From Gordonia humi (lineage in GTDB: Bacteria > Actinomycetota > Actinomycetes > Mycobacteriales > Mycobacteriaceae), in NCBI RefSeq assembly GCF_014197435.1, contig NZ_JACIFP010000001.1, forward strand, positions 2,046,001 through 2,110,000: 64,000 nt of DNA, read 5' to 3'. Shown one piece after another: positions 1 to 64,000 of the stretch. Position 1 is the stretch's first letter. Each line of letters opens with the position of its first letter. The notes under the pieces are model-generated. The model had not been told where the DNA came from. It searched no databases and saw only the letters and a list, made by a program, of their open reading frames with translations. Both the position numbers and the translations under genes were made by a program.

Positions 1-542
1 GGGAAGTCGCGGGAGTTGAGATGTTCCAGCGCCTGCTCGTTGCCGCCCACCCCGCGATACAGCTCGGCGAGCAGCGCATTACCCGACGCGTCGAGGAGGA
101 TGCGGTGAAAGGCGATGTCCGCGGCCGCATAGGCGGCGCCGTCGACGGCCTCCGCGCGAGCGGCGAGCGCCTCCCGCAGACCGCGAAGGTGATCGGCGGA
201 GGCGTTGCGGGCCGCGAGCCGGGCGCCTTCGCGTTCCAGGATCGACCGGACCTGTTCGACGTCCGCCGTCCGGTCCCGGTCGACGCGTCGTGCGAGGGCG
301 GGCGCGACGTCGCTCGTCGCCGTGACGAACGTGCCGTAGCCGGGGCGGGCACCCAGCATCCCGGCGAGGACCAGCGACCGCAGCGCCTCCCGGACGCTGC
401 CGCGGCTGACACCCATCTCCGCGGCGAGGGCGAGTTCGCCCGGCAGCAGTGAGCCGACCGGGAACTCGCCCGCGGCGATGCGGTCGCGGAGCTGATCGGC
501 GACCTGCTCGGGCAGAGTCCGGTTCTGTGCGATACGAGGCAT
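1..542 (-). CDS. GntR family (FadR/FCD type) transcriptional regulator, partial
   Basis: This DNA-binding regulator runs off the left edge of the window, so only its first ~180 residues are visible. It begins MPRIAQNRTLPEQVADQL. The winged-helix GntR domain spans about residues 8-75 and includes the typical LPGELALAAEMGVSRGSVREA helix-turn-helix. An all-helical FCD-type ligand domain follows, with EREGARLAARNAS and ADIAFHRILLDASGN, the latter holding the metal/ligand-binding D..FH motif of the FadR subfamily. It is divergent from the exporter gene at 626, and the 83-bp gap holds a half-palindromic site resembling the FadR-subfamily operator. By context it probably controls itself and the exporter. 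The ligand cannot be told; FCD regulators usually sense organic acids. Confidence 0.85.
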   Translation of the reverse strand, partial: MPRIAQNRTLPEQVADQLRDRIAAGEFPVGSLLPGELALAAEMGVSRGSVREALRSLVLAGMLGARPGYGTFVTATSDVAPALARRVDRDRTADVEQVRSILEREGARLAARNASADHLRGLREALAARAEAVDGAAYAAADIAFHRILLDASGNALLAELYRGVGGNEQALEHLNSRDF

Positions 543-568
543 GATATCGACGCTATCTCTTTGACCAA

Positions 569-579
569 ATGTAGGACAA
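569..579. promoter_or_regulatory. candidate GntR/FadR-type operator between divergent genes
   Basis: The 11-mer ATGTAGGACAA fits the FadR-subfamily consensus TNGTNNNACNA at all but the first position. It lies 27 bp upstream of the GntR start codon and 46 bp upstream of the exporter start. A TTGACC -35-like hexamer (561-566) is just beside it. Assignment rests on consensus and location only. Confidence 0.3.
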
Positions 580-625
580 TCTGTGCGAGCAGTGTGATCG
601 ATCACCGTCCGACTGGTTCGGTGAC

Positions 626-1684
626 ATGCGTTTCGAGTACTTTCGTGAGGTGCTCGAGAAGACGATCCGCGGCCTGAACCCGGCCGGCTTCGCCATGGTG
701 ATGGCCACCGGGATCGTCTCGATCGCCATGAACGTACAGGGGTGGGACGTCGGATCGTCGATCCTGATGTGGATCGGCATCGTCGCCTACGCGGTTCTCG
801 TCGTGGCCTACCTGGTCCGGTTCGTCCGGTACAGGCACGCGGTGGCCACGGACCTGCGCATCCCGTCCCGCACGTTCGGCTTCTTCACCGTCGTGGCGGG
901 CACCGGGGTGCTGGGTTCGAGGCTGCTGCTCGACGGGGCGATCCGGTGGGCCGAGATCGCGTTGATCGTCACGACCGTCCTCTGGGCGATCCTCGGCTAC
1001 CTTCTGCCCGCGGTCGCCTTCGGCGCGCGAAAGGACGAAGCGCCGCTGCGCACCGCCGACGGGAGCTGGTTCGTCTGGGTGGTCGCCACACAGGCGGTGG
1101 CGGTCCTCGCGTCGAGTCTGCAGCCTGAACTCGAGACATGGCGCACCGAACTCGCGCTGCTCGCGGTGTTCTGCTGGGCGGTGGGCGTGTTCCTTTACGT
1201 GGCGGTCGCCGTGTTCGTCGCCGCTCGCCTGCTGTTCTCGCGGCCCGCGCCGGCCGACGTGTCGGGCGCCTACTGGGTGGCGATGGGGGCGACGGCGATC
1301 TCCGTCGTCGCCGGAGCCCACATCGGGGACATGACCGACGTTCCGCTCTTGGACGTCGTCGGGTCGACGGTCGCGGCGGCCACCTTCCTGCTGTGGGCGT
1401 TCGGCACCTGGCTGGTGCCCGCGCTGCTCGTCGCGGGGTACTGGCGGCATGTGATCCATCGTGTGCCACTGCGTTACGACGTGTCGCTGTGGACCATCGT
1501 CTTCCCGCTCGGCATGTACGGAGTGGCCAGCCGCACCCTCGGCGATACGCACGATCTGCCGATCGTCGACGGCATCGGGCACGCCGAGATCTGGCTCGCC
1601 GTGATCGCCTGGGGCGTCACCTTCCTGGCGATGGTGTGGTCGCTGGGGCGGCGGTTGTCGGCACGGGACGCACGCACGCCGTAG
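626..1684 (+). CDS. TDT/TehA family transporter (tellurite-resistance/C4-dicarboxylate type)
   Basis: A 352-residue integral membrane protein with about ten hydrophobic segments that fills the whole length of the SLAC1/TehA fold. The N-terminal motif NPAGFAMVMATGIVSIA (about residues 18-34) is the hallmark first helix of the TDT family, which includes TehA, MAE1 malate transporters and plant SLAC1 anion channels. It would sit in the cytoplasmic membrane and move small anions or organic acids; substrate cannot be read from sequence. It is divergent from the GntR-type regulator, which suggests control by an organic acid ligand. The ATG at 626 follows the intergenic region directly, with no better start. 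It ends 7 bp before the convergent pabB. Confidence 0.85.
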   Translation: MRFEYFREVLEKTIRGLNPAGFAMVMATGIVSIAMNVQGWDVGSSILMWIGIVAYAVLVVAYLVRFVRYRHAVATDLRIPSRTFGFFTVVAGTGVLGSRLLLDGAIRWAEIALIVTTVLWAILGYLLPAVAFGARKDEAPLRTADGSWFVWVVATQAVAVLASSLQPELETWRTELALLAVFCWAVGVFLYVAVAVFVAARLLFSRPAPADVSGAYWVAMGATAISVVAGAHIGDMTDVPLLDVVGSTVAAATFLLWAFGTWLVPALLVAGYWRHVIHRVPLRYDVSLWTIVFPLGMYGVASRTLGDTHDLPIVDGIGHAEIWLAVIAWGVTFLAMVWSLGRRLSARDARTP

Positions 1685-1691
1685 CGTGCGG

Positions 1692-2858
1692 TCAGCGGGC
1701 CGCGAAGCCGACGATCGACGCGGCCTTGTCCAGGCACTCCTGCCATTCGGCTTCGGGGTCGGAGGCTGCGGTGATGCCGCCGCCGACACCCAGCGTCAGG
1801 GCGCCGTCGGGGGTGACGGCCACCGTCCGGATCGCGACCGACAAGTCGAGCAGTCCGCCGGGCCCGGCGATGCCGATCGCCCCGCAGTACACGCCGCGTT
1901 CGTGCTCCTCCCATCCGGTGAGCAGGTCGGCGGCGCGGATCTTGGGGGTGCCGGTGACCGAGGCCGGCGGCAGCGTCGCGGCCAGGAGGGCGTCGTGGCC
2001 GATGTCGGGGCGCAGTGTCGCCGACACCGTCGACACCAGATGCCACACGCCCGGGGCGCCCATCACGTGCAGCAGTTCCGGGACGCGCACCGATCCGATG
2101 GTCGCGACGCGGCCGAGGTCGTTGCGGACCAGATCGACGATCATCACGTTCTCGGCGATGTCCTTGGTCGACGCCGACAGCACGGCCGGGTCGACGTGGA
2201 CGGGCACAGTGCCCTTGATCGGCGACGACGACACCTCGTCGCCGCGCCGGTCGAGGAACTGTTCGGGGGACAGACTCGCGACGGACCCCCAGTCGCCGGT
2301 CAGCCAGGCGGCCTTGGCCGGGGCAGTCGCCGCGGCGATGTCGGCGAAGAAGTCGAGCGGGTCGCCGTCGAGGCGGCCGGTGAACCGCGTGCACACGCAG
2401 GCCTGATAGATCTCGCCCGCGCCGATCGCATCGATGCACGCCGCGACGGCGTCGATGTGGGGTGTCTTGGCCGGGGGAGTCCATTTCGCCGACCACGCCG
2501 TCGCCGACCACGCCGACGTCGGTTCGACGGCGGCGAGGCAGTCGACGACCCAGGCCGGGCACGGGGATCCGTCGATCGACTCCCACTCCCATGCGTCGTC
2601 GCGCAGCAGGAGGAGCCCGTCGCAGATGCCGCCGACCACATCGGGCGCCTGCCCGGGCGGCGCGTACGAGATCGCCCCCAACCAGAAGTGGTCGGGCCGA
2701 TCGGGCGGCGCGACACCGCGTCGCACCTCGACCGACGGCGCGATCACGGCGTCGGCGTCGGCCCACCGCCCGATGAGCGCCGCGGGCGGCGCGAGCCCGT
2801 CGCGTCGTGTGCGAGCGTGCAGGGCGCGCAGAACGGGGAGCGGGGATGGGTCAACCAC
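1692..2858 (-). CDS. pabB: aminodeoxychorismate synthase component I (chorismate-binding)
   Basis: A 388-residue chorismate-utilising enzyme. PabB converts chorismate plus ammonia or glutamine to 4-amino-4-deoxychorismate for folate synthesis. The C-terminal two thirds carry the family motifs: SPEQFLDRRGDEVSSSPIKGT (the PIKGT loop), ENVMIVDLVRNDLGRV, PPASVTGTPKIRA and GVYCGAIG. The N-terminal part is short and lacks a clear tryptophan-binding set, which fits PabB better than TrpE. It follows metG by 29 bp on the same strand, as in the mycobacterial pabB-metS region, and starts at a GTG. The lysine of PIKGT fits an aminodeoxychorismate synthase rather than an isochorismate synthase. An unlinked amidotransferase (PabA/TrpG) must be elsewhere. 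Confidence 0.85.
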   Translation of the reverse strand: MVDPSPLPVLRALHARTRRDGLAPPAALIGRWADADAVIAPSVEVRRGVAPPDRPDHFWLGAISYAPPGQAPDVVGGICDGLLLLRDDAWEWESIDGSPCPAWVVDCLAAVEPTSAWSATAWSAKWTPPAKTPHIDAVAACIDAIGAGEIYQACVCTRFTGRLDGDPLDFFADIAAATAPAKAAWLTGDWGSVASLSPEQFLDRRGDEVSSSPIKGTVPVHVDPAVLSASTKDIAENVMIVDLVRNDLGRVATIGSVRVPELLHVMGAPGVWHLVSTVSATLRPDIGHDALLAATLPPASVTGTPKIRAADLLTGWEEHERGVYCGAIGIAGPGGLLDLSVAIRTVAVTPDGALTLGVGGGITAASDPEAEWQECLDKAASIVGFAAR

Positions 2859-2887
2859 CGGGCCGCCTCATCGCCGTCGCGCGAGCA

Positions 2888-4438
2888 CTACGCCTCGTGG
2901 CGCGGGAACACCGGGCTGGGCTGGGGCAGGACGGTCCCCGGGGCCAGCCGGTCGCCGAGCGAGGCGAAGGTGCGCGCATCGGCGTCGACGGCCAGGTAGT
3001 CGAGGATCGTCGACGTCGAGCCGGGCATCGTCGGCTGGGTCAGCAGCGTGACGATCCGGACCACCTCGGCGCACACGTACAGCACTGTCCCGGTGCGTTC
3101 GAGGTCGGTCTTGGCGAGTTTCCACGGCTCCTGCGCCGAGATGTACCGGTTGGCGTCGGCGAGCGCCGACCACAGGGCTTCGAGGCCGAGGTGGATGGCC
3201 TGGACGTCGAAGTGCGCGCGGACCTTCTCCAACAGCGCGTCGGCGGTGTCGAGCAGCGCCCGGTCGTCGGCGGTGAACTCGCCGGGCGTCGGGAGCACGT
3301 GGTCGAAGTACTTGCCGACCATCGACAGGGTGCGCTGCGCGAGGTTGCCGTATTCGTTGGCCAGGTCGGCGTTCTTCCGGGAGACGATCGCCTCGGCCGA
3401 GTACGAGCCGTCCTGTCCGTACGAGACCTCGCGGAGGAAGAAGTAGCGGACCGGGTCGAGGCCGAACTCGGAGATCAACACGTGCGGGTCGACGACGTTG
3501 CCGACCGACTTGCTCATCTTCTCGCCCTTGTTGAACAGGAAGCCGTGCGCGAACACCCGCTTGGGCACGGCGATCCCCGCACTCATCAGGAACGCGGGCC
3601 AGTACACACAGTGGAAACGGATGATGTCCTTGCCGATGACGTGCAGATCGGCGGGCCAGTAGCGGTCCATCGTCGCCGGATCGTCGGGGAAGCCGACACC
3701 GGTCAGGTAGTTGGTCAGTGCATCGACCCATACGTACATGACGTGTCCGTCGGCGCCGGGAACCTTGACGCCCCAGTCGAAGGTGGTGCGCGAGATCGAC
3801 AGGTCGGTCAGTCCGCCCTCGACGAACCTGACGACCTCGTTGCGTCGCGAGTCCGGTCCGATGTACTCGGGGCGGTCGCGGTACAGGTCGAGCAGTGGCT
3901 CGGTGTACTTGGACAACCGGAAGAAGTACGTCTGCTCCTGCGTCCACGTCAGCTTGTGGCCGTTCTCGGTGGCGATCCGATCGCCGTCGTCGTCGAGGCT
4001 GGTCTCGTCCTCGGTGAAGAACGCCTCGTCGCGTACGTCGTACCAACCGGCGTACGTGTCGAGATAGATGTCGCCCGCGGCCTCCATACGCTTCCAGATC
4101 TCCTCCGACGCGCGATGATGGTCGGCGTCGGTGGTCCGAATGAACCGGGTGAGGTCGGTGCCCAGCGCGTCGTGCAGCGCCTGGAAGCGGTCGGAGTTCC
4201 GACGCGCCAGCTCGGCGGTCGACACGCCTTCGGCCTCCGCCGTCTGCTGCATCTTCTGACCGTGCTCATCGGTGCCCGACTGGAAGCGGACGTCGAAGCC
4301 GTCCAACGCCTTGAACCGGGCGAGAACGTCCGCCGAGATGAACTCGTAGGCGTGCCCGATGTGCGGGGCGCCGTTCGGGTACGCGATGGCGGTGGTGATG
4401 TAGTACGGCCGGGAGGCGTTTTCGGGGGCGTTGACCAT
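2888..4438 (-). CDS. metG: methionine--tRNA ligase
   Basis: A class I aminoacyl-tRNA synthetase of 516 residues that charges tRNA-Met. The HIGH signature is in [11 protein letters not shown] (about residues 18-28) and the KMSKS loop in [15 protein letters not shown] (about residue 305). A C-terminal anticodon-binding helical domain holds the usual W.L.K (EPWKLAK). There is no C-terminal tRNA-binding OB extension, so this is the short actinobacterial form. It is 16 bp downstream of the GH65 gene and 29 bp upstream of pabB, all on the minus strand, so it is probably co-transcribed. The start ATG at 4438 is preceded by a GGGAACATT stretch that can serve as the ribosome site. Confidence 0.97.
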
Positions 4439-4454
4439 AATGTTCCCAGGATAG

Positions 4455-6899
4455 TCAGAGCGAGCGACGGTACGGCTCGCACCCCGCGGGAGCGGCCGGA
4501 GCCTGTCGCGGGAGAGGCTGGGAGATCGGCTTGCGGACCGCGACGTCGCCCAGCACGAAGCGTTCGCCGTGATGCGCGAGTTCGATGGTCGGACCCGACA
4601 TCAGCCGGTACGTCGCCGAGTCGGCGGTGATCGCGACCACGATGCGCGACTCGCCGATCGTCATCCGGAAGCTCATGTAGGTGAGCTGGCGCGGCAGCTG
4701 CGGGGCGAACGTGATGTCGCCGCCGAAGTCGCGCATCCCGCCGAAGCCCGCCACGCAGTCGGTCCACGCGCCCGCCAGGGCCGCGATGTGCAGACCCGAC
4801 GACACATTGGAGTGCAGGTCGTGCAGATCGGTGAACACCGATTCGCTCATCAGGTCGTAAGCCAGGTCGAGGTAACCGACCTCGGCGGCGGTGACCGCCT
4901 CGCAGCATGCCGACAACGACGAGTCGCGCACCGTGATCGGGTAGTAGTAGTCGAAGTTCTTGAGTTTCTGCTCGGCCGTGAAGTGCTGGCCGAACAGATA
5001 CATGGCGAATACGAGATCGGCCTGTTTGACGACCTGCTTGCGGTAGAGGTCGTAGTACGGATAGTTCAGCAGCAGGGGGTAGCGGCCGCGCGAGCGGTCG
5101 AAGTCCCAGCGGTCGAGCAGGGTGAAGCTCTCGGACTGCTGGTGCACGCCGAGGGACTCGTCGTATCCGACGGTCATGTCGTCGGCACACGCCGTCCAGT
5201 GCGCGGTCTCGGCGGCGGTGACCCCGAGATCGCGTGCCACGCTGGGGTGTCGCCCGGCTGAGGCGACGGCGTCGCGCAGCGCCTGCTGGGCGGCCAGATT
5301 CGTGAACAGGTTGTTGTTGACGATGGCCGTGTACTCGTCCGGTCCGGTGATGCCGTCGATGCGGAACTTCCCGTTCGCGTCGTGGTGGCCGAGACCGGTG
5401 AAGAAGCGGGCGATCTCCACCAGCAGCTCGACGCCGCACTCGATCTCGAACGCTTCGTCGCCGGTGGCGCGGATGTAGCGGGCCGTCGCATTGGCGATGT
5501 CGGCGGACACGTGGACGCCCGCGGTGCCCGCGGGCCAGTACCCCGAGCACTCGTCGCCGTTGATCGAGCGCCACGGGAACATGGCGCCCGATGCGCCGAG
5601 TTCGGCGGCGCGGGCCTTGGCCTTGTCCATGGTGCCGTGCCGCCAGCGCAGTTCCTCGCCCGCGGCCGCGGGCACGGTGTAGGTCAGCATCGGCAGGACG
5701 AAGGTCTCGGTGTCCCAGAAGGTGTGCCCGTCGTACCCGGGGCCGGTCAGGCCCTTCGCCGGAATCGCCCTGGACTGCCCGCGTGCACCGGCCTGCAGAA
5801 TGTGGAACAGCGAGAACCGGAGAGCCTGCTGCATCTCCGAGTCGCCGTCGATCTCGATGTCGGCGTCGGCCCAGAACTCTTCGAGGTAGGCGACCTGTTC
5901 GGCCTTGAGCGCATCCCATCCCGTCTCACGGGCCATCGCCAGCGCGGCATCGACCTGCGCGCGGAGCGCGGGCACGCTGCGTCGCGCCGACCAGCCGTAG
6001 CCGAGGAACTTGGTGAGCACGATCTTGCTGCCTTGCGGCACGGTCGCCGCGACGGTCAGTCGGGCGAGGTCGCCGTCGGCGCGGATCGAGGTGTCGCCGG
6101 TGGCGGGCAGTTCCAGTTCGTGGTCCATCGCGGCGGCGACGGTGAGTGCCGAGCGTCGGGTGTGGTGGACCAGGACGGCCGAATAGTCTTCACAGTCGGC
6201 GAGGTCGGCGACCAGCGGCTTGTCCAGGGCGGCGGCCAACCGCGGATCGTCGGCCGCCGACTTCCCGCCCGGGCCGCCGATCGGCTCGTTGGCGAGCAGA
6301 TCGGACTGCAGCACCAGTTTCATGTCCTCGCCGACCGGCTCCACCTCGTAGCGGATCGCGGCCACCGTGCGTTTGGTGAACGAGACCAGGCGCTCGGATC
6401 GGATGCGGACGGTGCGGCCGGTCGGCGAGGTCCACAGGGTCTCGCGTTTGAGGGTGCCGGTCTTGAAGTCCAGGACGCGCTCGTGTTCGACGGTGCTGCC
6501 GTACCGCAGGTCCATCGGCTCGTCCTCGACGAGCAGGCGGATGATCTTGCCGTCGGTCACGTTCACCACGGTCTGCCCCGACTCGGGGTAGCCGTAGCCG
6601 CTCTCGGCGTACGGCAGATCGCGCAGCTCGTAGAAGCCGTTGAGATAGGTGCCCGGGACGTCGACCGGCTCACCCTCCTCGAACGTGCCGCGCAGACCGA
6701 TGTGGCCGTTCGAGAGCGCGAACAGCGCCTCGGTGCGCCCGATGGTGTCGATGTCGAAGCCTCGCCACCGCAGTTCCCACGGACTGACGTCGAATCCGTG
6801 GTCCGGGCGCGTGCCGTGGACGGGCACGTTCAGTGTGTCCGGATGGCTCGACGTGTCGCCGTGGGTGGTGTGCGCGAGGTCAGCGGAGTACTGGTCCAT
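4455..6899 (-). CDS. glycoside hydrolase family 65 disaccharide phosphorylase
   Basis: An 814-residue cytosolic enzyme of the GH65 clan (maltose, trehalose, kojibiose and nigerose phosphorylases). These cleave an alpha-linked disaccharide with phosphate to give beta-glucose 1-phosphate plus glucose. The N-terminal beta-sandwich begins at [20 protein letters not shown]. The (alpha/alpha)6 catalytic barrel has [34 protein letters not shown] and the catalytic acid in [16 protein letters not shown]. The C-terminal sheet contains DITFAPQLP. The upstream gene encodes a beta-phosphoglucomutase-like HAD enzyme, the known partner that turns beta-Glc1P into Glc6P. The 17-bp gap supports one operon. Exact disaccharide specificity is not decided by these motifs; trehalose or maltose are the natural guesses for a mycolic-acid actinobacterium. 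Confidence 0.9.
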
Positions 6900-6916
6900 G
6901 TGTTCGGGAAGATCCT

Positions 6917-7621
6917 TCAGCTCTGCAGGAGGTCGGCGAGGTCGGTCACGACGATGGAGGCGCCGGCGGCACGCATGGCGTCGGCCTGACCGCCGCCGAC
7001 GCGGTCGACGCCCACGACGTAGCCGAAGTGCCCGGCGACGCCCGCCTGGACGCCGGAGATGGCGTCCTCGAAGACGGCGGCCTGTGCGGGCGTGACGCCC
7101 ATCAGCTGAGCGCCGCGCAGGTACGAATCGGGTGCGGGTTTGCCGGGCAGGTTCTCCGCGACGATGGTGTTGCCGTCGACGCGGTGCTGCGCGAACTGCG
7201 CCAGGCCTGCCGCGTCGAGCACCTTCGCGCCGTTCTTCGACGATGTGACCACCGCGACCCGCAGTCCGGCTTCGCGCGCAGCCTGCAGATAGCGGAGCGA
7301 GCCCGGGTAGGCCCGTGCGCCGTCGCGGTCGAGCGCGGCGAGGAACTCCTCGTTCTTCGCGTCGCCGATCGCGGCGGCGGCCTCGTCGTCGACGGTGATG
7401 CCGCGGGAGGCGAGAAAGCTGCGGACGCCGTCGAGTCTCGGCCGACCGTCCACATAGTCAAGGTAGTCGCGGTCGGTGAACGGACCCGACGTGTCGCCGC
7501 GTTCGGTCAGGAAGGCGTCGAAGGCCTTCTTCCACGCGGCCTGGTGAAGGACGGCGGTGGTCGTCAGGACCCCGTCCATGTCGAAGAGGGCGACGGTGAC
7601 GTCATCAGGTAGACCCAGCAC
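6917..7621 (-). CDS. HAD superfamily hydrolase, beta-phosphoglucomutase family
   Basis: A 234-residue HAD phosphatase/mutase. The nucleophile motif is ALFDMDGVLTT near the N-terminus. Motif II is in VAVVTSSKNGAKVL, the lysine motif in LPGKPAPDSYL, and motif IV in AAVFEDAISGVQAG. This set with KPAPD and EDA.SG is typical of beta-phosphoglucomutases, which interconvert beta-glucose 1-phosphate and glucose 6-phosphate. The gene immediately precedes a GH65 phosphorylase that makes beta-Glc1P, which strongly supports the role. I chose the GTG at 7621 (MLGLPDDVTVALFDMDG) because the upstream reading frame overlaps the divergent tatD gene and is low-complexity. Confidence 0.85.
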   Translation of the reverse strand: MLGLPDDVTVALFDMDGVLTTTAVLHQAAWKKAFDAFLTERGDTSGPFTDRDYLDYVDGRPRLDGVRSFLASRGITVDDEAAAAIGDAKNEEFLAALDRDGARAYPGSLRYLQAAREAGLRVAVVTSSKNGAKVLDAAGLAQFAQHRVDGNTIVAENLPGKPAPDSYLRGAQLMGVTPAQAAVFEDAISGVQAGVAGHFGYVVGVDRVGGGQADAMRAAGASIVVTDLADLLQS

Positions 7622-7685
7622 CGATACGAGGCTACCGGGTACGGAGAGTTTGCGCGCGTGCGGTGATCGGGCACAGTGGTTCCCT

Positions 7686-8537
7686 GTGAGTTCCAGCAAG
7701 AAGGACCGTCGTCGCACACCCCCGCCCGACCCGGAGCCGCTGCCCGGTCTGATCGACGCCCACACCCACCTCGCGGCCTGCGGCGGGCGCACCGCCGAGG
7801 ACGTCCGCGCGATCCTCGACCACGCCGAGGCGGTCGGCGTGTCGCAGGTGGTGACCGTCGCCGACGACATGGTCGACGCCCGCTGGGCCGTGGCGGCCGC
7901 GCACTGGGACGCTCGCGCATTCGCGGCGGTGGGGCTCCATCCGACGCACGCCGCCGACCTCGACGACGCGGCCCGCGCCGAACTGGAGGAGATGTCCGGC
8001 GACGAGCGGGTCGTCGCCATCGGCGAGACCGGCCTGGACTACTACTGGACGACGCGCTCGTACGACTGCGCCGACCCGGCGGTGCAGCGCGACGCGTTCG
8101 CCTGGCACATCGACCTGGCCAAGCGGACCGGCAAGGCGTTGATGATCCACAACCGGGAGGCCGACCGCGACCTGCTCGACGTCCTCGCCGCCGAGGGGAG
8201 CCCGGAGACCGTGGTGATGCACTGCTTCTCCGGCGACCGCGCGATCGCGGCCGAATGCGTCGACCGCAACTACTACTTGAGCTTTTCCGGCACTGTGACG
8301 TTCGGCAACTCGGACGAGTTGCGTGCCGCGGCCGACATCACCCCGGCCGAGCTGATGCTGGTGGAGACCGATGCGCCCTTCCTGACCCCGCATCCCTACC
8401 GTGGCCAGCCGAATCAGTCGTATTGCGTGCCGTACACGGCTCGGGTTCTGGCCGCCGTCAAGGGGCTCGACGAGCAGGAGACGGCGCGGATTCTGGGGGC
8501 GAACGCGCGGCGTGCGTACTCGTTGCCGTTGCGCTGA
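7686..8537 (+). CDS. tatD: TatD family metal-dependent hydrolase/DNase
   Basis: A 283-residue metallo-hydrolase with a TIM-barrel fold. The first metal site is LIDAHTHLAACGG. Further ligands lie in AIGETGLDYYWT, KALMIHNREADRD, VVMHCFSGDRA and LMLVETDAPFLTPHP. This is the TatD (3'-5' exonuclease/deaminase-like) arrangement with all metal ligands present. The GTG at 7686 gives MSSSKKDRRRTPPP and clears the divergent HAD gene by 64 bp. It is the first gene of the conserved tatD-rpfB-ksgA-ispE run of mycolic-acid actinobacteria (Rv1008-Rv1011 in M. tuberculosis from memory). Confidence 0.93.
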   Translation: MSSSKKDRRRTPPPDPEPLPGLIDAHTHLAACGGRTAEDVRAILDHAEAVGVSQVVTVADDMVDARWAVAAAHWDARAFAAVGLHPTHAADLDDAARAELEEMSGDERVVAIGETGLDYYWTTRSYDCADPAVQRDAFAWHIDLAKRTGKALMIHNREADRDLLDVLAAEGSPETVVMHCFSGDRAIAAECVDRNYYLSFSGTVTFGNSDELRAAADITPAELMLVETDAPFLTPHPYRGQPNQSYCVPYTARVLAAVKGLDEQETARILGANARRAYSLPLR

Positions 8538-8590
8538 CAGCACCCTTTTCGTTACCGTATCGTGATCCCGCAACTGATCAGGATGAATGA

Positions 8591-9706
<1,116 letters not shown>

Positions 9707-9723
9707 CGCCTATTCTTGGCGGT

Positions 9724-10596
9724 ATGCCTCCTCGACTCCTCGGTCCCGCCGAGATCCGCGCGCTCGCCGCGGAGTTGGACGTCCGGCCCACCAAGACACT
9801 GGGTCAGAACTTCGTCCACGATGCGAACACGGTGCGTCGCATCGTCACCTCGTCCGGTGTCGGCGCCGACGACGTGGTCCTCGAAGTGGGGCCCGGACTC
9901 GGGTCGCTGACTCTGGCACTGCTCGGTGAGGCGGGGCGCGTCGTCGCGGTCGAGATCGACTCCAAGCTGGCCGCCCGGCTGCCGCGGACCGTCGCCGATT
10001 TCGCGCCCGAACAGCGCGGATCGCTCGACGTGGTGACCGCCGACGCGCTCACTGTGACCCCTTCCGACCTGCCGGCGACGCCCACCGCGCTGGTGGCGAA
10101 CCTGCCGTACAACGTCGCCGTTCCGGTGCTGCTGCATCTCATGGCCCAGCTCCCGACGCTGCGCACCGCGCTGGTGATGGTGCAGGCCGAGGTCGCCGAC
10201 CGCCTCGCGGCGACCCCCGGAGGCCGTATCTACGGTGTGCCGAGCGTCAAGGCGCGCTACTACGGCGACGTCACGCGCGCCGGGTCGATCGGCAAACACG
10301 TCTTCTGGCCCGAGCCCAAGATCGAGTCGGGTCTGGTCCGTATCGAACGGACCGACCGGTTCGGGCTCGACGAGGACCGTCGTCGTCGCACGTTCGCGGC
10401 GATCGACGCCGCATTCGCTCAGCGACGCAAGACCATGCGTTCGGCGCTGGCGGTCTGGGCCGGCAGTCCGGTGCGCGCCGAGGAACTGCTGCGCGCCGCC
10501 GACATCGACCCGCGGATCCGCGGCGAGCGCCTCGAGGTGGACGACTTCGTGCGCCTCGCCGACGTCGCCGCATCGGCGGATATCATCGAACGATGA
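9724..10596 (+). CDS. rsmA: 16S rRNA (adenine(1518)-N(6)/adenine(1519)-N(6))-dimethyltransferase
   Basis: KsgA/RsmA of 290 residues dimethylates two adjacent adenines in the 3' terminal hairpin of 16S rRNA, a late step of 30S assembly. The SAM-binding core shows [33 protein letters not shown] and [14 protein letters not shown]. The catalytic NLPY motif is in [16 protein letters not shown]-terminal helical domain contains RRKTMRSAL. The ATG at 9724 gives the expected N-terminus and sits 17 bp after rpfB. Its stop overlaps the ispE start (ATGA-type), so the two are translationally coupled. Confidence 0.96.
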
Positions 10597-11510
10597 TGAT
10601 CGGCGGTGCCACCGCACGAGTCCCCGCGAAGATCAACCTGCATCTGGGCGTGGGACCGCTGCGCGACGACGGGTTCCACGAACTGTCCACCCTGTTCTGC
10701 GCCCTGGGCATGCACGACGATGTGACCGTCCGTCCGGCCGAGGAGCTGACGGTGACGGTGACCGGCGAGAATCGTCGTGCCGTGCCGTCGGATGCGTCGA
10801 ATCTCGCGGCGAGGGCCGTCGTCGCCCTGGCGGATCGGATCGGGCGGTCGCCCGACGTCTCGATCACCATCGACAAGCACATCCCCGTCGCGGGCGGCAT
10901 GGCGGGTGGATCGGCGGACGCGGCCGGTGCATTGATCGCCGCGGCGCGTCTCTGGCGCGTCGACCGCGATCAGGTCGACCTGCACGAGATCGCCGCCGAA
11001 CTCGGATCGGACGTGCCGTTCTCGCTGACCGGCGGCGCGGCACTCGGCACCGGTCGCGGGGAGAAGCTGCTGCCGGTGCTGCACCGCGGCGAGTTCCACT
11101 GGGTCCTCGCGGTGTCCGGGACCGGACTGTCGACGCCGGACGTGTACCGCGAGTTGGACCGGCTCCGCGCGGCGGGCGACCGCACCACCGACGCGGGAAC
11201 CGCGCGTCCCGACGGGTTGATGGTGGCCATCGCCTCCGGTGACGTCCGCGCGGTGGCTCCGCTGCTCCACAACGATCTGCAGCCCGCGGCGCTCTCGCTG
11301 CGGCCGCTGCTTCGTCGCACGCTCCGCGCGGGCACCGAGGCCGGAGCCCTGGCGGGCATCGTCTCGGGTTCGGGACCGACGTGCGCCTTCCTGTGCGCCG
11401 ACGCCGCTGCCGCGGTGGACGTCGCCGCGGAGCTGTCCGGCTCCGGCGTCGCCAAGGCGGTACGGACCGCGTCCGGTCCGGTCGCGGGCGCCCGACTGGT
11501 GCCCCACTGA
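10593..11510 (+). CDS. ispE: 4-diphosphocytidyl-2-C-methyl-D-erythritol kinase
   Basis: A GHMP kinase of 305 residues in the non-mevalonate isoprenoid pathway; it phosphorylates CDP-methylerythritol. Motif I is [12 protein letters not shown] near the N-terminus. The ATP-binding loop is [17 protein letters not shown] (about residue 90), and motif III near the C-terminus is [13 protein letters not shown]. Length and order fit IspE. The ATG at 10593 overlaps the ksgA stop; a second ATG lies one codon later. The product feeds isoprenoid precursors needed for menaquinone and decaprenyl phosphate. Confidence 0.95.
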
Positions 11511-11573
11511 CGTTCCTACGCCCTCGCACCGATCTCACCACCCACAACCGTCACACGACACAGAACGGAACCC

Positions 11574-13397
11574 ATGGCCTCGGTCAACAACGGCACCAAC
11601 ACCTCACTGATCACCGCGGAGAAGATCAGTAAGAGCTTCGGGATCAAACCGCTGCTCGACGAGGTGAGCGTCGGCGTCCACGAGGGCGAGCGGATCGGCG
11701 TCGTCGGACTCAACGGAGGCGGTAAGACCACGCTGCTGGAGATCATCGCGGGCATCACCGAACCCGATGAGGGACGGGTGTCCCGCGTCGGGGGCGCCGT
11801 GGTCGCCACGGTCACCCAGCGCGGGGAGATGCCTGCCGATCACACGGTGGCCGATGTCGTGGTCGGGGTCGGGGTGGCCGAACACGAGTGGGCCGCGGAC
11901 GCGAAGATCCGCGGCATCATGGAGGGCATCGGTGTCGACGAGATCCTCGACCGCAAGGTCGACGAGCTCTCGGGCGGGCAGCGTCGTCGCACGGCGCTCG
12001 CGGCCGCGCTGGTCACCGACGCGGACCTGCTGATCCTCGACGAGCCGACCAACCACCTCGACATCGAGGGCGTGCACTGGCTGGCCGAGCACCTGAGCAA
12101 CAGGCGCAGTGCGCTGATCGTCGTGACGCACGATCGCTGGTTCCTCGACACCGTCGCCACCCGTACGTGGGAGGTCCACTCCGGCCGCGTCGACGAGTAC
12201 GAGGGCGGCTACAACGACTGGGTCTTCGCCCGCGCCGAACGCGCCCGACAGGCCGACGCCGCCGAGGAGCGCCGCCGCAACCTGGCCCGCAAGGAACTCG
12301 CCTGGCTGCGCCGCGGAGCACCCGCGCGCACGTCCAAACCCAAGTACCGGGTGGAGGCCGCCGAGAAGCTGATCTCCGACGTCCCGCCGCCCCGCGACTC
12401 GGTCGCGCTCTCGGCGTTCGCCAAGCGTCGACTCGGCCGTGTCGCGATCGAGCTGGAGAACGCGCAGTTGCGCACGCCCTCGTCCGACGATCGGCCCGGC
12501 CGCGTGCTGTTGGAGGACACGACGTGGCGGTTGGCGCCGGGGGAGCGGGTCGGTCTGGTCGGTGTGAACGGCTCAGGCAAGACCACACTGCTTCGCGCGC
12601 TCGCCGGCGACGCATCGGTCGAGCCCGGCAAGCGCATCGAGGGCAAGACCGTATCGATCGGTTGGCTGCGGCAGGAACTCGACGACCTCGACGAGTCGCT
12701 CCGGGTGCTCGACGTGGTCGAGAGCGTCGCGGGCCACATCATGCTCGGCGACAAGGAGCTCTCGGCGAGCCAGCTCGCCGAACGCCTCGGCTTCTCGCCG
12801 GCCCGCCAGCGGACTCCGGTCCGCGACCTGTCCGGTGGCGAGCGTCGTCGCCTGCAGTTCACCGTCGTCCTGATGGGCGAACCCAACGTCCTGTTGCTCG
12901 ACGAACCGACCAACGACCTCGACATCGACACCCTCCAACAGGTCGAGGACCTCCTCGACTCGTGGGCGGGCACCCTCGTGGTGATCAGTCACGACCGCTA
13001 CCTGATCGAGCGGATCTGTGATTCGACGTGGGCGCTGTTCGGCGACGGGAAGCTCACCAACCTGCCGCGCGGCATCGAACAGTATCTGGAGCGACGTGCG
13101 CGGGACGCGCAGAAGCCGACCAAGTCGGCGGTGCGACCGGCCGAGGCCACGGCCGCCGCGGACGAGGCGAAGGTCTCCGCGGCCGAGCATCAGGCCGCGC
13201 GCAAGGAGTTCAACGCCGTCGAGCGGAAGATGGAGAAGCTGTCCGGGCAGATCTCGACGCTGCACGAGCAGATGGCGGCGCACGACCAGAGCGACTACAC
13301 CGGCCTCGGTGAGCTGACCGAGAAGGTACGGGCCGCCGAGATCGAGAACGAACAGCTCGAGGAGCGGTGGCTGGAGTTGTCGGAGATCATCGGCTGA
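11574..13397 (+). CDS. ABC-F family ATP-binding protein (Uup-like, duplicated ATPase)
   Basis: A 607-residue soluble protein with two ATPase cassettes and no membrane segment. Cassette 1 has GLNGGGKTTLLEI, LSGGQRRRTALA and LLILDEPTNHLD. Cassette 2 has GVNGSGKTTLLRAL, LSGGERRRLQF and VLLLDEPTNDLD. The linker (about residues 210-280) is rich in Arg/Glu/Ala as in ABC-F proteins. The C-terminal ~90 residues form a predicted coiled coil (EATAAADEAKVSAAEHQ...), as in Uup. ABC-F members act on ribosomes or in DNA repair rather than transport. It follows ispE by 63 bp and is closed by a strong hairpin at 13454-13486. A resistance role is possible but not indicated. Confidence 0.9.
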   Translation: MASVNNGTNTSLITAEKISKSFGIKPLLDEVSVGVHEGERIGVVGLNGGGKTTLLEIIAGITEPDEGRVSRVGGAVVATVTQRGEMPADHTVADVVVGVGVAEHEWAADAKIRGIMEGIGVDEILDRKVDELSGGQRRRTALAAALVTDADLLILDEPTNHLDIEGVHWLAEHLSNRRSALIVVTHDRWFLDTVATRTWEVHSGRVDEYEGGYNDWVFARAERARQADAAEERRRNLARKELAWLRRGAPARTSKPKYRVEAAEKLISDVPPPRDSVALSAFAKRRLGRVAIELENAQLRTPSSDDRPGRVLLEDTTWRLAPGERVGLVGVNGSGKTTLLRALAGDASVEPGKRIEGKTVSIGWLRQELDDLDESLRVLDVVESVAGHIMLGDKELSASQLAERLGFSPARQRTPVRDLSGGERRRLQFTVVLMGEPNVLLLDEPTNDLDIDTLQQVEDLLDSWAGTLVVISHDRYLIERICDSTWALFGDGKLTNLPRGIEQYLERRARDAQKPTKSAVRPAEATAAADEAKVSAAEHQAARKEFNAVERKMEKLSGQISTLHEQMAAHDQSDYTGLGELTEKVRAAEIENEQLEERWLELSEIIG

Positions 13398-13453
13398 CGG
13401 CGCCACCCGGCGAAGCACGCGTGTACGTGGACATCGCCGGTAGCCGCTCCGGT

Positions 13454-13486
13454 CGCTCGCCGCGCCGGACGACGGCGCGGCGAGCG
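13454..13486. terminator. strong hairpin between convergent genes (terminator)
   Basis: A perfect 13-bp stem (CGCTCGCCGCGCC paired with GGCGCGGCGAGCG) closes a 7-nt loop. It lies in the 102-bp gap between the convergent ABC-F and CrtC-like genes. No U-tract follows, as is common in actinobacteria. It could stop transcription from both sides. Confidence 0.75.
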
Positions 13487-13499
13487 CAGGGGAGTCGGA

Positions 13500-14645
13500 T
13501 CAGAGGAACGAGTCCTCACGAGTCAGACCGTAGCGGGGGTGTTCGCCGACGATCGACTCGAAGATGCCGTAGCCGGTCGCATCGCCCTCCTTGGTTCGGA
13601 TCACGCAGTCGCGAAGCTGGTGCGCCTCGTCGATCGTCTCCCGTCGTGTCATGTCCTCGTACCGTTCACCGGCGGTGTGGTCGACACCGTGCCACATGCC
13701 GTGGCGATCGCCCTTGAAGCCGAAGTACAGGGCGGTTCCGAGATGGAATCCGGTGTCGGACACCGGCTCGATCTCGATGGTCCGCTTCTCACCCCACCCG
13801 GCGTCGAAGGTCATCGTGCCGCCGAGGAGGCGTCGGGTGGCCGGATCGTACTTCAGGTCGTCGACGCATCCGTGCAGCGGTTCCTGCCTGCCGTCCGGGT
13901 AGTTGACGAACCCTGAGAAGTAGTGCACCTCGCCGTCGACCCACTGGAGGTAGTGGTGGATCTCGTATGGATCGCTCCCGTCGGCGGGTTGAAAGTACAT
14001 CGGACTCCAGGTGAGCAGGAAGTCCTCGTTCATCCTGTTCGGCGCCTTGACGTCCGGCGCCGGTTCGCCGACGTCCATCCGGACGCCCCACGAGCGGTCT
14101 CGGTAGCCGAGCCACGTCTCGTCGGTGATCTCGGTCCGTTCGCCGTCGATCTCCAACCACCCGGAAACAGTGCACAGCTGGTGGAAACGGCGCAGGTCGG
14201 AGGCCACCCGGAAGCCGTCGGACCCGCGTTGCGCGTCCTTGCGCTCCAGGAACGGCGGCAGCACGGCGGTGAGCGTGACGTCGAAACTGATCGGCTGCAC
14301 GTCGTTGGCGCGCAGCACGGCGCGCACCTTGTTCATCGGCTCCACGACCTCGTAGTCGATGGGTCCGACGCCCACACGACTGAAGTCGGTGTCCAGTTCG
14401 GTGCTGGCACGCACGGTGATCTGCTCGACGCCCCGGGAGACGCCGGCGAAACCGTCGATCACATTGCGGTTGTGATATTTGCCGATGCCGAAGTCGATCT
14501 GTACGGAGCCGTCGCGGGCGAACAGCGACAGCCAGACCTTCTCCGTCCACGAGATGTCGGCGTTGGAGACGGTGGCGAAGGTCTCGGGGGTCTGATGGAC
14601 GAGGTACTCGTCGGCGGGGACGACGACCTGCATGATTTGGCGCAT
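13500..14645 (-). CDS. uncharacterised CrtC/AttH-like (DUF7064/7065-type) protein
   Basis: A 381-residue soluble protein with no signal peptide or membrane segment. It reads as an all-beta, tryptophan-rich protein, with motifs such as ETWLGYRDRSWGVRMDVG (about residue 190), FLLTWSPMYFQPADGS and FDAGWGEKRTIEIEP. The RDRSWGVR motif and two-part layout resemble the lipocalin-like AttH/hydroxyneurosporene synthase (CrtC) superfamily, seen in many actinobacterial proteins of unknown function. It is the last gene of the swivel-domain operon (40 bp after the frameshifted fusion gene) and has its own AAAGGAACACCC ribosome site. Function is not known; by context it may act on, or carry, a hydrophobic product of the upstream enzymes. 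Confidence 0.5.
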   Translation of the reverse strand: MRQIMQVVVPADEYLVHQTPETFATVSNADISWTEKVWLSLFARDGSVQIDFGIGKYHNRNVIDGFAGVSRGVEQITVRASTELDTDFSRVGVGPIDYEVVEPMNKVRAVLRANDVQPISFDVTLTAVLPPFLERKDAQRGSDGFRVASDLRRFHQLCTVSGWLEIDGERTEITDETWLGYRDRSWGVRMDVGEPAPDVKAPNRMNEDFLLTWSPMYFQPADGSDPYEIHHYLQWVDGEVHYFSGFVNYPDGRQEPLHGCVDDLKYDPATRRLLGGTMTFDAGWGEKRTIEIEPVSDTGFHLGTALYFGFKGDRHGMWHGVDHTAGERYEDMTRRETIDEAHQLRDCVIRTKEGDATGYGIFESIVGEHPRYGLTREDSFL

Positions 14646-14684
14646 GGGTGTTCCTTTCGGGAGGTCTCGGAGTCGAGTCGTGAG

Positions 14685-16413
14685 TCAGCGGGTGGCGCTG
14701 AAGGCGCTCGGTCGGTCGTGCCCGACGAGCGCACCGCCGAAGATCGCGGCGGCCTGGTCGTCGTCCCCGAGCGGTTCGGGGAACAACGCCATGGTGGCGG
14801 GGGAGATCTGCCAGTCGATCGCGTCCTCGACTCCGGCGACCCGAGCGAACGGGCGCAGCCCCCAGGTGTACATGCGGGTCGCGGACAGGATCCGGTCGTC
14901 GCGGCCCATGTCGCTGAACGTCTGATACAGCTTCAGGTGCTCTTCACCGATACGGCCGGCGAGGTCGGGCCATTCGCTCGGCGTGAGGACTCGACTGGAG
15001 CCGTCCGCGTAGCGCGCGATGACCGACGCCGAGGTCACGGTCGACAGGAAGTTCTCCGGCTCGGTGAACGTGGTGCCCCAGTCGTTGATCTCGAACTCGC
15101 GGAATCCCTCGGTCGGGAACGACAGCACGAGCGTCACCCCGGCTACGCCGGGATCGCACTCGGCCGCCCACGGATACGAGAACTGCCCGGAGTCGAGGCT
15201 GAGGAAGTCGCGCACGAGCGTCGCGCGACCCGGCTCCTCGGGATACGGTCCGTTGTCGCAGATACCGACGCGCGAGTCGGTGAAGTACATGAAGCAGTAC
15301 CCGGACAGCGCCGCATTCAGTTGCCGCAGCGCGCGATTCGCGTCGTCGTCGAGAGGTGCGATGCGGGAGCGGAGCGATGCCACGTCGGCCGCGGGGAGGA
15401 AGCGGTTGGTGAAGCCCGCGTCCTTGTAGTCGAGTGTTCCGTCCCCGCGATGTGCCAGTGCCAGTCGCCGCCAGAAGTCCAGCACGGTCGCGACGTCGTC
15501 GAGGGCCTCATCGGGGGCGAGTCTGCCCATCGAGATCAGCAGCTCCCGTCCGCACAGGTAGTGGTAACCGACCATCCAGATCCACAACGGGCTGATCTGC
15601 CCGGCGTGGCGTAGCCGCGCGCCGATCTCCTCGGCGGACAGCGCCGCGTCGATGGCGCGAACTCGGACCGGATAGCTGTGGAAGTCCTCGACCACCGACA
15701 TCGACATGTACGGCATCATCGGGAAGATCTCCGAGGTGAAGTCCGAACGCCGTGTCATCTCCGGTTTGAACGACCGACCCATGTGACTGATCAACTGGTC
15801 GAGTCGGTCTCGGGTCAGCTCCTGTCCGAACAGGGCGGGCAACGCGAGCTCGTCGACTGAGGCCGGGAACGGTTTGCGGCCTATCTCGTCACCGGCCGCG
15901 TCCACGTAGTCCCACCAGTCGGTCGCCGGATCGCCGGAAGTCCGCGCGGTGCGCGGTCGGTCGGCGGCTGCCGCGTTCCCGGTCGGCACCGTCGAGCTCG
16001 TCCCGCCGGTCTCCGGAGCCTCAGGCGGTGTCGGCGGTGCGACCGCCGACTCGTCGCGGCCGGATGTCAACCATCCGTCGCCCGAGCTCGCCGCGCGTAG
16101 CGTCACCTCGTCGCCGTCGGCGGGACGCCAGCCGTCGAACTCCACGGACAGCAGACAGGGCACCTCGTACTCGCGCGAGACGATCGCCAGATGCGAGCGG
16201 GTGGTTCCGGACTGGCAGACGATGCCGCCCAGACGTCCCAGAACCGGGGAGGAAGGTGGTGCCGCCCGATTCGACGAGTGCGATCACCTCGTCGAGGTCG
16301 TCGCCGAAGGCGTCTATCACGTCCTGTGGGCTGCTGAACGTGCGTATCCGGCCGCTGCGCGCCCCGAAGTCGTACGAGCTGATGCCGGCGGCCGCCTTCT
16401 CCGACGTGGTCAT
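14685..16413 (-). pseudogene. swivelling-domain/unknown-domain fusion protein, frameshifted
   Basis: Two overlapping frames together encode one protein of ~575 residues. Frame A begins at ATG 16413 (MTTSEKAAAGISSYDFGARS) and reads a PEP-utilising-enzyme swivelling domain up to ALVESGGTTFLP. After the GGGG run at 16246-16249 the homology jumps to frame B, which continues LGRLGGIVCQSGTTRSHLAIVSRE. This holds the phosphorylatable His of the G.T.SH.AIV.RE motif. It then runs through an Asp/Thr/Pro-rich linker into a ~390-residue C-terminal domain that is clearly paralogous to the gene at 16410-17597. Shared motifs are GREL, ICDNGPY, NDWGT and TRMYTWGLRPFARVAG. Its start overlaps the upstream gene stop by 4 bp. 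Adding two bases in the C-tract restores one frame. It may be a real mutation or an assembly error. Function unknown. Confidence 0.65.
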
Positions 16414-17597
16414 CGTGCGCCCCCGATCGGCCGGAAACAGCTGTCTCGGTCGGGAGGCACGAAGATCCCGCCGATCAAGCCGAGCGCCACATCGGGATCA
16501 CTGAATCGCTCGTACGAGTCGGCGACCGACTCACTGACCGACCAGTCGATGTCGTCGTAGCACCCGGCGATGCGCGCCCACGCCTTGAGCTTCCAGCTGT
16601 ACATCTGGGTGGCGTACAGATTGCGTTCACGCGCGGGCGTCTCGGCGAGTCGTGCGTAGAGTGCGCGGTGCGCCGTGCGGATGTGTGCGGTCATCTCCGT
16701 CACGTCGGTGTGCGACAGGGGCCGCAGCCGACCGTCGCGGACCGCGAACACGCGGGCCGCGAGCACGTCTGCCAGATAGTCGTCCGGTTTGAACCAGGCG
16801 GTGCCCCACACGTTGTTGTCCATCGAGACCGAGTCCGGCAGCCGGTACGCCAACACGAAGTTGTGCTCGGGCAGAGTCTCCCGGATGCCGTCGAGCCAGG
16901 GGAAGTCGCCGACTCCGTCACAGGACAGTTCCCGCAGGGCGACGAACGTGCCGTCGCCGAGGTCGTACGGACCGGTGTCGCAGACCGCGGTCCGGGCATC
17001 GCAGTTCTCCAGGAACGCGTACGCGGTGAGGCGCGCTGCGAACTTGCGGATGGTCGCGGTCGCGGCGGCGTCCACCGGCTCGAGCTGGTCGACGATGTTC
17101 GCGAGGAGGTCGCCGTCGACGATGTGCGAGCTGTTCGCGGGATCGGCGTCCATGTTGTAGAGGACGCCGTCGGTGCGCATCGCGATGGTGGCACGGCGCC
17201 AGAACCGCAGCACGGTGAGTTGGTCGTCGAGACCCTGTGCGGCGTCGTTCTCGCCGAGGTCGACGAACAGTTCGCGGCCGGTCATGTAGTGCAACGGCAT
17301 CGCGGCGAGATTGATGAAACTGCGCTTGGAGCCGATCGGCAGTCCTGCGGCCACGATCTGTTCGGGTGTCGCGTGCGCGGCGATGGTGCGCAGCCGGTCC
17401 GGCACTTTGAGGTAGTCCTCCATCATCGACATCACGATGTAGGTGTTCATCCCGAAGAGTTCGGATTCGAAGACGGTGCGCAGTGCCAGCTCGTTCTTGT
17501 ACGCACGACCGCCCTCGTCGATGAGCTGATTCCACTCCTCGAGGGTCGGCTCGTAGTCGGGATCGGTGAGCAGTCGCGGGTGCGTCACGGCGGTCAT
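16410..17597 (-). CDS. uncharacterised ~395-residue partner of a phosphohistidine swivel domain
   Basis: A soluble, mostly helical protein of unrecognised family. Distinct motifs are ELFGMNTYIVMSMMEDY, MTGRELFVDLG, FWRRATIAMRTDGVL, ARTAVCDTGPYDLGDG, NNVWGTAWFKPDDY and ATQMYSWKLKAWARIAGC. The same series appears in the C-terminal half of the next gene (14685-16413), where it is fused to a swivelling domain. That fusion implies that this protein works with the small swivel protein encoded just upstream (17594-17875), with which it shares a 4-bp ATGA overlap. I see no ATP-grasp, PEP/pyruvate TIM-barrel or kinase motif, so it does not look like classical PEP synthase or rifampicin phosphotransferase. 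It may be an unknown phosphotransfer enzyme module. Function is inference only. Confidence 0.6.
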   Translation of the reverse strand: MTAVTHPRLLTDPDYEPTLEEWNQLIDEGGRAYKNELALRTVFESELFGMNTYIVMSMMEDYLKVPDRLRTIAAHATPEQIVAAGLPIGSKRSFINLAAMPLHYMTGRELFVDLGENDAAQGLDDQLTVLRFWRRATIAMRTDGVLYNMDADPANSSHIVDGDLLANIVDQLEPVDAAATATIRKFAARLTAYAFLENCDARTAVCDTGPYDLGDGTFVALRELSCDGVGDFPWLDGIRETLPEHNFVLAYRLPDSVSMDNNVWGTAWFKPDDYLADVLAARVFAVRDGRLRPLSHTDVTEMTAHIRTAHRALYARLAETPARERNLYATQMYSWKLKAWARIAGCYDDIDWSVSESVADSYERFSDPDVALGLIGGIFVPPDRDSCFRPIGGAR

Positions 17598-17875
17598 GCG
17601 GTCACCGCCGATTCGACGACGTCGATCGTCGCGGTCTCCGAGTCGGTCAGGCCCAGCCGGACCCGGGCTCCGTCGGGGATCTCACCGGCGATGGACGCGA
17701 CGAGTACGCACGGCACCGCGGATTCACGCGACAGGATCGCCAGGTGTGATTCGCGGCTGCCCGCGGTGCAGACGATCGCCTTCAGATCGGGAAGGATCGG
17801 CGACAGGAACGTCATCCCGCCCTTGTGGACGAACGCGATCGTGTCGTCGAGGTCGTCGTCGTCGATCTCGAGCAC
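17594..17875 (-). CDS. small PEP-utilising-enzyme swivelling (phosphohistidine) domain protein, probably N-terminally truncated
   Basis: From the GTG at 17875 the protein has 93 residues. It shows the phosphohistidine loop VCTAGSRESHLAILSRES (about residues 36-53), followed by VPCVLVASIAGEIPDGARVRL, the typical C-terminal strands of the swivelling domain of PEP synthase/PPDK. Compared with the paralogous domain at 16413, about 30-35 N-terminal residues (the first beta strands, SGRIRTFSSPQD) are missing. Directly upstream, on the opposite strand, is what looks like the C-terminal end of an SRPBCC gene. This suggests a deletion has removed the 5' ends of two divergent genes. Whether the shortened product still folds is uncertain. 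The stop overlaps the next gene. Confidence 0.55.
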   Translation of the reverse strand: MLEIDDDDLDDTIAFVHKGGMTFLSPILPDLKAIVCTAGSRESHLAILSRESAVPCVLVASIAGEIPDGARVRLGLTDSETATIDVVESAVTA

Positions 17876-18054
17876 GTCAGTACGACTCGATCCTGTCGGT
17901 GGGACCCGCCGACGGCGGCGGGACCCTCGTCGTATGGACCGCGGCGTTGTCGGCGGACGAGTCGGTGATCGCGATGGTCGAGTCGATGTACGACGGCGGG
18001 CTTGCGGAATTGACGTCGACGGCTGCTCGGGGCTTCGGTGCGCACGCGGACTAG
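17876..18054 (+). pseudogene. possible C-terminal remnant of an SRPBCC (polyketide cyclase/START-like) gene
   Basis: The frame ending at 18054 reads YDSILSVGPADGGGTLVVW, then TAALSADESVIAMVESMYDG and GLAELTSTAARG. This matches the usual last strand and long C-terminal helix of small SRPBCC proteins (a GGGTLV.W strand, then a V..MVE..YDGGL..L helix). No start codon, ribosome site or N-terminal part of such a protein is present. The frame to the left is only the antisense of the swivel gene. The last ~57 residues of an expected ~150 remain. It ends 10 bp before the enoyl-CoA hydratase-family gene. Family assignment is from pattern only. Confidence 0.4.
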
Positions 18055-18064
18055 CGTGAACACC

Positions 18065-19063
18065 ATGTCGTACATCCGCACCGCCGTGCAGAACGGTATC
18101 GGGGAGATCGTCCTCGACCGACCGAAAGCCCTCAACGCACTCGACCAGAGCATGATCGACGACCTCCACGACACCCTCACCGCGTGGGGTGACGACGATG
18201 CGGTCGACACCGTGCTCGTCACCTCCGCGAGTGACCGCGCCTTCTGCGCGGGCGGCGACATCCGGGCCGTCCGCGACAGTGCCGTCGCGGGCGACGCCGC
18301 GGCGGTCACGAAGTACTTCGCGAGCGAGTACCGCGTCAATCAGCTGATCGCCGAGTATCCGAAGCCGTACGTCGCCCTCGTCGACGGCGCCGCGATGGGC
18401 GGCGGCCTGGGCATCAGCGTGCACGGCGAGATCCGCGTCGTGACCGAGAAGGCGCTCATCGCCATGCCGGAGACCGCCATCGGTTTCGTCCCGGACGTCG
18501 GCTCGAGCTACTTCCTGCCCCGACTGCCTACGGGTGTCGGCATGTGGCTGGGCCTGACCGGCGCCCGGCTGCGCGGCGCCGACGCCGTCGCGGTGGGGCT
18601 CGCCACGCACTTCGTTCCCTCCGATCGAATCGAGAGGGTCGCCGAGACGATCCGCTCGGGCGCGGGCATCGCGGCCGCGCTGGCCGATCACCGTGATCCG
18701 GTGGAGGCGACGCTGCCGCTGCGCAAGATCGCCGACTACTTCGGCGACACCAACGTCGAGGGGATCGTCGGCGGTCTGCGCGGAGCGGTCGGCGACGAGT
18801 GGGCGGAGGAGATGCTGGCCCTGCTCGGTGCGGGGTCGCCGACCAGCTTGTTCGCCACCGCGCGCCTCATCGAACTGGGCGAGTCGTCGTCGCTGGCCGA
18901 ATGTCTCGAGCGTGAGCTGTCGACCGCGGAGAAGATCACCGCCCACCCGGACTTCGCCGAGGGCGTCCGCGCGGTACTCGTCGACAAGGACCGCGACCCG
19001 TCGTTCGCTCCGGCGACGATCGAGGAGGTCTCGGCGGCGTCGATCGCGGACCTGGTGGGGTAG
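18065..19063 (+). CDS. enoyl-CoA hydratase/isomerase family, 3-hydroxyisobutyryl-CoA hydrolase type
   Basis: A crotonase-fold enzyme of 332 residues, longer than typical enoyl-CoA hydratases (~260) and the right size for 3-hydroxyisobutyryl-CoA hydrolase, a step of valine breakdown. Oxyanion-hole segments are RAFCAGGDIRAV and VDGAAMGGGLGIS. The motif MPETAIGFVPDVGSSYFLPRL is diagnostic of the HIBCH branch. The C-terminal ECLERELSTAEKI... region also fits it. ATG at 18065 follows the SRPBCC-like remnant. No other valine-catabolism gene is adjacent, so this is function by family alone. Confidence 0.85.
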   Translation: MSYIRTAVQNGIGEIVLDRPKALNALDQSMIDDLHDTLTAWGDDDAVDTVLVTSASDRAFCAGGDIRAVRDSAVAGDAAAVTKYFASEYRVNQLIAEYPKPYVALVDGAAMGGGLGISVHGEIRVVTEKALIAMPETAIGFVPDVGSSYFLPRLPTGVGMWLGLTGARLRGADAVAVGLATHFVPSDRIERVAETIRSGAGIAAALADHRDPVEATLPLRKIADYFGDTNVEGIVGGLRGAVGDEWAEEMLALLGAGSPTSLFATARLIELGESSSLAECLERELSTAEKITAHPDFAEGVRAVLVDKDRDPSFAPATIEEVSAASIADLVG

Positions 19064-19079
19064 CGGCCGGACTCCTCCG

Positions 19080-19718
19080 CTACGCCTGTACCTCGAATCG
19101 CCCGGACAGACGCGCGGTGGCCGGCGGCGCCGTCGGGGTCGGTGCTTCGTCGTAGGGGACGTCGTCGGACGGGGCGAAGGGGTTGGCGTCGTCGGCGACT
19201 GCCTCCGGGCAGTCGAAGCGGCCGGCCGCGGCGGCGGCGCCGACCCGGGTGAGGGTGAGCGAGCAGGCGGTCGCGGAGTAGTAGAGGCCGTCGACGGAGA
19301 CGCCGACCCGCGCCGGAATCGGCGCGGTGAGCTTCGGCGCCGGAGGCGATCCGGGCACCCGGCCTCCCGTGAGGGCGGAGGCGAGGAACTCGAACTGGCC
19401 GCCCTCACCGTCGGTGCCTGCGAAGGTGAACAACAGGGTGTCGGGCGGCACCTCGACCGAGGGGTTGCCACTCTTGGCGAATTCGACGCACCTCGCCTCT
19501 GCGTCGGTCGGCTCGACGCGGATGCGCATGGTTCCGCGCGTGTAGCGCAGTCCGTAGGCGCTGCGGTCGACGTCGCCGACAGGTGTCGGAGCGTCGCAGC
19601 GCGCCGGATCCAGACGCGGGGCGTCCGCGCGTTCGGGGACGTGCTGGTCGCCGGACGACGCGCATCCGCCGACGAGTAGTGCGGCGGCGGCGACGCCGAC
19701 CGCGTACCGGGCGTGCAC
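19080..19718 (-). CDS. putative secreted lipoprotein, unknown function
   Basis: A 212-residue protein. The N-terminus MHARYAVGVAAAALLVGGCASSG is a lipoprotein signal peptide with lipobox VGGC, so the mature protein should be lipid-anchored outside the membrane. The mature part is beta-rich, with cysteines at regular spacing (PARCDAP, EARCVEF, ATACSLT, RFDCPEA) that could form two disulfides. A Pro/Thr-rich stretch lies near the end. I do not recognise the family; a DUF3558-like fold is one possibility. The GTG start at 19718 lies 1 bp downstream of the prfC stop, so it is likely translated with prfC. Confidence 0.65.
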   Translation of the reverse strand: MHARYAVGVAAAALLVGGCASSGDQHVPERADAPRLDPARCDAPTPVGDVDRSAYGLRYTRGTMRIRVEPTDAEARCVEFAKSGNPSVEVPPDTLLFTFAGTDGEGGQFEFLASALTGGRVPGSPPAPKLTAPIPARVGVSVDGLYYSATACSLTLTRVGAAAAAGRFDCPEAVADDANPFAPSDDVPYDEAPTPTAPPATARLSGRFEVQA

Positions 19719-19719
19719 G

Positions 19720-21333
19720 TCAGTCGGCGGCGGCGACGAGGGGCTCCAGCAGAAGGTCCTTGTGCTCCTTCTCGATGTACTGCAGTCGCCACTTGTCGCT
19801 GAAGAGGGCGAGGATCGCGCCGTCGCTGCGGGTGAAGACTTCCACACCGCGCTGCTTGCCGAGTTCGGGAGCGCTCGCGTCGTCGGTGCGGCGGGCCAGC
19901 GAATAGCCGAGCGGCTCGATGATCGTGTCGACGTTGAACTCGGCCTTCATCCGGGCCGTGACCACCTCGAACTGCATGGGGCCGACGGCGGCCAGCACCG
20001 GTGACGCGTCGCCGCGCAGGTCGTTGCGGAGCACCTGGACCACGCCCTCGGCGTCCATCTGGTCGATGGCCTTGCGGAACTGCTTGTACTTGTCGGCGGT
20101 CGTCACCCGCAGCGCCGAGAAGTGCTCGGGTGCGAACGACGGGATCGGCGGATACTGCACCTTCGGATCCAGGTACAGGGTGTCGCCGGGTGCCAATGCC
20201 ATCGCGTTGACCAGACCGACGACGTCGCCCGGGTACGCGGTGTCGACGGTGGCACGGTCGCGGCCGAACACGGCCTGCGCGTACTTCGTCGCGAACGGTT
20301 TACCGGTCTGGGCGTGCGTGACGACCATGCCGCGCTCGAACTCGCCGGACACGATGCGCATGTAGGCGAGGCGGTCGCGGTGCGAGGAGTCCATGCCCGC
20401 CTGCACCTTGAACACGACGGCGCTGAACGGATCGGTCACCTCGCGCGTCTCATCGTCGATGCAGACGCGTCCGCGCGGCGGGGGAGCGAACTCGACGAGG
20501 GCCTCCAGCAGTTGGCGGACGCCGAAGTTGAGCATGGCCGAGGTGAAGATCATCGGCGAGGTCTGACCGGCCAGGAACATCTCCTGGTCGTGATCCTGGC
20601 CGAGTTCGCCTAGCAGTTCGCTCTCCTCGACCGCGGCCTCCCAGGCGTCGCCCTCCGATGCGGCGGCGGCGTCGGCGTCGAGCAGTTCCTCGGGGGCGAT
20701 CTTGGCGCCGCCCGCGGTGCGCGTGAACTTGATGAACCGCCCGGTGCGTCGGTCCAGGAGTCCGCGGTAGTCGCCCGCGATGCCGACCGGAACGTACAGC
20801 GGAGTCGGGATGAGGCCGATGCGCTCGCTGATCTCGTCGATCAGCTCCAGCGGCGTCTGGCCGGGGCGGTCCCACTTGTTGATCACGGTGATCACCGGGA
20901 TCCCGCGATGGCGACAGACCTGGAACAGCTTCAACGTCTGCGGCTCCAGGCCCTTCGCGGCGTCGATCAGCATGACGGCCGCGTCGACGGCGGTCAGCAC
21001 GCGGTAGGTGTCCTCGGAGAAGTCCGAGTGACCGGGCGTGTCGACCAGGTTGATGACGTGCGGCCACTCCTTGTCGTCGTCGGTCGCCTCGCACGCGTAG
21101 TTGAACTGGAGGGCCGTCGAACTGACCGAGATGCCTCGCGCCTTCTCCATCTCCATCCAGTCGGAGACGGTGGATCGTCGCCCGCCCTTGCCGTGCACGG
21201 CGCCCGCTTCGCTGATCATGCGCGCGTGCAGCGCCAACGCCTCGGTCATCGTCGACTTACCCGCGTCCGGGTGGGAGATGATGGCGAACGTACGACGGCG
21301 CTGCACTTCACGGGAGATGACGTCAGAACTCAC
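19720..21333 (-). CDS. prfC: peptide chain release factor 3
   Basis: A 537-residue translational GTPase that recycles RF1/RF2 from the ribosome after termination. G1 is HPDAGKST, G2 lies in the RRSTVSDWMEMEKARGIS segment, G3 is DTPGHSDFSEDTYR, and G4 is NKWDRPG. The DWMEMEKARGISV effector region is specific for RF3. Domains II and III follow, with VGPMQFEVV, typical of RF3. Length equals that of the E. coli protein (529). The start ATG at 21333 is clear of the divergent gene at 21451. Presence of RF3 varies among actinobacteria. Confidence 0.95.
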   Translation of the reverse strand: MSSDVISREVQRRRTFAIISHPDAGKSTMTEALALHARMISEAGAVHGKGGRRSTVSDWMEMEKARGISVSSTALQFNYACEATDDDKEWPHVINLVDTPGHSDFSEDTYRVLTAVDAAVMLIDAAKGLEPQTLKLFQVCRHRGIPVITVINKWDRPGQTPLELIDEISERIGLIPTPLYVPVGIAGDYRGLLDRRTGRFIKFTRTAGGAKIAPEELLDADAAAASEGDAWEAAVEESELLGELGQDHDQEMFLAGQTSPMIFTSAMLNFGVRQLLEALVEFAPPPRGRVCIDDETREVTDPFSAVVFKVQAGMDSSHRDRLAYMRIVSGEFERGMVVTHAQTGKPFATKYAQAVFGRDRATVDTAYPGDVVGLVNAMALAPGDTLYLDPKVQYPPIPSFAPEHFSALRVTTADKYKQFRKAIDQMDAEGVVQVLRNDLRGDASPVLAAVGPMQFEVVTARMKAEFNVDTIIEPLGYSLARRTDDASAPELGKQRGVEVFTRSDGAILALFSDKWRLQYIEKEHKDLLLEPLVAAAD

Positions 21334-21450
21334 CCGTCTACGCTATCGGGCCGCAGGTCGCTGCGGCAAAAGCGAGGCGCGTCGCGCGCTGCGGCCGATG
21401 CCATCGGCGTGTCGTGGAACCGACCCGCGGCGGCGTGCGTCTGACCTTGC

Positions 21451-22320
21451 ATGAAGGACTCGGGGATCTACACGCGGAAGCAACTGCAGGCACGCGACTA
21501 CACCGACGCCGACCTTCGACGGGCGGTCGCCTCCGGTGATCTGATCCGGCTCAGATCCGGGTGGTTCGCGGCTCGCGTCCACGACGCGACGGCGGCCATG
21601 GCCGTCCGCGACGGCGGAGTGCTCGCCTGTGTTTCGGCGTTGACCTTCTACGGGCTCTGGGTGCCTCCCGGCTCCGTCCACGACCTGCACCTGAGACGGA
21701 GTCCCGGCATGTCGGGCAAGACCTGCGCGTGTCGTCCGTTCCACGGGCCGGTTCGAGAGACCGTCGAGGCGGTCGATTCGATTCCTCTGGCCCTGAAGTA
21801 CGGGGCTCGCTGTATGGGCGTCGACGAGTGGATCGCCGTCTGCGATTCGTACCTGAACACGACTCGAACGAGCATCGAGGATCTGATCACGGCGATGGGC
21901 GAGGTCGGGGCGACCGTCTGCGACCTGGCGTACCGGACCGATCCCCGATCGCAGTCGGGCACCGAGTCCATCGTCCGGGTTCGTCTCCGTGCTCTCGGGT
22001 ACGACGTGGTGGTCCAGCCGCGCATTGCTGGAGTCCAGTGGTCGGACCTCCGGGTGGGAACGTTGATCCTCGAGTGCGACTCGGTCCTGCACCACGCGTC
22101 GCGCGAAGACTATGAACGCGACCATCATCGCGATCGTCGGGCCCTGGTCGACGGGTGGCTGACCATGCGCCTCACCTACGACGACATCGTGTACGGGTGG
22201 GCGGAGACGCTGGCGGACATCCGCGCGATCACGCAGGCTCGTCGGAACCGGCCGCGAAGCCGTCGTGATCGTGCGATGGTCCTGAAATCAGTCCGCTCGT
22301 CAGCCGCTTTGGACGAATAG
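21451..22320 (+). CDS. AbiEi-like winged-helix plus Vsr/DUF559-type nuclease-fold protein
   Basis: A 289-residue protein with two parts. The N-terminal ~60 residues (YTRKQLQARDYTDADLRRAVASGDLIRLRSGWF) match the winged-helix domain of AbiEi antitoxins of type IV toxin-antitoxin systems. The C-terminal ~90 residues (SGTESIVRVRLRALGYDVVV ... TLILECDSVLHH ... YERDHHRDRRALVDGW ... RLTYDDIV) follow the layout of very-short-patch/DUF559-type nuclease-fold domains. Their GTESIVR helix, EcD strand and R-D-R helix are common in orphan actinobacterial AbiEi proteins. There is no AbiEii nucleotidyltransferase toxin next to it. Defence or regulatory function is unproven. Confidence 0.65.
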   Translation: MKDSGIYTRKQLQARDYTDADLRRAVASGDLIRLRSGWFAARVHDATAAMAVRDGGVLACVSALTFYGLWVPPGSVHDLHLRRSPGMSGKTCACRPFHGPVRETVEAVDSIPLALKYGARCMGVDEWIAVCDSYLNTTRTSIEDLITAMGEVGATVCDLAYRTDPRSQSGTESIVRVRLRALGYDVVVQPRIAGVQWSDLRVGTLILECDSVLHHASREDYERDHHRDRRALVDGWLTMRLTYDDIVYGWAETLADIRAITQARRNRPRSRRDRAMVLKSVRSSAALDE

Positions 22321-22385
22321 TCCAGACAAGGCGATGAGCCGACGGATTTCAGCAGAACTCGATCACCGGTCCCGATCGGGCCGTG

Positions 22386-23405
22386 CTACTCGAACGGGAT
22401 CGGCGGCATCTTGACGACCTGGGCGGCATAGCTCAGGCCTGCACCGTAGCCGAGGAGCAGAGCGGTGTCACCGGGTTTGGCGGCGCCGGTGGAGAGCATC
22501 TCCTCCATGGCCAGGGGGATCGACGCGGCCGACGTGTTGCCGGTGTGTTCGATGTCGCCGGCGACACGCGTGGTCTCCGGGAACTTGAGGCTCTTCGCGA
22601 GCAGCTCGTTGATCCGCGAGTTGGCCTGGTGCGGAACGAAGACGTCGACCTCGCTCGCGTCCACCTTGGCGACGTCGAGGGCGCGCTGGGCGGCCTTGCC
22701 CATCTCGAATGCGGCCCAGCGGAACACCGCGGTGCCCTGCAGGCGGATGTACGGGCGCGCGGTGTGATCGTCGCCGTCGAGATAGGTGAGCCAGTCGATG
22801 TCCTGGTGGATGGCGTCGAACTGGGTGCCGTCGCTGCCCCACACCACCGGGGCCAGACCCTGCTGCTCGGTCGGTCCGACGACGACGGCGCCCGCGCCGT
22901 CGCCGAAGATGAAACAGTTGCCGCGGTCGGTCATGTCGAGGGTCACCGAGAGCTGCTCGGCTCCGATCACCAGGACGTGGCTGGCGCTGCCACCCCGGAC
23001 CATGTCGGCGGCCAGTGCCATCGCGTAGCCGAAGCCCGCGCAGCCGACCGTCACGTCGAACGCCGGGACACCGTTCGCGCCGAGTTCGGTGGCGATCTTC
23101 ACCGCGCCGGCGGGGGTCTGGAGGAGGTGGGTGTTGGTGGCCAGGATGACCGCGTCGATGTCCGATCCGGACAGGAGCGCGTTCGCGATCGCGGTGCGGC
23201 CCGCATTGACGCCCATTTCGACGACGGTCTCGTCGCGGCGGGCGAAGCGTCGGGACTTGATACCGGTCCGCGTGTAGATCCACTCGTCCGACGAGTCGAT
23301 GTTCTCGCAGATCTCGTCGTTGGTGACGACGCGTTCGGGTCGGTATGCACCGATGCCGAGCATTCCGATGTTCTTGATACCGACGGCTTCGTTCAGTTCC
23401 ACCAT
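22386..23405 (-). CDS. fabH: beta-ketoacyl-[acyl-carrier-protein] synthase III
   Basis: FabH condenses an acyl-CoA with malonyl-ACP. In mycolic-acid bacteria it links the FAS-I and FAS-II systems. The 339-residue protein has the catalytic triad in [19 protein letters not shown] (Cys), [14 protein letters not shown] (His) and [15 protein letters not shown] (Asn). Strong resemblance to the M. tuberculosis FabH is seen in the segments [15 protein letters not shown] and [13 protein letters not shown]. The ATG at 23405 (MVELNEAVG) was chosen over an upstream codon because it fits the family start. It is divergent from a PadR regulator, and a second paralogue lies 2.6 kb away. Confidence 0.93.
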
Positions 23406-23493
23406 GGACGATGTCCTCTCCAGTCCTGCGTCTGTACTCCATACGGTCTCATGCACAGCGGCCTACCGGGAAGTACCGGATACCGTAACGGGT

Positions 23494-24129
23494 ATGTCTG
23501 CAGGAACGACGCGGCTGTTACTTCTGGGTGCCGTGAGCCTGTTCGAGCCCGTGAACGGATACCAGATCCGTCGCGAGCTCCTGTCGTGGCGGGTCGACGA
23601 GTGGGCCAGCATCCGCCCGGGCTCGATCTATCACGGGTTGCGCGCACTCGCCGGGCAGGAACTGCTCACCGCGACCACGATCGACGACGACGGCCGCGAC
23701 GTCGTCGTCTACGAGATCACGCCGGAGGGGCGATCGAGGATGGAGACGATGATCGTCGACGCCATCGAGTCGGTGAACGTCTTCGATCGTCGGGCGTTCC
23801 TGGCCGCGTTCAGCCTCCTCCCGACGCTCGCCGAGGAGCAGGCGCGTGCGTCGCTGACCAATCGTCGCGCCGCGCTCGTCGACGGGCTCGCCGAACTGGT
23901 CGCCGGGCAGTCGAACGAGTACGCGCCGCCGCACGCCCGCCGCACCCTCGACTTGTGGACGCGGCTCGCGTGGACCGAACTGACCTGGCTCGACGGTGTC
24001 TTCGCCGAGTGGGAGGGCGGCGACCTCCGCGCGACGTTCCATCATTCCTGGGCGCCTCCCGCCGACGATCCGGGCACCGAGATGATCGCGGAGCGCGAGC
24101 GCTATCTTCGTGCGCTGGGACGGTCGTGA
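23494..24129 (+). CDS. PadR family transcriptional regulator
   Basis: A 211-residue regulator. The winged helix has LLLLGAVSLFEPVNGYQIRR and IRPGSIYHGLRALAGQELL, the classic PadR N-terminal pattern. A charged wing (VVVYEITPEGRSRME) follows, then an alpha-helical C-terminal dimerisation domain. PadR proteins often repress adjacent multidrug exporters. Here an ABC exporter begins 117 bp downstream, with a palindrome in the gap, so it is the likely controller. It is also divergent from fabH, which it could regulate too. ATG 23494 follows a weak ribosome site. Confidence 0.85.
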   Translation: MSAGTTRLLLLGAVSLFEPVNGYQIRRELLSWRVDEWASIRPGSIYHGLRALAGQELLTATTIDDDGRDVVVYEITPEGRSRMETMIVDAIESVNVFDRRAFLAAFSLLPTLAEEQARASLTNRRAALVDGLAELVAGQSNEYAPPHARRTLDLWTRLAWTELTWLDGVFAEWEGGDLRATFHHSWAPPADDPGTEMIAERERYLRALGRS

Positions 24130-24165
24130 CCCCGGCATCGATGTCGGACCCTCGTGATATCTCTG

Positions 24166-24214
24166 TTGACACGTTTGAATGACGACCATCACACTGATCG
24201 TATTCAAATTTGAA
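24166..24214 (+). promoter_or_regulatory. promoter/operator candidate of the ABC exporter
   Basis: A perfect 12-bp palindrome TTCAAATTTGAA (24203-24214) sits 32 bp upstream of the ABC ATPase start. A related half site, GTTTGAAT (24173-24180), lies 22 bp upstream of it. A TTGACA hexamer is at 24166-24171. Such AT-rich inverted repeats stand out in this GC-rich DNA and fit a PadR binding site. Binding is inference. Confidence 0.5.
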
Positions 24215-24246
24215 CACAGCTCATCATTCGAAGGGGGACACCTCGC

Positions 24247-25233
24247 ATGATCCATGCCAGAGGACTCGCCGCGACGTTCACCACGGGTCGCGGCAAACAG
24301 ACCAGGGAGGTCCGTGCCGTCGACGGCGTCGATCTCGACATCGCCGAGGGGGAGGTGGTGGGCTTCCTCGGCCCGAACGGCGCGGGAAAGACCACTACGC
24401 TCCGCATGTTGACCACGCTCCTGCGGCCCACCGCGGGTACGGCGACGGTGAACGGATACGACGTCCTCACCGAGTCGGTTCAGGTGCGCCGCAGCATCGG
24501 TTACGTCTCCCAGGCCGGTTCGACGTTCTCCCAGGCGCTCGCCGGCGACGAGGTCAGCGACCACGGGCAGCTCTACGGGATGTCTCGACGCGATGCGATC
24601 GCCCGTGGCAAGGAACTCTTCGAGCACCTGCAACTCGACGGACTCTGGGACCGGATGCCCAAGAACATGTCCGGCGGACAGAAGCGTCGCCTCGACATCG
24701 TCATGGGACTGGTCCATGATCCGTCCCTGGTGTTCCTCGACGAGCCGACCACCGGCCTCGACCCACAGGCGCGTGCCAACCTGTGGGAGCACATCGCTCG
24801 TCTGCGCACCGACCGTGGCGCGACCGTCTTCCTCACCACGCACTACCTCGACGAGGCGGATGCGTTGAGCGATCGGATCCTGATCATCGACAACGGCCGC
24901 ATCGTCGCCGCCGACACTCCGGAGAACCTGAAGTCGCAGGTGTCCGGCGACCTGATCCGCCTCGAGTTCGACGACCACGCCGACGTGCCGGCCGTTGCGT
25001 CGATCCTGGAGTCGGTCGGCACCGACGTCGAGGTCGACGAGGCGACGGTCAGCGCACGAGTGCGCGGATCGGCGCGCGTGGTCCCCGGCCTGCTGCGCGA
25101 CCTCGAATCGCGCGGTGCGGTTCTGGCCGGCATCGAGATCGTCAAACCCACGCTCGACGACGTGTTCCTGACCCTGACCGGCAGATCGTTGCGCGACGAC
25201 ACGCCGACCGAGACCGAGAAGGAGGCCGTGTGA
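24247..25233 (+). CDS. ABC exporter ATP-binding protein (DrrA-like)
   Basis: A 328-residue ABC ATPase. Walker A is GPNGAGKTTTLRML, the signature is MSGGQKRRLDI, Walker B is LVFLDEPTTGLD, and the switch is TTHYLDEADALSDR. The C-terminal ~90 residues form the extra domain found in DrrA/CcmA-type drug exporters. It pairs with the permease that starts at the last base of its stop codon. It probably exports a lipid-like or antibiotic-like compound. The upstream PadR gene and palindrome point to inducible expression. Confidence 0.92.
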   Translation: MIHARGLAATFTTGRGKQTREVRAVDGVDLDIAEGEVVGFLGPNGAGKTTTLRMLTTLLRPTAGTATVNGYDVLTESVQVRRSIGYVSQAGSTFSQALAGDEVSDHGQLYGMSRRDAIARGKELFEHLQLDGLWDRMPKNMSGGQKRRLDIVMGLVHDPSLVFLDEPTTGLDPQARANLWEHIARLRTDRGATVFLTTHYLDEADALSDRILIIDNGRIVAADTPENLKSQVSGDLIRLEFDDHADVPAVASILESVGTDVEVDEATVSARVRGSARVVPGLLRDLESRGAVLAGIEIVKPTLDDVFLTLTGRSLRDDTPTETEKEAV

Positions 25234-25994
25234 TGGCATTCGCCACCGAGTCGTACGTCGTGTTCCGCCGACAGCTGCGGATGAACCTGCGCAACCCGGC
25301 CTGGGTGCTGATCGGCATCATGCAACCGGTCATGTACCTGCTGCTGTTCGGTCCGTTGCTCAAACCGTTGGTCAGTCAGTTCCCCGGGGCGGGCGACAAC
25401 GCCTACACCTTCTTCGTGCCGGGACTACTCGTCCAGCTCGGCATCTTCGGCGCGATGTTCGCCGGCTTCAGCCTGATCGGCGAGTGGCGTGAGGGCGTCA
25501 TCGAGGCCGAGCGCGTGACTCCGGCCAGCCGTACCGCGCTGCTGTTCGGCCGTATCCTGCGCGACCTGCTGCAACTGCTGGTGCAGGCGCTCATCCTGAT
25601 CGGACTCGGCTATGCGATGGGCATGCGCGGCGGACTCGGCGGTGTGCTCGTCGGACTGATCATCACGCTCCTGGTCGGTGGAGCGTGCGCGGCGGCTTCG
25701 AACGCGTTGGCGCTCACCACCAAGAGCGAAGACGTGATGGCGCCGGTCATCAACATGGTGATGATGCCGATTCTGCTGCTCTCGGGCATCTTGCTGCCGA
25801 TGACCATCGGGCCGCAGTGGCTCCAGCGGATCAGCGACTTCATCCCGTTCCGGTGGATCACCGACGCCGTCCGCAGTTCGTTCCTCGGCGATGTGGTGAA
25901 TTCGCAGGTCGGCTGGGGCCTGCTGGCCGCTGTCGTCCTCGGCGCCCTCGGAACATGGTGGGGCACCGCGGTGTTTCGCAAGGAGAACGCGTAG
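25233..25994 (+). CDS. ABC exporter permease (ABC-2/DrrB type)
   Basis: A 253-residue ABC-2 type permease with six hydrophobic segments. The N-terminal RRQLRMNLRNPAWVLIGIMQPVMYLLLF is the usual DrrB start. The ABC-2 signature region is the middle/late part (MMPILLLSGILLPMTIGPQWLQRISDFIPF). The ATG at 25233 overlaps the ATPase stop (TGATG), so the two subunits are coupled. It should form the membrane part of the exporter. Substrate unknown. Confidence 0.9.
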   Translation: MAFATESYVVFRRQLRMNLRNPAWVLIGIMQPVMYLLLFGPLLKPLVSQFPGAGDNAYTFFVPGLLVQLGIFGAMFAGFSLIGEWREGVIEAERVTPASRTALLFGRILRDLLQLLVQALILIGLGYAMGMRGGLGGVLVGLIITLLVGGACAAASNALALTTKSEDVMAPVINMVMMPILLLSGILLPMTIGPQWLQRISDFIPFRWITDAVRSSFLGDVVNSQVGWGLLAAVVLGALGTWWGTAVFRKENA

Positions 25995-26018
25995 GGGCGG
26001 TGATCAGGCGATGTTCCG

Positions 26019-27131
26019 CTACGCCAGCCGCAGATGCGTGGCGAGCGGGCCGACGGGTTGGTCGGCGAGTCCGTCGAAGCTTGTGATCGTCGGGGCGGGG
26101 GGCAGCGTGACGACGCCGCCCGCATAGCTCAGTCCCGCACCGAATCCGAGGAGCAGAGCGGTCTGCCCGCCCTGAGCCTTGCCGGTCGCCAGCATCTCCT
26201 CGATGGCGAGCGGGATCGACGCCGCCGAGGTGTTGGCGGTGTTCTCGATGTCGTTGGCCATCGGCAGTTCGTCGGCGAAGCCCAGGTTCTTCTTCATCAG
26301 GTCGTTGATGCGGGCATTGGCCTGATGCGGAACGAACACCTCGATGTCCTCGATGCTCGCGCCGGAGATCGCCAGCATGTTGCCCAGCGCCTTCGGCAGG
26401 GTGATCGCGGCCCAGCGGAACACGGCCGGACCGGCCATGCTGATCACCATCCGGCCCACCGGATCGGTCTCGGGGTCCTTGCCCTGGTACTCGACGGCGC
26501 GTGCCATGTACGAGACGGTGTCGAAGTTCTGGATGATCGCGTCGGCATTCTGACCGTCGCTGCCCGAGACCATCGGCGACATCCCGTTGGTCTCGCTCGG
26601 TCCGACGACCACCGCACCCGCACCGTCGCCGAAGATGAACCCCGTGGACCGGTCGGTCACATCGAGTCCCACCGACATCGTCTCGACGCCGATCACCACG
26701 ACGTACGTGGCGCTGCCCGCGCGGATCGCGTCGGCGGCCACCCCGAGCGCATAGCCGAAGCCGCCGCAACCGGCGGACACGTCGAACGCCGAGACGCCGT
26801 TGAGACCGATGTCGTCGGCCACGAGCGGAGCGCCGTGCGGAACGTTGTACGGCCAGCTGCTGGTGGCCAGGATGACCATGTCGACCTTCTCCCGGTCGAC
26901 GCCGGAGTTGTTGATCGCACGGTCGGCCGCGGCCGCAGACATGCTGCGGATCGACTCGTCGCCGCTGATCCAGCGGCGCGCGCGGATGCCGCTGCGCTCG
27001 TGAATCCACTGGTCCGACGAGTCCAGGACGGTGCAGAGTTCATCATTGGTCACCAGGCGTGCAGGTCGATACGCGCCGATGCCCAGCATCGCCACGTTCT
27101 GATGTCCCGACGGAGTCGCCAGTGTCGCCAA
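26019..27131 (-). CDS. beta-ketoacyl-ACP synthase III paralogue (FabH-like)
   Basis: A second FabH-fold protein of 370 residues. It has a complete catalytic triad: Cys in SAGCGGFGYALGVAADA, His in FVPHQANARINDLM, and Asn in [15 protein letters not shown]. Compared with the fabH at 22386 it has a longer middle loop (VEYQGKDPETDPVGRM) and about 25 extra C-terminal residues (TITSFDGLADQPVGPL...). The His motif is conserved. It may be a specialised starter enzyme for an unusual fatty acid or a small secondary metabolite. It converges with the ABC exporter (25-bp gap), suggesting a linked role, though this is inference. Confidence 0.85.
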   Translation of the reverse strand: MATLATPSGHQNVAMLGIGAYRPARLVTNDELCTVLDSSDQWIHERSGIRARRWISGDESIRSMSAAAADRAINNSGVDREKVDMVILATSSWPYNVPHGAPLVADDIGLNGVSAFDVSAGCGGFGYALGVAADAIRAGSATYVVVIGVETMSVGLDVTDRSTGFIFGDGAGAVVVGPSETNGMSPMVSGSDGQNADAIIQNFDTVSYMARAVEYQGKDPETDPVGRMVISMAGPAVFRWAAITLPKALGNMLAISGASIEDIEVFVPHQANARINDLMKKNLGFADELPMANDIENTANTSAASIPLAIEEMLATGKAQGGQTALLLGFGAGLSYAGGVVTLPPAPTITSFDGLADQPVGPLATHLRLA

Positions 27132-27188
27132 GTCGCTGTCCTTCGCTGTCTTCCCGCCACCACACTCCGGGCGGGGTCTGGACGGATT

Positions 27189-28472
27189 CTACGTCTGCCG
27201 TTCTCGTCGGGTCGGGCCAGGCATGTCGTGGCGGGGTTCGCGGGCCCGCAGCGTGATCAGTCCGCCGGCCGCCGAGAGCGCGAACGACGCCACGAACATC
27301 AGCCAGAACCCGCCGACGGCTGCGACGAGGCCGGCGCCGATCATCGGCCCGAGGAGTTGACCGAGGGCCGCCGCGACGTTGACGATTCCCAGATCGCGAC
27401 CGTGGTCGCGTTCGCGGGGCAGGACGTCGGTGGCGAACGCCAACCCGGCGGTGGAGAACGCGCCGTAGCCGACACCCATCACCGCGGCCGCGATCATCGC
27501 CGCCACGAACGTCGGGTCGACGAGGACCACCAGTCCCGACAGCGACTGGAACAGTGCTGCGAGCACAGTCAATCTGCGACGGTGCCCGTACCTGTCGGCG
27601 ATCGTGCCGGACACGATCGAGGCGATGACGACGAAGATCGTGTACACGACCACCAGGATCAGCAGGTTGTCCTCGGCATCGGTGTCGGACTGGCCGAGAC
27701 CGTACATGAGGAAGAACAGAAGCAGCGACGTGATCAGCGCGTTGCCGATGTTGGCCACGAGACGGCCGGTGAGCATCCAGGCGAAGTCGCTGTCGCGCAA
27801 CGACGCCCACACGCGGGTGGGATCGGCGGGCCGCACGTCGGCGGCGGGCGCCGCCGGATCCGGCAGTCCGAACGCCGCCCAGGTGCCGACGGCGCCGATC
27901 AGCACCGCGAGAAGCAGATAACCCGGAAGCACGCCGAGCCCGAGCATCACGACGGTGCCGACACCGAGGACGATGCCCAACGCCTGCGACGAACCGACGG
28001 CGGCAGAGGCGGCGCCGCGTCGTTCGAGGGGGAGTTGGTCGGCGATCAGCGCGGTGAACGCCGCCGATGCGACGGCCACGCCGACACTGACCCCGATCCA
28101 GGCCAGCGCGACGAGCGCGGGCCTGTGCGCGAAGCCGGTCAGGACCAGTGAGACCGCGGTGAGCCAGGTGCCGGCGAGCGCCCAGATGCGACGTCGACCG
28201 CCGAACGCCGCGGGCATGCGCGTGCCGTCGGTGCGGTCTGAGAACGCGCCCGACGCCGGTCCCGCTATCACGCCGGCCAGGCCGCCGATCCCGAGGATCA
28301 CACCGGACACCACGACGCCGCGGATCCACTCGTCCCCGCCGTCGGAGAGCTGATCGTCCAACTGGAGTGGAAGGAGCAGCTGCAACGGGGTCAGCTGGAC
28401 CATCCAGATGACGAGCCAGACCAGCGTGAACAGGGACAGCCAGCGGCGGCCGCCCGGCGTCAGGCCCGTCAC
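27189..28472 (-). CDS. MFS transporter (sugar-type) linked to a beta-glucosidase
   Basis: A 427-residue major facilitator protein with 12 hydrophobic segments. The cytoplasmic loop after the second helix has the ASGAFSDRTDGTRM and GGRRRIWALAG motifs, which recall sucrose/GPH-like symporters. The GTG at 28472 gives MTGLTPGGRRWLSLFTLVW and overlaps the beta-glucosidase stop by 4 bp. An upstream frame is low-complexity and was dropped. It most likely brings in the beta-glucoside hydrolysed by the partner enzyme. The exact sugar is unknown. Confidence 0.82.
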   Translation of the reverse strand: MTGLTPGGRRWLSLFTLVWLVIWMVQLTPLQLLLPLQLDDQLSDGGDEWIRGVVVSGVILGIGGLAGVIAGPASGAFSDRTDGTRMPAAFGGRRRIWALAGTWLTAVSLVLTGFAHRPALVALAWIGVSVGVAVASAAFTALIADQLPLERRGAASAAVGSSQALGIVLGVGTVVMLGLGVLPGYLLLAVLIGAVGTWAAFGLPDPAAPAADVRPADPTRVWASLRDSDFAWMLTGRLVANIGNALITSLLLFFLMYGLGQSDTDAEDNLLILVVVYTIFVVIASIVSGTIADRYGHRRRLTVLAALFQSLSGLVVLVDPTFVAAMIAAAVMGVGYGAFSTAGLAFATDVLPRERDHGRDLGIVNVAAALGQLLGPMIGAGLVAAVGGFWLMFVASFALSAAGGLITLRAREPRHDMPGPTRRERQT

Positions 28473-29806
28473 CGGCGGTTCTCGGCGATCACCGCGCGGT
28501 ACCAGTCGTAGGAGGATTTCGGAGTCCGCGTGCCGGTCGCGAAGTCGACGTGGGTCAATCCGAATCGTTGCGTGTAGCCGTCGGCCCACTCGAAGTTGTC
28601 CAGCAGCGACCACACCGTGTACTCGTCTATCCGCACACCCGCGTCCATCGCCTCGGCCACTGCACGGAGGTGCCCGTCGAGGTACGAGATGCGGTCGACG
28701 TCGTCGATCGGAGACGAGCAGACGTCGGGTTCGGGGAACGACGCTCCGTTCTCACTGATCACGATCGGCGGCAGATTCTCGTAGCGAGTCGCGAAGTCGA
28801 CGAGCAGATCGCGCAGGGCGGCGGGCACGATGGGCCATTGCTCGCCGAAGCCGGTGACCGGTGCACCGGGCGTGGGCACCATCTCGAACGGGATCGGGAT
28901 GTCCGGGGCCGGTGCGGTCACCGTCGTCGGATTGTAGAAGTTGACGCCGTAGAAGTCCGGTGGCGTCGAGATGATCTCCATGTCACCGTCGCGGACGGGG
29001 ATCCGCGTGTCGATACCGGGCAGATCGGGATACGTCCCGGTCAGGATCGGATCGGCGAACATCCGGTTGTGGATCGCATCGTAGGCCGCGGCGGCCGCCG
29101 CGTCGGCGTCGGTGTCGTGCAGTCGCAGGACGCGCGTGTGGTTGTTGGGCAGTCCGACGGCGGTGGCGCCGTGTTCGCGCAGTACCCGCATCGCGTGCCC
29201 GTGCGCGAGCAACTGGTGGTGCGCTGTGCTCAGCGCGTCGAACAACAGGAACTCGCCGGGTGCCAACTCGCCCACCGCATAGCCCTGCAGAGTGGTCATC
29301 GCAGGCTCGTTGACCGTGTACCAGTCGTGCACTCGATCGCCCAGACGCGCGGCGACGAGTTCGGTGTACTCGGTGAATCGGGCGACGGTGTCGCGCTCGG
29401 TCCAGCCGCCCGCCTCATGAAGCGGGATCGGCAGATCCCAGTGATACAGGGTGGGGAAGGGGGTGACTCCGGCGTCGAGGAGGTCGTCGACGAGTCGGGA
29501 GTAGTAGTCCAGACCGGCGGTGTTCACCCGACCCGAGCCGTCGGGCTGCACCCGCGTCCATGAGATGGAGAACCGGTAGCGGTCGACGCCCAGCCCGGCG
29601 AGGAGGGCCACGTCGTCGGCCCATCGGTGATAACTGTCGGCGGCCGGGTCGGCGGTCGCGCCGTCGACGACCTTGCCGGGAGTGTCGACCCAGGCGTCCC
29701 AGACCGACCGGCCTCGGCCGTCTTCGGTGCGGGCGCCTTCGATCTGGAACGCGGCGGTCGCCGTGGACCAGCGCAGCGGCTGGGGAAGTGCTGGGACGTC
29801 AGGCAT
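28469..29806 (-). CDS. family 1 glycoside hydrolase (beta-glucosidase type)
   Basis: A 445-residue GH1 enzyme. The N-terminal signature is LRWSTATAAFQIEGA. The acid/base Glu lies in DWYTVNEPAMTTLQGYAVG, and the nucleophile Glu in PPIVISENGASFPE. The C-terminal LLDNFEWADGYTQRFGL ends the GH1 barrel. There is no signal peptide, so it acts in the cytoplasm on imported or phosphate-free glycosides. The downstream MFS gene is coupled to it (4-bp overlap). A perfect 20-bp palindrome 29 bp before the start codon suggests that a repressor controls the pair. Confidence 0.92.
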   Translation of the reverse strand: MPDVPALPQPLRWSTATAAFQIEGARTEDGRGRSVWDAWVDTPGKVVDGATADPAADSYHRWADDVALLAGLGVDRYRFSISWTRVQPDGSGRVNTAGLDYYSRLVDDLLDAGVTPFPTLYHWDLPIPLHEAGGWTERDTVARFTEYTELVAARLGDRVHDWYTVNEPAMTTLQGYAVGELAPGEFLLFDALSTAHHQLLAHGHAMRVLREHGATAVGLPNNHTRVLRLHDTDADAAAAAAYDAIHNRMFADPILTGTYPDLPGIDTRIPVRDGDMEIISTPPDFYGVNFYNPTTVTAPAPDIPIPFEMVPTPGAPVTGFGEQWPIVPAALRDLLVDFATRYENLPPIVISENGASFPEPDVCSSPIDDVDRISYLDGHLRAVAEAMDAGVRIDEYTVWSLLDNFEWADGYTQRFGLTHVDFATGTRTPKSSYDWYRAVIAENRR

Positions 29807-29834
29807 GCGGCGTCGACTCCTTCGACCTCGACAA

Positions 29835-29854
29835 TGTTGATCGATCGATCAACA
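29835..29854. promoter_or_regulatory. perfect 20-bp palindrome, operator candidate for the glucosidase operon
   Basis: The two 10-nt arms TGTTGATCGA and TCGATCAACA form a perfect inverted repeat with no spacer. It lies 29 bp upstream of the beta-glucosidase start and at the beginning of the gap to pth. The size and symmetry fit a TetR- or LacI-type dimer site. No gene for such a repressor is directly adjacent, so the regulator is unidentified. Confidence 0.6.
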
Positions 29855-29919
29855 AGTGATCGGCATCATCATCGCCGATGTCGCCGCCGCGCGGGCCGAC
29901 TCCGTGAAATCGGTGGTGA

Positions 29920-30486
29920 CTACCAGGCGTGCACGGTGTTCTGCGCGGCTTCCAGACCCTGCTTCACCAGGAGTTCGGCGGCGTCGACGCCGTTCGCGAT
30001 CAGGAGTTCCACCTCGGCCTTCGCGGCGGCCGGAAACGTCTTCAACACGAAGTCTGCCGGATCCTGCCTGCCCGGCGGACGGCCGATGCCGAGCCTCACG
30101 CGGAGATAGTCGCGCGTACCGATCGCCGAGGTGATCGATCGCAGACCGTTGTGTCCGCCTTCGCCGCCGCCGCACTTGAGCCGCACCTGACCGAAGTCGA
30201 TGTCGAGTTCGTCGTGCAGCACGATCAGATCCTCGGGCCTCACCGAGTAGTACGCGGCCAGCGGGCCGATCTGTCGGCCCGTCACGTTCATGTAGGTGCG
30301 CGACTTCGCGACCGTCACCGGCTCGCCGCCGATGCGGACGGTCGCGGTCTCGGCGCCGGAACGCTTGTGCACCGAGAACTTCTCGCCGTACGAGAAGACC
30401 AGGCTGTCGGCGACCATGGCCCCGATGTTGTGCCTGGTCTTCTCGTAGGTTGGACCGGGATTGCCCAGTCCGACGATGAGCTTCAC
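29920..30486 (-). CDS. pth: peptidyl-tRNA hydrolase
   Basis: A 188-residue enzyme that frees tRNA from stalled peptidyl-tRNA. It has the N-terminal [22 protein letters not shown] signature with catalytic Asn and His, and [18 protein letters not shown], which holds the catalytic Asp. [12 protein letters not shown] completes the set. It ends 113 bp before the beta-glucosidase operon. It starts 1 bp after the rplY stop and so forms the conserved rplY-pth pair of actinobacteria. Confidence 0.96.
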
Positions 30487-31092
30487 TTACTCGGCTGCGG
30501 CTTCTTCGGCCTCGGCCTCGTCCTCGTCGTCCTCGACAGCGACGACCGTGGCCTCGTTGACGGCGACGACAGCGTACTCGGCCGGGGTCACCAGGGTGAC
30601 GCCGTCCTGCAGGTTCAGATCGCCGGCGGTGACCAGGGTGCCGGCCGGAGCGTTCTCCAGGTCGACCACGATGTTCTCCGGGATGTGCAGAGCCTCGGCC
30701 TCGATCTCCACCGAGCCGAGCTCCTGCACGATCAGGGTGCCGCCCATCGGGGTGCCCTCGACCAGGACCGGAACGTCGACGATGACCTTCTCGCCGCGAC
30801 GCACGACGAGGAAGTCGACGTGCTCGATGTAGTCGCGCAGCGGGTGGATGTCGACCTGGCGGGTCAGAGCGAGCTGCTTGCTGCCTTCGATGTCGAGGTC
30901 GATGACGGCGTTGAGGCCGTTGTTACGCAGGATCGCGTTCAGCTCGAGGCGGGGGAGCAGCAGGTGCTTCGGGTCGGTGCCGTGGCCGTAGATGACTGCG
31001 GGGACCTGGCCCTCGCGACGAGCGCGGCGGGCGGCACCCTTGCCGCGACCGGTGCGGATGGCAGCGGCGATGGACGGAGTGGTGTCCGACAT
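30487..31092 (-). CDS. rplY: 50S ribosomal protein L25 (long, Ctc-type)
   Basis: A 201-residue L25/Ctc protein that binds 5S rRNA. The N-terminal domain has GRGKGAARRARREGQVPAVIYG and RQVDIHPLRDYIEHVDFLVV. The C-terminal all-beta TL5-type domain (PVLVEGTPMGG, EALHIPENIVVDL) ends in a run of Glu/Ala/Asp (VEDDEDEAEAEEAAAE). That acidic tail is typical of actinobacterial L25. ATG 31092 has an AGGTCACAC ribosome site just upstream. It is coupled with pth. Confidence 0.95.
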   Translation of the reverse strand: MSDTTPSIAAAIRTGRGKGAARRARREGQVPAVIYGHGTDPKHLLLPRLELNAILRNNGLNAVIDLDIEGSKQLALTRQVDIHPLRDYIEHVDFLVVRRGEKVIVDVPVLVEGTPMGGTLIVQELGSVEIEAEALHIPENIVVDLENAPAGTLVTAGDLNLQDGVTLVTPAEYAVVAVNEATVVAVEDDEDEAEAEEAAAE

Positions 31093-31251
31093 GTGTGACC
31101 TCCAATGGGTTTCGATTGCTTCTGCGCCACGACGACGCAGCGTCGACAGGCAGAACCCGATCACCGAAACGGCGGAGGTGTCCGCAGTCGCGCCGATAAC
31201 GGTGATCGCTCACCCTCGCCGAGACAACGGGATGCAGCTTACCATGTGGGC

Positions 31252-31686
31252 ATGACGTCACAGAATCCGGTTGACCTGGTCCGACACTTTCTCACCGGTC
31301 TCGCCACCGGCGACGTCGACGGCGCCCTCGAGGACGTCGACGACGCGATCGTCTACACGAACGTCTCGCTGCCGACTGTCCGGGGCAAGGCGAAGTTCGG
31401 CGCGATCATGCGCGGGCTCGGCCGACCGGGCCTCGGGTTCGACGTGCAGTTCCTGGCGATCAACGCCGCCGACGACGGCGTGGTCCTCACCGAACGCATC
31501 GACGAGCTCGCGGTGGGGCCGGTGCGCATCCGTTTCTGGGTGTGCGGCCGCTTCGAGGTGCGGGAGGGGCGGATCACCGTGTGGCGCGACTACTTCGACT
31601 TCTTCGACGTGACCAAGGGCCTCGTGCGCGCCGTTCTCGGCGTCGTGGCGCCGCCGCTCAACCGGAAGATCGACGGCGTCGGCTGA
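31252..31686 (+). CDS. SnoaL-like/limonene-1,2-epoxide hydrolase family protein
   Basis: A 144-residue NTF2-fold protein. Motifs typical of the limonene epoxide hydrolase group are DAIVYTNVSLPTVRGKAKF (the YTN.P..RG loop), ERIDELAVG and REGRITVWRDYFD, with the D-R-D residues used by these hydrolases (RID and WRDYFD). Some members in M. tuberculosis (EphG) act on sterol- or fatty acid epoxides. It is a single-gene unit divergent from rplY; function is by family only. The ATG at 31252 follows the short divergent intergenic region. Confidence 0.75.
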   Translation: MTSQNPVDLVRHFLTGLATGDVDGALEDVDDAIVYTNVSLPTVRGKAKFGAIMRGLGRPGLGFDVQFLAINAADDGVVLTERIDELAVGPVRIRFWVCGRFEVREGRITVWRDYFDFFDVTKGLVRAVLGVVAPPLNRKIDGVG

Positions 31687-31710
31687 GCCCGGCCTCCGCC
31701 GTCGAGACCG

Positions 31711-32052
31711 CTACAGGATCTCGTCGACGCTCTCGATCGGTCGGGCCAGGCGGGTGCCCTTGGCGGTCACCACGAACGGGCGCTCCACCAGGACCGGGTT
31801 CGCCACCATCGCGTCGAGGATCGCGTCCTCGGACGCATTCGCGAGGTCGAGTTCGGTGTAGAGGGACTCACGCTTGCGAACCGCTCGGCTCGGGGTGAGT
31901 CCCGCGTCGGCGAAGAGCTTCTCGAGCTGCTCGCGGGTCCAGCCCTCGGTCAGATACTTGACGACGGTGAGTTCGACGCCCGCGCCTTCGAGCTTCGCCA
32001 GGGTCTTCCGGGAGGTCGAACAGCGGGGGTTGTGATAGATCGTTGCGTCCAC
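31711..32052 (-). CDS. arsC: ArsC family arsenate reductase (glutaredoxin type)
   Basis: A 113-residue protein that aligns along its length with E. coli R773-type ArsC. It has IYHNPRCSTSRKTL with the active-site Cys, VKYLTEGWTREQLEKLF, and VERPFVVTAKGTRLARPIE with the second conserved Arg and the RP motif. Such enzymes reduce arsenate with glutathione or mycothiol; other members of this fold are Spx-like regulators, but the catalytic Cys and Arg argue for a reductase. There is no ars operon around it. It is followed by a strong hairpin before prs. Confidence 0.85.
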   Translation of the reverse strand: MDATIYHNPRCSTSRKTLAKLEGAGVELTVVKYLTEGWTREQLEKLFADAGLTPSRAVRKRESLYTELDLANASEDAILDAMVANPVLVERPFVVTAKGTRLARPIESVDEIL

Positions 32053-32109
32053 CGTCCAAACGTACCCCTACGACGATCTCGGCGGTGGGACCGTCGGATC
32101 AGCGACGAA

Positions 32110-32149
32110 CGACCCCCGAGGGCGCCGTCCGCCGGGCCCTCGGGGGTCG
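32110..32149. terminator. strong hairpin upstream of arsC, after prs
   Basis: A 14-bp perfect stem, CGACCCCCGAGGGC paired with GCCCTCGGGGGTCG, closes a 12-nt loop. It lies just after the prs stop (32170) on the minus strand, so it most likely ends the glmU-prs transcript. No U-run follows. It also separates that unit from arsC, which therefore needs its own promoter. Confidence 0.75.
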
Positions 32150-32169
32150 CTCCCCGGAATACGAGACTG

Positions 32170-33147
32170 CTATGCGTTGCCGTTGAACAGGCTGGTGACC
32201 GAGCCGTTCTCGAAGACCTCACGGATGGTCTGGGCGAGCAGCGGCGCGATCGAGAGAACCGTGAGGTTCTCGAACCGCTTGTCCTCACCGATCGGCAGCG
32301 TGTCGGTGGCGATCACCTCGCGCGCACCGCAGTTCGCGAGGCGCTCGGCCGCCGGATGCGAGAACACACCGTGCGTGGTCGCGATGATGACGTCGCCCGC
32401 ACCGGCCTCCTTGAGGACGCTGACGGCGCCTGCGATGGTGCCGCCGGTGTCGATCATGTCGTCGATCAGAACGCAGGTCTTGCCCGCCACGTCGCCGACG
32501 ACGCGGTTCGACTTGATCTGGTTCGGCACGTCGGGGTCACGCGTCTTGTGCACGAACGCCATCGGTGCGCCGTCGAGGGAGTCGGCCCACTTCTCGCCGA
32601 CCTTGACGCGTCCGGCGTCCGGCGAGACGACACAGATGTTGTCGGTGCCGTACTTGGTGCGGACGTACTCGGCCAGCTGCCCCTGCGCGTGCATGTGGTC
32701 GACGGGGCCGTCGAAGAAGCCCTGGATCTGATCGGTGTGCAGGTCGACCGTGATGATGCGGTCGGCACCCGCGGTCTTGAACAGGTCGGCGACGAGGCGA
32801 GCCGAGATCGGCTCGCGGCCGCGGTGCTTCTTGTCCTGCCGCGCGTACGGGTAGAACGGCAGGATCGCGGTGATGCGCTTGGCCGATCCACGCTTGAGAG
32901 CGTCGATCATGATGAGCGTCTCCATGATCCACTGGTTCATCGGGTACGGGCAGCTCTGCAGGACGAAGGCGTCGCTGCCGCGTACCGAGTCCTCGAAGCG
33001 GACGAAGATCTCGCCGTTCGCGAAGTCGCGTGCGGTCTGCGGTGTGATGGGGACGCCGAGCGAGTCGGAGACGGCCTGGGCCAGTTCGGGGTGCGCGCGA
33101 CCCGCGAACAACATGAGGTTCTTCTGGTTGTCGGTGGTCCAACTCAT
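32170..33147 (-). CDS. prs: ribose-phosphate pyrophosphokinase
   Basis: A 325-residue PRPP synthetase, which makes phosphoribosyl pyrophosphate for nucleotide, His/Trp and arabinan (decaprenylphosphoryl arabinose) synthesis. It has LMLFAGRAHPELAQAV, then ILPFYPYARQDKKHRGREPI (the flexible loop), DLHTDQIQGFFDGPVDH and the PRPP-binding loop CVLIDDMIDTGGTIAGAV. Length fits. It sits 3 bp downstream of glmU, the conserved glmU-prs pair of mycobacteria. Confidence 0.96.
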   Translation of the reverse strand: MSWTTDNQKNLMLFAGRAHPELAQAVSDSLGVPITPQTARDFANGEIFVRFEDSVRGSDAFVLQSCPYPMNQWIMETLIMIDALKRGSAKRITAILPFYPYARQDKKHRGREPISARLVADLFKTAGADRIITVDLHTDQIQGFFDGPVDHMHAQGQLAEYVRTKYGTDNICVVSPDAGRVKVGEKWADSLDGAPMAFVHKTRDPDVPNQIKSNRVVGDVAGKTCVLIDDMIDTGGTIAGAVSVLKEAGAGDVIIATTHGVFSHPAAERLANCGAREVIATDTLPIGEDKRFENLTVLSIAPLLAQTIREVFENGSVTSLFNGNA

Positions 33148-33150
33148 CGG

Positions 33151-34623
33151 CTAGCTCTTCTTCTCCTGGTCTCGACCGTTCTTGGCTCGGACCGCCGCTT
33201 CTGCGGCAGCCGTTCCGGGGCGCTTGGCAGGCACCCAGTCCTCAATGATGCGCTGTGATCCAGCGCTCACCGAAAGTGCACCCGACGGAACGTTCCCCCG
33301 GAGCACGGTACCCGCACCGGTGTACACGCCGTCACCGATCTCCAGAGGCGCCACGAACATGTTGTCCGAGCCGGTGCGGCAGTGCGATCCGATGACGGTC
33401 TTGTGCTTGTCGACGCCGTCGTAGTTGACGAAGACGCTCGATGCGCCGATGTTGGTGTATTCGCCGATCTCGGCGTCGCCCACATAGGTCAGGTGCGGCA
33501 CCTTGGTGCCGGTGCCGATCTGCGCGTTCTTGGTCTCGACGAAGGCGCCGATCTTGCCCGTGGCACCGAGGTCGGTGCCCGGGCGCAGATAGGCGAACGG
33601 CCCGACAGTGGCGCCGGCGTGGATCACCGCGCCGCTGCCGTGGGTGCGGATCACGCTGGCGCCCGCCCCGATCCGCACGTCGGTGAGTGTGGTGTCCGGC
33701 CCGATCACGGCGTCGTCGGCGATCTCACAGCGGCCGTGCAGCGCAGTGCCCGGCTCGATGCGCACGTCCTGGCCGAGCCGCACCGCCACGTCGATCCACG
33801 TGGTGGCCGGATCCACGACGGTGACTCCGGCGAGCATGTGGCGCCGCACGATGCGCCGATTCAGCTCGGCTCCGAGGTCGGCGAGCTGAACGCGGTCGTT
33901 GCAGCCGGCGACGACGGCCGGGTCGTCGACGACGTGCGCGCGGACCGTCCGGCCGGCGGCGCGAGCGATCTCGACGACGTCGGTCAGGTAGTACTCGCCC
34001 TGCGCGTTGTCGGTCGACAGGCTAGCGAGTCCCTCGCGCAGGACGGCGGCGTCGAAGGCGTAGACGGCGGCGTTGACCTCGGTGATGGCGCGCTGGGCGT
34101 CGGTGGCGTCCTTGTGCTCGACGATCGCGGTGACGTCGCCGTCGTCGCCGCGAACGATCCGGCCGTATCCGGTCGGATCGGCGGCGACGAAGCTGGTGAG
34201 CGTCACGGCGGCGCCGTCGCCTGCGGTGTGCGTGGCCACCAGGGCTTCGAGAGTGTCGGCGTCGAGGAGGGGCGCGTCGGCGACCGTCACGAGGACTGTG
34301 CCGTCGAAGTCGTCGAGGACGGTCATGCCCGCGCGGGCGGCGTCGCCGGTGCCGAGCGGCGACGCTTGTTCGGCGATGAGGATCCGACGGTCGAGTTCGT
34401 CTGCGACGGAGTCGATCTCGGCGGTCACCTTCTCGCGCTCGTGGCTGACGACGCCGATGAGGACCTCTGGCGCCAGTCCGTTCGCTCCGTGCATCGCGTG
34501 TCCGACGAGGGAGCGACCCGCGATGCGATGCAGGATCTTCGGCGTCTTCGACTTCATACGGGTGCCAGCTCCCGCGGCAAGCACGATGACCGCGATCGCG
34601 CTCCGGCCGGACTGTCTGCTCAT
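33151..34623 (-). CDS. glmU: bifunctional UDP-N-acetylglucosamine pyrophosphorylase/glucosamine-1-phosphate N-acetyltransferase
   Basis: A 490-residue bifunctional enzyme that makes UDP-GlcNAc for peptidoglycan. The N-terminal uridyltransferase domain has [19 protein letters not shown] and [16 protein letters not shown]. The C-terminal left-handed beta-helix has hexapeptide repeats and acetyltransferase motifs such as [11 protein letters not shown] and [19 protein letters not shown] short charged tail ends EKKS, as in mycobacterial GlmU. The ATG at 34623 ([18 protein letters not shown]) is preferred to an in-frame upstream codon. It is the head of the glmU-prs operon. Confidence 0.96.
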
Positions 34624-34842
34624 CGATGATCCTTCGCTCGAGACGTTGACGGCTGCCGGGGAAATCCTACGCATCGAGGTGCCGACGAGCCGCCCGCACG
34701 CCGTGTGACATGCGACCCGCTCCTGATTCGTCGGTCGGGCGGCGCACCTCGTCGGTCGAGCGGCGTCGCGACCCGTCGAATCGCTCCGCGGGCGTGGTCA
34801 CGCCGCTGCCCGTCGGCTGTGGCAGAATCTCAGACGCAGTAA

Positions 34843-34914
34843 TCCGCCATGGTGTAATCGGCAACACTCCTGATTTTGGTTCAGGCATTTCAGGTTCGAG
34901 TCCTGATGGCGGAG
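34843..34914 (+). tRNA. tRNA-Gln (anticodon TTG)
   Basis: A 72-nt cloverleaf. The acceptor arms are TCCGCCA (34843-34849) and TGGCGGA (34907-34913), followed by a G discriminator. The anticodon arm is CCTGA-TTTTGGT-TCAGG with TTG in the loop, reading CAA glutamine codons. The T arm is CAGGTTCGAGTCCTG. The 3' CCA is not encoded, so it is added after transcription. It stands alone between glmU (opposite strand) and lcp. Confidence 0.93.
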
Positions 34915-34950
34915 CACAGGCGTGAGCGCAGTGCGACGCGGACGTGAACG

Positions 34951-34983
34951 ACGGGCCGACAGGCGTGTTGTCCGTCGGCCCGT
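34951..34983. terminator. hairpin between tRNA-Gln and the convergent lcp gene
   Basis: A 10-bp perfect stem, ACGGGCCGAC paired with GTCGGCCCGT, closes a 13-nt loop. It lies 37 bp after the tRNA and 23 bp before the lcp stop codon. As these converge, it could act on both transcripts. No U-run is present. Confidence 0.65.
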
Positions 34984-35005
34984 CGCTCTCAGCCCCCGGG
35001 GCGGT

Positions 35006-36223
35006 CTACTTGTATTCCGGATTGTTCGTATAGGGCAGCTCGATGTTGATCGGCATGCGCAGTTCGGAGATGTACAGCAGCACGAACTGACGCAGCATCT
35101 CGTCGAAGGTCCAATAGACCTCTTTGGGCATGCCGACATCGAGGAGTCCCTCGCGGACGAGCACGAACGGCCCCCACGACGCAGCGAGCAGCGGATCCCA
35201 GACGGGCTCGCGCGGGATGCGGAGTTCGGTGGCGATGCGGTCGCCGAGCATGAACCGTGTCAATGCGCCCAGCACGCCCGGAGAAAGGATCGACAGGTCG
35301 AGGTTGAAGCCGAGCTGCAGCAGCATGTGTGCCAGCTTCCGGCCCTCCGGCGTCCCCTTCAGGATCGGATCGAGAGCGACCTTCGACTGATCCTCCGCGT
35401 CCTTCCACGTCGCCGGGATGAGTCCGTCCCGGATACCGAGCATGTGACCGGCGACCTGCCACGAGTGCAGGAAACCCTCGGATTCACGGGCGTCGACCGG
35501 GACCTGCCAACGTCGCAGCATCCGCATCACCGTCGTGGGCAGGCTGTGCCAGGTGACCATCTGATCGGCCTGGGTGATCGGCTTCTCCTGATACGGCATG
35601 CGCGAGGACCACTTGTGCTGCTGGGGCAGGAGGTGCCGGACGGCGGAATGGATGAGCCGCGTCTTCACACAGGTCACCGCCATCTCGCCGCCGTCTTGGT
35701 ACGCGTTCAGCGAGCCGATGTCGTAGCCGAGCTTGGCGGTCTTGGCGATCCGGTCCTTGAGCTGGGCTCCACCGCGCGAGTAGTACACGACCATCGCCTC
35801 ATGCGGGATCACCGCGCTCATCATGCCGCTGGCGAATCCGTAGAGGGCCCCGAGATAGGTGCCGCGCTTCTGATTGAAACGGACCGCGTCGTCGAGCTTG
35901 CCCGCGTCGGCCCAGTCGGGGAGTTCCCGCGCCTTCTCGATGAAGGTCCGCAGATCGGCGGGGATCTCCTTCGACAAGCCCTGACCGTTCTTCTGCCACT
36001 TACGCATCGCGTTGTTGACCTTGGTGACCTGGCCGCTGGAGTAGATGTCGGCGATCAACTCGTCCGGCTCGTCGTCCCAGGTGTGCTTCGCGTCGATCCT
36101 CGGGCCGTCGCCCGGCGCGGCCCCGGCCCTGGCCGCCGTCCACCCGAAGGTGGGCGCTGCGAGCAGTGCCGCACTAGCGCCGGCACCGACCCGGAGTACT
36201 CGGCGACGTGACAGATCTTCCAT
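35006..36223 (-). CDS. lcp: latex clearing protein (rubber oxygenase), Tat-secreted heme protein
   Basis: A 405-residue Lcp, which cleaves poly(cis-1,4-isoprene) at double bases with O2 to give oligo-isoprenoid aldehydes/ketones outside the cell. The twin-arginine signal SRRRVLRVGAGASAALLAAP leads to an AxA-type site near ARA/AGA. The mature part holds the DUF2236-type core with Lcp signatures: RGTYLGALYGFASGMMSAV, TCVKTRLIHSAVRHLL (the Arg/Lys/Thr active-site helix) and VTWHSLPTTVM, whose His is the heme ligand. Length and sequence resemble Lcp of Gordonia polyisoprenivorans and Streptomyces K30. The C-terminus is complete (LPYTNNPEYK). It is divergent from a TetR regulator, as in known lcp loci. 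Confidence 0.92.
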   Translation of the reverse strand: MEDLSRRRVLRVGAGASAALLAAPTFGWTAARAGAAPGDGPRIDAKHTWDDEPDELIADIYSSGQVTKVNNAMRKWQKNGQGLSKEIPADLRTFIEKARELPDWADAGKLDDAVRFNQKRGTYLGALYGFASGMMSAVIPHEAMVVYYSRGGAQLKDRIAKTAKLGYDIGSLNAYQDGGEMAVTCVKTRLIHSAVRHLLPQQHKWSSRMPYQEKPITQADQMVTWHSLPTTVMRMLRRWQVPVDARESEGFLHSWQVAGHMLGIRDGLIPATWKDAEDQSKVALDPILKGTPEGRKLAHMLLQLGFNLDLSILSPGVLGALTRFMLGDRIATELRIPREPVWDPLLAASWGPFVLVREGLLDVGMPKEVYWTFDEMLRQFVLLYISELRMPINIELPYTNNPEYK

Positions 36224-36254
36224 GGCATTCCCCGTCCCAGTTGATCACTGCGTA

Positions 36255-36273
36255 ACAAAATCGGCTATCTTGT
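36255..36273. promoter_or_regulatory. candidate LcpR operator in the lcp/lcpR intergenic region
   Basis: The 19-nt element ACAAAATCGGCTATCTTGT is an imperfect inverted repeat (ACAAaAT at one end, ATcTTGT at the other). It lies 32 bp upstream of the lcp start and 66 bp upstream of the tetR start. A related direct repeat GTAACA flanks it (36252-36257 and 36272-36277). It is the most AT-rich part of the gap and the likeliest site for the divergent repressor. Confidence 0.4.
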
Positions 36274-36338
36274 AACATTGGTAGCACCTGGTGATCGCAG
36301 TCACAAGGGATTCGCATAAGAGAGGTACTATCAAGCCG

Positions 36339-37010
36339 ATGACCATCGACGAGACGACCTCTGCGCCGCAGACACTGTTCGAGCGGGCGACGCGGAAGGC
36401 GATCAACGATCCCCGTCAGCGGCCGGCCGACCCGACTCGGGAGAAACTGCTCGTCGCCGCATACGAACAGTTCTGCATCGACGGTATCGCCGGAGCCTCG
36501 ATGGAGGACGTCGCCAAGCGTGCGGGCACCTCGCGGATCACGATCTATCGGAAGTTCGACAGCAAGGACGATCTCGTCGACGAGGTGATCGCTCACGAGC
36601 TCGGTCGATACTTCGAGTACTTCCGGCGGGCGATGACGGAGGCCGATACCTTCGCCGAGCGTCTGGTGACGGGGTTCGTGACCTCTATCCAGCAGATCTG
36701 GTCGAATCCGCTCATCAAGCGACTGATCGCCGACGATCCCGCATTGGTGCCCGGCCTGGTCGGCGGAGGCGGCGGTCGCAACATGCACGCCGTGAGTTCT
36801 TTCGTCGCCGCGGCCCTCCATCGAGAACAGGACGACGGCAACCTCGATTCGTCGGTCGACCCGGACCTCGCCGCTGAGCTGATCGCGCGGATCACCGGAT
36901 CGTTCGTGACCTTGCCCGGGGGACTCGTCGAACTCGACGACACCGAGCAGCTCGAACAGCTCGCTCGTCAGTATCTGCTGCCGATGCTCAAGGTGTCTGT
37001 CGACCGTTAG
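36339..37010 (+). CDS. lcpR: TetR family regulator divergent from lcp (LcpR-like)
   Basis: A 223-residue TetR protein. The DNA-binding helix-turn-helix (about residues 30-75) reads GASMEDVAKRAGTSRITIYRKF. The C-terminal all-helical domain is unremarkable apart from a GGGGGR loop. Its position divergent from lcp (115 bp) matches that of LcpR, the TetR-type regulator of lcp described in Gordonia polyisoprenivorans. It probably represses lcp when rubber-derived inducer is absent. The ATG at 36339 follows AGAGAGG. An in-frame GTG 48 bp upstream was not used. Confidence 0.8.
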   Translation: MTIDETTSAPQTLFERATRKAINDPRQRPADPTREKLLVAAYEQFCIDGIAGASMEDVAKRAGTSRITIYRKFDSKDDLVDEVIAHELGRYFEYFRRAMTEADTFAERLVTGFVTSIQQIWSNPLIKRLIADDPALVPGLVGGGGGRNMHAVSSFVAAALHREQDDGNLDSSVDPDLAAELIARITGSFVTLPGGLVELDDTEQLEQLARQYLLPMLKVSVDR

Positions 37011-37600
37011 CCGCATGCGGCCGGCGCCGTCCCTCTCGCCCGCGTACGGGTGACGCCCGCGCGGACCCGTCCTGAACCCCTGTGACCTGGTGATTTGCTC
37101 TGGCTGGGGAATCTGCGTAACTTATGTCGAGTCAGCGCGGCTCCGGCCGCGCCGGCATCGACTATCCCCCTATGTCCGCGATTATGACTTCGCGGTCGGG
37201 TCGAGTACAGTCGAGAAGCGCTCAAAGCGAACATGAACGTTCTCCCCTGGAAACAGTGAATGAACTTCAGGTTTGCCGAGGGTATTCCAGTCTGGTAGGT
37301 TGGAAGAGTTGGCCTGAAACGGCCGATACACAATGAAATATGTTCACTGGAGGTCGACCCGACCATGTCGGGGTGGTGCTGGTGGGTGTGTGTTCTTTGA
37401 GAACTCGATAGTGTGTGACAGAGATTTTCTTGTGCCACATAAAGATTGTTTTTTGTGGCAGGAAAACTATTTTGTGAACAGGCATGACACAACCTTGTGT
37501 GGTTGTTGTCGTGTTGTTTGATGATTGTTATTCTTGTCAGTTTTTTGGATTTGGTCAGGCTTTGCTTTCTGGCTTGTGTTGAAAACTGTGTTTTCAATAT
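37011..37600 (+). promoter_or_regulatory. rrn promoter and leader region
   Basis: This 590-bp gene-free stretch is the regulatory and leader region of the rRNA operon. Promoter-like pairs are: TTGCTC (37095-37100) with TAACTT (37118-37123), 17-bp spacer; ATGACT (37184-37189) with TACAGT (37206-37211), 16-bp; and TTGCCG (37273-37278) with TAGGTT (37296-37301), 17-bp. The element TGTTCTTTGAGAACTCGATA (37391-37410) is the conserved actinobacterial leader/antitermination-type motif. Its 37398-37418 part can pair with the spacer after 16S. GC content falls sharply toward the 16S start. Promoter calls are from pattern only. Confidence 0.6.
37398..37418 (+). other. 5' arm of the pre-16S processing stem
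   Basis: This leader segment pairs with 39310-39331 in the spacer. The complement allows ~19 base pairs with one bulge and a few G-U pairs (GATAG.GTGTGA block strictly paired). The pairing brings the two ends of 16S together, as needed for RNase III. Observed complement; function by analogy. Confidence 0.55.
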
Positions 37601-39131
<1,531 letters not shown>

Positions 39132-39309
39132 AGCACACAACACTCTCGTGCTGTCCTCGAACGCAGGATGGGCGAGTGTGTGTTCATGGGTGAAACACAA
39201 GAAATCCACGCCTGCGGCGGGCACCCTGGTGGTGCCGGTCGTGCTGGTGAGCATCGATGTGGTGCTTGCTGGTGGTGGGGGTGTGTCGGGTGACCGGCAT
39301 GCTGGGATG

Positions 39310-39331
39310 TCACACGCTATCGGGGTTCTGA
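39310..39331 (+). other. 3' arm of the pre-16S processing stem
   Basis: The segment TCACACGCTATCGGGGTTCT with the following GA is the near reverse complement of leader 37398-37418. One bulge and a few wobbles are needed. It lies 183 bp after the 16S end. Confidence 0.55.
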
Positions 39332-39416
39332 GGGAATACACTGGGTGTGTTTCTTCGTGCTTGCTGGATGTCCGCGCACGTGTTGTGTGGTGGGTCGGGT
39401 GGGTGTGTGTTGTTTG

Positions 39417-39435
39417 AGAAGTAGATAGTGGATGC
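39417..39435 (+). other. 5' arm of the pre-23S processing stem
   Basis: AGAAGTAGATAGTGGATGC pairs with 42709-42727 (GCATCCACTATTTGCTTCT) over 19 positions: 17 Watson-Crick and 2 G-U. The pair encloses the 23S gene, exactly as an RNase III stalk should. Confidence 0.75.
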
Positions 39436-39558
39436 GAGCATCTTACATGTAAGGTGTGTATTGCAATTTCAATGAAAATGTGATGTCCACATTCGTGTCA
39501 CAGTCGACTGTTTCCCGCACTTGTGGGGGTGGTGGTTGTGGTGTGTTTGTGGGTGTTG

Positions 39559-42677
<3,119 letters not shown>

Positions 42678-42708
42678 ACAATGCTCACACGTTTTTGTTT
42701 GGTTGTTT

Positions 42709-42727
42709 GCATCCACTATTTGCTTCT
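42709..42727 (+). other. 3' arm of the pre-23S processing stem
   Basis: GCATCCACTATTTGCTTCT lies between 23S and 5S and pairs with 39417-39435 upstream of 23S. Eleven central base pairs are contiguous without mismatch. Confidence 0.75.
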
Positions 42728-42762
42728 GAGGCAACACACGTGTTTGTGTGTGTCTTGTGTTT

Positions 42763-42881
42763 TTACGGTGGTTTTAGCGGTGGGGGAACGCCCGGTCCCT
42801 TTCCGAACCCGGAAGCTAAGCCTGCCAGCGCCGATGGTACTGCACTGTAATGGGTGTGGGAGAGTAGGACACTGCCGTAAT
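42763..42881 (+). rRNA. rrf: 5S ribosomal RNA
   Basis: A ~118-nt 5S rRNA. Ends TTACGGTGG and CACTGCCGTAA pair. The core GGGAACGCCCGGTCCCTTTC, CGAACCCGGAAGCTAAGCC and AGCGCCGATGGTACTGC are typical actinobacterial 5S. It lies 86 bp after 23S. Confidence 0.95.
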
Positions 42882-42888
42882 TTACTTG

Positions 42889-42925
42889 GTGGGGCCCCTG
42901 ATCTGTGACAGGTCAGGGGCCCCAC
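42889..42925 (+). terminator. rrn operon terminator
   Basis: A perfect 13-bp stem, GTGGGGCCCCTGA paired with TCAGGGGCCCCAC, with an 11-nt loop, starts 8 bp after the 5S 3' end. The following bases are TGCTGTC rather than a pure U-tract. Stem strength and place make it a confident terminator. Confidence 0.85.
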
Positions 42926-43003
42926 TGCTGTCTGCACCCCGGCACCAGACCTGCTCTACGGTGACCTGCCGAGCGCGGACCGTCGCACCGATAGACTCAC
43001 CAC

Positions 43004-43717
43004 ATGGCGATCGACAGGCCGGCCGACGGCGCAGAAGAAGTAGTCAAGGCGCCGCGCGCACGAATGACAGGCGCGCAGCGTCGCCTGCAGCTGATCGAAG
43101 TGGCACGGGGACTCTTCGCCGAGCGCGGCTTCGAGGGAACGTCGATCGAAGAGATCGCGCAACGGGCCGGTGTCTCCAAACCGATCGTCTACGAACACTT
43201 CGGCGGAAAAGAGGGGCTGTACGCCGTCGTCGTCGACCGGGAGATGGACAAGCTCCTCGAGATGGTGACGTCCTCGCTCACGAAGAATCGCTCGTTGTAC
43301 CGCATTCAGCAGGTCGCGCTCGCGCTCCTCACCTATATGGAGGAGCGCACCGACGGCTTCCGGATACTGGTCCGCGGTGAGTCCGCGGTCGGCGACAACG
43401 GCGACACCAGATACTCGAGCCTGCTCAACGACGCGATCAGTCAAGTGGAGCACATCCTGGCCGGCGACTTCGAACGACGCGGATTCGATCCGGCGCTGGC
43501 GCCGTTGTACGCCCAGGCCCTCGTCGGCATGGTGTCGGTCACCGCCCAGTGGTGGCTGGACGTGCGGGAACCGGCGAAGGAGGTCGTGGCCGCGCATCTG
43601 GTCAACCTGTGCTGGAACGGACTCACCCGCCTCGACCCCGACCCCGTCCTCGTCTCCTCCGACTACCAGGAGGCGGCCCCGAAGACGACAGCCCTCGAAC
43701 CGGGCACCGGAGACTGA
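43004..43717 (+). CDS. TetR family transcriptional regulator (Rv1019-like position)
   Basis: A 237-residue TetR regulator. The HTH region reads LIEVARGLFAERGFEGTSIE and EIAQRAGVSKPIVYEHFGGK (about residues 31-70). A C-terminal ligand domain ends with a Pro/Thr-rich tail. In M. tuberculosis a TetR gene (Rv1019) lies between glmU and mfd, and this one has the same orientation toward mfd, so it may be its orthologue with other genes inserted. It starts 79 bp after the rrn terminator and converges with the permease (2-bp gap). Confidence 0.85.
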   Translation: MAIDRPADGAEEVVKAPRARMTGAQRRLQLIEVARGLFAERGFEGTSIEEIAQRAGVSKPIVYEHFGGKEGLYAVVVDREMDKLLEMVTSSLTKNRSLYRIQQVALALLTYMEERTDGFRILVRGESAVGDNGDTRYSSLLNDAISQVEHILAGDFERRGFDPALAPLYAQALVGMVSVTAQWWLDVREPAKEVVAAHLVNLCWNGLTRLDPDPVLVSSDYQEAAPKTTALEPGTGD

Positions 43718-43719
43718 CG

Positions 43720-45102
43720 TCAGCGGTCGACGGCGGCCGACTGACGCCGATGCAGGAGCGTCCCCGCACCCCACAGCACGGCGGCCAGCACCGCGGTCGA
43801 GATGATCTGACTGCGGACTCCGTCGTCGAACAACCCCATCACCACGATCGCGATCAGCGCGAGGAACGTGACCACCGACAGATACGGGAACAGCCACATC
43901 CTCATCGGCAGCGCCGTACCCGTGGCGTCGGCGCGGCGTCGTAGAACGATCTGTGCGGCCGTGATCGACAGCCACGTGACCAACAGGGTCGAACCGACGA
44001 CCGACAAGAGAGTGTCCAGGACCTGCTCGCCCCAGAGGTAGTTGGCGGGCACCATCAGGAACCCGACGACGACGCTCGCGAGAACGGCGCGGACAGGCAC
44101 CGAGTTCGTCGACGTGCGCGTCACCGACGACGGTCCCATCCTCCGGACGCCGAGCGAGAACAGCATCCGTGAGGCTCCGTAGAGGTTCACATTCATCGAC
44201 GACAACAGGGCGATGACGATGATCGCACCCATCGCGGTCGCGACTGCCGGGAGGCCGGCCTTCTCGAGGACGCCGACGAACGGCCCCGTGTCGAGGCTCT
44301 CATCGCCCGCCGGAATCACCAGCAGGATGACCAGCACTGATCCGATGTAGAACACGAGGATCCGCCAGACGATCGTGCGGATCGCCTTGGTGACGCTGGG
44401 CCCCGGATCGTCGGTCTCCGCCGCTGCGACGGCGATGATCTCGATGCCGCCGAAGGCGAACGCGATCACCAGGAGAGCGGCGGTGATACCGCTGAGCCCG
44501 TGAGGTGCGAAATCACCGAGGTGGTCCAGACCGGGCGACGGCTCCGACGTCCACCCGAGCAGGTAAGCCGCGCCGATGCCCAGGAAGACGACGATGAACA
44601 CGACCTTGATCAGGGCCAGCCAGAACTCGAGCTCGCCGAAGTTGGCGGCACCGGTCAGGTTGAGCACGGTGAACACCACCATGAAGATCAGCGCCCACGC
44701 CCACGCCGGTACGACGCCGATCAGGTTCTCCAGGCCCTCGGCCGCGGCCAGCGCCTCCGCGGAGACGACGATGGTCATCTGCACCCACCACAGCCACCCC
44801 ATCATGAACCCGGCGCCCGGTCCGAGCGCCGTCCCGACGTAATACGAGAAGGCACCCGGGTTCGGGTCGGCGGCGGCGAGTTCACCGAGCATCCGCATCA
44901 CCGAGACGATGATCAGACCGATGATCGCGTAGGCGATCAGAGCTGCCGGGCCCGCGAGCGAGACACCTTCGCCCGAGCCGACGAAGAGACCCGCGCCGAT
45001 CGCCGAGCCGAGGCTCATCATGATCAGGTGCCGGGGACGGAGACCTGCCCTGAGGTGACTCTCGTCGGTGACGTCGATGTGATCTTGTCCGGAGTCGGCC
45101 AT
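43720..45102 (-). CDS. amino acid permease (APC superfamily, AAT family)
   Basis: A 460-residue membrane permease with 12 hydrophobic segments. The N-terminal consensus LRPRHLIMMSLGSAIGAGLFVGSG is the amino acid transporter family signature. PNPGAFSYYV and the FGGIEIIAVAAAETDDP region (helix 6 and its loop) also fit the AAT group (GabP/ProY/AroP-like). It likely imports an amino acid with protons; specificity unknown. ATG 45102 (MADSGQDHIDVTD) is divergent from the acetyltransferase with a small gap. The partner-free gene sits between TetR and GNAT. Confidence 0.88.
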   Translation of the reverse strand: MADSGQDHIDVTDESHLRAGLRPRHLIMMSLGSAIGAGLFVGSGEGVSLAGPAALIAYAIIGLIIVSVMRMLGELAAADPNPGAFSYYVGTALGPGAGFMMGWLWWVQMTIVVSAEALAAAEGLENLIGVVPAWAWALIFMVVFTVLNLTGAANFGELEFWLALIKVVFIVVFLGIGAAYLLGWTSEPSPGLDHLGDFAPHGLSGITAALLVIAFAFGGIEIIAVAAAETDDPGPSVTKAIRTIVWRILVFYIGSVLVILLVIPAGDESLDTGPFVGVLEKAGLPAVATAMGAIIVIALLSSMNVNLYGASRMLFSLGVRRMGPSSVTRTSTNSVPVRAVLASVVVGFLMVPANYLWGEQVLDTLLSVVGSTLLVTWLSITAAQIVLRRRADATGTALPMRMWLFPYLSVVTFLALIAIVVMGLFDDGVRSQIISTAVLAAVLWGAGTLLHRRQSAAVDR

Positions 45103-45145
45103 TCGATACAGCCTACGGACCGTGCATACGACAGAATCGACTCCC

Positions 45146-45676
45146 ATGGTGACGTTGCGCGATGCACGCGTCGACGACCTGAACGCGGTCGCCGACATCT
45201 ACCGACACTACGTCGAATCGTCGACGGCGACCTTCGACCACATCGCCCCCGATCTGGCGACCTGGCAGCGGAAACTGGAACACTGTCGCACCGGACGGCT
45301 GCCGTTTCTCGTCGTCGAAGATCCGGAGGTCGCGTCCGGAGTCCTCGGCTTCGCGTGCCTGGGGCCCTATCGTGGCAAAGCCGGGTGGGCCCGAACCATG
45401 GAGGACAGCATCTATCTGCGGCCCGAGGCCGCCGGGCGAGGCATCGGCAGTCGACTGATGCGCGCGATGATCGACCAGACCGATCCGGCGGTGGTCCGCA
45501 ACATCATGGCGGTCATCTCCGACGAGGTCCCCGAGTCCGTCGCCCTGCACCGGAAGGCCGGGTTCGTCGAGTCGGGTCGGACTCCGGGAGTCGGATACAA
45601 GTTCGGACGCTGGGTCGGCGTCGTCTACATGCACCTGTCACTCGCTCCGAGCGAAGTCGCCGAATCGGGCGATTGA
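45146..45676 (+). CDS. GNAT N-acetyltransferase (phosphinothricin-acetyltransferase-like)
   Basis: A 176-residue acetyltransferase. It has the PAT-group start LRDARVDDLNAVADIYRHYV and ESSTATFD. The acetyl-CoA site is SIYLRPEAAGRGIGSRLMRA (the R.x.x.G.G/A pattern). The segment SVALHRKAGFVESG is the usual GNAT motif B. Such enzymes acetylate amino groups of small molecules, e.g. phosphinothricin, methionine sulfoximine or other amines. ATG 45146 was chosen; a GTG at 45122 would add 8 residues. It is divergent from the permease. Confidence 0.82.
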   Translation: MVTLRDARVDDLNAVADIYRHYVESSTATFDHIAPDLATWQRKLEHCRTGRLPFLVVEDPEVASGVLGFACLGPYRGKAGWARTMEDSIYLRPEAAGRGIGSRLMRAMIDQTDPAVVRNIMAVISDEVPESVALHRKAGFVESGRTPGVGYKFGRWVGVVYMHLSLAPSEVAESGD

Positions 45677-45689
45677 TAGACTCGGCGGC

Positions 45690-46253
45690 GTGCCCATCTG
45701 CCTGACCACCGCAGACTCGCCGGCCGACCCGGCGATGCACGGTGTTCTCGCCGCGGTGGTCTCGCTGATCCTCGGTGTCGCAGCGCACGGATTCGGGGGC
45801 GGTCTCACCGCGCACGGCCCGGCCACCTCGCATGTGCTGATCCTCGGCGCTCTCGCCGTCGTCGTCGGGTTGATCCGCGCGGGCCAGGTGAAGTCCGCCG
45901 ATGCTCGGCGATCGCCGGGCGTCGGCTGGGTCGGCACCGCGGCTGCGCTCGTCGGCGGACAGGTCGTCGCGCACGCCTGTCTGGCGATGCTCGGCCACGG
46001 CGCCCTCATGCCCGACACCTCGATGCTGGTCTGGCACGTCCTCGCACTCCCGGCCGCCGTCGCGGTGCTGGTCGTCGCCGAACGGCTCACGCACGCGTGC
46101 CGACGGCGAATCCTCATCGTCCGACGACTGGCGACCGGTGTGGAGCCGGTCGAGCCGATCGTCCCCGCCGCCGTGCACTCGACACTCGCCCGGGTGCACA
46201 CGCTTCTCCTCGTCAGCGCATCAGGCGTTCGCGGTCCTCCGGCAGCAGTGTGA
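45690..46253 (+). CDS. hypothetical four-helix membrane protein before the copper chaperone gene
   Basis: A 187-residue membrane protein with about four hydrophobic segments (VLAAVVSLILGVAAHGFGGG, HVLILGALAVVVGLIRAG, VGTAAALVGGQVVAHACLAM, LVWHVLALPAAVAVLVV). Histidines and a Met are placed inside or near helices (AAHGFGG, AHACLAM, GHGALMPD, LVWHVL), which could bind a metal. It has no recognised family. It lies 45 bp upstream of a PCuAC copper chaperone gene and 14 bp after the GNAT gene, and similar membrane proteins often accompany PCuAC/CopC genes in actinobacteria. A role in copper handling is likely but inferred. Confidence 0.6.
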   Translation: MPICLTTADSPADPAMHGVLAAVVSLILGVAAHGFGGGLTAHGPATSHVLILGALAVVVGLIRAGQVKSADARRSPGVGWVGTAAALVGGQVVAHACLAMLGHGALMPDTSMLVWHVLALPAAVAVLVVAERLTHACRRRILIVRRLATGVEPVEPIVPAAVHSTLARVHTLLLVSASGVRGPPAAV

Positions 46254-46297
46254 ACTCTTCGACTTTCACTCACACCTTGCTCATCTGAGGAGACCTC

Positions 46298-46840
46298 ATG
46301 GCACGGCGCCATCAGGTGCGCTCGGCAGGACTGACCGCGTTCGCGGCAGCCGCCCTCGCATCCGCCACTCTGTTCACCGCCTGCTCGACCGATTCACCGG
46401 ACACCCGTTCGGACGCCGACGCGATCACCGTGTCGCAACCCTGGGTCAAGGCGCTCGACGACGTCGCCGCCGACGGCGGTATGACCTCCGCCTTCGCGGT
46501 AGTCGAGAACGACTCCGATCGGGACGTCCGGATCGTGTCCGCGTCCAGCGACGTCGCCAAGACCGTCGAACTCCACGAAGTGGTGGAGTCCGGAGGCACC
46601 ACCACCATGCGCGAAGTGGACGGCGGCATCGTCGTCCCGGCCAAGGGGTCGGCGACGCTCGACCCCGGCGGCGAGCACTTCATGCTCATGGGCGTGACGA
46701 AGTCGATCCGTTCGGGCGACACGGTGACCATCACCGCGCGCTTCGACGACGGCTCCACGGAGACCGTCGAAGCCATCGCTCGGGACTTCAATGGAAACCA
46801 GGAGAACTACTCGCCGGAGCACACCGGCGAGCGGAGTTGA
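46298..46840 (+). CDS. periplasmic copper chaperone PCuAC-type lipoprotein
   Basis: A 180-residue DUF461/PCuA(C) protein. The signal peptide ends in a lipobox (LFTAC), so it should be lipid-anchored outside. The copper motif H..M..H.M is complete: ELHEV (His), TTTMREVDGG (Met), and GGEHFMLMGV (His and Met). The spacing agrees with H(M)X10MX21HXM. It donates Cu(I), typically to cytochrome oxidase CuA sites or, here, possibly to an exported enzyme. The stop overlaps the TTG start of the DyP peroxidase gene. Confidence 0.9.
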   Translation: MARRHQVRSAGLTAFAAAALASATLFTACSTDSPDTRSDADAITVSQPWVKALDDVAADGGMTSAFAVVENDSDRDVRIVSASSDVAKTVELHEVVESGGTTTMREVDGGIVVPAKGSATLDPGGEHFMLMGVTKSIRSGDTVTITARFDDGSTETVEAIARDFNGNQENYSPEHTGERS

Positions 46841-47988
46841 CCCGCGTCTCCCGGAGAACACTGCTGACCGGCGGAATCGGTCTTGCCGGTATCGGCGTGG
46901 GAGCGGCCGCCGTCGGCGTCGGACACGAGGTGTCCGCGTCGACGACGGACGCTCCGTCGACGCTGCCGTTCTTCGGAGAGCACCAGTCCGGAATCACCAC
47001 GCCGATGCAGTCGCATGTGAACTTCATCGGCCTCGACCTGGTGGACCCGGCCGATCACCGCGTGCTGCAATCGATTCTGCGGATGTGGTCGCAGGACGCG
47101 GCGAATCTCACCCAGGGCCGCCCGGGATTCTCCGATACCGAACCGGAACTGGCTGGCGATCCATCGCGTCTGTCGATCGCGGTGGGACTGGGGCCCGGAG
47201 CCTTCGCATCCCCCGCACTGGCGTCTCGACGGCCGGGGTGGTTGACGCCGCTGCCCGACTTCGCGATCGACCGACTCCGACCCGAGTGGGGACAGACCGA
47301 TCTGGTGGTCGCGGTGGCATGCGACGAGCCGATGACGTTGGCGCACACGGTGCGGCTCGTCATCGCGCCGGTGCGGACGCGCACACGGGTGCGGTGGATG
47401 CAGCAGGGATTCCATCACGGCCGGAATCTGTTCGGTCAGGTCGACGGCACGGTGCAGCCCGACGCCCGGCGCTACGACGACCTCGTGTGGAACGACGGTC
47501 GGGAACAGCCGTGGATGGCGGGCGGGACATCGCTCGTGCTGCGCCGAATCGCGATGAACATGGACACGTGGGAGTCACTGGATCGGCACGGGCGCGAGTT
47601 GTCGATGGGTCGCACCCTCGACAACGGCGCTCCGCTGACCGGTTCGCATGAGACCGACGATCCGGTGTTCACCGCGACCTCGGGCGGCATACCGGTGATC
47701 CCGGAGTCGTCGCACATCGCGCGTGCGCACCGGCGGACCGACCGGGAACAGTTCCTGCGGCGGCCGTACAGCTACGACGTCCCGCCGTCGCCCGGAAGCG
47801 GGGACACCTCCGACAGCGGGCTGATCTTCGCCGCCTACCAGCGCGATCCCGTCGTTCAGTACGTGCCGGTGCAGCAGCGACTGTCCGACCACGACGCACT
47901 CAACGAGTGGACGACGCCGATCGGGTCGGCCGTCTACGCGATGCTGCCCGGGCCTCGCGAGTACCTCGGCGAGACGTTGTTCGCATAG
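46837..47988 (+). CDS. Tat-exported DyP-type heme peroxidase
   Basis: A 383-residue dye-decolorising peroxidase. A Tat signal ([20 protein letters not shown]) is at the N-terminus. The DyP signature GxxDG is seen as [12 protein letters not shown] with the catalytic Asp. The C-terminal half has [20 protein letters not shown] and the conserved [18 protein letters not shown]. The start is a TTG that overlaps the PCuAC stop by 4 bp; a GTG 9 bp later is an alternative. The gene is coupled with the copper chaperone rather than with iron-uptake genes. It is distinct from the efeB peroxidase at 57986. Substrate unknown. Confidence 0.88.
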
Positions 47989-48001
47989 CTCGATTCGGGT
48001 G

Positions 48002-48040
48002 GCCGACACGTGTGTGCGATCCGCCGTCCCACGTGTCGGC
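48002..48040. terminator. hairpin after the DyP gene
   Basis: An 11-bp perfect stem, GCCGACACGTG paired with CACGTGTCGGC, closes a 17-nt loop, right after the DyP stop (47988). It separates the copper/DyP group from mfd. The GTG start of mfd follows at 48075. Confidence 0.6.
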
Positions 48041-48074
48041 GACCCGGACCCGGCGGGGTAATAGACTGATCCGA

Positions 48075-51000
48075 GTGTCGACCACCCACGATGTCCCGGG
48101 GACCACTCTGTCCGGCTTGACCGCGTTCGCGTTGCGCGACGACGCATTCGCCTCGATCAGGGAGCGGGTCGGCCGGTCCCGCCTCGAGATCACCGCACCC
48201 GACGCGATCAGACCGTTCCTCGTCGCGGCCCTCGCCGACGTCGACGAGGCACCCGTCCTGGTGGTGACGGCCAACGGTCGTGAGGCCGACGATCTGACCG
48301 CGGAGCTGGCCGAACTGCTGCCGCGCGGCGAGTCCGTCGCCCAGTTCCCGTCGTGGGAGACTCTCCCGCACGAGCGGCTGTCGCCGTCCGCCGACACCGT
48401 CGGCGCGCGCCTGGCCGTTCTGCATCGCCTCGCCGATCCGGGATCCGAACCGCTGTCGGTCGTCGTCACAACGGTCCGGTCGCTCGTCCAACCGATGGCG
48501 CCGGGTCTGGGTGAACTGCGCACGCTGACCCTTGCCGAAGGCGTCGAGTTCGACTTCGACGGCCTGATCGAGCACCTCGTGGAGATGGCGTACGAGCGTG
48601 TCGACATGGTGGGGCGACGCGGCGAGTTCGCCGTCCGCGGCGGCATCCTCGACGTGTTCCCGACCACCGCCGACTATCCGGTGCGCGTCGAGTTCTGGGG
48701 CGACGAGATCACCGACATGCGGGCGTTCTCCGTCGCCGACCAGCGGACCCAACCCGAGGTGGACTGCTCCCGTGTCCAGGTGCACCCGTGTCGCGAACTC
48801 GTCCTGACGGCGCAGGTCCGGGATCGGGCTGCCGAGCTCGCCGAATCGACATCAGACGAGTCGCTGCGCGAGATGCTGACCAAGTTGGCGGAGGGCATCC
48901 CCGTCGAGGGCATGGAGGCGCTGATCCCGGCCCTGGTCGACGGTGAGATGCAGTTGCTCACCGAAGTGATGCCGGACGGCGTGCGGGTGCTGATCCTCGA
49001 CCCGGAGAAGGTCCGCACACGGGCCGTCGACCTCGCCCGTACGGGGGAGGAGTTCCTCGAAGCGTCGTGGAACGCGGCGGCGCTCGGGGCGGACGCGCCG
49101 GTCGACGCGCGCGCCGTCGATCTGACGGCGAGTGCGTACCGGCCGGTGGACGAGGTCGAATCACTGACCGTCGCCGCGGGGCATCCGTGGTGGACGTTGA
49201 GCCCGCTCGCGACCGGCATCGGTGACGAACTGGTCTTGGATGTGGAACCCGGACCCGCGCCGCACGGCGACGAACGGGAGCTCATGGGGCTGATGGCGTC
49301 GCTGCGCGCGCAGCTGGCATCGGGTTCGCGCGCGGCGATCGTCGCGGCCGGCCGCGGTACCGCGACTCGGTTCGTCGAGCGCCTCGGCGAGGCCGAGGTG
49401 CCCGCCCGGTTCATGGACGACGGCGCCGAGCCGCCCGCCGACGCCGTCGCCGTCTATCACGGCACACTGCGGCGCGGCGTCACGCTGGCGAGCGCCGGCC
49501 TCGTCGTCGCTACCGAAGCCGACATCACCGGTGCGCGGGTGACCGGAGTCAAGGACGGTCGCAGGCTGCCGGCCAAACGTCGCAACCAGGTGGATCCATT
49601 GGCGCTGACCGCCGGCGACATGGTGGTCCACGATCAGCACGGCATCGGCAGATTCGTGGAGATGATCGAGCGGACCGTGTCGGGTGCTCGCCGCGAGTAC
49701 CTGGTGATCGAGTACGCGCCCGGCAAGCGCGGTCAGCCGGGCGACCGACTGTTCGTCCCGATGGAGGCCCTCGATCAGCTGTCCCGCTACGTCGGCGGCG
49801 AGCAGCCGTCGCTCTCGAAGCTCGGCGGATCCGACTGGGCCAACACGAAGAAGAAGGCGCGCAAGGCGGTCCGCGAGATCGCCGGAGAGCTGGTCCAGCT
49901 CTATGCGGCGCGCCATGCCGCGCCGGGATTCGCGTTCAGCTCGGACACCCCGTGGCAGCGTGAGATGGAAGACGCGTTCGACTACACCGAGACCGTCGAC
50001 CAGATGACGGTGATCTCCGAGGTCAAAGCCGATATGGAGCGGCCGGTGCCGATGGACCGCGTCGTGGTGGGCGACGTCGGCTACGGCAAGACCGAGATCG
50101 CGGTGCGTGCGGCGTTCAAAGCCGTGCAGGACGGCAAGCAGGTCGCGGTGCTCGTGCCGACGACCATCCTCGCAGGGCAGCACCTGCAGACGTTCACCGA
50201 GCGCATGGCCGGCTTCCCGGTCACCGTGCGCGGGCTGAGTCGGTTCACCGATGCGGCGGAGTCGAAGGAGATCCTCGCGCAGATGGCCGACGGCGAGGTG
50301 GACATCGTCATCGGAACACACCGCCTGCTGCAGACCGGGGTCCGCTGGAAGGACCTCGGCCTGGTGATCGTCGACGAGGAGCAGCGTTTCGGCGTCGAGC
50401 ACAAGGAGCACATCAAGTCGCTGCGGACCCACGTCGACGTACTGACCATGTCGGCCACGCCGATTCCACGAACCCTCGAGATGTCGATGGCCGGCATCCG
50501 TGAGATGTCGACGATCCTCACACCGCCGGAGGAACGGCATCCTGTCCTGACCTATGTCGGCGCGTATTCGCCGAAGCAGGTCGGCGCCGCCATCCGTCGC
50601 GAACTGCTGCGCGACGGTCAGGTGTTCTTCGTGCACAATCGCGTGTCGACGATCGACAAGAAGGCACAGGAGATCGCGGCGATGGTGCCGGAGGCGCGGG
50701 TCGTCGTCGCGCACGGCCAGATGGGGGAGGACCAGCTCGAACGGACCGTCGACGCCTTCTGGAACCGCGAGTACGACGTGTTGGTCTGCACGACGATCAT
50801 CGAGACCGGTCTGGACATCTCGAACGCCAACACGCTGATCATCGACGGCGCCGAGAACTTCGGTCTGTCGCAGCTGCACCAGTTGCGCGGGCGTGTCGGA
50901 CGATCGCGGGAGCGCGGGTACGCGTACCTGCTGTACAGCGGGGAGAAGCCGCTGACCGAGACCGCTTACGACCGTCTCGCGACCATCGCGCAGAACAATG

Positions 51001-51650
51001 AGCTGGGTGCGGGCATGGCCGTCGCCCTGAAGGACTTGGAACTGCGCGGTGCGGGCAACGTGCTGGGCGCGCAGCAGTCCGGTCACGTGGCCGGGGTGGG
51101 ATTCGACCTGTACGTGCGCCTCGTCGGCGAAGCCGTCGAAGCCTATCGCGCGGCCGCCGACGGTCAGACCGTCGAGACGCAGGAGTCGACGGAGGTGCGG
51201 ATCGATCTGCCGGTCGACGCGCACATTCCGACCGAGTACGTCGAAGCCGACCGTCTCCGACTGGAGGCCTACCGCAAGCTCGCGTCCGCCTCCAGCGACT
51301 CCGACGTCGACGAGGTGCTCGCCGAACTCACCGACCGGTACGGTCCGCCGCCGGAGGAGACGATGCGGTTGGCCGCGATCGCGCGGCTTCGACTGCGATG
51401 CCGTGAGCGCGGCGTGACCGAGGTGGGTCTGGCCGGTCAGTCGGTGAAGGTGTCGCCGATGGTCCTGTTCGACAGCCAGCAGATCCGGCTCAAACGCCTG
51501 TTCTCGTCGGCCCAGTACCGCGCGACGACGCACACGGTGACCCTGCCGATCCCCCGCACCGGCGGCGTCGGTTCACCTCGCCTGCGCGACACCGAACTGA
51601 TCGACTACGTGGTCGGCCTCCTGCAGTCCATCGCGCCGCTGGAGGAGTGA
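48075..51650 (+). CDS. mfd: transcription-repair coupling factor
   Basis: A 1191-residue SF2 translocase that removes stalled RNA polymerase at lesions and recruits UvrA. The N-terminal UvrB-like part holds [13 protein letters not shown] and [20 protein letters not shown]. The CarD/RID-type polymerase-binding domain has [17 protein letters not shown]. The ATPase core has [35 protein letters not shown] and [13 protein letters not shown]. Motif VI is [17 protein letters not shown]7-type domain ends it. The GTG at 48075 gives MSTTHDVPG and an N-terminus near that of mycobacterial Mfd. It is followed by mazG two blocks away, as in M. tuberculosis. Confidence 0.97.
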
Positions 51651-51675
51651 ACGCCCCGTCACCGGACCCGTCCGG

Positions 51676-52239
51676 TCACCGCACCGGTCGTCGTCCGGAC
51701 AAAGCCACCAGCCGTTCCATCGGCGGCGCCGAGTCGGCGATCGGAACCGCCGGTCCGAACGTCTTTCCCTCACCCTGGAAATCGGGCGTTAGCATGCCCG
51801 GTGCGAACGCCAGCGATGCTTCGAGGGCCTCGTCGTCCGGATTCCAGTCCGCGCCGGCGGCCTGGGCGAGATCCCAGCCGTGGACCTGGTACTCCCACAG
51901 GATCATCGACGCCGCCATGTCGCCGGGCATGCCTGCCTCGCCGATGTTCAGCGGATGGGCGAGGGCGTCGGGCAGCGCGGCGCGCAGACGGCGAGCGGCG
52001 TCGCGGACCTGGTCGGCGCCGCTGCCCTCCACCGTGATCGAGTCGGGATCGCTGCACGTGTGATCGTCGGCCGTATAGCCGTCGGTGAACGCGGTGAGCC
52101 AGCCGACGACGTGTGCGCGCAGAGCGTCCACGTCGAACTCGGTACACGGAGTCGGTGCCGTTCCCGGAGTGTCGGCGGCCCGGTCGAGGAGGTCGGCGAG
52201 CTGGTCGAGGGTGCGGGGAAGTGCTGTCGAGATGTCCAT
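51676..52239 (-). CDS. TIGR03086-type DinB/mycothiol-dependent family protein
   Basis: A 187-residue helical protein of the TIGR03086 group (DinB_2 superfamily). It starts MDISTALPRTLDQLADLLDR. The metal-ligand region is CTEFDVDALRAHVVGWL (the DxL..H motif), and the second part has LWEYQVHGWDLAQAAGAD, which is highly typical. Members include mycothiol-dependent maleylpyruvate isomerases and metal-bound thiol S-transferases; most are uncharacterised. It lies divergent from an AraC regulator, which might control it. The ATG at 52239 clears the regulator by 74 bp. Confidence 0.8.
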   Translation of the reverse strand: MDISTALPRTLDQLADLLDRAADTPGTAPTPCTEFDVDALRAHVVGWLTAFTDGYTADDHTCSDPDSITVEGSGADQVRDAARRLRAALPDALAHPLNIGEAGMPGDMAASMILWEYQVHGWDLAQAAGADWNPDDEALEASLAFAPGMLTPDFQGEGKTFGPAVPIADSAPPMERLVALSGRRPVR

Positions 52240-52313
52240 GCGGTCGACGCTACGAACCGGGGCCGGGAGGATTCTTGAAGATTCGCGACAGATGATCGCG
52301 CTAGGCTCTGCTC

Positions 52314-53186
52314 GTGGCCGCCGATGATCACTCCACGACCTTCGACGGTCATACGCGCGGCATCCTCCAACCGGCGCGGATGTTCGCCGTCGTCGACTTC
52401 GACCGCTACGCGGTGCCCGATGAGCTCGACGGCCTCGTCGAATGGTTCTGGTCGGTGCGGTGGAGTCTGCCCGACGGGCAGGATCATCGGCAGTCGGTCC
52501 TCGCACCGCCCGCGGTGAACATCAGCGTCGGGACCGCGCCACCGCCCGGCGAGGATCCTCCACCGGGTCCGTATCCGCTGGCGGCGATGTTCAACGGCGT
52601 CACGACAGAGGTCACGGTGCGGACGCTGAGCGGAAGCGGGTGGAACGTCGCCGCGCGCTCGACGACCGGCGGATTCGGCGCGTGGCTCGACGATGTGCAC
52701 GCGGTCAACGACACGCACCTCGACCTCACCGACGTGTTCGACGTCGATCCGGGGCTGGCCGTCGAGGTCGCCGACCGCCCGTTCGGAGCGGAGCGGACGG
52801 TTCCGATCGGAGAGGCACTCGTGCGCCTGCTCGATTCTCGGCCGCGGTCGAGAATCGAGCGTGCGCGCGAGGTCGCCGCGCTCAGCGCCGAGATCGAACG
52901 GAATCGGAGTGTCACCACTGTCGGACAGCTCGCCCGGCTCGGCGGAGTCACGGCGAGGACGCTGCAGCGGATGTACACCTCATGCGCGGGTGTCTCGCCG
53001 ACCTGGGTCATTCGGCGGCATCGGTTGATCGACGCCGCCGATCGGGTGCGCGACGGGCGGACGCCCGACTGGGCGCAGCTCGCCGTCGACCTCGAATACG
53101 CCGATCAAGCGCATCTGACCAGGGATTTCACCGCGACGATCGGGATGTCGCCGGGTGCGTACGCGGCGGCGAACCGGTCAGAGTGA
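52314..53186 (+). CDS. AraC family transcriptional regulator
   Basis: A 290-residue regulator. The C-terminal HTH pair is SVTTVGQLARLGGVTARTLQRM and ADQAHLTRDFTATIGMSPGAY, the AraC/XylS signature. The N-terminal ~160 residues resemble the DUF6597 domain found in many actinobacterial AraC proteins (VPDELDGLVEWFWSVRW and HRQSVLAPPAVNISV). It starts at a GTG. It is divergent from the TIGR03086-type gene, its likely target, and converges with dapA. Ligand unknown. Confidence 0.85.
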   Translation: MAADDHSTTFDGHTRGILQPARMFAVVDFDRYAVPDELDGLVEWFWSVRWSLPDGQDHRQSVLAPPAVNISVGTAPPPGEDPPPGPYPLAAMFNGVTTEVTVRTLSGSGWNVAARSTTGGFGAWLDDVHAVNDTHLDLTDVFDVDPGLAVEVADRPFGAERTVPIGEALVRLLDSRPRSRIERAREVAALSAEIERNRSVTTVGQLARLGGVTARTLQRMYTSCAGVSPTWVIRRHRLIDAADRVRDGRTPDWAQLAVDLEYADQAHLTRDFTATIGMSPGAYAAANRSE

Positions 53187-53216
53187 CCTCTGGGCCGAGG
53201 CCCCCGGGCGACGGTC

Positions 53217-54134
53217 TCAGGCCGACTGCGCCTCCGCATGCACCGACAGCGCCGCGACGATCTGCGCGACCTCGTCCGGTGTCGCCTCGGTGAGCGGCGG
53301 GCGGACCGTCGGATGGTCGATCACGCCGAGCCGGTGCAGGGCGACCTTCGCGGCGACGGCGCCGCCGGTGGCGATCGAGTTCAGGGCGGTGGCCGACGGG
53401 ATGAGGTCGCGGTTGATCTCGCGGGCGGTCGGCAGATCGTTCTTGGCGACGGCCTTGATGAGCGAGGCGTTCTCGGCGGAGCGGACGGCTCCGACGACGC
53501 TGACGACACCTGTCGCCCCGGCCGCGAGGTAGGGCAGGTTGAGTCCGTCGCTGCCGCAGTAGAAGGCCATCGGACATTCGGCCATCACCGCCATCGCCTG
53601 GGCGATGTCGCCGGTCGCGTCCTTGACCGCGAGGATCTTCGGGTGCTGAGCGAGGTCGATCAGCGTCGCCGTCGCGATCGGCAGCCCGGTGCGGTGGGGC
53701 ACGTCATACAGCATGACGGGCAGGCCGGTGGCGTCGGCGACGGCGCGGAAGTGGTTCGCGACGCCGATCTGCGACGGCCGCGAATAGTACGGGGTGACGA
53801 CGAGGAGCGCGTCGGCCCCGGCGGCCTCGGCCAGGCGGGCGCGGCGGATGGTGGAGACGGTGTCGTTGGTGCCGACGCCGACGATGATCCGTGCGCGGCC
53901 CTTCGCCTTGTCGACGGCCAGACGGATGACCGTGTCGAGCTCGTCCTCGGACAGGGTCGGCGACTCGCCGGTCGTACCCGCGACGACGATACCGTCGCAC
54001 TTGTTCTTGACCACATACTTGACCATCGATTTGAAGCTCGACTCGTCGACGGAGTAGTCGGGCTTCATCGGGGTCGGAACGGCGATGAGATTGGTGCCGA
54101 AGGCGTGGGCGGGCGCGAGCATCATGGGAACCAT
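53217..54134 (-). CDS. dapA: 4-hydroxy-tetrahydrodipicolinate synthase family aldolase
   Basis: A 305-residue class I aldolase of the DapA/NAL family. It has VVAGTTGESPTLSEDEL (substrate-binding GTTGE), LLVVTPYYSRPSQIG with the YY pair, MLYDVPHRTGLPI with the catalytic Tyr, and KILAVKDATGDIAQ with the Schiff-base Lys. These fit DapA (condensing pyruvate with aspartate semialdehyde for lysine/DAP). There is no dapB or thyX next to it, unlike the standard mycobacterial cluster, so it may be a second copy or a related aldolase. It is divergent from a LysR gene. Start ATG 54134 or 54125; the former is used. Confidence 0.8.
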   Translation of the reverse strand: MVPMMLAPAHAFGTNLIAVPTPMKPDYSVDESSFKSMVKYVVKNKCDGIVVAGTTGESPTLSEDELDTVIRLAVDKAKGRARIIVGVGTNDTVSTIRRARLAEAAGADALLVVTPYYSRPSQIGVANHFRAVADATGLPVMLYDVPHRTGLPIATATLIDLAQHPKILAVKDATGDIAQAMAVMAECPMAFYCGSDGLNLPYLAAGATGVVSVVGAVRSAENASLIKAVAKNDLPTAREINRDLIPSATALNSIATGGAVAAKVALHRLGVIDHPTVRPPLTEATPDEVAQIVAALSVHAEAQSA

Positions 54135-54198
54135 TCTCACGGCGATCACCGTCAACGACAAGCGAGCAGTTCTATGTCACATTGTTTACGATTGCTTC

Positions 54199-55095
54199 AT
54201 GATCGATGTATCGGCGCTGCAGGCGCTCCGTGCGCTCGCCGATCTGGGGACGATGGGCCGCGTCGCCGACGAACTGGGGTTCACGGCGTCGGCGATCTCA
54301 CAGAAGATCAAACGGCTCGAGGCCGAGGTCGGCGTGCAGTTGATCTCGCCGGCCGGGCGACGGGTCGTTCTCACCGCGGCCGGTCGGGCGATGGTCGAGG
54401 CTACCCCAGGCGTGGTCGAGGCATTGGAGCTGTCGATGTCGGCGGCACGGTCGGCCGATGCGGGCGAACCGCGCGGCCGGTTCCGCATCGTGGCGTTCTC
54501 GACGGCGGTGCGCGGGATCGTCGCGCCCGCGCTGGCCGGTCTCGCGGTGCGATATCCGGATCTCCGCGTCGAGGTGACCGAGGCCGACCCGGTGCCCGCG
54601 GTGTACGCGGTGGAGTCCGGCGGCGCGGAGCTCGCGCTGGTGCACGACGCCGACGGGGTCCCGACTCCGGTGTCTCCGGGAGTCCACGCGTCACTGCTGC
54701 ACACGGACGTCGGTGACCTCGCCGTCCCGTCCGGTCATCGTCTCGCCGCTGTCGACGGCCCCGTCCGGCTACGCGATCTCGCCGGATGCCGTTGGGTCAC
54801 CAGCCCATCGGGAACCGTGTGCCATCAGTGGTTTCAGCGGATGTTCGCCGGCGGCGACGCCGAACCCGACGTGTTGCACTCGGTCGACGACTTCAGCACG
54901 CAGATGGCGTTGGTCGCCTCGGGAGGCGTTGTCGCACTGATTCCGCGGCTGGCGCGGCCCGTCCCGCCCGACGGTGTGGAACTGCTCCCGCTGCGCCAGG
55001 CGCCGCGTCGCGAAGTGCACGCGGTGTGGCGACGCAGCGGTGAGGAGGATCCGGCTCTGCGTGCGGTCGTGAGTGCGCTGCGGGAGGCGGAGTAG
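54199..55095 (+). CDS. LysR family transcriptional regulator
   Basis: A 298-residue LysR regulator. The HTH is LQALRALADLGTMGRVADEL, then GFTASAISQKIKRLEAEVG (residues 6-45). The effector domain begins around RGRFRIVAFSTAVRGIVAPAL. It is divergent from dapA with a 64-bp gap holding AT-rich sequence (TCACATTGTTTACGATTG), a likely binding region. LysR proteins usually control the divergent gene, so dapA is the natural target. The ATG at 54199 was chosen as it begins at the HTH. Confidence 0.88.
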   Translation: MIDVSALQALRALADLGTMGRVADELGFTASAISQKIKRLEAEVGVQLISPAGRRVVLTAAGRAMVEATPGVVEALELSMSAARSADAGEPRGRFRIVAFSTAVRGIVAPALAGLAVRYPDLRVEVTEADPVPAVYAVESGGAELALVHDADGVPTPVSPGVHASLLHTDVGDLAVPSGHRLAAVDGPVRLRDLAGCRWVTSPSGTVCHQWFQRMFAGGDAEPDVLHSVDDFSTQMALVASGGVVALIPRLARPVPPDGVELLPLRQAPRREVHAVWRRSGEEDPALRAVVSALREAE

Positions 55096-55260
55096 CCTCC
55101 GGGCGCGCTCGTGGCCTGAGACGTTCTGGGCGCGCCGCCGACAGGTCGAGGACCGAGTTCCTGCGCGATGCTCGGGAAGTTGTCCAGGCCAACCCCTTTC
55201 ATCACGCGCATAACCGACTAAGGTTCTTCTGAAAGCCGTTCACTCCGGGGAGGAGTTCCG

Positions 55261-56403
55261 ATGACCGTTGTCCTGCTTGATCCGTCTCGGCCCGACATGG
55301 TGCCCGCGGGGGCGGTGGGACTGCTGGCGTCGACGGTCGCCGTGACCGAAGAGGTTCACCCGAATCTGTTGTGGCAGTTGCCCGATTACGTTCTTGTGGG
55401 CGGGGACGAGCAGCACCTGGACGTACTCGTCACGTCCGACACTCGGCATCCCGCGGTGCGTGCGCGCCTCGACGCCGGTGAACGCGTGGTCCAGGGCGAC
55501 CCGGTCCGCGGCGCTCAGATTCTTCACGCCGTCGATCTGATGGACCGTCTGCGTCGCATGGGGCCGTGGGAGCAGCGGCAGACGCACGATTCGCTGCGCC
55601 GCTATCTCCTGGAAGAGGTCTACGAACTGCTCGACGCGATTGACCACGGCACCAAGGACGATCTGAAGTCCGAACTCGGAGACCTGCTGTTGCAGGTCTT
55701 GTTCCATTCGCGGATCGCGGCGGATGCGCTCGACGGGTTCGACATCGACGACGTGGCACAGAGTTTCGTCGACAAGGTGTCGTACCGGACGCCCGGCGTC
55801 CTCGGTGGCGAGCATGCTGACCTGGAGCGGCAGATCAACGAGTGGGAGGCTGCCAAAGCCGCCGAACGCGAAGCGCAGCGGGGGAGCGTGCTCGACGGCA
55901 TCGTCACCACGCAGCCCGCACTCGCGCTGACGCAGAAGATCTTCGAGCGACTGGCCGGTGCCGATTTCCCGATCGCCGCGCTCAGTCCGTCGCTGTACTC
56001 GGTGTCGGTTCCGTTCCGAAAGCATGCGACGGTCAGCGTCGAGGACGATGTCCGCACTCGCGCGATGGCTTTGATGGATCAGGTCCGCGCCGCGGAATCG
56101 GCCGCACGCGCAGACGGTGTCTGGCCGACCGATGAGAACACCTGGCGCAAGTATCTCGGCATGGATTACGACGACGATGCGGTCGACGAAGACGTCGACG
56201 CAGGCGAGGACACCGTCGACGACGAGTGGGTGTCGGACGACGTCGACGATTCCGATGACGAGGCCGAGTACGAGGACGTCGCCGTCGACGCCGACCCGAT
56301 CGCCTCCGGGAAGAAGTCGAAGAAGCGGGTCAAGGGCGTCAAGGTCAGGAAGAGCGTTCCGGGGATGGTCGTGGTGGAGAAGTGGAGTGCGGAGGGGGAG
56401 TGA
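55261..56403 (+). CDS. mazG: nucleoside triphosphate pyrophosphohydrolase MazG with charged C-terminal tail
   Basis: A 380-residue MazG. The catalytic core has RRYLLEEVYELLDAID and SELGDLLLQVLFHSRIAAD, the EExxE...ExxD motif of all-alpha NTP pyrophosphatases. A ~90-residue N-terminal part (TVVLLDPSRPDMVPAGAVG) is shared by mycobacterial MazG. The last ~80 residues are odd: a long Asp/Glu run (DYDDDAVDEDVDAGEDTVDD...) followed by a Lys/Arg stretch (KKSKKRVKGVKVRKS). Such a charged tail is not in the standard mycobacterial enzyme as I recall. MazG hydrolyses aberrant (e.g. oxidised) dNTPs. It is coupled with an HNH gene by a 4-bp overlap. Confidence 0.9.
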   Translation: MTVVLLDPSRPDMVPAGAVGLLASTVAVTEEVHPNLLWQLPDYVLVGGDEQHLDVLVTSDTRHPAVRARLDAGERVVQGDPVRGAQILHAVDLMDRLRRMGPWEQRQTHDSLRRYLLEEVYELLDAIDHGTKDDLKSELGDLLLQVLFHSRIAADALDGFDIDDVAQSFVDKVSYRTPGVLGGEHADLERQINEWEAAKAAEREAQRGSVLDGIVTTQPALALTQKIFERLAGADFPIAALSPSLYSVSVPFRKHATVSVEDDVRTRAMALMDQVRAAESAARADGVWPTDENTWRKYLGMDYDDDAVDEDVDAGEDTVDDEWVSDDVDDSDDEAEYEDVAVDADPIASGKKSKKRVKGVKVRKSVPGMVVVEKWSAEGE

Positions 56404-57170
56404 GCGGCAGACAGCCTGATTGGACGTGGCCGGAGATTGTGGTCGCCGGTGCGCTTCAGGACGCGGGAGGCTGGTCAGGGACGATTCGGCAGCAGGATCG
56501 TCGTGTGGTTGAACTCTCTGAACTCTTGCGGTCTGTCAACCCCGCTTATGCCGTGAACGAGAGATTCCGGAGTCCGGCGTCGTTGCAGCGCAAATTGGAG
56601 GACTTACGAACCGCTCACCCGACCTACGGCGGCGTGAAAACACGAGGCGGACGTGTCACTGTCGCCGTTGTGGAGGCGTACGCGCAGAATCCGACTCTCA
56701 TGCGGACACTGGCGGAACGGTTTCGAAGTGACCCGTCGATGTTATCGGTCGACGCCGACGTTGGGGAAGACGCTGCCATCGACCTTGACGAGGTTGCCGA
56801 ACATGGTTCGGCATCCGCCGTTGAAGGAGCTGTTAAGCGTCGAATCGCGACGTTTCGCGAACGCGATCCAAAGCTTCGGCAACGGAAAATTGACGAAGCG
56901 ATGCGCGAACGCGGCCGCCTCGCCTGCGAAACGTGTGGATTCGACTTTCACGAGAAGTACGGCGGCCTCGGCGCGGGATACGCCCATATCCATCACATAG
57001 TGCCGCTGCACGTCACGAACGAGGTTCTTAACACGACCGAAGACCTGATTGTCCTCTGCGCGAACTGCCATGCGATGATCCACCGGCGACGACCGTGGAA
57101 GACGCCGAAAGAACTCATGGAAGCGATCGATGCGGCCAGTCAAAGCGGCGCAGTCTTGTCCCGGTCGTAA
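56400..57170 (+). CDS. HNH endonuclease domain protein
   Basis: A 256-residue protein. The C-terminal ~75 residues form an HNH nuclease: LACETCGFDFHEKYG (first CxxC), YAHIHHIVPLHVTNE (HH active site) and DLIVLCANCHAMIHR (second CxxC, His). This is the McrA-like zinc-HNH layout. The N-terminal ~130 residues are unrecognised, with LQRKLEDLRTAHPTYGGVKT suggesting DNA binding. The base composition is visibly less GC-rich, with more A/T third bases than in its neighbours. The GTG start overlaps the mazG stop. A defence or repair role is possible; an HNH gene coupled to mazG is unusual. Confidence 0.75.
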   Translation: MSGRQPDWTWPEIVVAGALQDAGGWSGTIRQQDRRVVELSELLRSVNPAYAVNERFRSPASLQRKLEDLRTAHPTYGGVKTRGGRVTVAVVEAYAQNPTLMRTLAERFRSDPSMLSVDADVGEDAAIDLDEVAEHGSASAVEGAVKRRIATFRERDPKLRQRKIDEAMRERGRLACETCGFDFHEKYGGLGAGYAHIHHIVPLHVTNEVLNTTEDLIVLCANCHAMIHRRRPWKTPKELMEAIDAASQSGAVLSRS

Positions 57171-57215
57171 CTGGCACCCGGCTGCGACCGGACCCGGCAT
57201 CTGCACATTCACTAT

Positions 57216-57395
57216 GTGCGTCTGTGGTCGCAGGGGTGGGACGACGACCGGCACGTCGATCCGTATGCGGTGACGCAGACCAACGGCGATCGGCTCGACC
57301 TCGGATACGCGACCGAAGTGTTGTACGCGGCGTGGGAGTGGAAGGCAGCGCTGACCGAGAGCGCGGAGATAGAGGGGACCGCTGCGGCGGCCTAG
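57216..57395 (+). CDS. small protein of unknown function (59 residues)
   Basis: The frame reads VRLWSQGWDDDRHVDPYAVT, then QTNGDRLDLGYATEVLYAAW and EWKAALTES, ending at TAG. It has tryptophan/aspartate composition and third-position GC like a real gene. It lacks a clear start: GTG 57216 has no ribosome site, and the frame continues to the left with HIHY. It may be a C-terminal fragment of a lost gene. I do not recognise it. Its stop lies inside a 24-bp palindrome. Confidence 0.35.
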   Translation: MRLWSQGWDDDRHVDPYAVTQTNGDRLDLGYATEVLYAAWEWKAALTESAEIEGTAAAA

Positions 57396-57414
57396 CGTTC
57401 CGCGGAACGCTAGG
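57391..57414. terminator. 24-bp perfect palindrome (hairpin)
   Basis: CCTAGCGTTC and GAACGCTAGG form a 10-bp stem around CGCG, so the whole 24 nt is self-complementary. It includes the stop codon of the small frame. It stands after the mazG-HNH unit and 119 bp before the next gene; a terminator is the simplest reading. Confidence 0.5.
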
Positions 57415-57532
57415 CGGACCGCGTAGGTTCGGCATTCGTCGATCTGTGCTCCGAGTCGTCGCGACGTGCTGCGGTCTTCTCGCTATTGCGCGACGATGAT
57501 CAGTGTCGTCCGAACGATTGAAGAGGTGTGCG

Positions 57533-57946
57533 ATGCCGGAATTGACCTCAGCCCAAGCCGACGAGTTCCTCCGAGGACTTCACGTGGGAGTCCTCGCGAT
57601 CGAAAGGAAGTCGAATCCGCCCCTCGCGGTGCCGATCTGGTACGACGTCGACGATGCAGGCAACGTCGTCATCGGAATGGGCGTCGACTCGCTGAAGGGA
57701 AAACTGCTCCGTCGTGCCGGCCGGGCGACGTTCACTGTTCAACGCGAGGAGCCGCCGTACGAATACGTGAGTGTGGAGGGATCGGTGACCTTCGGCGATC
57801 CCGACAGGTCGGTGACCGAACGCATGGCGAAGCGCTACCTCGGCGACGAGAGTGGCACCGCGTTCATGGCGGGCTGGTCGGCTGACGGTGCGATGCTGGT
57901 GACGCTCGCGACCGAGAAGGTGAGGTCGTTCGTGTTCACCGAGTGA
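57533..57946 (+). CDS. pyridoxamine 5'-phosphate oxidase-fold (PPOX/F420-type) protein
   Basis: A 137-residue split-barrel protein. It has the short PPOX pattern TSAQADEFLRGLHVGVLAI, NPPLAVPIWYDVDDAGNVVI, GKLLRRAGRATFTVQREEPP and YEYVSVEGSVTF. This fits F420H2- or FMN-dependent oxidoreductases of Rv1155-like type; F420 is present in Gordonia. Substrate unknown. ATG 57533 has a GAAGAGG ribosome site 8 bp upstream. It converges with efeB. Confidence 0.8.
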   Translation: MPELTSAQADEFLRGLHVGVLAIERKSNPPLAVPIWYDVDDAGNVVIGMGVDSLKGKLLRRAGRATFTVQREEPPYEYVSVEGSVTFGDPDRSVTERMAKRYLGDESGTAFMAGWSADGAMLVTLATEKVRSFVFTE

Positions 57947-57985
57947 GGTTCGGTGTGGCGTGGTCTCGACCAGCGGAGAGCCGGG

Positions 57986-59275
57986 TCAGGCGAACAGTCG
58001 CTGACCCCACCATTCGCCGTCCTTCACACCCGGGGGGACGGCGAAGATCGCGGAACCGTTGGGGATCAGGTACTCGGTCAGCGCGTCCTTGCGGGAGAGG
58101 GTCTGCTGCATCGGGACGAACTGCTTGAAGCTGTCGCGGTTGAACGCGATGAAGAACAGGCCGGCGTCGAGGTGTCCGAAGCCGTCGGAGCCGTCGGTGA
58201 AGTTGTAGCCGCGTCGCAGGATCTGGACGCCGTTGTTCTGGTCCGGATGAGCCAGGCGGACATGCGCGGTGCGGGCGATCATCGGGGCGCCGTACGTCGT
58301 CATATTGAAATCGGGCTCGTCGAACTCCGACTCCTTGCCGATCGGCGCGCCCTCACCCTTGGTGCGACCGATGACAGTCTCCTGCTCCTTCAAGTTCTGG
58401 CGGTCCCACGGCTCGATGTCCATCCGAATACGGCGGGCCACCAGGTACGTGCCGCCGGTCATCCACTGCGCGGCAGGCGGATTGTCGCCCTCGGCGACCC
58501 AGACGTGCTCGTCGAGCACACCGGTGTCCTCGGCGCGGATGTTGGCCGTGCCGTCTTTGAATCCGAACATGTTGCGGGGGGTGTCCTGGCCGCGCGTGGT
58601 CGACGACGTCCGGCCGAATCCCAGCTGCGACCAGCGGACCGACACGACGCCGACGCCGATACGCGCCAGGTTGCGGATCGCATGCACGGCGACCTGCGGA
58701 TCGTCCGCGCATGCCTGAATGCAGATGTCCCCGTACGAGCGGCCCGGTTCGATCTTCTCCTGTGCGAACATCGGCAGATCGGCCAGCGCCGCGGGCTTGC
58801 GTGCGGCGATGCCGAAACGGTCCTTCCGGTTCGGGTCCGATGCGCTCGGTCCGAACAGGCCCGGACCGAAGCCGATGGTCAGGGTGAGATGAGCGGGGGA
58901 GAGTCCCAGTGCTTCACCGGTGTCGGCGGGCGGCGTGTAGTCGCCCAGACCCAGAGCGCCGTCGTCGACGGTCTCGAGACCGCGGGTCATCCGATCCGCG
59001 GCATCGGTCCACTTCTTGAGCATGTCGACCAGTTCGTCACGCGAGTCGGTGACGACGTCGAACGCCGCGAAATGCAGCCTGTCCTGCGCTTCGGTGGTGA
59101 TCCCGGCCTGGTGATCGCCGCGGAACGCGACAGTCTGATCGCCGGAGCCGTCGTCGGACGACGACCCGGCGAAGTAGCCGCCGGTGACACCGGCGGCGCC
59201 GCCGACGACGAGTCCCGCACCGGCCGCCCCGAGGACGGCGCGGCGCGAGAACGACGTGGAACTCTCCTCGCTCAT
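57986..59275 (-). CDS. efeB: EfeB-type (DyP) deferrochelatase/peroxidase of the EfeUOB system
   Basis: A 429-residue Tat-exported heme peroxidase. The signal has SFSRRAVLGAAGAGLVVGGA. The DyP motif is NMFGFKDGTANI (GxxDG). It has FDVVTDSRDELVDML and QLGFGRTSSTTRGQDTPRN, and its C-terminus ends in GEWWGQRLFA. EfeB oxidises ferrous iron or releases iron from heme for uptake by EfeU. The gene follows efeO by 8 bp in the same direction and thus completes efeUOB. Confidence 0.93.
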   Translation of the reverse strand: MSEESSTSFSRRAVLGAAGAGLVVGGAAGVTGGYFAGSSSDDGSGDQTVAFRGDHQAGITTEAQDRLHFAAFDVVTDSRDELVDMLKKWTDAADRMTRGLETVDDGALGLGDYTPPADTGEALGLSPAHLTLTIGFGPGLFGPSASDPNRKDRFGIAARKPAALADLPMFAQEKIEPGRSYGDICIQACADDPQVAVHAIRNLARIGVGVVSVRWSQLGFGRTSSTTRGQDTPRNMFGFKDGTANIRAEDTGVLDEHVWVAEGDNPPAAQWMTGGTYLVARRIRMDIEPWDRQNLKEQETVIGRTKGEGAPIGKESEFDEPDFNMTTYGAPMIARTAHVRLAHPDQNNGVQILRRGYNFTDGSDGFGHLDAGLFFIAFNRDSFKQFVPMQQTLSRKDALTEYLIPNGSAIFAVPPGVKDGEWWGQRLFA

Positions 59276-59283
59276 GTACCCGC

Positions 59284-60507
59284 TTACTTGTTCAGAACGA
59301 TCCCGGGAACCTGCGACAGGCTCGCCGACAGTGCATCGATCTTGTCCGACAGGCTCTTTCGTGTCGCCTCGTCGACCTGGTCGTACGACTTGTAACCGTC
59401 GCCCTCACGCAGGGCGTCGATGCCCGTGCGCACGGCCTCGAACTGAGCGGTGATCTTGTCCATCAGTTCCGGGCTGGCCTTGGAGATCATCGGCTGCATC
59501 TCGGCGATGAGGGTCTCGGCGCCATCGATGTTGGCGGCGAAATCGAACAGGTCGGTGTGACTGTAGCGATCCTCTTCGCCGCCGACCTTGGTCGCAGCGA
59601 TCTCGTCGACCAGAGCCTGCGGACCCTGCACGAACGACTGGGTCTCGAACTCGAAGTCGGGCTTGTTGACCTCGGTCTGCAGTGTCTTCGCATCGGTGAG
59701 CAGTCCGTCGGCGATCTTCGCGATCGCTTCCTTCGTGTCCGCGGTCTTGGCCTGCGCGGCATCGGCCGGCGAGACCTGTCCGGGAGCATCGCCGATCTCG
59801 TCGGCCTTCGGCGGCCACAGGAAGCGTTCGATGCGGTGGAAGCCGGTGAACTCGACCTTGCCGTCCTCGGTGTCGTCCCACCGCATGTCGATCTTCGGAT
59901 CCAGATCCGGGAAGCTCTCGGCGACCGGCTCGATCCGCTCGTAGAAGGTGCGGACCTGACCGAACTGGCCGCGTGCGGCATCGAGGTCACCCGACTTCAC
60001 GGCGCCGGTGAACGTCTCCAACTGAGCGACGAGACCGTCCACCTGGCCGCGCACGTAGTCGAGGTAGCGCGCCTTCGCGGCCTCGACGTCGGCCGGAGCC
60101 TCGCTCTTCTCCTTCTTCTCGCCGGTCACCTTGACCTCCTTGCGGATGCCCTGGCCGACCATGCCCGGCTTGCAGGCGACGGTGTACGTACCCGGCTCGA
60201 CGATCTCCACGCCCAGCTTTCCGGTGAGGCCGGGACCGATGTTCTCGACCTCGCCGAGGACTCGATTGTTGTTGCCGTACACGTAGAATTCGGTGACTTT
60301 CGACCCCGAGTTGGTGACGGCGAAATCGACCTGCCCGGTCTGCAGATCGGTGGAGTCCAGATCGCAGGCGTCGTTCGACGAGGTCACCTTGATGGCGCCC
60401 TCGCCGTCGGACTTCGATTCACACGCGGCGAGCGCGATCGGTGTGGCAGCCGCCAGACCGATGATCGTCGCGGTGCGAAGACCGCGAAGCAGAGACAAGG
60501 GGGCCAT
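59284..60507 (-). CDS. efeO: EfeO-type iron-binding lipoprotein (cupredoxin plus M75 domain)
   Basis: A 407-residue lipoprotein, with lipobox LAAC after MAPLSLLRGLRTATIIGLAA. The N-terminal cupredoxin-like domain (about residues 40-130) has YTVACKPGMVGQGI. The C-terminal M75 (imelysin-like) domain has the HxxE motif in FTGFHRIERFLW, with conserved DLFDFAANIDGA. It is full-length, unlike the M75-only form. EfeO binds iron/copper and hands ferric iron to EfeU. The ATG at 60507 was chosen; a longer frame upstream is antisense-like to efeU. Confidence 0.93.
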   Translation of the reverse strand: MAPLSLLRGLRTATIIGLAAATPIALAACESKSDGEGAIKVTSSNDACDLDSTDLQTGQVDFAVTNSGSKVTEFYVYGNNNRVLGEVENIGPGLTGKLGVEIVEPGTYTVACKPGMVGQGIRKEVKVTGEKKEKSEAPADVEAAKARYLDYVRGQVDGLVAQLETFTGAVKSGDLDAARGQFGQVRTFYERIEPVAESFPDLDPKIDMRWDDTEDGKVEFTGFHRIERFLWPPKADEIGDAPGQVSPADAAQAKTADTKEAIAKIADGLLTDAKTLQTEVNKPDFEFETQSFVQGPQALVDEIAATKVGGEEDRYSHTDLFDFAANIDGAETLIAEMQPMISKASPELMDKITAQFEAVRTGIDALREGDGYKSYDQVDEATRKSLSDKIDALSASLSQVPGIVLNK

Positions 60508-60545
60508 GAGGGTTCCTTTCGGGGATGAGAACTTCGGAGAGAAGA

Positions 60546-61442
60546 TCACGAAGCGGCGGGCGCAGAGGCCGACGGCGTGGATGCGGCCGATTTGGGCTTG
60601 GTCCCGCGTAGAACGAATGCGGTGCCGACGATCACGATGTAGCCGGCCCACACCGACACCTGCAGCACCGTCGGCTCCGGCCGGAAGTTGAAGATTCCCT
60701 GCAGCACTTCGCCGTACCAAGCGCTCTGGTCGTACCACGAAGTGATGTCGAAGGCGATGTCGTGCAGACCCGGCAGCCAGCCGTACACCTGCAACGCCCG
60801 CACGCCGTACGACGCGATACCGGCGGCTACGACGATCAGGAACAGTCCGGTGTAGAAGAAGAACCGGTTGAAGTTGATCTTGATCGCACCCTTGTACAGC
60901 AGGAACGTGAGACCGATGGCGACGACGATGCCTGCGAGCAGTCCGAGCAGAGGCCACGGACCATTGGAACTGCTCTCGGCGTAACCGACCATCAGCAGCG
61001 CCGTCTCGAAACCCTCACGTCCGACCGCCAGGAACGCCAACCCGGTGACCGCGGCCCCGCCCGCGCTCATCGCAGTGGTCAGACCCGACTTGAGCTCGCC
61101 GGAGATGCTCGCCGAGGCCTTCCGCATCCACAACACCATGAACGTCACGATCACCACGGCGACCAGCGACGCGATACCCGCGATCAACTCGGCCGCCAAC
61201 GACGACATCGTCGACGTGCCGAACTGGATGATGAGGAACGTGCCCACCATCATCACCACGGCGGCGAGCACGCCCAGCCAGATCCATTTGACGGCGTCGC
61301 GACGACCGGACTTGACCGCGAACGCGATCAAGATCATCACGACGATCCCGGTCTCGAGACCCTCGCGCACACCGATGAGCCCGCTCCCGAACATCTGGGT
61401 GGCGATGGACGGAGCACCCTCTGCGGTGATGGTCGATATCAA
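60546..61442 (-). CDS. efeU: EfeU-type high-affinity iron permease (FTR1 family)
   Basis: A 298-residue membrane protein with seven hydrophobic segments. The two FTR1 motifs are GVREGLETGIVVMIL (REGLE, helix 1) and AVGREGFETALLMVG (REGFE, helix 4). Both have the RExxE iron-binding pattern. The Ala/Ser/Pro-rich tail is not part of the core. It is first of efeUOB on the minus strand; efeO follows by 38 bp. An IdeR-like inverted repeat sits 32 bp upstream. Confidence 0.93.
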   Translation of the reverse strand: MISTITAEGAPSIATQMFGSGLIGVREGLETGIVVMILIAFAVKSGRRDAVKWIWLGVLAAVVMMVGTFLIIQFGTSTMSSLAAELIAGIASLVAVVIVTFMVLWMRKASASISGELKSGLTTAMSAGGAAVTGLAFLAVGREGFETALLMVGYAESSSNGPWPLLGLLAGIVVAIGLTFLLYKGAIKINFNRFFFYTGLFLIVVAAGIASYGVRALQVYGWLPGLHDIAFDITSWYDQSAWYGEVLQGIFNFRPEPTVLQVSVWAGYIVIVGTAFVLRGTKPKSAASTPSASAPAAS

Positions 61443-61473
61443 GAGATTGCGGCTTTCGTGAGGCTAAGTTCAT

Positions 61474-61492
61474 GTAGGCAAGGGATGCCTTA
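61474..61492. promoter_or_regulatory. candidate IdeR/DtxR iron box upstream of efeU
   Basis: The 19-mer GTAGGCAAGGGATGCCTTA matches 14 of 19 positions of the IdeR box TWAGGTWAGSCTWACCTWA as I recall it. It has inverted arms TAGGCA and TGCCTTA. A second AGGCTAAG half-site (61461-61468) lies beside it. The site is 32 bp from the efeU start. Iron regulation is expected for efeUOB. Confidence 0.45.
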
Positions 61493-61571
61493 ACAGGCAA
61501 CGGCTCACAATAACCGATGCCTGCCTCCGCTGGAAATAGGTCTATCGGCCTACGCGGGGTCTCGGAGGTGG

Positions 61572-62534
61572 TCAGGCGCGTCTGTCGCTGTACGCGGCGC
61601 GGCTGATGATCTCGAGTACGCCGATGAACTGGTCGCTCCGACTGTCGACGATGGACGTGTGCGTTCCGCCGGGGACCATGACGAACGTCGACGGTGCACC
61701 GGCCTTCTTCGCCGCGCGCACGTAGTTCTCGCCCAGGACTGCGGGGACGATCCTGTCCTTGTCGCCGTTCATCGCGACAGTCGGGATCTCGGGATCGATG
61801 TTCTGGATCGGATCGACCTGCTCGTAGCGTTGCGGATACTTCGTCGGCGTCCCACCCAGCACGCCGACGATGTTGTCGTCGCCGCGCTCGACGGCTTCGC
61901 GCATGTCCAACGGCCCGGCCAACGAGATCACATGGTTCGGCCGGATCGCGGGATGCGAGCCGACCTCGTCGTCGTCGAGCTTGTGGCGGGTGCCCACCCA
62001 CATCGCGAGCTGTCCGCCCGCGGAATGCCCGGCGACGACGACGTTGTCGGTGTCGATCTCGGGATTGGCGGCGTCGACCTTGGGAATGAAGTCGATGGCC
62101 GCGGCGACGTCGGCGAACGTCGTCGGCCACCCGCCGCCCGCGCCGACGCGCCGGTACTCGACGTTGTAGACGGCGAGGCCCCGTTCGGCCAGCCGGCGCG
62201 CGAACGTCACGAACACGTCCGCTCCGATCTCCGACTTCCACGCGCCGCCGTGGATCAAGATCACCAGCGGAACCGAGTCCTCCTCGTGCTCGCCCGGCGG
62301 CAGGAACAGGTCGCCCCAGTTCTGATCGTCGTCGCGGCCGCCGGTGGTGGTCGGGTACAGGTAGCGGGTCGCATCGACGTTCGTCGAGGCCTTGACCTTG
62401 TCGAAGTCGGCGGCCGCCTTGCCCGGATCCGCGGCGACCGCGGCGTCGTCGTCCGAACCGGATGAACACGAGGCGGTCAGGAGCAGGGCGGTGGCTGTGA
62501 CCGCGGCGAGGATCTGGCGCATCGTCGTCCTCAC
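61572..62534 (-). CDS. alpha/beta hydrolase lipoprotein (esterase/formamidase-like)
   Basis: A 320-residue alpha/beta hydrolase with a lipoprotein signal (LLLTASCSSGSDDD). It has the oxyanion motif LVILIHGGAWKSEIG, the nucleophile elbow VVVAGHSAGGQLAMW (Ser), and VAMNGDKDRIVPA with GGTHTSIV for the Asp/His. The HGGAW pattern is found in kynurenine formamidase/BD-FAE-type esterases of the HSL-like group. It should act outside the cell. Its ATG overlaps the stop of the upstream solute-binding protein gene by 4 bp, so the two are translated together. Confidence 0.85.
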   Translation of the reverse strand: MRTTMRQILAAVTATALLLTASCSSGSDDDAAVAADPGKAAADFDKVKASTNVDATRYLYPTTTGGRDDDQNWGDLFLPPGEHEEDSVPLVILIHGGAWKSEIGADVFVTFARRLAERGLAVYNVEYRRVGAGGGWPTTFADVAAAIDFIPKVDAANPEIDTDNVVVAGHSAGGQLAMWVGTRHKLDDDEVGSHPAIRPNHVISLAGPLDMREAVERGDDNIVGVLGGTPTKYPQRYEQVDPIQNIDPEIPTVAMNGDKDRIVPAVLGENYVRAAKKAGAPSTFVMVPGGTHTSIVDSRSDQFIGVLEIISRAAYSDRRA

Positions 62535-63412
62535 TTGATCGCCGAGTTGACGACGGACTTGTTGATCACACCGCGTTCGAGTCCCCAGCGCCCGGCGATC
62601 TCCTTGAGCTCACCGGAGTCGATCAGATGTTGCACCGCCTCCCGCAGGACTGGACCGAGCTCGGACCTCTGCGAGACGGCGAACCCGTACGGGCGGGTGT
62701 CGAAGGCTCCGCCGGTGGTCTCCAGCTCGCCGTGCGAGGTCTCGACCGCGTAGGCGCTGACCGGCGAGTCCGCCGACACCGCGTCGACGTCGCCGCGCTT
62801 GAGCGCGTCGATCGCCTCGATCTCGGAAGCGAAACCGACGATCTCCAGCGGCTTCTCGCCGGTCGTCTCGCACGCCTGGCTCTTGGCCGGCAGCTCCACC
62901 GTCAACTGGACGGTCCCGGTCTGAGCGCCGACGCGGCGCCCGCACGCATCGTGCGGTCCGATGTCGGCACCCGTCTTCCTCGCCCACAGGGTGCCCGCGC
63001 GCAGGTAGGTGACCATGTCGACCTGCTCCTCGCGCGCGGCGGTGTCCGACAATCCCGCCACGGCCACATCGGAGGACCCGCCGACGACCGACGGCAGCAG
63101 ATCCGGGAACGAGACGTCGCGGAGGTCGACTCCCACGCCCAGCAGTTTCGCGACCCGAGTCATCACGTCGACATCGAACCCGACCAGTCGGCCGTCGCGC
63201 CAGAACTCCATCGGTGCGAACGGCGTATGAGTCACCACACGCAACGTGTGCGAGTCGCGGATCGTGGACGGCAGATGCGCGTTCAGCTCGTCGACCGGGA
63301 TGGACGTCGCAGACGACGCCGAGTCGGACTCGTCGTCGGACGAGCAGGCGGCGGTCCCGAGAACGAGCACCGCACACACTGCGATCACCGCCGAGGGCAG
63401 TCGGATCCGCAT
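62531..63412 (-). CDS. ABC transporter substrate-binding protein, family 3 (amino-acid type), orphan
   Basis: A 293-residue periplasmic-binding protein (SBP_bac_3) with a lipoprotein signal (VLVLGTAACSSDDESD). It has TLRVVTHTPFAPMEFWRDGRLVGFD as the first strand, DVSFPDLLPSVVGGSSDVAVAGLSDT, GRRVGAQTGTVQL and SPVSAYAVETSHGELETTGG. No permease or ATPase gene is near, so it may serve a distant transporter or a sensor. Two cysteines (DACGRR, SQACETT) could form a disulfide. Coupled with a secreted hydrolase. Confidence 0.88.
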   Translation of the reverse strand: MRIRLPSAVIAVCAVLVLGTAACSSDDESDSASSATSIPVDELNAHLPSTIRDSHTLRVVTHTPFAPMEFWRDGRLVGFDVDVMTRVAKLLGVGVDLRDVSFPDLLPSVVGGSSDVAVAGLSDTAAREEQVDMVTYLRAGTLWARKTGADIGPHDACGRRVGAQTGTVQLTVELPAKSQACETTGEKPLEIVGFASEIEAIDALKRGDVDAVSADSPVSAYAVETSHGELETTGGAFDTRPYGFAVSQRSELGPVLREAVQHLIDSGELKEIAGRWGLERGVINKSVVNSAIK

Positions 63413-63470
63413 TCACCAGTCCTTCAGGTCGGTTTCGTCTCGTTTCCCACCATAACCGGACCGGGACGGA

Positions 63471-64000
63471 TCACCTCGGTTCGGCAGCGCGTCCGTCACA
63501 CGAATCGGCGACGGCCGAGGCGAACGCCGCCATCCTGTGCCGTGCGACGTCGTAACCCCTCCGCGCGATCAGGGCATCGCGCACCTGCGGATGCACCCGC
63601 GCGGCGACACCGGTCCACCACGGCGTGTGCGACCGGGGCAGATCGCCCAGAAGCCGGTCGGACGCCGCCGTGAACACCGGCGCCAGGCGCAGGTAGTCCG
63701 GGAGGAACTCGCGCAGATCACAGTCGGCGAAGCGGTCCCGGTGCACCTGCGCGATCGCTCGCGGCAGATCGGCGTCGATGTGTGCGGCGACGCCGGACAT
63801 GAGCCCGGCCATCACCGGACGGTGCGGTCGTCGTTCGTCCCGCCGCTCGCACGTCGACCATGCCCGCTGCCACATCGGCTCGCACTCCTCGCCCCGTTCG
63901 TAGGCGTCGAGGTTGCGTGTGTAGAAGGCGTCGAACCGCGGAATCAGCGTGAGCACCCAGTCGGGACGGTCGAGCACGCCGCGGTCGCACGCGGCGATCA
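63471..64000 (-). CDS. DUF5995 family protein, partial at the window edge
   Basis: The C-terminal ~175 residues of a DUF5995 protein; its N-terminus lies past the right edge, as the frame is open to 64000 (IAACDRG...). Motifs are FDAFYTRNLDAYERG, PMWQRAWSTCERR and PVMAGLMSGVAAHIDADLPR, which is the pattern of this all-alpha, actinobacterial family of unknown function. A GTG at 63977 could serve as an internal start. It ends 58 bp after the solute-binding gene start and on the same strand, but no role is clear. Confidence 0.7.
   Translation of the reverse strand, partial: IAACDRGVLDRPDWVLTLIPRFDAFYTRNLDAYERGEECEPMWQRAWSTCERRDERRPHRPVMAGLMSGVAAHIDADLPRAIAQVHRDRFADCDLREFLPDYLRLAPVFTAASDRLLGDLPRSHTPWWTGVAARVHPQVRDALIARRGYDVARHRMAAFASAVADSCDGRAAEPR

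Follow-up and report, generated by a model that had tools for sequence, protein, structure and literature searches.

A deleted and decayed swivel-partner locus in Gordonia humi, apparent stump of a cluster with a putative multi-component dikinase

The stretch of Gordonia humi DNA analysed here (the window, 64,000 nucleotides) carries an island, an insertion without assigned strand, at positions 13400..18062, between an ABC-F gene (11574-13397) and a gene of the enoyl-CoA-hydratase family (start 18065). On the minus strand, an intact frame at 13500..14645 encodes an Rv3169-family protein related to AttH/CrtC. It matches NF053593 at E 5e-122 (407 bits versus a cut-off of 150), and its DUF7065 match is below the cut-off in the Pfam scan; the CrtC/AttH-like gene that the sequence-only reading placed at the end of the operon is thus confirmed in kind and named more exactly as Rv3169-family and DUF7065-like. 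It is preceded by a broken gene (14685..16413, minus strand, three-frame translation) in which a phosphohistidine swivel domain, swivel 2, is joined to a partner domain, A' (14685..15914). Next comes a separate partner domain, A, in an intact minus-strand frame of 395 aa (16410..17597) that belongs to no Pfam or NCBIfam family. The two partners are paralogues with 33% identity. Swivel 1 (17594..17875, minus strand, PF00391) is a 5'-truncated remnant with a possible GTG start at 17873-17875. Finally, on the plus strand, 17881..18054 (stop 18052-18054) is the 3' tail of a Y_phosphatase3-SRPBCC gene. No ATP-grasp domain or PEP barrel appears in the Pfam scan of the frames of the interval, in line with the earlier statement that neither is encoded locally.

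The swivel assignment and its position hold: PF00391 matches at 17597-17872 with E 4e-8 (33.2 bits versus a cut-off of 23.1), and in a genome search the family scores above its cut-off at both swivel places, with the His motif conserved. The predicted phosphate-accepting histidines lie at 17744..17746 in swivel 1 (minus strand, motif AGSRESHLAILSRE) and at 16191..16193 in swivel 2 (minus strand, motif SGTTRSHLAIVSRE). The sequence-only reading had made its proposal depend on the presence of this motif in homologues, and both motifs recur in relatives. The domains themselves are damaged, swivel 1 being incomplete N-terminally and swivel 2 frame-broken. In 9/9 relatives, swivel 1 carries at its N-terminus a conserved stretch of 23 residues or more (GTGVNLF...ARWF... 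in G. soli); it is missing here, and none of the three frames upstream of 17875 encodes an equivalent. In the fused gene, the frame changes at about 16240-16255: the N-terminal part of the swivel (from 16413) is in one frame, and the His motif and the partner are in another. Three-frame translation accordingly puts GGTTFLP and VLGRLGG...His of swivel 2 in different frames. The same gene is open in a single frame in eight of the ten relatives with this arm of the cluster (L001, L002, L004, L005, L006, L008, L009 and G072, where it is a 544-codon frame with a match in L047) and absent from the other two (G123 and G127, which are L003 and L007 in locus numbering).

The island is bounded sharply. 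The congener locus L065 is homologous up to 13399 and again from 18063 onwards. In a flank comparison of 24 loci, the window's own included and each taken with ~1.5 kb of flanking sequence, three of the 23 other congener loci (L065, L067 and L068) have the ABC-F gene next to the hydratase-family gene, <150 bp apart. In one further locus the ABC-F gene is ~0.9 kb away, and no close homologue of it is seen in the remaining ones; the hydratase gene is found in 41/41 genomes of the genus, G. humi included. Apart from two 7-mers, no repeats, direct or inverted, were found at the borders of the island. The plus-strand tail resembles a Y_phosphatase3-SRPBCC protein at its C-terminal end (48% identity over 46 aa, E 2e-8 when the island is searched; 46% over 48 aa, E 9e-7 when the whole window is searched) and adjoins what is left of swivel 1, at the presumed junction of the deletion. 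In G. soli, the stops of the two outer genes, those for the Rv3169-family and phosphatase-SRPBCC proteins, are 18,050 bases apart, compared with 4,555 here, so that ~13.5 kb would have been lost inside if the ancestor resembled G. soli. The locus therefore seems, from its sequence, to be a stump, an internally deleted and decayed copy of a cluster of ~18 kb. What a single genome presents as a 'two-domain operon' can be the stump of a larger system.

Decay looks recent, given little sign of excess divergence. Partner A is 78-81% identical to four relatives versus 77-86% among those relatives, the Rv3169-family protein 82-86% identical to three relatives versus 83-88% among relatives, and the A' part 65-72% identical to G. 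otitidis, G. soli and N. higoensis versus 65-74% among relatives. Such values bear on two other explanations. The frame break may be a sequencing error, the deletion alone being real, which is possible though doubtful: the break is a single frame change and there is little excess divergence in the part of the gene that encodes the partner, but the deletion and the truncation stand regardless. Alternatively, the local genes could still be functional, their swivels being charged by an ATP-grasp/swivel protein encoded elsewhere. Partner A and the Rv3169-family gene are indeed intact, with little if any excess divergence, and a protein with a PPDK_N domain does exist in the genome. However, both swivels are damaged, and the candidate charger, a 915-codon frame, has its own swivel and barely resembles the cognate donor found in relatives, which makes this explanation very improbable. 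That frame, separate from the locus, holds the sole PPDK_N domain found in the genome (the same search is positive in 13/14 control genomes) and is the best match, at E 2e-4, in a search of the genome for the cognate ATP-grasp donor, which was not found. Likewise, a query with the type B partner of relatives matches in the genome only the two local partner domains. The assembly consists of 3 contigs with a completeness of 99.83%. A working system in the G. humi genome, as the sequence-only reading had supposed at this locus, is rejected in view of the damage to both swivels and the cognate donor not being found.

The partner domain defines a family of its own. Among 7,999 candidates scored, 147 proteins are homologous at E<=0.001, which excludes chance, and the family is rare (6/296 in the class sample); the matches listed are labelled hypothetical or uncharacterized proteins. 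The structure model of partner A is confident, yet no solved relative was found, and partner A has no match in Pfam, NCBIfam or the PDB. A search of PDB chains with the partner sequence and a 24-row family profile gave no useful match either. The inability of the sequence-only reading to place this domain is therefore borne out by both sequence and structure searches. In the fold searches of the PDB, no PEP, ATP-grasp or RPH (rifampin phosphotransferase) substrate domain is among the matches listed, an absence that is no proof of difference. When the partner is aligned by hhalign with one protein taken as HpeH-type (PRK08296, with an adjoining ATP-grasp frame), the probability is 0.35%, and the comparison with a second type of swivel protein (L055) yields nothing useful. 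As the partner shows no match in sequence or fold to a known kinase substrate domain, the label 'substrate domain' derives from position and pairing alone. For the fused form, the structure model is moderate (mean pLDDT 71), and RPH, which unlike the present system is a single chain, aligns with the swivel part alone of this model among the matches listed. Neither the partner domain nor such a cluster was found described in open-licence papers.

Pairing of the two domains is a recurrent feature. The partner had been read as once separate and once fused; the separate form stands (395 aa, with the 33% paralogue in the next gene), and the fused form exists here only across the frame break. In L037, swivel and partner are further fused with a 202-aa protein. 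The split, fused and 202-aa-fused forms support the view that swivel and partner are one unit, in line with the earlier claim that they act together.

The intact cluster is known from nine genomes of the related-locus search and from a tenth with the A arm (G072) of the relatives search. Its A arm comprises swivel 1, partner A, usually the swivel 2-partner A' fusion, and the Rv3169 protein. The other arm encodes swivel B (236 aa), partner B (~503 aa), an AMP-ligase, the 202-aa protein and a 581-aa ATP-grasp/swivel donor; it continues with a biotin carboxyl carrier protein (BCCP), biotin carboxylase (BC), carboxyltransferase (CT), an OB-fold protein, a thiolase and, in some genomes, the phosphatase-SRPBCC gene. 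The two arms, with a LuxR-type gene in between, diverge in the G. soli type (L001, L002, L003 and L009, with extensions), where the Rv3169-family and phosphatase-SRPBCC genes form the two outer ends, and are consecutive in the Pseudonocardia, Rhodococcus and G072 loci. By domain content, BCCP, biotin carboxylase and a PycB/OadA-type carboxyltransferase come together in one cluster in relatives alone. The 202-aa protein has no Pfam match and its gene adjoins the donor gene in relatives.

A gene-content matrix (tblastn, 24 loci in 23 genomes) gives the frequencies of these elements. G032 and G048 are counted in it as the genomes of L001 and L002 (same contig number and coordinates), and G003 and G352 stay outside it despite matches. 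Loci of the carboxylase type are defined by showing CT, so that its presence in 13/13 is by construction. Swivel B, partner B, donor, 202-aa gene and AMP-ligase are found in all 13 of them, BC and BCCP in 12, the A arm in 10 and the phosphatase domain in 7. The AMP-ligases of G194 and G319 are just 34-35% identical, and the thiolase query finds nothing in G093. The other 11 of the 24 loci have swivel and partner with no BC or CT in the stretch; 8 of them have the donor (not found in the stretch in G034, G017 and G182) and 9 the 202-aa gene (not found in the stretch in G057 and G214b).

The donor gene, present in 9/9 relative genomes and located inside the clusters, is the ATP-grasp gene that the sequence-only reading had proposed to look for in the genomic context. 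In the L003 and L009 copies, PPDK_N and PEP-utilizers are the sole matches at E<=0.01, with PF00391 at about residues 400-469, and no PEP-binding barrel is matched in Pfam. Conserved ATP-grasp stretches are present, and the ATP-grasp and swivel parts align with those of PPDK (E 3e-107), from which the donor differs by having no PEP-binding barrel match. The idea that the donor completes a PEP synthase or PPDK is rejected on this ground. The one copy scanned with NCBIfam (L034) scores 706.5 bits with PRK05878 (cut-off 456), a family into which VadK (Rv1127c) presumably falls.

Gene content and pairing suggest that the local unit is a decayed copy of this cluster and that the intact form is probably a multi-component small-molecule dikinase priming a ketone for biotin-dependent carboxylation. 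From the established chemistry of PPDK and RPH and from the Hpe precedent we infer the order of phosphotransfer, and likewise each catalytic step and the substrate class. The PPDK/VadK-type protein, with ATP-grasp and its own swivel, would transfer phosphate from ATP to histidine. The dedicated swivels would receive it from the donor histidine or straight from the ATP-grasp site, and each would load it onto a small substrate bound by the partner domain with which it is paired (A, A' or B), with the 202-aa protein as a putative near-constant helper. The phosphorylated ketone-bearing substrate would then be carboxylated by the biotin carboxylase (BCCP, BC and CT), and the phosphatase of some clusters, the AMP-forming CoA ligase and the thiolase would release acyl-CoA units. 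Some observations go against this reading. The 11/24 loci without BC or CT indicate that carboxylation need not be the usual next step in the family, a carboxyltransferase with 41% identity is encoded elsewhere in the G. humi genome, and the donor's own swivel could act directly on a substrate or protein, the other swivels then doing something else.

Two-component small-molecule dikinases are already described, namely HpeHI, CreHI, PpsAB and AcvAB; two of them act together with a biotin carboxylase, HpeHI with HpeCBA and AcvAB with a homologue (PMC9618137, PMC12167813). HpeHI phosphorylates hydroxyphenylethanones, HpeCBA carboxylates the phosphorylated forms only, and the histidine of HpeH is essential (PMC9618137, PMC12167813); a further account compares three variants of the Hpe pathway (PMC13101465). 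As in the HpeHI kind, the relatives have a nearby separate ATP-grasp subunit, which was not found in the G. humi genome. Also alike are the division into one polypeptide with the ATP-grasp part and another with the swivel and substrate parts and, in the case of Hpe, the link to a biotin carboxylase, a phosphatase, a CoA ligase and the release of acetyl-CoA (PMC9618137, PMC12167813). In contrast with the HpeHI kind, the donor here is PPDK-type with its own swivel, while the ATP-grasp part of the phenolic kinases is PEP-synthase-like and HpeI is devoid of a swivel. Moreover, the swivel here is a separate protein or N-terminal to the partner, the partner has no sequence match to one HpeH-type protein, and up to three swivel-partner pairs coexist with an extra 202-aa protein. 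A swivel-dependent, dikinase-like enzyme, as first proposed, remains the best reading, and the words 'new type' have to be softened in view of the published coupling of such dikinases to biotin carboxylase (HpeHI/HpeCBA; PMC12167813, PMC9618137). The system is novel in its type of donor, its partner domain and its number of modules.

The likeness to Hpe also allows another interpretation, in which the intact cluster is an Hpe/Xcc-like aromatic pathway: phosphorylation would be on the ring hydroxyl group of a hydroxyaryl ketone rather than on an enol, the new kinase replacing HpeH/HpeI non-homologously. The downstream logic of Hpe (carboxylase, phosphatase, CoA ligase and acetyl-CoA release) is common to the cluster, but ring-catabolism genes are unrecognised among the annotated frames (most flanking frames are unannotated), and this interpretation is best viewed as tentative and somewhat unlikely.

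VadK offers a different comparison. This ATP-grasp/swivel protein is reported to act as a regulatory His kinase and to be aided in its solubility by Rv1126c, which is encoded next to it in the operon (PMC13400623). Like the donor, it combines ATP-grasp and swivel without a PEP-binding domain, and the 202-aa protein parallels, by position alone, its small neighbour Rv1126c; unlike the present system, it is described as a regulatory kinase for which the available excerpts mention no swivel-partner module (PMC13400623). Donor and swivels could accordingly form a regulatory protein-phosphorylation relay, as reported for VadK and methylcitrate enzymes, the partner being a sensor or target rather than a domain of a small-molecule kinase. 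In favour of such a relay, PRK05878 matches the donor, and VadK autophosphorylates on histidine and reportedly binds metabolic enzymes (PMC13400623); nevertheless, one swivel per partner, the fusions and the setting among catabolic genes fit substrate modules better, so that a regulatory role appears quite improbable.

Returning to the small-molecule dikinase, the presence of a swivel in the donor and of another with each partner makes a His-to-His relay conceivable. It is tempting to propose that the swivel of a VadK-type donor hands phosphate to two or three interchangeable swivels with private substrate domains, which would yield an enol-phosphate (PEP-like) form of a ketone that is then carboxylated. 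This refinement is speculative and rather unlikely as a whole. Were the relay real, 'truncated PPDKs' such as VadK-type enzymes would be phosphodonors for separate acceptor modules. If the proposed dikinase is correct, truncated PPDK/VadK-type proteins gain a plausible partner, the partner family becomes the acceptor half of an actinobacterial kinase, and a kinase-primed route of ketone carboxylation would run parallel to Hpe.

As to the substrate, acetone or short ketones were considered as candidates. A nucleotide-dependent acetone carboxylase was reportedly studied in Rhodococcus rhodochrous B276 in 1999, and among literature titles and abstract openings none ties such a cluster to acetone in this strain. 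Beside the R. yunnanensis cluster (L036 and L045), no di-iron hydroxylase was recognised (other frames inspected by eye, mostly unannotated), and a link to a propane/acetone operon was dropped for this reason. The genes that Pfam does place beside that cluster encode an amidohydrolase, a PF01883 protein, an acyl-CoA-dehydrogenase-like protein and a GAF-domain protein.

In Gordonia otitidis (locus L002, 8001–12121, counted within the locus), the arm, here too, looks damaged, because partner A is interrupted by an in-frame stop and the Rv3169-family gene is split over two frames near 11829. The interruption of partner A is also seen in G048, which is taken to be the same genome.

Two relatives from the order of the window, L055 and L056, encode a different type of swivel protein, of about 560–610 amino acids, with the swivel at its C-terminus. 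In L055, this protein is followed by a frame that, judged by eye, is like AttH-like proteins. This suggests that swivel kinases may be paired more widely with AttH-like proteins. In a further relative, L037, genes for APH/EcKL-like phosphotransferases (4393–5481, with its family shown, and 11346–12443, assigned by eye only) adjoin swivel–partner fusions and an Rv3169-like gene, a setting that resembles the Rv3168–Rv3169 neighbourhood.

Elsewhere in the genome of the window (G000:C1:3133236–3134678), a carboxyltransferase frame of 496 codons shares 41% identity with the carboxyltransferase of the intact swivel–partner/biotin carboxylase cluster of relatives. The window itself also carries a tRNA-Gln gene (34843–34915) and a complete rRNA operon (16S, 23S and 5S; 37604–42880, plus strand).
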